21,243 nt of DNA from a virus, in IMG/VR virus record IMGVR_UViG_3300022413_000047, positions 1 to 21,243 of that record; one strand, given 5' to 3'. The translations under genes and the position numbers were made by a program. Each line of letters starts with the position of its first letter. The stretch's first letter is position 1. Positions 1 to 21,243 of the stretch are shown here, one piece after another. Under the pieces are notes generated by a model. That model was not told the DNA's origin and searched no databases. It saw only the letters and a list, made by a program, of their open reading frames with translations.

Positions 1-33
1 TGGGAGCGTTAACTAAAGTTATAAGTTGTGAAT

Positions 34-59
34 TCTTGTTCGTTTCCCGAAAAACAAGA
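34..59. repeat. quasi-palindrome upstream of the plus-strand operon
   Basis: The arms TCTTGTT (34-40) and AACAAGA (53-59) are perfectly complementary. Inside them TTTC (43-46) mirrors GAAA (49-52), so almost the whole 26-base element is symmetric. It lies 50 bases before the first plus-strand start codon and has no T-tract after it, which fits an operator better than a terminator. The HTH protein encoded at 4932-5168 is one possible ligand; that link is inference. Confidence 0.4.
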
Positions 60-109
60 TATAGCTAGTGCTAATATTCTTGAGTTATCCTTTGGGAAGG
101 AATAGCCCG

Positions 110-340
110 ATGGAAAGTGATGAGCCGATGACTCATTCAGAAGCAGTCGAAATTCGTGAGCTAATAGACCAACATCGTGATGTTCTGTCGTGGGCGAAGA
201 TTCAGATGCAAGCAGCTAAGCGAAGAGAAGCCATGTTTGCAAAGATAACTGAGTCTACGTTAGGGCATCTTCTTTGGGTTGTCGTTGTGGGTCTAGGTGT
301 AGCTATATGGCAAACTGTAAAGCAACTGTTGAGACCTTAA
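110..340 (+). CDS. small single-pass membrane protein, unknown function
   Basis: This 76-residue protein has a charged, helical N-terminal half (residues about 10-45, rich in E, K and R, probably coiled coil). One hydrophobic segment follows near residues 49-65 (LLWVVVVGLGVAIW), then a short basic tail. I chose the ATG at 110 because GGAAGG lies about nine bases upstream; a GTG at 68 would add 14 residues without a better ribosome site. It is the first gene of the plus-strand group and overlaps the next gene by 34 bases. The shape of soluble helix plus C-terminal membrane anchor occurs in small phage holin-like or accessory proteins, but I do not recognise a family. A holin role is possible and unproven. 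Confidence 0.65.
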   Translation: MESDEPMTHSEAVEIRELIDQHRDVLSWAKIQMQAAKRREAMFAKITESTLGHLLWVVVVGLGVAIWQTVKQLLRP

Positions 341-822
341 ACCATGAGCGTTCCAAGGGTAAGAACAGAAGGCGTTTATTTAGCTTTTGGTTCCTGTGCA
401 AGGCGATTCTTGTTATTTGGGCTGCCTATGTGCTTGTTAGGCCTTATTTCGCCTCAGATGGCCCCATATTCGTTTATAACTCGCAGCCTTATCTAACGGA
501 CTCCTCTTTGGTCTCTTCCCCTGACGTAAGGCCTGGAGAGGTCCTCGTTGCCTATTTCAACGGACACGTCAGAAGGGAATGCGATAGGGTTACATATATT
601 CGCCAGTTCATTAAGAAAGGGGATGAAGGCGAAGAGGTCGTCAAGTCGCTTGCTACGGGGCCTGTTTCTTTGCGTCCTGGCATCTATAGGCTTCGCATAG
701 CTCAGAAAGTCCCTTCGGAGCTTATGCCCGGGAAATGGACTTGGAGGGAAGTTGAGATAGCTGAATGCTACAAAGGAAGATTCTGGAAATCTTCCGTTGA
801 TATGCGGTTTTCTGTTATCTAG
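307..822 (+). CDS. membrane-anchored extracytoplasmic protein, unknown function
   Basis: The 171-residue product begins with a very basic stretch (SKGKNRRR near residues 16-23). A hydrophobic segment follows at about 24-44, then a soluble C-terminal domain of some 125 residues. The positive-inside rule places that domain in the periplasm. Cys92 and Cys154 could form a disulfide there. The domain looks beta-rich (runs such as GEVLVAYFNG and GIYRLRIA). The start at 307 lies inside the preceding gene, with AGGTG about ten bases upstream; an in-frame start at 274 is also open. It sits between another membrane protein and a sigma factor. That could reflect a signalling or superinfection-exclusion role, but nothing in the sequence proves either. 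Confidence 0.65.
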   Translation: MANCKATVETLNHERSKGKNRRRLFSFWFLCKAILVIWAAYVLVRPYFASDGPIFVYNSQPYLTDSSLVSSPDVRPGEVLVAYFNGHVRRECDRVTYIRQFIKKGDEGEEVVKSLATGPVSLRPGIYRLRIAQKVPSELMPGKWTWREVEIAECYKGRFWKSSVDMRFSVI

Positions 823-842
823 GCAACTATGCTTGTTTCTCA

Positions 843-1394
843 ATGGGGCGTTTTACTTCTGGCTTTGACGAGGCAAGCAAGAAGGCTTTGATTGTCTTAG
901 GAAAGGGCAGTGTTGACGAAGAAGACCTAGATAGCGCTATTGAAGAGCTTGAAAAGCAAGTTCGCTTTTGGGTCAAGCGCTCTAATGGGCTGCTGAATTA
1001 TGATGACGCAGAGAGCGTTGCGTTTGTTTCGTTTATGGAGGCGTTGGTAAGCTACAAGAAAGACCGGAACGCTGGATTCAAGCACTATTCAAAATTACGA
1101 ATAAGGTGGAGCTTGATAGATGCGCTTCGTTCTCACGGAACGAATGTCTCATCTCGCTCCGTTGAATTTCTTAATGAGTCTGAATATGCAGGAATCTTTG
1201 ATGGCCATCAAGAGCACGCGAAGATGCTTGATTACGCAGAGAAGGCTTTTGATGCGCTGCCCCCAAGAAACCAACTGATAGTGGAAAGGATGTTGAAAGG
1301 AGACTTGAGGAAGGATATTTGCGATAAGTTTAATCTCTCGGATAGGCAACTGAATAGGATTTACAAGAGCTATGTTGATTCGATTGATAAATGA
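843..1394 (+). CDS. sigma-70 family RNA polymerase sigma factor, FliA-like
   Basis: The 183-residue protein carries the two core sigma-70 domains. A region-2-like block spans about residues 54-98: DDAESVAFVSFMEAL, then a Y-K-x-D-R-N-x-G-F-x-x-Y stretch, then LRIRWSLIDALRSHG. This matches the 'F-x-x-Y-A-x-x-R-I-R-G-A-I-x-D-x-L-R' pattern of FliA/SigF-type factors. A region-4-like helix-turn-helix lies at about 132-178 (LPPRNQLIVERML, then DICDKFNLSDRQLNRI). It is shorter than a full FliA (about 240 residues), and the region 3 segment looks reduced. There is no good ribosome site near the ATG at 843, so expression may depend on the gene 20 bases upstream. It converges on the endolysin gene. By role it should redirect host RNA polymerase to phage promoters, most likely those of the late operon; the target is inferred. 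Confidence 0.82.
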   Translation: MGRFTSGFDEASKKALIVLGKGSVDEEDLDSAIEELEKQVRFWVKRSNGLLNYDDAESVAFVSFMEALVSYKKDRNAGFKHYSKLRIRWSLIDALRSHGTNVSSRSVEFLNESEYAGIFDGHQEHAKMLDYAEKAFDALPPRNQLIVERMLKGDLRKDICDKFNLSDRQLNRIYKSYVDSIDK

Positions 1395-1415
1395 GTTGAG
1401 GCGGGTCCCTTTTCT

Positions 1416-1446
1416 GAATATAGAGGAAAACGTTCGATCTATATTC
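1416..1446. repeat. inverted repeat at the convergent gene junction
   Basis: GAATATAGA (1416-1424) and TCTATATTC (1438-1446) form a perfect 9-bp inverted repeat around a 13-base loop. It lies between the sigma factor gene and the endolysin gene and includes the endolysin stop codon. The position suits a bidirectional terminator or transcript 3' end, but the stem is AT-rich and no clear U-tract follows on either strand. Termination is therefore only a possibility. Confidence 0.35.
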
Positions 1447-1927
1447 GAGGCGTTGCGTAAGGTTCTAATTGGACGTGGGCTCCATCCGGAAATTTCTTCC
1501 ACCTGCCTCCCCAAGTAACGATGCTTCCTCTATCCTTTGCTGTGCTTTCCCAGCATGGCCCTATTTTGTTGAAATCTTCCCAATGCCAGGAAATCTCTCC
1601 ATCGACTAAAGGGACAAAGTCGATGGCTCTGCCAATTAAGTGATAGGACCTCATTGTCTGGCTAGCCCCTCGCTTGACTAGCTTTGCTTGCCTGGCCTCT
1701 GTTCTTAACCCTTCTATGACCACGAAATCTAGAGGGGACACTTGCAAAACATCCCATGCTATATTGACTAGCTCTTTATCTACTCCTTTGAGATTCTCTA
1801 GGCTTCTTTTTGACCACCTTCGTCTAATTACTTTTTCTGGTATTGCTTCTTGCTTTCTTAGCAGTTCGGCTGCTTTGCTTAAGGACTCAGCTGCTTGATT
1901 TATCAAATCTTCTAAGGTTTGCATCAT
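1439..1927 (-). CDS. M15 family peptidase, endolysin
   Basis: This 162-residue protein carries the zinc peptidase signature of the VanY/D-Ala-D-Ala carboxypeptidase-like M15 family. The pattern S-x-H-x-x-G-x-A-x-D appears at residues 94-103 (SYHLIGRAID), preceded by EGLRTEARQ. A second metal-ligand region is W-G-G-R-W near 139-143 and DGAHVQ at 148-153. Phage members cleave peptidoglycan peptide cross-links and act as endolysins. Residues 1-40 form an added helical segment before the catalytic domain. No signal peptide is seen, so release should need a holin. The start has AAGGAGGT about eight bases upstream and overlaps the preceding gene by 41 bases. It is the last gene of the early operon, over 3.5 kb from the holin and lipoprotein genes at the end of the late operon. 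Confidence 0.88.
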   Translation of the reverse strand: MMQTLEDLINQAAESLSKAAELLRKQEAIPEKVIRRRWSKRSLENLKGVDKELVNIAWDVLQVSPLDFVVIEGLRTEARQAKLVKRGASQTMRSYHLIGRAIDFVPLVDGEISWHWEDFNKIGPCWESTAKDRGSIVTWGGRWKKFPDGAHVQLEPYATPRI

Positions 1928-2069
1928 TTTGGTTGACCTCCTTAAGTAGCTCGTCGCGTCTCTGTCCGTACTGCAAAATGCCTACAGGGTCATTTACACT
2001 TCGCGCTTCTGCAAGAAGCGACTCTACCGCAGCAAGCTCTGCCCGTAGTCCGTCAAGTCTCTGCATCAT
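1887..2069 (-). CDS. small coiled-coil protein, unknown function
   Basis: The 60-residue product is almost entirely helical with heptad-like leucines (MMQRLDGLRAELAAVESLL at the start, later RRDELLKEVNQ) and no membrane segment. I chose the ATG at 2069 because it overlaps the stop of the upstream membrane ORF as ATGA; a GTG at 2081 is also in frame. The reading frame runs 41 bases into the endolysin gene and contains its ribosome-binding site, so the two are probably translationally coupled. It begins with MMQ-x-L like the endolysin, and the two starts share the bases AAAATGATGCA. Its role is unknown. Its place directly before an endolysin suggests a lysis-related function, but that is inference. 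Confidence 0.6.
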   Translation of the reverse strand: MMQRLDGLRAELAAVESLLAEARSVNDPVGILQYGQRRDELLKEVNQNDANLRRFDKSSS

Positions 2070-2272
2070 TTTATAAACCACTCAATCATCGCCAATACTA
2101 TGTGCAGGGAGATGGCGAAGCTAAGTAAAATTTTTGATGTCGTACTTAAGAAGTTCTTTCTTTGCTCTTTTTTCTGCCTCTTTCCATCCCATAGCTCGAT
2201 TACTGATGCCGTTTGCGTAGTGCGATAGCCATCTGAAGTAGACGTCTTCTGTTCTGTGTTTGAGTATTTCAT
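2066..2272 (-). CDS. possible small membrane protein overlapping another gene
   Basis: The 68-residue frame has a polar, Ser/Thr/Gln/Lys-rich N-terminal part and a hydrophobic C-terminal segment at about residues 47-65 (ILLSFAISLHIVLAMIEW) ending in a lysine. Two signs favour translation: GAGAGG lies five bases before its ATG, and its TGA overlaps the next start as ATGA. Against it, 152 bases overlap the 2121-2288 gene in another frame, and the N-terminal composition is typical of out-of-frame reading. If real it would be an early-operon anchor or holin-like protein directly upstream of the endolysin. A spurious frame is nearly as likely. Confidence 0.38.
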   Translation of the reverse strand: MKYSNTEQKTSTSDGYRTTQTASVIELWDGKRQKKEQRKNFLSTTSKILLSFAISLHIVLAMIEWFIK

Positions 2273-2288
2273 TGTGCCTCTCTGTCAT
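2121..2288 (-). CDS. small basic helical protein, unknown function
   Basis: I report the 55-residue version starting at the internal ATG (MTERHNEILKHRTED); an ATG at 2312 overlapping the upstream gene would add eight residues. The protein is rich in Lys, Arg and Glu, with no membrane segment. Its core NGISNRAMGWKEAEKRAKKE resembles the FGISEKRAFQMAEREYEE core of the upstream 65-residue protein, so the two may be diverged paralogues. I do not recognise a family. Most of it is also covered by a second open frame (2066-2272). Its position in the early operon suggests an auxiliary early function, possibly host interaction, which the sequence does not demonstrate. Confidence 0.5.
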   Translation of the reverse strand: MTERHNEILKHRTEDVYFRWLSHYANGISNRAMGWKEAEKRAKKELLKYDIKNFT

Positions 2289-2298
2289 GAATTTAGTA

Positions 2299-2496
2299 TC
2301 ACGTCTTGTCATGGTCTTGCTGTTCTTCGCTTGTTTTTATAAATTCTTCGTATTCTCTTTCGGCCATCTGGAATGCGCGCTTTTCACTAATTCCAAATGT
2401 CCACCTTCCCATCCCTAACGGGAAGCTGTTTCCTTCTAGAATTATTGCTGCTCTTTCTTCTATCCATTCCTTCTTGCTATCAATTCTTTTCCTCAC
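2299..2496 (-). CDS. small charged early protein, unknown function
   Basis: The product is 65 residues, strongly charged and mostly helical. It starts at a GTG with GGAG about seven bases upstream, inside the 3' end of the preceding gene (17-base overlap). Its middle (W-T-F-G-I-S-E-K-R-A-F) resembles the next gene's core. The C-terminal tail is acidic and polar (EEQQDHDK). There is no membrane segment, signal peptide or zinc motif. Family and role are unknown. The good ribosome site and tight spacing support it as a real gene. Confidence 0.62.
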   Translation of the reverse strand: MRKRIDSKKEWIEERAAIILEGNSFPLGMGRWTFGISEKRAFQMAEREYEEFIKTSEEQQDHDKT

Positions 2497-2740
2497 TTTC
2501 CTCTCCTTTGTCTCCTTTTTGCATCTCTCTTTCTATTATTCTTCTTTCAATTTCTTCTCTATGGGCTGCTAATCTAGATGCGAAGTAAACAATCATCATT
2601 GCTAGATTGTCTATGTCTTCTATTTCTCTAGAAACAACTTGAGGCGCTTGTCCTTTTATTAACTCGAGTATGTAGTGATCGATAAGTTCTGGCTTATCTC
2701 TTCTTAAGAAATCAAGGCTTACGCTGTATTTTGCGCTCAT
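2480..2740 (-). CDS. helical early protein, unknown function
   Basis: From the ATG at 2740 this is an 86-residue protein beginning MSAKYSVSLDFLRR. In-frame starts at 2752 (ATG) and 2776 (GTG) are alternatives, and none has a strong ribosome site. The centre holds a mildly hydrophobic helix (DIDNLAMMIVYFASRLAAHREE), too polar for a confident membrane span. The C-terminus is very charged (ERRIIEREMQKGDKGEESEE) and probably coiled coil. It overlaps the upstream gene, which fits coupled translation. I do not recognise a family. Confidence 0.6.
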   Translation of the reverse strand: MSAKYSVSLDFLRRDKPELIDHYILELIKGQAPQVVSREIEDIDNLAMMIVYFASRLAAHREEIERRIIEREMQKGDKGEESEEKN

Positions 2741-2978
2741 AAGTATCGCCATTCTCGTAAAATTTATCGTATTCACTTGCCAGATCAGAGGCGACGTTTA
2801 TTAGCTCTATATAGCTATCGATTAATTCGCCAATAGCAAGGCATTGTTCTATACCGAGTTTTTTTACGTCATTAGCTAAGTCCTCGCATAGGTCTAAATT
2901 GTTTAGCATTCTTGCTTTCATCTCTTGATTCATATTAAGAAGTTCTTGCATATCGTTTGCTTCATATCTAGTAAGCAT
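2712..2978 (-). CDS. helical early protein, unknown function
   Basis: This 88-residue acidic protein is predicted to be almost all helix (ELLNMNQEMKARMLNNLDL, then LCEDLANDVKKLG). It has no membrane segment. AAGGAG lies nine bases before its ATG, and that ATG follows directly on the stop codon of the resolvase gene, so it belongs firmly to the operon. Two cysteines (near residues 31 and 46) form no zinc motif. No family is recognised. A replication-accessory role is possible from context only. Confidence 0.62.
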   Translation of the reverse strand: MLTRYEANDMQELLNMNQEMKARMLNNLDLCEDLANDVKKLGIEQCLAIGELIDSYIELINVASDLASEYDKFYENGDTYERKIQRKP

Positions 2979-3467
2979 CTAACCGTACTCCTTAAAAGCT
3001 CCAAATCTTGCAATAAGATAGCTATCTGCTATTCCAAGTTGTTGTTCTTTAGGTAAAAAATCTATTTGCCATCCTGGCTCCATGTTTTTAAATAGAGTTA
3101 ATGCTGCTGATTTATCTTTCCCGCTTATCCCGTGATGCTTTTTCCATTCGTTAGGCAGCGGATAGTGTATTGGCCACTTGTTGGCGAAAACTATCCCCTC
3201 TATTAGTCCAAAGGAACGACCAAAGCTAAACATGCTGGATACGCCCTGGCGAGGCATTGCCTTAACTCGCTCTAGATAGACAATTGGCGATACTCCTGCA
3301 TAGGCCTTTAGCTGCTCACATGCGGCTCTTCCGTCTATTTCTTTTCCCTTTCCGTGAGATTTCTCTTGCAATCTAAAGTTTTCGGCGACAATTATTTCCT
3401 TGTGCTCCGTCGAGTAAACGGTAATAGCGCCGCTCATGCCTGGGTCAATTCCTATAATTGAGCGCAT
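2979..3467 (-). CDS. RuvC-like Holliday junction resolvase
   Basis: The 162-residue protein opens with the RNase H-fold strand MRSIIGIDPGMSGAI, which places catalytic Asp8. Glu66 follows in VYLERV, then the Q-G-V-S-S-M-F-S-F-G-R-S-F-G stretch typical of phage RuvC-like nucleases, and an acidic site near Asp148 (GIADSYLIARFG). Such enzymes resolve branched DNA during recombination and before packaging. The ATG at 3467 overlaps the helicase stop as TAATG; an upstream in-frame start would add 19 residues running into the helicase gene and is less likely. It follows the SSB-like and helicase genes, completing a compact replication and recombination module. Length suits the family. Confidence 0.87.
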   Translation of the reverse strand: MRSIIGIDPGMSGAITVYSTEHKEIIVAENFRLQEKSHGKGKEIDGRAACEQLKAYAGVSPIVYLERVKAMPRQGVSSMFSFGRSFGLIEGIVFANKWPIHYPLPNEWKKHHGISGKDKSAALTLFKNMEPGWQIDFLPKEQQLGIADSYLIARFGAFKEYG

Positions 3468-4498
3468 TATTCTTTGTACCAACCTCCTCCAGCATCTGGC
3501 GTTTCTTCGCTTATCCATTTCCATCCATCGTTCACCTTTACAGCGCTAAATCCTGCAGCTCTTCTTGCTTTTTGAACGGTATTCCAAGAGTATCCGCCTT
3601 CTTGCGCTGACTTTCGTATTGTTCCAGGGATAAGGACTCCTTTTTGGATTTTGCTTTCTTCTGCGAGCCACTTCATTAGCTCTCTAACTTCTTCATCTAG
3701 ACGTTGAGATGAAGATACAATCATGTCTAAATCTTCTTCTCTAAGCTCTCTTGGGTCCCATTCTATTGGATGGACTCCATTGTCTGGATTTACTTTATAT
3801 GCAAATCCGAATCTTGCTGGTCCTAGATTATTTTTGATGCAAAGCATTAGCCTTCTGTCTAGGTCCGTCGGGTCCAAAGCCACTAAGTACGATGTTCTCG
3901 CGGCCCCGCTGAATTGAATTGAGCCAGATACTCTATAAAGACCTGCCTGATCGCTTGTTTTATTAAGGTGCGCAATCATCAAGAACGCAACATTCTTCTC
4001 CATAATCATTTCAGCCACAGGTCTAAGCGCCCTCCTAACGCTTGTGTCTCTGTAGTTATCCGTTTGCTCATTAAAATATGCGCTTAAAGGGTCTAAGATG
4101 ATTAAAGATGGATTAATTTCATCTATTACCTTCTCTAGTATGTCCATGTCATCGAAAGTCATTTGATGAACATATTCGCTACCATCTGAACACCAACCTT
4201 GCAGCTCAAAAACTCTATCGAGGTCTGCTCCAAGCTTTTCTAGCCTTGGTCTTATCGTGTCGCCAAAATCGTCTTCGCAATTAATTAAAACGACATTTCC
4301 TGGTTTGTTCGCTTGTCCGTCTGGCCATTCGGTTCCCTTGCTAACACGAGCTGCTATATCTAAAGACACCCAAGATTTTCCTATTCCTGGGTCACCTGCT
4401 ATTAAGCTTATTCGTCCTTTAGGAATTTTTTCGTGCCATAGCCATTCTACGGTTCGTGGCTCTATTTCCTGGAGCTTGTTGATTACTGGATTTCGCAT
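3467..4498 (-). CDS. RepA-like replicative helicase / RecA-fold ATPase
   Basis: The 343-residue protein has a RecA-type ATPase core. Walker A is GDPGIGKS (residues 35-42), Walker B is LIILDP (132-137), and a sensor-like strand AFLMIAHLNK lies at about 171-180. This order fits the AAA_25/RepA group, whose members include hexameric plasmid and phage helicases. The C-terminal 80 residues, after about residue 260, look like a separate winged-helix domain (GTIRKSAQEGGYSWNTVQKA), useful for DNA or origin binding. The start overlaps the SSB-like stop as TAATG. As no polymerase or primase is present, this is the best candidate for the protein that loads or moves the host replication machinery on phage DNA. 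Confidence 0.85.
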   Translation of the reverse strand: MRNPVINKLQEIEPRTVEWLWHEKIPKGRISLIAGDPGIGKSWVSLDIAARVSKGTEWPDGQANKPGNVVLINCEDDFGDTIRPRLEKLGADLDRVFELQGWCSDGSEYVHQMTFDDMDILEKVIDEINPSLIILDPLSAYFNEQTDNYRDTSVRRALRPVAEMIMEKNVAFLMIAHLNKTSDQAGLYRVSGSIQFSGAARTSYLVALDPTDLDRRLMLCIKNNLGPARFGFAYKVNPDNGVHPIEWDPRELREEDLDMIVSSSQRLDEEVRELMKWLAEESKIQKGVLIPGTIRKSAQEGGYSWNTVQKARRAAGFSAVKVNDGWKWISEETPDAGGGWYKE

Positions 4499-4935
4499 TA
4501 GAACGGGATTTTATCGTCTGGGTCTTCACCGTTACTTTGCGACTCGCTAGAGTCCTCGGCCAGCTTCACCGGCCGCTTCTTTTTGAATCCTGTTTTTGCT
4601 TTTGGCCTTCCTCCTGTTTCTCCAAAATCTAGCTTTTCTTTCCAAATCGGCTTCCCGAAATCAATCACTTGCATAGACTCTATATCTAAGGCAGTTCCAC
4701 ACAATGGGCACACGTTATCATCAGGTATTCTATTCACTCCGTATAAAGCAATAACGGTTTGCTCCCTCTCGTCGTATCCTGAATAAACCAGATTCCTAAC
4801 GATTGCCAAATAGCTGGATTCTCTTGTCCAGACCCGGACGCATGAACCTTTATCTATTTCATTGTCGAACCCTGCTACCCTTATTCCCCATTCTCCAGAG
4901 CGAAGCTTCATCGGCTTTATGGATTTATCGGTCAT
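4498..4935 (-). CDS. SSB-like protein with zinc knuckle and acidic tail
   Basis: The 145-residue protein ends in GEDPDDKIPF, nearly identical to the conserved acidic C-terminal tip of bacterial single-stranded DNA binding proteins (DDDIPF). That tip recruits replication and repair partners. Residues 8-70 form a beta-rich domain (GEWGIRV, SCVRVWTR, YLAIVRNLVY, QTVIALYGV) that could be an OB-like barrel, though I cannot prove the fold. One CPLC pair (76-79) would give half a zinc site. Residues 109-125 are very basic (GRPKAKTGFKKKRPVK). The start overlaps the upstream stop as ATGA. Position directly before the helicase supports a single-strand binding or helicase-loading role. Confidence 0.7.
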   Translation of the reverse strand: MTDKSIKPMKLRSGEWGIRVAGFDNEIDKGSCVRVWTRESSYLAIVRNLVYSGYDEREQTVIALYGVNRIPDDNVCPLCGTALDIESMQVIDFGKPIWKEKLDFGETGGRPKAKTGFKKKRPVKLAEDSSESQSNGEDPDDKIPF

Positions 4936-5168
4936 TTTTTCTGCCCTTCTGTATCGATATCGATTCTCTCTAATACCATGGATAGTTTTGCGATCTGCCT
5001 CTTTATCGCAGCTCGTAATATCGTATTTGCCGTTTTAGGTAATTGCGTTTTCCCTTTCGCCCAATTTCGGATAGTAGTCGGCTCTACTCCAAAATCTTCT
5101 GAAAGTTGGGAAGCCCATTCTTTGCCGTATATTTGCACTCCTATGTCTTTGAATGCCCTGCCAAGCAT
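4932..5168 (-). CDS. small HTH DNA-binding regulator
   Basis: The 78-residue protein has a helix-turn-helix at about residues 17-40 (EWASQLSEDFGVEPTTIRNW), with the pattern of a Cro/XRE-like or DnaA-like recognition unit, followed by a basic helical C-terminal part. It is the second gene of the early operon and overlaps the first gene's stop by one base. Such a protein could autoregulate the early promoter; an inverted repeat lies between the -35 and -10 boxes there. It is smaller than CI-type repressors and has no cleavage or dimerisation domain, so it is closer to a Cro-type regulator. The target site is inferred. Confidence 0.72.
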   Translation of the reverse strand: MLGRAFKDIGVQIYGKEWASQLSEDFGVEPTTIRNWAKGKTQLPKTANTILRAAIKRQIAKLSMVLERIDIDTEGQKK

Positions 5169-5380
5169 CAATAGCGTTCCTTTGGGTCGTCTTGCGTATG
5201 CAAGAATTGATGTACTAGATTAATTTGGCTTGCTACGCAATTCGCTACGCCGCCATGTTCCATAAAGGTTCTAGTCGGAATGACGCTGAGATTCGCGTAT
5301 TCGTAAGAGTCGAGCCAAGTAGCGTTCTTGAGCTTTCCTAAGATTTTTCTATCTTCGTACGTCAAGTTATCTATAAACAT
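5168..5380 (-). CDS. first gene of the early operon, unknown function
   Basis: This 70-residue soluble protein begins MFIDNLTYEDRKILGKL. Its ATG follows an AGAGGAAAG ribosome site about eight bases away and lies 34 bases downstream of the -10 box. It should be among the first proteins made after infection, a position often used for host-takeover proteins. There is no recognisable motif and no membrane segment. Its stop overlaps the start of the HTH gene (TGATG). I do not recognise the family. Confidence 0.68.
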   Translation of the reverse strand: MFIDNLTYEDRKILGKLKNATWLDSYEYANLSVIPTRTFMEHGGVANCVASQINLVHQFLHTQDDPKERY

Positions 5381-5413
5381 GAATTCTTTCCTCTTTTCGA
5401 CACTTGAGGCGCC

Positions 5414-5441
5414 ATTCTAACAAAGAATTTTCGTTTGTCAA
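5414..5441 (-). promoter_or_regulatory. sigma-70 early promoter
   Basis: On the minus strand TTGACA (5436-5441, perfect -35) is followed by a 16-base spacer and TAGAAT (5414-5419, five of six -10 matches), with an extended -10 TG one base upstream. The predicted start site is near 5407, giving a short leader before the ATG at 5380. This is the clearest promoter in the window and should be recognised by the unmodified host polymerase. Confidence 0.9.
5420..5438. promoter_or_regulatory. possible operator inside the early promoter
   Basis: ACAAA (5420-5424) and TTTGT (5434-5438) form a short inverted repeat with a nine-base centre. It fills the spacer between the -10 and -35 boxes and runs into the -35. 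A protein bound here would block polymerase. The HTH protein encoded just downstream is the natural candidate. The arms are only five bases, so chance is not excluded. Confidence 0.3.
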
Positions 5442-5452
5442 GAGCTATCGGC

Positions 5453-5481
5453 AAAAAAAAAGCGCCTCAGGAAGAGGCGCT
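5453..5481 (-). terminator. intrinsic terminator of the late operon
   Basis: Stem arms AGCGCCTC (5461-5468) and GAGGCGCT (5474-5481) pair perfectly over eight GC-rich bases around a five-base loop. Read leftward, the hairpin is followed by an uninterrupted run of eight to nine Ts (5453-5461). It lies 77 bases after the last late gene and 12 bases upstream of the early promoter -35, so it separates late transcripts from the early operon. Confidence 0.93.
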
Positions 5482-5558
5482 GCCTAAGAGGGAGGAGAGA
5501 TACACAAAACCATCAGTGTCGAGAGGTTGGATAAACAGAACGGAGCAGTTCCCGTCTA

Positions 5559-5834
5559 TCAAGAAGATGGTAGCACGGGAGGGCAAGCGGCTGCAATCCT
5601 TAAGGAACGATAGTATTGAAGCCTTGTCTCTCGCTCAGGCGTTTTTGGCAGTGATTCGACAGATAAGATGAACGCATCAAGTTGCGCGCATTGCTGAGGA
5701 GACATGCTCGCGCAACCTATCAGCATCCCTGGCAAGATGAACAGAAAGCTAAGAGCTAAGACTTTTATTAGGGACGAAATAAACTGCAGCTCCGGTTGCA
5801 ATTGAAATGAGGGCAAAAATTGTAACGAGCGCAT
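5559..5834 (-). CDS. lipoprotein, probable Rz1-like outer-membrane spanin
   Basis: The 91-residue product has a hydrophobic segment (residues about 22-40) ending in a lipobox, LIGC with Cys41 as the lipidated residue, then a 50-residue polar tail. Outer-membrane spanin subunits have this form and join inner and outer membranes at the last step of Gram-negative lysis. The N-terminal region before the hydrophobic core is long for a signal peptide. The ATG at 5834 is convincing because AGGAGG lies six bases upstream, inside the holin-like gene, which it overlaps by 86 bases in another frame. No matching inner-membrane Rz partner is visible. A second cysteine, Cys49, could form a dimer. It is the last gene before the late terminator. 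Confidence 0.68.
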   Translation of the reverse strand: MRSLQFLPSFQLQPELQFISSLIKVLALSFLFILPGMLIGCASMSPQQCAQLDAFILSVESLPKTPERETRLQYYRSLRIAAACPPVLPSS

Positions 5835-5940
5835 TCGACACCTCCTCTGGAAGATCAGGATATCCGAGTAAAGTTGCTACACCAGAAATAAGGGGAATAG
5901 CTATTGCGGCCACGGCTTTTCTAACTTCTGAAAATGTCAC
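5749..5940 (-). CDS. probable holin
   Basis: The 63-residue protein has two hydrophobic segments (about residues 9-26 and 36-55) joined by a short acidic turn (PDLPEE) and a short polar tail. This is the usual plan of small two-span holins, which open the inner membrane to release the endolysin. It starts at a GTG whose GTGA overlaps the stop of the upstream virion gene. The following lipoprotein gene begins within it. The endolysin is elsewhere, at the end of the early operon. Identity rests on topology and neighbours, not on family recognition. Confidence 0.7.
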   Translation of the reverse strand: MTFSEVRKAVAAIAIPLISGVATLLGYPDLPEEVSNALVTIFALISIATGAAVYFVPNKSLSS

Positions 5941-7916
5941 TGGCTAAGCTCTCTTTGTATGATTCTTTGAATAAAATCAATGCTTTGCGGTCTTGGCTGC
6001 AAAGGCTGAGCCCCTGGCTGTATTTGGGGAGGGAATTGAGGCAAGACGTTCCCAGCCTCTTCTATAAGCTGTCCGCCAATTTGCGCGGCTCCTTCTATAG
6101 CGCCTTCTCCGGTATTGAGTAAAGCCCTTCCCGTTCCTCCTCTTCTTTCAAATCCGCCTTGTGCAGCCATGATGGAAACATGAACTGGCGACACCTGAAA
6201 TCCCAACAAATTTGTTAGAGCTTTTGCACCATTTGCTGGGGTGGCCCTTCCAGTCTCAACGCTAGAAATAATTGCCTGAACGTCTTGGTCGTTAAGGTGG
6301 GATGACAATCTAAGAATAGAAGAAGGCGATTTAACTCGAAAACTTTTCAGGCTTGCTCTTTCCGTCAAGTCTCCGATTTCGTCGTAAACGTTGTCCATGT
6401 AGTCAGAAGCGCCTTCGAACCAAGCCCTTATTCCATTTACTCTATTGCTATATTCTGTTGGACTTCTGAAGATATTGGACACAATTTGATAGTCTGACCC
6501 AGTCAATGCGCCTAAATTTTGAAGGTCTTTTTCAATAAGTCGTCCTTGCTCTACCTTAACTAAGATGCGTCTTATTGTTTCTCTTTCTTTAGGGTCTTGT
6601 ATGTCTAGCTTTTGGAGCAAAGAGCTTAAAACTCTAGTGGCACTTCCTACGATATCACCGCCAGACCCTCTAAGCTCTTGACTGATATCTCTTAATATGG
6701 AACCCCAAACGGTTGGGAATGCCTGTCCTCTTTCTTCTATAAGTCCACCAATATCGTTGACAATGCCAACAATCCTTTGCACCTGATTTAGTTTTAGCTT
6801 TGCGTCCTTTTGGTCTGCCGCTACGTTTTGAGGCAGCAAGCCATTTCTCTTTTTGCCTTCATTTGAGGTTGCCCTAGTAAACTCAACAAAGCCATTCTTT
6901 TGCGCTCTTGCCACGTCTTCTATGGAAAAGACGCGACCATCTCCGCCTTTCAATCGCCTTCCTGCTTGAGTCTCTGACTGAGGGCGAGTTCTACCTCTAA
7001 TGTTTGGAGCTGCTTGCGTTTCTTGCCTAGGTTGTTCTTGCGTTGTCAATACATGAGATTGAGGAACAGGTCTATTCGTTGCGCGACTTATGGCGCTACT
7101 TCTTTGAGGTTGCGCTGCGGGAGGAAGCTGCACAGGAGAATTTAAAGAAACCCCTTGCAGGGCTCTAGGTTGAAGCCTATTTATATCAATCCCAAGTTCA
7201 CTTAAGTTCTTGGAAACAATGGAATTTAATTGGCCTCTAGATATTCTTGCAGATCTGGTCGTTCCAGTGATCGTGGTTCCAGCATCTAAATCTTCTCTGC
7301 TTGTTCCGCCAGTTGTCGAGACATTTGTGGCAATAGTCGCTTGTACGTCGTTTGCCACGCCTTCGAGGAAAGAGGCATATAAATTAGATTCGATTCCAGA
7401 ATTAGCCAAGATTCCGGCAGCATCGGTTGAATTTGCTATGTTAAGTGCATTTTTCTTATCAGCCGTTGCCCCCTCTTGCAAAAGAGAAAACATTTGAGCA
7501 TATGGCCCTCTAGCTGCAAGCGCTTCATTCCTTTGCCTAACCGAAGTCACTTCTTGGTTTAGCTTCTCCGTCTTAAGTATTTGTTCTTGAAATTTGGCAT
7601 AAGTCGCTTGAGCTTGTTGCGCTTCTGCACCCAGGCCCCTGTTCATCAAAGATTGAGTGACAGCTTCTAAGTAACCTTCTTTCCCTGGCTGGACTCCGCT
7701 TGCCCTAACTTCGGCTTGCGCTTCCTCCATTAGCCTAGCCCTTGCTATCTGTGGGTTTTCTATACCAAAAGCAGAGCCAATAGCATTGCCTAAATTTTGC
7801 CCAGCAACTGCAGCTGGGGCTTGGCCGGGCCTGGCTTGTGAAAGCAATTGAATATTTCTAGCAAATTGTGCTTGTTGTATTTCTTCAGGAGTGGGTAGCC
7901 CGAATATATTAGGCAT
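5937..7916 (-). CDS. large internal virion (DNA ejection) protein candidate
   Basis: This 659-residue protein is rich in Ala, Gln, Gly and Arg, mostly helical, and has no signal peptide. The N-terminus has repeated Q/A-rich stretches (PEEIQQAQFARNIQLLSQ) and a GLGAEAQQAQATYAKFQEQ helix; the middle (about 230-330) is low-complexity, and a helical domain with many charged residues follows. The gene comes after the tail genes and a glycine-rich 250-residue protein, a place that in short-tailed phages is usually held by internal core or ejection proteins. No lysozyme or transglycosylase motif is evident to me. Start and stop overlap neighbours (TAATG at 7916, GTGA at 5937). The role is inferred from position, size and composition. 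Confidence 0.6.
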   Translation of the reverse strand: MPNIFGLPTPEEIQQAQFARNIQLLSQARPGQAPAAVAGQNLGNAIGSAFGIENPQIARARLMEEAQAEVRASGVQPGKEGYLEAVTQSLMNRGLGAEAQQAQATYAKFQEQILKTEKLNQEVTSVRQRNEALAARGPYAQMFSLLQEGATADKKNALNIANSTDAAGILANSGIESNLYASFLEGVANDVQATIATNVSTTGGTSREDLDAGTTITGTTRSARISRGQLNSIVSKNLSELGIDINRLQPRALQGVSLNSPVQLPPAAQPQRSSAISRATNRPVPQSHVLTTQEQPRQETQAAPNIRGRTRPQSETQAGRRLKGGDGRVFSIEDVARAQKNGFVEFTRATSNEGKKRNGLLPQNVAADQKDAKLKLNQVQRIVGIVNDIGGLIEERGQAFPTVWGSILRDISQELRGSGGDIVGSATRVLSSLLQKLDIQDPKERETIRRILVKVEQGRLIEKDLQNLGALTGSDYQIVSNIFRSPTEYSNRVNGIRAWFEGASDYMDNVYDEIGDLTERASLKSFRVKSPSSILRLSSHLNDQDVQAIISSVETGRATPANGAKALTNLLGFQVSPVHVSIMAAQGGFERRGGTGRALLNTGEGAIEGAAQIGGQLIEEAGNVLPQFPPQIQPGAQPLQPRPQSIDFIQRIIQRELSQ

Positions 7917-8668
7917 TAAAAAATCCTCGAGAATATGCTACTAGCTGAACCAGCTGGAGCAGAAGCAGAGTTTCCGCCAAATATTCCCCCAAAGTTTAAG
8001 CCACCAACCGCATTGCCTAAAGTCGCAAAAAATGCGTCATTTGCATCCATTGACCTTCTGTCTGCAGCCGCCATTCCAGATAGTCCGGCAGCGGATGGCC
8101 TCAATCCTGCTGCTATTCCAGAATTTCTAGATACCTGGCTAAAGATATCGTTCTCTAGCCCGAATAGGCCTCCCAAGAGACCTAGCTGTCTATTCTGTTC
8201 TTGCCTTGCTTGGCTAATTCTTGCCATATCTGCTCGAGCCAGACCTTCTTCCAAGGCTGCAAGCTCGGGATTAAAGAGGTTTCCTGTTAAGCCGCCCCCA
8301 ACTCCAAGGCCAAGCCTGCCTCTGTTAAAAACTTGAGAGCGTAAAGAAGCGCGTAAAGCATCTTCTCTTGGCCTTGAAATACCTCTTAGCCTATCTACTT
8401 CGCTTTGAACAAAATCAGGGTCGTTGAAGGTATTAAAAAGTCCTTCCCTTCCTTGCCTAATTCTATTTAAATCAGTTAGTTGCGTAGGAGTTGCAGATAG
8501 ATTTACTGAATCGCCATCTCTCAAGAAAGTACCAAATGGAGACACGACTGAAGACGGCCCTTGCGATTGAGCAAGAAGTTGCTCTCCGCGGTCATCTGCC
8601 TCATCTTGTCCAAATAGGTTGCCGAGAAGGCCAACTCCAGCGCCAAGTAGGGAACCTAAAAAAGCCAT
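7916..8668 (-). CDS. glycine-rich virion protein, internal-core candidate
   Basis: The 250-residue protein begins with a hydrophobic, glycine-rich segment (MAFLGSLLGAGVGLLGNLFG) and ends with another Gly/Ser/Ala-rich stretch. The middle is helical and charged (residues about 65-160), with a GLGVGGGLTGNLF turn. Amphipathic glycine-rich ends are common in podoviral ejection proteins that insert in membranes. It is followed by the larger candidate ejection protein and preceded by the collar fibre. One-base overlaps at both ends suggest coupled translation. I do not recognise an exact family, so the role is inferred. Confidence 0.58.
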   Translation of the reverse strand: MAFLGSLLGAGVGLLGNLFGQDEADDRGEQLLAQSQGPSSVVSPFGTFLRDGDSVNLSATPTQLTDLNRIRQGREGLFNTFNDPDFVQSEVDRLRGISRPREDALRASLRSQVFNRGRLGLGVGGGLTGNLFNPELAALEEGLARADMARISQARQEQNRQLGLLGGLFGLENDIFSQVSRNSGIAAGLRPSAAGLSGMAAADRRSMDANDAFFATLGNAVGGLNFGGIFGGNSASAPAGSASSIFSRIF

Positions 8669-9387
8669 TATTGATACCTTATGATGTAATTCATGACAGT
8701 AAAGGGAGGCATATTCTCATGCGCTCCGCTGCCGCCATAGCTTGCAAAAGTATTGCTAACCGATCCCGACGCGTGCAAAACGTTCGTAGCATTTCCGTCT
8801 ACAGCAAGGGTCGTAGTCGCAAACAAATAAGTACCTGGGGTTACTCCATGAGCATGCGCGGGTATTTCGCCTTCTACTAAAGTATGTGTATTTGCTCCAC
8901 CTTCTGAGCCCTCGTTTCCCGTTCCGCTGCTGTATGTAGTTCCAGTATCTCTGCTAGCAGCTCCTGCTGCTGTTCCCATATCATCGGCACCAACAGGAAC
9001 CCTGAATCTTAAATCTGGCAAATCAAAAGTTCCGGCCCCGCCGGAATTGCCATAAGTTGTTCCTAAAACGGCAAAAAGAACTGAATATGTAGAATCGCTC
9101 ACAGAGCGACCATCACAAAATAACCAATTAGTTGGTTCTGATGTTCCTGCATATGGAAGAACTAAGCCAACTGGAAGAATAGCCGCTTCATTTGTCCAGA
9201 CAGATGAGCGATAAACAAGAATATCGCCTTCGGTTTCACTCCCTGGCTTATCTACTTTTGAGTTGGTCGCCGTAGCTATATTGGACAACTCGGTATCAAC
9301 TTCAGAGCCTAATATTTTCTTTGCGGCTGTGCCGGTAGGCAATGAATCTTTTGCACTAAAATCAGTAGTTTGCGTGTAATCCGTCAT
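8668..9387 (-). CDS. tail fibre protein with phage collar domain
   Basis: The N-terminus (residues 1-45, DYTQTTDFSAKDSLPTGTAAK) matches a pattern common at the start of podoviral fibre proteins. The phage tail-collar domain (Phage_Collar) is clear at about 71-135: VGLVLPYAGT, then NWLFCDGRSV, YSVLFAVLGTTYG, and FDLPDLRFRVPVG. The C-terminal part has IPAHAHGV and ends ENMPPFTVMNYIIRY, the usual terminus of these trimeric fibres; the paired histidines may bind metal. Length 239 suits a short fibre. It overlaps its neighbours by one base. It probably contacts the host surface along with the large adhesin encoded near the terminase. Confidence 0.88.
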   Translation of the reverse strand: MTDYTQTTDFSAKDSLPTGTAAKKILGSEVDTELSNIATATNSKVDKPGSETEGDILVYRSSVWTNEAAILPVGLVLPYAGTSEPTNWLFCDGRSVSDSTYSVLFAVLGTTYGNSGGAGTFDLPDLRFRVPVGADDMGTAAGAASRDTGTTYSSGTGNEGSEGGANTHTLVEGEIPAHAHGVTPGTYLFATTTLAVDGNATNVLHASGSVSNTFASYGGSGAHENMPPFTVMNYIIRYQ

Positions 9388-10958
9388 TAGCCTAGTTTTC
9401 CAAGCTTGCCAAAGATTTCTATCTGTTGGATGCCGAATGTTCCACCATCAATGATGGTAGAGGAGCAAAACTGCAACAGGCTTCCTTCTCCTGCCAAGTC
9501 ATGAGTAAGGACAGAAAGCGTGGGATTTGTTCCCCACTCGTCCTCTCCCCATTCTCCAGTTCCCCATTCTGCGGCATCTGTCGTGTCAAGGACTTGAGAG
9601 TCATTAAAAGACTGCCCCGTATAATCCCAGGACCAGTCTAAATTTATAACTCTATCGACATCGGACTCATAATAAATGTGAGCTTCTTTCCCGATAAGTG
9701 TTCTATTGGCTTGCCCTGTTATCGGTATCCATGGGCTTTGATATTTAAAAGTATAAGATGCCGTATCGTCTTGATTAGTTGAGTAATCGGCAACGCCGCC
9801 ATTTTGCCCAAGGTAGAGCACTCCTTGAATGCTTTTCGCGGATTTCCAGTCTATGCCTTCCCACTTTGAGGCTCTTATTTGGCCAAGGGTTCTTACATCA
9901 AAATACCAATAATTATCTCCGATTCTGGCGACAATTGCGCTAAGTGGCCTATGGTATTCAATTCTGATTGGGTCTCCATTTCCAATTGCCGTATCTATTT
10001 CTTCAGTAAGTTGTAGCTGGATATGTGGAGCAAGGCTTGAAAACGGTAAATTGTCACCGACAAGCGCTCTACTTAAGGAGCGAAGTCCAGAACGAGACAT
10101 GAAGACCAAATCAGTCCCAACTGAGACAACAGCATCTCTAGCGACAAGGCCATCGCTTGCTATAGCATCTGCCTGGCCAGATGCTGTCGTTGTTGCTGCA
10201 ATAGTTAAATTAGTTGCTGGGTCGTTGAGCCCGGTAAACAAAAGAACGGAACGCTCCCCGAATACGACTAAAAAGTCGTTCCATTCAACAAGCGCAACGC
10301 CAATATCCGTTCCTATTGGCCAGATATTATCTAAACCAATGCTTCCGGTTCCTGCCCCTGTCCAGACCTGAGGCTGCAAAAGAGCGCACCATTGAATAGT
10401 TCTTTTAGTCGAATCAAAAGCAAAGATACGCCCATGAGTTGCAATTGCGGCATCTCCTTGCGGAGCGGAACCTGCGTATCCTGTTGTATTAGAAATGTCT
10501 TCAAAATCAGCGGCTTGCGTTGCAATTGAAGGAGTGCCTGCGGCTGAATCTGGCTCGAATAGTATAGGCTCATGTGATTCTTGAAAGCCTATGCAGCAAT
10601 CAGCCAATGTAACGAATTGCCAGTCATTGGCGGTTGGCGCCGTTTGCGTTGCTGGAGCTGCTCCAGTTCTATCAGTAAGCGTCGCGGTTCCAGAATAAAG
10701 CTTTAACCCTGCAGCGCTAATAATAAAAGTATTGCTTGAATCTTCTACAAATTCGTAAAGTGCTTCTGTGTCATCAGAATGAGGAGAACTTGTTAGCATA
10801 TTCCAGCCATCTCTAGCTGTGACCCTATTCGCTTTGCTTATTACGGCATTCGTGAGCACTACTGCCCATGCCGGGTCTATGGCTGACCCCTCTTCGTCAG
10901 TAACAAGCCCCAACGAGCCAGGACTTCTATATCTTATAGGGACTAAATCTGAAGGCAT
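9387..10958 (-). CDS. tail nozzle / stabilisation-like protein
   Basis: From the ATG at 10958 the protein has 523 residues and is almost entirely beta-strand, with repeated blade-like units (for instance EWNDFLVVFGERSVLLFTG and TDLVFMSRSGLRSLS). This recalls the propeller-rich tail tubular B or P22 gp10-like stabilisation proteins that form the nozzle below the adaptor in short-tailed phages. Its place directly after the adaptor gene and before the collar fibre supports this. The ATG overlaps the adaptor stop by one base; a longer start inside that gene is less likely. Exact family membership was not tested. Confidence 0.7.
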   Translation of the reverse strand: MPSDLVPIRYRSPGSLGLVTDEEGSAIDPAWAVVLTNAVISKANRVTARDGWNMLTSSPHSDDTEALYEFVEDSSNTFIISAAGLKLYSGTATLTDRTGAAPATQTAPTANDWQFVTLADCCIGFQESHEPILFEPDSAAGTPSIATQAADFEDISNTTGYAGSAPQGDAAIATHGRIFAFDSTKRTIQWCALLQPQVWTGAGTGSIGLDNIWPIGTDIGVALVEWNDFLVVFGERSVLLFTGLNDPATNLTIAATTTASGQADAIASDGLVARDAVVSVGTDLVFMSRSGLRSLSRALVGDNLPFSSLAPHIQLQLTEEIDTAIGNGDPIRIEYHRPLSAIVARIGDNYWYFDVRTLGQIRASKWEGIDWKSAKSIQGVLYLGQNGGVADYSTNQDDTASYTFKYQSPWIPITGQANRTLIGKEAHIYYESDVDRVINLDWSWDYTGQSFNDSQVLDTTDAAEWGTGEWGEDEWGTNPTLSVLTHDLAGEGSLLQFCSSTIIDGGTFGIQQIEIFGKLGKLG

Positions 10959-11617
10959 CAGACAACACTCCAATGAGCCACTTTCCCTCCAGCTCTTGAT
11001 TGTTGGTCTGTGTCGATTGCTTTTTGTACGGCTTCTTCTGCTATTTCTGATATTTCTAAGAAATTAGAACCCCCGTCTTCTCCCCTTTCTCTTGCTGCAT
11101 AAGCCCAAGCTCTGTAAATCACAGGAGCAGATGGAACTAAAATTAAAGTGGAGTCAGCGCTTACTTCGCCTTGGCCGACATAGCCAGCTACCGTTAAGGA
11201 GTAAACGGCATCAGGAGTTGGATAAAGTTGTATTTGTGGGTCGCCGGAGCCATCTGGAATATAAAGCCTATAGTGAGTTGGTTTAGCATCATCTACCGTT
11301 TGGTCCAAAAGCAGCCAATCGTGATTGCTTTTTGGTATTAAGGCGTATCTTCCGTCAGTCGTATTTACTATCCTTTCGATTCTTCCCCTGTCTTGCCAGT
11401 TGGTCAGGCTATAATCTTGAGTTCCAGAGACCGTGCTAACGGTTGTTTCCTTGTAAATTCCAGACCAGAGATGCTCGCCCTCTACATCTTCAATGGCTTG
11501 GTTTACAAATTTAGTGATTAGCGTTGAATAAGAACTAGAAGTTGTAGAGTTAACTGCCGACCTTCTCAAGAGCGTCAAAACTCCATTAACGCATTGGAGC
11601 AAAGTTTTTCTACTCAT
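10958..11617 (-). CDS. head-tail adaptor (tail tubular A-like)
   Basis: The 219-residue protein begins MSRKTLLQCVNGVLTLLRR. Helices such as LITKFVNQAIEDVE are followed by beta-rich segments (TVSGTQDYSLTNW, RYALIPKS, QIQLYPTPDAVYSLTVAGY) and a final helix (IAEEAVQKAIDTDQ). This alternation, including the 'Y-x-L-P' type strand after an N-terminal helical pair, fits the gp11/gp4-like adaptor family that binds the portal and starts the tail. I chose the ATG at 11617 because it overlaps the upstream stop as ATGA; a start at 11638 would add seven residues. It is separated from the capsid gene by the three-gene accessory cassette. Confidence 0.75.
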   Translation of the reverse strand: MSRKTLLQCVNGVLTLLRRSAVNSTTSSSYSTLITKFVNQAIEDVEGEHLWSGIYKETTVSTVSGTQDYSLTNWQDRGRIERIVNTTDGRYALIPKSNHDWLLLDQTVDDAKPTHYRLYIPDGSGDPQIQLYPTPDAVYSLTVAGYVGQGEVSADSTLILVPSAPVIYRAWAYAARERGEDGGSNFLEISEIAEEAVQKAIDTDQQSRAGGKVAHWSVV

Positions 11618-12135
11618 CTCACAATCACCGTATAACAAACTTGGTCATAACGTGGAGCGTTGCAATCTAGCTTTATTTCTTCAACCTCAAAATTGGCAAT
11701 TTCAAGCGCCATCTTCCACCAATCGGCACCTTGGACGATTAAATGGGCATTCTTCCCATTTGGTAGCCGATGATGAGCTTTTGTTGTTGATATAGCATGG
11801 AACCCGATAACTTTTGTTAAGCTTCTTATGTGTTCTAAAACGGCTCTGATGCATTGAGGCTCTATATGCTCAAGAGCATCTGTACTTATAACGATATCTG
11901 AAGCCTCTGGAATAGAATCCTTACCCTCTACTCCTGGGTCATATTCTTTTATAGGAAATCCTAAAGCATCTCCAAGCCTTCCTTTTCCTGCCCCATAATC
12001 CAGCACATCTAAAGTATTATTTTCAATGCAAAGTTTTTTAATCGTATCGACATATCTTGCCCCAGTAGTGCCCCAATTCGGGTTTTGCTCATGGTCTTGT
12101 TTCAATATTTTCTTATAGTTGGGCGTAATAAGCAT
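11614..12135 (-). CDS. class I SAM-dependent methyltransferase
   Basis: The 173-residue protein shows the Rossmann-type methyltransferase signature. Motif I is VLDYGAGKGRLG (residues 44-55), an acidic loop YDPG follows at 65-68, and STDALEHI at 84-91 matches the usual post-II strand with the D-x-L-E-H pattern of small-molecule enzymes. A histidine- and tryptophan-rich stretch (HHRLPNGKNAHLIV, then DWW) near 121-140 may form the substrate pocket. There is no target-recognition domain or catalytic N/D-PPY motif, so DNA adenine methylation is unlikely. It overlaps the sulfotransferase gene by 23 bases and the adaptor by four. The substrate is unknown; a glycan or small acceptor shared with the sulfotransferase is plausible. 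Confidence 0.82.
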   Translation of the reverse strand: MLITPNYKKILKQDHEQNPNWGTTGARYVDTIKKLCIENNTLDVLDYGAGKGRLGDALGFPIKEYDPGVEGKDSIPEASDIVISTDALEHIEPQCIRAVLEHIRSLTKVIGFHAISTTKAHHRLPNGKNAHLIVQGADWWKMALEIANFEVEEIKLDCNAPRYDQVCYTVIVR

Positions 12136-12676
12136 TTGAGCGATGCCTGTATAAATCGAATGTTGGGACCTTTGCGCCTTCTTCTATCGATACTAAGGGC
12201 CAGCCAGCCTTAACCAATCTCTTTAGTTGTCTTTCCGGGTCTTCTAGCATATCCGCGTAATTAACAACCGTAAAAGAAGCAATCTCTTTATTAAAGAATT
12301 TATTGAATTTTATAATAGGGTCAGTATCTAACCGACTAAGCATTTCGAATCCCTTGAAGCCCCACTTGGACAAAGATGCTTTTCTTTCTTCACGAGCCCT
12401 AGACATGCAAACAATATGCGTAGGGCCGAGCAGCTTTGTCGTTAATAAAGCTCCAGCTATTCTTTTAACTACCTTTCCAGGCTCCATCTTTCCTTTTTCA
12501 AAAAAACCAAGAGGATTTGGAGCGTAGCTCTTATCTACAAGCTTAACCGCATTGATTAGCTGATAATCCGCCTCTGCAACATAATTAACAGGCATTCCTG
12601 AATCACGAAGCGTTCGCATCATCATAGAAGTTCCTGAGCGATGTGGCCCCGTAACAATATAATAAAAATCAGTCAT
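12113..12676 (-). CDS. sulfotransferase-like protein
   Basis: The 187-residue protein begins with a strand and P-loop of the PAPS-dependent sulfotransferase type: GPHRSGTSMMMRTL at residues 10-23, where R-S-G-T-S would hold the 5'-phosphosulfate. A second strand with CMSRAREERKASL (90-102) resembles the 3'-phosphate binding region. VVNYADMLEDPERQLKRL (137-154) matches the usual 'Y-E-D-L-x-x-x-P' segment. At 187 residues it is shorter than typical sulfotransferases (about 250-300), yet the fold looks complete. A kinase is less likely given the RSGTS loop. ATGA overlap joins it to the ParB-like gene. It could sulfate a virion or host surface glycan; the substrate is inferred, not shown. Confidence 0.78.
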   Translation of the reverse strand: MTDFYYIVTGPHRSGTSMMMRTLRDSGMPVNYVAEADYQLINAVKLVDKSYAPNPLGFFEKGKMEPGKVVKRIAGALLTTKLLGPTHIVCMSRAREERKASLSKWGFKGFEMLSRLDTDPIIKFNKFFNKEIASFTVVNYADMLEDPERQLKRLVKAGWPLVSIEEGAKVPTFDLYRHRSNAYYAQL

Positions 12677-13266
12677 GCCGCTTGCGCATCCTTTTTAGGA
12701 CGACCTCTCCTTCTTTTTGGTTTATCTGATTTCTTTATCTCGTTAAGCTCCTCTTCTGTCATAAGCTGCCATTCTCTGGAGTCGCAAATCATGTAGTGTC
12801 GCCCCATTGCCCAGCCAAATTTAAGAGGAACAATTCCAACAGGCGGTATCTGAAACTCATCTATAACTGAGCCATAATCAACCTTTTCCCATTCTTTAAA
12901 AACTTCATCATAATCAACCATTAAGCATTTCAAAGGATGCTTGCCAAAAACGGCCCATAAAACACGCGTCCCGCCATAAGACGACCAGATACGCCCATTC
13001 CTCGCCCAAAGAATCACAGGGTTTATCTGGCCATCTTTATCTAAAGATTCCATGATTTTTTGACTTGATTCTTGAATAACCTTTGGGCCTCTTAGCCTAA
13101 CGCGCCAATTTTGGAATCCCATCCCAGAAGGCAATCCATCAGTGCCTCCAGTTGCTGGATTGAAATTAATAAATCCAGGCGCTATCCGCTCATGATGCAA
13201 AGGTTCTAAGACCCCGCGCCTTAAATCAGGGACGGGGTCTAATTCACAATCTAGCCAATCAATCAT
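12673..13266 (-). CDS. ParB-like domain protein with C-terminal AT-hook
   Basis: The 197-residue protein contains a ParB/sulfiredoxin-like segment at about residues 66-115. QKIMESLDKDGQINPVILW is followed by a G-R-I-W strand and GGTRVLWAVF, which parallels the ParB pattern 'I-x-x-x-G-x-x-x-P-V ... G-x-x-R-x-x-A'. The usual GEHR/GHR is GGTR here. The C-terminus has a clear AT-hook, KRRRGRPKK (184-192), which binds the minor groove of AT-rich DNA. The N-terminal 60 residues are unassigned. It lies nine bases downstream of the capsid gene and leads the sulfotransferase-methyltransferase cassette. ParB-fold proteins include CTPases, nucleases and kinases; which activity applies here cannot be told. 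Confidence 0.68.
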   Translation of the reverse strand: MIDWLDCELDPVPDLRRGVLEPLHHERIAPGFINFNPATGGTDGLPSGMGFQNWRVRLRGPKVIQESSQKIMESLDKDGQINPVILWARNGRIWSSYGGTRVLWAVFGKHPLKCLMVDYDEVFKEWEKVDYGSVIDEFQIPPVGIVPLKFGWAMGRHYMICDSREWQLMTEEELNEIKKSDKPKRRRGRPKKDAQAA

Positions 13267-13275
13267 AAATATCTC

Positions 13276-14193
13276 TTAAGCTGGCACTACAAACGCAACA
13301 GCTGCATCATCCCTTAGCTCGATAACTCCGTAAATAACGTGACCAACAAGCAAATCACCAAGATATTCAGTTTTTCGCTGCGTCTCGAAATTAACGTTAG
13401 TCTGCATAGCTAAAGCCATTGCGGATTTATGGAACATCAACCCAACCCTATATGAGGTTGTTCCGGAAGTGTTCGTAATAGTTGGGCATTGGCTCGAGAC
13501 ATAAACATCCATCCCGTAAATCGCACCAATTCGCCCATTCCTAATAGAATTAGACTGTCCGCCTTCGCCAATAAATGCTTGTTCCGTATACCTTGGCAAA
13601 CCAAGAAGCGTTTTCTTGGTAACCGGAGGAATGACAATAGCCCTGTCTGACTCTGGAACGTCAACATCATCTAACGTTTGCATCATGGTCCTGATGCCCT
13701 CATCCGTTAGAGCCGTTCCGTTACCTGAGCCAGATGCAGACCATGCTGTCGTGCCATCTCCACCGATAACTTCAGCACCACCTTGAAATCCTGAATACAA
13801 GGCCAGAAGATCTGTATCAATGACTTTTGCAAGCTGATAGCCAATATCATCCGTATAGTGCTGGCGCATCGAATCCAATCCTTGGATCGCCGCAATATCT
13901 TCTAGCAACATTGGAACAGCTTTATGCTTGTTCAGGGCAAGAGCTACCGTTCCTGCCGTATCTTCCTGCGCTGTTAAACCAGTGCCTTCAGTCTTATCTA
14001 CTGCGCTTAGCCGACCAGGAACAGGGATGTTAATTTGGTCCCCTTTCCTTCCGACATGATTAAAATTCGTAACGAGCGGAGCCATTACCAGATTAGCTTT
14101 ATATGCAGCAATTACTTCATTGCTCCAAAGCTGTGGAATAAAATTGGCGGCGTCAGTTACGCCTTGAAAGTTTGTTGGATTCCAAGCTGCCAT
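13276..14193 (-). CDS. major capsid protein, HK97-fold
   Basis: The 305-residue protein follows the scaffold gene and has features of podoviral HK97-fold capsids: an N-terminal FIPQLWSNEVIAAYKANLV helix, an E-loop-like GDQINIPVPG strand pair, a long spine-helix candidate (YTDDIGYQLAKVIDTDLLALYSG), an RAIVIPPVTKKTLLGLPRY strand-helix typical of this family, and a C-terminal GVIELRDDAAVAFVV strand. The ATG has GGAGGT seven bases upstream, the strongest site among the head genes, as expected for the most abundant product. It forms the icosahedral shell after scaffold-directed assembly. Confidence 0.9.
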   Translation of the reverse strand: MAAWNPTNFQGVTDAANFIPQLWSNEVIAAYKANLVMAPLVTNFNHVGRKGDQINIPVPGRLSAVDKTEGTGLTAQEDTAGTVALALNKHKAVPMLLEDIAAIQGLDSMRQHYTDDIGYQLAKVIDTDLLALYSGFQGGAEVIGGDGTTAWSASGSGNGTALTDEGIRTMMQTLDDVDVPESDRAIVIPPVTKKTLLGLPRYTEQAFIGEGGQSNSIRNGRIGAIYGMDVYVSSQCPTITNTSGTTSYRVGLMFHKSAMALAMQTNVNFETQRKTEYLGDLLVGHVIYGVIELRDDAAVAFVVPA

Positions 14194-14209
14194 TTAATTA
14201 CCTCCGACC

Positions 14210-14235
14210 AAAGGCCGAAAGCAACTCAAGCCTTT
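14210..14235. repeat. short inverted repeat between scaffold and capsid genes
   Basis: AAAGGC (14210-14215) pairs with GCCTTT (14230-14235) around a 14-base loop, just before the strong capsid ribosome site and overlapping the scaffold stop codon. It could shape mRNA stability or set the scaffold-to-capsid expression ratio. The stem is only six bases and no T-tract follows, so this is weak. Confidence 0.22.
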
Positions 14236-14947
14236 AGTCAATGACGCGTCCATCTATGTACGCTTGTTTAATGTCAGGAAGCAACTCTTGATATCTGGTT
14301 GGATTAAAAGCCCTCATATTCTGAAGCTCGGCGCTCCTATACACGTTCCCTCTAGGGGATTTAGAAGACGCCCTCTCTCCAGTCGCAGCCGAAGCTTTTG
14401 CCTTTGCTTTTCCAAGGTTTGGCGATTTTTCTCCTCGCTCTGCCTTAAAATCAGATAAAAGCTCGTCAGCTGCTTCTATGTCTCCTGCATCAGCTTGCTT
14501 ATACGCCGCTAGCCTCTGCTTTTTAGCTTGAATCCATTCGGAAAATTCAGGAGTTGCAATAACGTGTTCAAAATCGTTGTGCTTTGCTCTTAGCTGTTGC
14601 TTGAGCATTTCACCACGCATTTGGTCAAGTTCTTGCTTGACCGGGTTCATTTTCTGATTGATTGCTGCTTCAGGGTTATCAAAATAATCAACAGGCTCTG
14701 GCTGAGGTTGGCTAGACTGAAGCTCTTGAAGAGCCTTCCTGAGTTCTCCTATTTCATTCCCCTGCTGCCCCAATTTACGCTTCAAATTCTCATTCTCTGA
14801 AACGTAATCTGGCGCCTCATCTTTGCCGCTCTCTAAAGCAGACCTTCCTTCGAAAGTCTGACCTTCGAACCTATTACCCCTGCCTTCATCCGGCTGCGCC
14901 TCTTGTGGCGCCGAATCAATCAGCCTTGCCTTTTGCGACTCACTCAT
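14234..14947 (-). CDS. scaffolding protein
   Basis: The 237-residue protein is acidic at the N-terminus, strongly helical, and rich in Glu, Gln, Lys and Ala. A coiled-coil candidate covers about residues 49-78 (ENENLKRKLGQQGNEIGELR). The segment NPEAAINQKMNPVKQELDQM, then DFEHVIATPEFSEWI, is a pattern I associate with podoviral scaffold proteins. The C-terminus has a basic, low-complexity linker (KAKAKASAATG) before a short helix-turn region that may bind capsid. It lies between portal and capsid genes, the standard scaffold location, and its ATG overlaps the upstream stop region by eight bases. Confidence 0.83.
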   Translation of the reverse strand: MSESQKARLIDSAPQEAQPDEGRGNRFEGQTFEGRSALESGKDEAPDYVSENENLKRKLGQQGNEIGELRKALQELQSSQPQPEPVDYFDNPEAAINQKMNPVKQELDQMRGEMLKQQLRAKHNDFEHVIATPEFSEWIQAKKQRLAAYKQADAGDIEAADELLSDFKAERGEKSPNLGKAKAKASAATGERASSKSPRGNVYRSAELQNMRAFNPTRYQELLPDIKQAYIDGRVID

Positions 14948-15161
14948 CGCTTAAATCCTCATTTCTTAGTATATATGCAGCACTATCAGAAAGGCTTAAA
15001 GCATAATCGAATGCTTCTACCATCCCTCTCAAGTGCCACAAATCGCGCTCACTTTCTAACTCAAAAGGAAAGCGCTCTAGATTATCTTGCTTAGCCTCAC
15101 GTAGCTCGCGAAGATAAACCATGAAATCGCTGTTAGAGCGGAGCCTAGATATGGACTCCAT
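14940..15161 (-). CDS. small protein between portal and scaffold
   Basis: The 73-residue protein is helical and acidic at its C-terminus (NEDLSDE). Its centre, FELESERDLWHLRGMVEAFDYAL, is an amphipathic helix. It starts eight bases after the portal stop and overlaps the scaffold start. Small proteins at this place occur in many podoviral head modules, but I cannot assign a function. It could be an assembly cofactor. No motif supports a more exact call. Confidence 0.68.
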   Translation of the reverse strand: MESISRLRSNSDFMVYLRELREAKQDNLERFPFELESERDLWHLRGMVEAFDYALSLSDSAAYILRNEDLSDE

Positions 15162-15169
15162 ACTTGCGA

Positions 15170-16942
15170 TTATTGCGTCTGATTCGCTTGATTCTGAGAT
15201 TCGTCAAACTCCTTAAGGGCTAATTGCCGCTCTCTCTTCGCTTCGGCCTCATCAGCCTCGATACCAAGACGCAGCAATTCGCGTTGATGTTTTTGATTTA
15301 TGTCAATTCTCTTCGTTTCTGCCTCCTCTTGTTTAATCCTTAACTCTGCAATTGTTTCACGACTTCGCTGCTCTCTCGCAGCTTGCTGTTCTTGCAATTG
15401 CGCCATGATTAGCTCCTGATCAGGAGTCATCTGATCGGGAGACATAGACTGTTCTATAAGAGAATCAACAACTTGGAGAACATTTGTTTTCTCTCTTATT
15501 GCTGAGCCTTCTATAATTAATCTAAGAATAGATAGCTGAGCTGCTCCGCTTGGAAGCTGAGTCATAAGCTGCGCAAGCTGTTGATTTTCCAGCTCGCGTA
15601 TCATTATACCTATTCCGCTATTTATCTTTGGCCGGCTCTGGAGGCTCGGATATTGGCCAGGGTCTATTGCGTTAAGCCTTTTAGCGGCTTTCTCTATCAA
15701 AGGAACAACATAGTCTCTTTCGATATTCATCAAAGTTCTAGCTGAGCGCTTAACCGATGCGCCCAAAATCGCAGACAATGGACCGGTCCCTGTTCTTGAT
15801 ATGTCGCCAATAGGAGAAGCTGAGGTAATTTGACCAGTAGCCACCTCAATCATTCGTTGCAATTCAATGCTTTGCTGATAGGTGCCCGGATCAGGTCCGC
15901 CAAAACTGATCGCATTTAATGCTGTACGAGCATCTCCCCTAACTGGGATATTCCTGCCTGGCCTTGCGGCGAAACGCTCTGATCTGGGAACTTGCCTAGT
16001 ATTGAGGGCCATCATGGGAACAGTAGAATAGGCTAAAGCATCTATTCTTGCCCTCATCTCAGCATCTAAAGCTTTTTGCGGCCAATATGCCATCTCAGCA
16101 ACGCCTCGGCCCCAAATCCTACGAGGAACCGTATGCCATTGAGACGAAACGAATGGCCTATCCCTACCAAACGGATTGGCTTCGCACCTAAGAACTACTT
16201 CTTCGTTTGCTATCGTGCAAACAGCCTCAACTAAATTGTCATCTCCTATAGCTTCTTCTCTTAATTGGTCCTTCGACTGCCTACTCTCTACTTCTTCAAC
16301 TGGAAGAAGGCCCCACCACTCATGTATTTCAACGTAATCAGATTGCCTGGGTTGAGACTCATTTTCGTTACGAATCACATAGTTAGGAGAATTTTCTAGA
16401 TTTACAGACCTGTATTTTCCCTCTTCCATTCCCATGTAAACTACATGTTTAGGAACGAAGAAATGATGGTCAATCCCTAGCGACTCTTCCATAGTATTCG
16501 CCGCAGGGTCTACTATTAGCTCATTTGGTGGGATTGCTTGAGTTCTTAACTTAGGCGTATTCCCGTCAAAACTAACCGTTATCTTTGATACGATGTTTCC
16601 GTAAAGAGCTCCAAGGAGTATCGCTTCCTCTATGTTTGGCCTATCCATCCAAAGGTCAGAAAGCAATAAATCATCCAGCAATGGATTCCCGGTATCTAGC
16701 CATTGCTCCTTAGAAAATAAAGCCTCAATCACTTCAGAAACTGCAGAATCAATGGCATGAGCAGTGCTCGGCATTATTATTTGGCTTTGCTCGCTTTCTC
16801 TATTCTTCTCTTCTGTCGTCCATTGCCCTCGCCAAACTCTATAATATTCTCGCCAGCGTTGACCATGCTCTTGGTCTCTAAATCGCCTCCATTCAGTAAC
16901 CCTAGAGACTAAATCTTCAACTAATACATCACTTGAAGCCAC
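15170..16942 (-). CDS. portal protein
   Basis: The 590-residue protein fits a podoviral portal. The N-terminal region WREYYRVWRGQWTTEEKN is followed by IIMPSTAHAIDSAVSEVIEALF, with the characteristic 'P-x-x-x-x-x-i-e-x-x-v' clip and wing start. Then come a beta-rich centre (PKLRTQAIPPNELIVDP), a YWPQKALDAEMRARIDALAYS segment, and a long C-terminal helix rich in Glu, Gln and Arg (barrel-like, residues about 500-590). Twelve copies would form the vertex through which DNA enters and leaves. It begins with GTG, overlapping the adhesin stop by one base. It is separated from TerL by two virion surface genes, which is unusual. Confidence 0.87.
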   Translation of the reverse strand: MASSDVLVEDLVSRVTEWRRFRDQEHGQRWREYYRVWRGQWTTEEKNRESEQSQIIMPSTAHAIDSAVSEVIEALFSKEQWLDTGNPLLDDLLLSDLWMDRPNIEEAILLGALYGNIVSKITVSFDGNTPKLRTQAIPPNELIVDPAANTMEESLGIDHHFFVPKHVVYMGMEEGKYRSVNLENSPNYVIRNENESQPRQSDYVEIHEWWGLLPVEEVESRQSKDQLREEAIGDDNLVEAVCTIANEEVVLRCEANPFGRDRPFVSSQWHTVPRRIWGRGVAEMAYWPQKALDAEMRARIDALAYSTVPMMALNTRQVPRSERFAARPGRNIPVRGDARTALNAISFGGPDPGTYQQSIELQRMIEVATGQITSASPIGDISRTGTGPLSAILGASVKRSARTLMNIERDYVVPLIEKAAKRLNAIDPGQYPSLQSRPKINSGIGIMIRELENQQLAQLMTQLPSGAAQLSILRLIIEGSAIREKTNVLQVVDSLIEQSMSPDQMTPDQELIMAQLQEQQAAREQRSRETIAELRIKQEEAETKRIDINQKHQRELLRLGIEADEAEAKRERQLALKEFDESQNQANQTQ

Positions 16943-19416
16943 TAAACCGTAACTCCTAAGACGCCGCTACCAGAAACACATGAGCCCGTATTATTGACGC
17001 TATCATGCAGCAACTTAACCCAAGCATCTGATTTTGCTTCAGTTTTAGAAATCAAAATCATTCCAATAGTCCCGTAAAACTCATCCGCATTACCAGCTCT
17101 TTGACCAAAATGAACACTATCATCAGCATTGCTAGCGCCCATCGTAGTTGATGAAGTATGCGTTTTTACTGTCCCATCAGTTCCATCAGTTGTAATAACG
17201 CCTGTCGCATTAGTATCTCCATCGCTATCAAATCTCATAGCTACAAGAGTATCTGTTACATCTGGCGCTGTATTTGTTGCCGTGACAATGCCGCCTGAAA
17301 ATCCAGTCGCATCAGTCATTGTGAAATTGCCTTCAATCCGATTAGTTCCTGGCTCAAACCTAATATATACCTCAGATTTTCCAGTCTCTCCTGCAGAATA
17401 AAGATTTCCTATTATGCAATGCTCATTCGCATCTCCAAGAGATTCTATCGGGCGAATTGCGGCTACTAATGTAACTTCAGCAGAAGAATTAAAAAAACCA
17501 GCTGAAGTCTCTAATTCAAGATGATGCAAATCCCCTGTATCGGAACTTGTCTTGTTAAGAGAGACTCCATAAATACCTGTCATTTCTCCGCAATCAAGAT
17601 CAAAGATTCGAGAGACATCATTTCCGTTCCCGCTCCTATCCCTAAACGTACTTATAGCTTCGTCGTCTTCTTCACCCAATAAAATCGCAACATCAAAATC
17701 ATCAAACACATCAGTGTCACTAAAGGCATTTGATGTTGAAGAGGTGCCGCCACCTCTAATATAGATTTTGTCACCATTCGAGACAGAGGGAACCTTCACC
17801 CAAGCATAAGCAGCATAACTTCCGGCAACTGGATGAAATCTAGTTGAAGTGTAAAGCCTTGAAACCGCTCCCACGTTTATGTATTCATCCCCAGCATTCC
17901 AAACAATTTCCCCTCCGATACTTCCATCATAAGGATGTTCCCCATAAACGCGCCTGGGAAGGTAATGTTTCATTGAATCAGACTTACTTATCCTTTTATC
18001 AACAATCCAGCTCCCGTCCGTTATTCGACGAACTCTCCACAAACGAGAAAATCTAGAAGTGCTGTTAACTTGAGTGCAGATATAAGCAGCATTTGCCGGG
18101 TCACGCGGACATATGCAAGCAAAACAACTGTAATAATGGTCTATATTCCCATCTGATTGGATGCAACGATGAGCCAACTCATAAGGAATTTGGGATATGC
18201 TCCAGCTTCCACCACTAGTGCTCACGCAATGATAAGCTCTAGATGTAATTGCACCAGGAGAGGAAGTTGTATCCGCTCCGTTTATTGTGTTTCCTTCGCC
18301 TCGAAATCTAATCACCTGAAGAATTACATTATTTCCTCTAACGCAAATATCTCCAGTATTCATTGCGTCATCTGATGTGAACCCAAGCCCATCATCATAT
18401 TTCATAACCAAACTAGAGCTTGAGGCGGCATCAATTATAGCTGGAGTAATTCCGTCTCCACCAGGAGTTAAAGAAGTTCCATCTGTAGCGTGCCAAGTGC
18501 TAAAGCTGCTTGTGTAAAAGTGATAAATAGATTGAGAGCCAGAGGCAGGAGGATTGCCAATACTCGTCATGAAATGAATAGTATTTACCCCATCTCCAGC
18601 AGACTCTAGATAAGTTGTATTTGATGCGGTCTCCCATAAAGCAGTTTCAGTGCCCCAAGTTACAGTCCCAGTTGTTACATTAACATCTGCAGAGCCAGCT
18701 CCATCTCCATACTCGGCAGTCCTATACCGCCAAGACATTTTGGTCCCGCCTTCTTTTAAGCGATAAATTAAAACTATTGTTCCACCGCTGCCTATTCCGC
18801 TCAAATAAAGAAGCTGAGAATAACTAACAACATCAGTTACGCCGCCCGTCGTTAACGTTTGCTGAGTGTTCCAATCTACGTCATCAGCAGATTGCGTTAG
18901 CCCATACCATATATCACGTCCCGTATTGTGCTCAGGACAGCAATAAAGAAGATAGTTATTTGGGAGATTTAGAAGAACAGGGTCATTGTGGTCATCGCCA
19001 CTAGATGCGTCAGCAATAGTAAAGCTGTTAAACGTATACGTATCAGTGCTTGGATCGTATTTAGTTGTCTTCAAGATGGAATTGTTTGATCCGTCTATAT
19101 TTGTTGCTATTCCTGCCGTATAGAAACTACCGTTCATATAGATAGCATTTGGAGTACTATGCCAACTCCCAGTAGAGCCATCTCTTTGGGCAAGTGCTCC
19201 AGAGGATGCCACCCAAACTGGCAATTCCGTTCCATCACCATCTCGGGCTATAACTGCGCCTTCAGGGTTATTCGCGTAATCCTGAAATGTAGAATCACCA
19301 ATAAGCGGCACTCGAACTAAAGCATTAGTAACTGTAGCCGATGGTGTCAAAGTGATTTCTTTTTCCACCGGATAATCGAGAAACCGGCGACGCCTTACTG
19401 GAGCTTTCCAATGCAT
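16942..19416 (-). CDS. large adhesin: DUF2341-like, BNR_4 propeller and LamG-like domains
   Basis: The 824-residue protein is beta-rich with no signal peptide. Residues about 20-70 (VTNALVRVPL through GDGTELPVWV) look like the first half of a DUF2341 domain. Residues about 85-520 look like a BNR_4 sialidase-type propeller, with NAIYMNGSFYTAG, DDHNDPVLLN and repeated Trp/Tyr strands. The second DUF2341 half then seems to resume at about 530-600 (YAAYAWVKVPSV, then FDDFD and DRSGNGNDV). Residues about 615-815 resemble a LamG/concanavalin sandwich. Such domains bind or cut glycans, so it is the best candidate for a receptor-binding tail spike or head fibre. The BNR catalytic residues were not checked. 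It lies between terminase and portal genes, next to a small beta-rich protein. Confidence 0.75.
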   Translation of the reverse strand: MHWKAPVRRRRFLDYPVEKEITLTPSATVTNALVRVPLIGDSTFQDYANNPEGAVIARDGDGTELPVWVASSGALAQRDGSTGSWHSTPNAIYMNGSFYTAGIATNIDGSNNSILKTTKYDPSTDTYTFNSFTIADASSGDDHNDPVLLNLPNNYLLYCCPEHNTGRDIWYGLTQSADDVDWNTQQTLTTGGVTDVVSYSQLLYLSGIGSGGTIVLIYRLKEGGTKMSWRYRTAEYGDGAGSADVNVTTGTVTWGTETALWETASNTTYLESAGDGVNTIHFMTSIGNPPASGSQSIYHFYTSSFSTWHATDGTSLTPGGDGITPAIIDAASSSSLVMKYDDGLGFTSDDAMNTGDICVRGNNVILQVIRFRGEGNTINGADTTSSPGAITSRAYHCVSTSGGSWSISQIPYELAHRCIQSDGNIDHYYSCFACICPRDPANAAYICTQVNSTSRFSRLWRVRRITDGSWIVDKRISKSDSMKHYLPRRVYGEHPYDGSIGGEIVWNAGDEYINVGAVSRLYTSTRFHPVAGSYAAYAWVKVPSVSNGDKIYIRGGGTSSTSNAFSDTDVFDDFDVAILLGEEDDEAISTFRDRSGNGNDVSRIFDLDCGEMTGIYGVSLNKTSSDTGDLHHLELETSAGFFNSSAEVTLVAAIRPIESLGDANEHCIIGNLYSAGETGKSEVYIRFEPGTNRIEGNFTMTDATGFSGGIVTATNTAPDVTDTLVAMRFDSDGDTNATGVITTDGTDGTVKTHTSSTTMGASNADDSVHFGQRAGNADEFYGTIGMILISKTEAKSDAWVKLLHDSVNNTGSCVSGSGVLGVTV

Positions 19417-19418
19417 CT

Positions 19419-19724
19419 TTAAATATCTTCTTGTTTAACCAACTTAACAGTTAAAGTCCCACTGTCCACATTCTGGGAGTTGGTTCCGTCTGTTGCCGGA
19501 TTGAAAGCAAAAACATAAACCTGATCGGTTGTCCTGACAGAACCTGTAAAAATTATTCCTTTATTGTTTGATGCGTGAGACGCAAAAACAAAATCTCCTT
19601 TCTCTGCTCCTGGCCAAGGAATATAATTGCTACTTCCATCTTCATGGAAAATATGCGTCTGTCCGCCAGTCAAAGTGTTCACATCCCAAGTAAAGCTTTT
19701 AGTTTCTCCGCTTAATCTGCTCAT
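19419..19724 (-). CDS. small beta-rich virion protein, decoration candidate
   Basis: The 101-residue product has alternating strands (SFTWDVNTL, DFVFASHASN, KGIIFTGSV, QVYVFAFNPATDG, SGTLTVKLVK) with no helix-rich part and no signal peptide. The 'V-x-V-x-x-x-N-P-x-x-G ... G-T-L-T-V-x-V' ending resembles small beta-sandwich decoration or fibre-foot proteins, though I cannot name a family. It starts two bases after the TerL stop and ends two bases before the adhesin, so the two surface genes may form one unit. A role in attaching the adhesin to the capsid or tail is an inference. Confidence 0.6.
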   Translation of the reverse strand: MSRLSGETKSFTWDVNTLTGGQTHIFHEDGSSNYIPWPGAEKGDFVFASHASNNKGIIFTGSVRTTDQVYVFAFNPATDGTNSQNVDSGTLTVKLVKQEDI

Positions 19725-19726
19725 AT

Positions 19727-21034
19727 CTAATACCCTACGGCTTTATCAATTGGTTCCCAGTAATGACTATCTAAGTCCTTACCTTCATCTCCATAGTTAA
19801 CACCACAAGCTAATGAAATTGCTCTAACAACATCATCAGAACCCTTATCTGAAGGAAACATCCCAAAATTAGACGCAACGTCTTGAACATAATCGCCAGG
19901 CTCAAAAGTTATTCTGCCGCTTTCTAGCAATGGCTCAATAATCCAAGTTGCCCTGTCTACATATTCAGAATCTGGGTCCTTGCTTTCCTCAAAGTATATT
20001 CCCCTATTAAACCTAGCCTCCCTTTCCTCAATATGGCTACCAATCAAGTTATATTGCTGAGAGCTAATAACAAAAGAATCTGGAGAATATTCCTTATCAA
20101 GGGAAAATATCTTTGTCGCAAGCCACCTAGCAGAGGCGTTTGTCCTTATAACATCTAAAACATGATATCTATCGCCAAAAACTCTAACAATTGCAATCGA
20201 TGACATAGAGACAATAATGTCGCCCCATTCGCTTTGCTTTTGCTCGTCAAAGCTTCTGAGCCTTACGCCAATAACGACTTGAGAGCTAAATCCCTTTTTT
20301 TCCTCTACTTTCATCAAGTCAGGATTAAGAACCACAACCGAATCGTCGCCAAAGTCAGCTTCGTACTCCCTTTTGAATACTGCCTCAGGCATCGTTAGCC
20401 TAGCATCCTCAACCTCAGAATCTAATATAAAAGGAGAATCTTTCGTAAAATATCTAAAAGAGCGCCAACCAGGAGCACCGGCATCTTCAGCTTTGTAGAG
20501 ACCGTAAAAATGATTGCGCCTATCAGGAGTCCCAATAAACAGGGCTTTCGAATCCGGCGCTAAATCAGCTAACGTAGCCCTTAAAACATAAGTCCAAACC
20601 TCGGCTCTCATGCTTGCGTATTCATCACAACACAAATCAGAAAGCCCAACACCTCTAAGTCTATCAGGTCTATCAGCGCCTTTTAGCTGAAGAATCCTCC
20701 CATTGCAGAACTCAAACGTCAAAGAACTTGGCCAAGCTTTTGCAATGTAGTTCTCACCTAGCCGCTCAACCAAACGAAACATAATATCTTTCGCTTGGCT
20801 AAACGTTGGCGCTACATAGTAGACATCAAAATCCTTTAGCTCTTTGCCATTCCTGGCAAGCTCTAAGACTCTAGATATAAGCCAACAAGCTGCAAAGTAT
20901 GTCTTGCCCCAGCGCCTACCAGCGGCAACAACGACAAATCTCGTAGAGCCATCCTGTAATGCATCCCATACGGCTTGCTGACCATCGTGAAGCTCCCAAG
21001 ACGGCTGAATAAGAGATTCCTTAGCCTTTGGCAT
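19727..21034 (-). CDS. terL: terminase large subunit, nuclease motif degenerate
   Basis: The 435-residue protein has the packaging ATPase of large terminases: Walker A GRRWGKT (39-45, the usual deviant form), Walker B LSDLCCDE (131-138) and the coupling motif FIGTP (166-170). The RNase H-like nuclease domain follows at about 250-410. Its first strand reads VVIGVRLRS, where a catalytic Asp is expected ('G-x-D'); the second site reads FVISSQQ, where an acid is expected. Only the last pair, SDDVVRAI (Asp400/401), looks intact. ATG at 21034 is preferred over TTG at 21037. It pumps DNA into the procapsid through the portal. It follows a 41-residue basic gene; no small-subunit gene is recognisable. 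Confidence 0.9.
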   Translation of the reverse strand: MPKAKESLIQPSWELHDGQQAVWDALQDGSTRFVVVAAGRRWGKTYFAACWLISRVLELARNGKELKDFDVYYVAPTFSQAKDIMFRLVERLGENYIAKAWPSSLTFEFCNGRILQLKGADRPDRLRGVGLSDLCCDEYASMRAEVWTYVLRATLADLAPDSKALFIGTPDRRNHFYGLYKAEDAGAPGWRSFRYFTKDSPFILDSEVEDARLTMPEAVFKREYEADFGDDSVVVLNPDLMKVEEKKGFSSQVVIGVRLRSFDEQKQSEWGDIIVSMSSIAIVRVFGDRYHVLDVIRTNASARWLATKIFSLDKEYSPDSFVISSQQYNLIGSHIEEREARFNRGIYFEESKDPDSEYVDRATWIIEPLLESGRITFEPGDYVQDVASNFGMFPSDKGSDDVVRAISLACGVNYGDEGKDLDSHYWEPIDKAVGY

Positions 21035-21037
21035 CAA

Positions 21038-21163
21038 TTATCCCTTACGTGGCTTAGAAACTCCTGGAGCAGGACCCATGCGACTTTTGGGGCGATTAGG
21101 CTTCATTCTGTTGGTTGTCCCGCCTTTAGGGCTTCTTTGATTGCCTGCATGCTGCTTTGCCAT
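21038..21163 (-). CDS. tiny basic protein upstream of the terminase gene
   Basis: The 41-residue product, starting MAKQHAGNQRSPKGG, carries about eleven Lys and Arg, is Pro- and Gly-rich and has almost no acidic residue. GGAG lies about ten bases before its ATG, and its stop is three bases from the terL start, which supports real coupled translation. Basic disordered peptides of this kind bind nucleic acid. It is too short for a usual small terminase with an HTH and oligomerisation domain. It may be a virion or packaging accessory protein. Its role is unknown. Confidence 0.6.
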   Translation of the reverse strand: MAKQHAGNQRSPKGGTTNRMKPNRPKSRMGPAPGVSKPRKG

Positions 21164-21243
21164 AGATTCATATCTCCACTTGTTAAGTCATAGCCTCATT
21201 AGCATATCACAGAGCAAATTAATAGCGTTATTTAGAAGTTTAG
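21164..21243. other. leader of the late operon at the window edge
   Basis: These 80 bases hold the ribosome site of the first late gene and no other gene. On the minus strand I find no convincing sigma-70 promoter: the nearest match is TTGCTC and TATGAC with a 19-base spacer. If the molecule is circular, this stretch joins positions 1-109 to form a divergent control region of about 190 bases between the late and plus-strand operons. Confidence 0.4.

Follow-up and report, generated by a model that had tools for sequence, protein, structure and literature searches.

Does the large terminase (TerL) encoded at this locus still cut the DNA that it packages? The window, by which we mean the whole stretch of DNA that was analysed, is an entire IMG/VR record of 21243 bases, classed as linear. 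An earlier note made from its letters had proposed that the terminase keeps its ATPase motifs and lacks two of three nuclease acids, and that either these acids have moved or the enzyme does no cutting of its own. We think that the latter is probably correct, that is, that this is a genuine TerL whose nuclease domain no longer works as an enzyme and persists in a structural or regulatory role, while the ATPase drives DNA in without cutting it. The evidence comes from comparison with two related contigs, which form a clade of three with the window, and with canonical TerLs from uncultured phages. The features concerned are listed here, with residues counted from the ATG at 21034 (numbers based on the TTG are one higher).

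19727..21034, minus strand: gene for the large terminase (TerL), whose product has 435 aa if started at the ATG (21034) and 436 aa if started at a TTG (21037; ORF 19727-21037)
20330..20992, minus strand: domain of the motor ATPase, approximately residues 15-235; the GRRWGKT, DE and GTP motifs are intact
19727..20329, minus strand: RNase H-like nuclease domain with a replaced active site, matched to the G20c nuclease by its model
20261..20263, minus strand: Arg258 codon, at catalytic D1 (the equivalent of G20c D294) in an alignment of 113 TerLs
20207..20209, minus strand: Ser276 codon, at the Asp of LDxTAI (D in 110/110 canonical rows; S, S and D in the three)
20063..20065, minus strand: Ser324 codon, at the second acid (E in 110/113; S, N and G in the three)
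19976..19978, minus strand: Asp353 codon, at the His of the THGxKKK loop (H in 110/110 canonical rows; D, D and E in the three)
19832..19837, minus strand: Asp400-Asp401 codons, retained (DD in all 112 TerLs with data in the 113-row alignment)
19823..19825, minus strand: Arg404 codon, at the last Asp of HDDxxD (D in 108/108 canonical rows that have data; R in each clade member)

The protein matches PF03237 (Terminase_6N, E 2.6e-9) and PHROG 2 (E 4e-30), in both cases over its ATPase part, and a search of the whole record found no second copy of TerL. Walker A, the DE of Walker B and the GTP motif of a packaging ATPase are all present, as the earlier note had said. The nuclease domain taken alone has no PHROG match and, among phages, a single weak terminase match (E 0.06). 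The whole protein was modelled with AlphaFold2 from a 52-row alignment (mean pLDDT 87, with residues 265-272 below 50); in this model the arrangement of the two domains is unsure because the pTM is 0.59. Its ATPase part resembles the P74-26 TerL ATPase (4znl; Z 26.6, rmsd 1.9 over 208 residues), and residues 231-415 in the TTG numbering resemble the G20c TerL nuclease (5m1f/5m1k; Z 16.3-16.4, rmsd 2.8-2.9 over 160-162 residues). The C-terminal RNase H-like fold is thus predicted to be intact, with every strand and helix kept.

Within this fold all three related genomes have other residues in place of the D1 and second-site acids, as read from the alignments. The D1 column holds Asp in 110 of 113 TerLs and Arg in the three clade members, and the window reads GVRLRS at residues 256-261 in place of G-x-D, as the earlier note had observed. 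Its VISSQQ (322-327) likewise turned out to lie where canonical TerLs carry the second acid, and in an alignment with T4 the Glu of these relatives falls on the Glu of T4 VYIE. The second-acid position would be equivalent to G20c D347, the LDxTAI Asp to D300, and Asp400/401, whose retention had also been correctly noted, to D428/D429. The G20c terminase cannot do without D294, D347 or D429, and its D300 is not essential (PMC5389553); the window TerL has R258, S324 and D401 at the three indispensable places. The changes extend beyond what the earlier note recorded, with His353 becoming Asp or Glu, Lys358 becoming Tyr, Tyr and Val in the three, the last Asp of HDDxxD becoming Arg404, and no recognisable DUF5681-like small terminase in these genomes. 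Position 355, too, is Asp or Glu in 3/3 clade members, compared with Asn or Gly in 110/110 canonical rows.

The canonical TerLs were the best 80 of the 590 relatives that were confirmed in one scan, together with TerLs from capsid loci; among the 77 capsid loci listed, 35 had no match to TerL, and of the 42 that had one, 10 were discarded for shortness. The 113-row alignment omits one locus, L018, because the ORF extracted from it was 71 aa long; its frame 2 reads canonical. No sequence with the same losses was gained when L100 and 60 new loci were added, which raised the alignment to 174 rows: D1 is Asp in 170 of these and Arg in three, with one row (L250) lacking data, and of the 169 rows outside the clade that reach the second-acid site 168 have Glu there and one has Asp. 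In L250 (16-1228) the TerL is split across two frames, probably by a frameshift in the contig, and its second-acid and DD regions are canonical. A distant TerL, L254, is without D400 and D404, yet has D1 and the second acid.

The losses fall chiefly on the nuclease half. Among 37 positions that are invariant in the ATPase domain the three TerLs keep 31, 31 and 32 (31 in the window), compared with 9, 9 and 14 of the 32 invariant nuclease positions (9 in the window). Retention of nuclease invariants in 108 leave-one-out controls was 81-100%, and in the most distant control noted, L100, it was 94%, with 85% for the ATPase invariants. These controls are not distance-matched, since their best identity to the references is 49-60% in the rows shown, while the three reach 34-37% to canonical TerLs. 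The losses go beyond chance, because the same replacements occur in two independent contigs and because nuclease invariants have been lost selectively.

The three TerLs belong to a single clade, with support of 100/99, intact in 100% of 200 bootstrap trees, in an ATPase-only tree of 32 rows whose bootstrap had not fully settled. The closest relative of the window is L187 (IMGVR_UViG_3300022413_000046, 21941 b), with a TerL 77-78% identical to the window's and a contig that is collinear with it over almost its full length. The other, L016 (IMGVR_UViG_3300032183_000002, 24320 b), has a full-length TerL 51-52% identical to the window's, has its structural genes in common with both, and is the less changed member of the clade, since the Asp of LDxTAI and the His preceding DD are both retained in it. 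All three contigs carry genes for portal, capsid and tail proteins. These genomes were the only close relatives in pattern-based IMG/VR scans with TerL, portal and helicase alignments, and one pattern-based scan of prokaryote genomes found no relative. The nuclease-altered group is therefore apparently a small and rare set of bacteriophages, a rarity that holds within these scans and among the matches listed, since the scans (of IMG/VR for TerL and capsid) depend on short peptide patterns. The Walker A motif of L016 (339-359) reads GRRWGKN instead of GKT or GKS, at a position that is Ser or Thr in 107/107 canonical rows with data; with Asn at the P-loop Thr position, the L016 motor may itself be altered.

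Comparison of the window with L187 indicates, at the level of codons, that the nuclease domain is under purifying selection and is not simply decaying, because synonymous differences are saturated (pS 0.94) while dN is 0.24. Selection may be somewhat relaxed, since the nuclease domains of the window and L016 are 40% identical, which is below the 5th percentile (41%; minimum 35%) of canonical pairs with like ATPase identity; the two other clade pairs lie above that percentile, in the ordinary canonical range.

A nuclease domain without its acids has a known counterpart in phi29. The C-terminal domain of gp16 has been called a vestigial nuclease, with D1 replaced by Tyr, and the same source describes the nuclease domain as fully functional in all other phages (PMC7672431). 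The window TerL resembles gp16 of the Salasmaviridae, as portrayed there, in having an RNase H-like C-terminal domain that has lost nuclease acids beside an ATPase that has been kept, and on sequence grounds it could be described as vestigial in the same manner. Unlike gp16, it is predicted to have every strand and helix of the nuclease fold. It is also not a member of the phi29 type, because it belongs to the PHROG 2 lineage of TerLs and because its genomes gave no sign of two phi29 hallmarks: protein-primed polymerase B (PF03175) was found in none of the three records, which may be fragments, and neither pRNA nor any other Rfam family matched the window or the other two contigs at gathering score. 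Nor do we claim a phi29-style role for the domain in gripping DNA; its net charge (-9, -9 and -8 in the three) is more negative than in most of 111 relatives (mean -2.2, s.d. 2.8, range -9 to 5). If the TerL is inactive, it would be an exception, in a second lineage, to the rule that the domain is functional outside phi29. We found no such case outside phi29-like phages in the literature at the level of titles and opening lines of abstracts, a search that mostly covered papers outside subscription. An inactive TerL would also help to tell the other roles of the nuclease domain apart from cutting, and would raise the matter of how else a phage defines its genome ends.

The other comparisons concern further large terminases. 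Canonical PHROG 2-type TerLs (from uncultured phages, among L017-L095 and L110-L186) share its ATPase lineage at 32-34% mean identity, their phages have major capsid proteins that are about 50% identical, and portal relatives occur in 62 of the 77 capsid loci listed; they differ in keeping the D, D, E, H and HDDxxD residues, and mostly have a DUF5681-like gene upstream. SSU5-like and T5-like phages (SSU5, nickie, ANB28 and My1) are alike over the ATPase domain (tblastn, 33-42% identity), but the matches stop at residue 229-239 and an Asp stands in their D1 column (alignment A1). The TerLs of G20c and P74-26 share the predicted fold of both domains (Z 16.4 for the G20c nuclease), and differ in that the G20c nuclease is active.

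Of 83 canonical loci with at least 900 b of sequence upstream of TerL, 78 have the DUF5681-like gene there, at a distance of no more than 3 kb; one member matches PF18932, and from its position the product is a putative small terminase subunit. A six-frame profile search gave no match to it in the three whole contigs. The profile consisted of seven canonical sequences, themselves within the searched set, and might therefore overlook a divergent small terminase; the three may also have an unrelated or unrecognised one, for example a short ORF adjoining TerL.

21038..21163, minus strand: 41-aa basic ORF adjoining TerL upstream, with counterparts in L187 and L016

The L187 counterpart is 56% identical over 41 aa, and that of L016 was identified by reading. 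The window and L187 copies have no Pfam or PHROG match, and the best score of this ORF against the DUF5681-like profile was 1.6 bits.

If the terminase does not cut, a mechanism can be outlined in which its ATPase would translocate DNA into the head, and the nuclease domain would be retained for structure, contact with the portal or regulation, without cleavage. Arg258 and Arg404 may pair with the retained Asp400/401 and so fill the former metal site. The ends of the genome must then come from elsewhere, since TerL on this account does not make them, and the motor would load DNA whose ends are produced by something else. Against this reading, neither polymerase B, a protelomerase (none was found in the three genomes) nor pRNA was detected that would account for unit-length DNA.

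A different account of the same replacements is that the active site has moved, with Asp353 and Asp355 joining Asp400 and Asp401 to bind metal in a terminase that still cuts. The acids gained at 353 and 355 are present in 3/3 clade members, where canonical rows invariably have His and then Asn or Gly, D400/D401 are conserved, and the 353/355 loop follows strand 5 (349-352 in the TTG numbering). In the RNase H fold the loop after strand 5 opens toward the active-site side and is expected to flank the old site. Against this, the D1 acid that G20c needs for catalysis is an Arg, with a second Arg at 404, the Lys at 358 and the glycines of the site are gone, and the DUF5681-like small terminase is likewise not found; we therefore regard relocation as unlikely. 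Nor do the two acids that the earlier note had suggested as possible rescuers serve as candidates. Asp272 was suggested as a relocated D1 by an alignment of distant phages, and was rejected because it is Gln in L187 and a non-acid in L016, and because denser alignments place Arg258 opposite D1. Asp263 is an acid in all three, but its position is acidic in most canonical TerLs, being Glu in 80/110 of those that have D1. Of the two explanations first offered, then, it is the absence of cutting that has gained, from losses throughout the clade, the further changes at invariant positions including two to Arg and the missing DUF5681-like gene. Decay of the gene in defective or satellite elements that are packaged by the terminase of another phage would suit small contigs of 21-24 kb in which no DNA polymerase A was found and which have few close relatives in the scans; with portal, capsid and tail genes present, and a nuclease domain under purifying if perhaps somewhat relaxed selection, we consider it very improbable. 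Error in sequencing, assembly or alignment is scarcely credible: the sequences are from metagenomic contigs only, but the replacements are common to three separately named contigs, in an open frame, and sit within conserved flanks such as GVRLxSF.

If the nuclease is indeed switched off, one candidate for the maker of ends, by association only, is a resolvase encoded with the replication genes; a host nuclease or another phage protein would be alternatives.

2979..3524, minus strand: RuvC/MOC1-like Holliday junction resolvase (PHROG 1770, E 6.7e-23)
3467..4498, minus strand: AAA_25 helicase (PF13481, E 1.9e-35), part of a replication module common to the three genomes

The earlier note had speculated that a RuvC-like nuclease might help the terminase. 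Such a protein is certainly encoded, its four acids (D27, E85, D137 and D167), as expected for a RuvC fold, are invariant in the three genomes, and a profile of the three sequences matches solved MOC1 chains; a helping role is a matter of correlation. As a special case of the non-cutting terminase, this resolvase could have taken over the terminase nuclease in trans, making ends for the motor. It occurs in 3/3 nuclease-less genomes and in 0/19 related records (these being partial, with a canonical TerL seen in 18 and one, L150, related by its capsid only), and is the only recognised nuclease common to all three, which have no HNH match with one Pfam model. Phages use such resolvases on branched DNA ahead of packaging, however, a task that requires no part in forming ends. 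The association may instead come from the replication module, since this is also common to the three: strong matches to the AAA_25 helicase, which we take to be RepA-like, occur only in these genomes among 22 records, with one weak match (E 4e-4) in the record of L117. Some of the related records have other resolvases (T7 endonuclease I in 3/19; polymerase A occurs in 5/19), and the end of the L187 contig, treated as single-stranded DNA, folds no better than shuffles (z -1.0). We regard a resolvase acting in trans as possible but doubtful.

The contig ends bear on the same point. TerL starts within about 320 b of the upstream contig end in 3/3 clade members, compared with 0/15 canonical contigs of at least 15 kb (among the best 80 of 590). 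A fixed terminus immediately upstream of terL would agree with the fact that all three contigs end at that place, but is not proved by it; the contigs may be incomplete. In L187, bases 1-99 are an exact inverted copy of 21293-21391 near the other end, which may be an assembly overlap, a chimera or a real terminal repeat, and no such repeat was found in the window or L016 contig at the same sensitivity. Taken at its fullest, the proposal would be that tailed phages of a lineage with no relation to phi29 have dispensed with the part of the terminase that cuts, losing nuclease catalysis as well as the small subunit usual elsewhere, and rely on a translocation-only motor. A separate RuvC-fold resolvase, encoded with a polymerase-less replication module, would make the ends, always at one site immediately upstream of terL; this whole scenario is speculative, and we think it rather improbable as it stands.

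Some minor features of these genomes may be recorded. Three iteron-like 16-nt repeats, 75-100% alike, lie near the end of the L187 contig (L191 9944-10025), where no long ORF was seen, and could mark an origin. The window encodes at 4498-4935 (minus strand) a 145-aa protein with a CxxC pair and no Pfam match; its DDKIPF tail, which has a similar counterpart in the genome of L016, presumably resembles the acidic tip of single-strand binding proteins. The product of 12673-13266 (minus strand) is ParB-like by eye, without a Pfam or PHROG match; related proteins occur in both relatives (two in the genome of L016) and in none of the 77 capsid loci listed. Between TerL and portal, at 16942-19416 (minus strand), the window encodes a protein of 824 aa that matches BNR_4 (E 1.6e-11). 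Neither relative has it at that place, portal coming next after TerL in both, and a weak homologue lies elsewhere in the genome of L016. That genome also contains ORFs encoding glycine/tyrosine/aspartate-rich repeats (L098 8362-8896).
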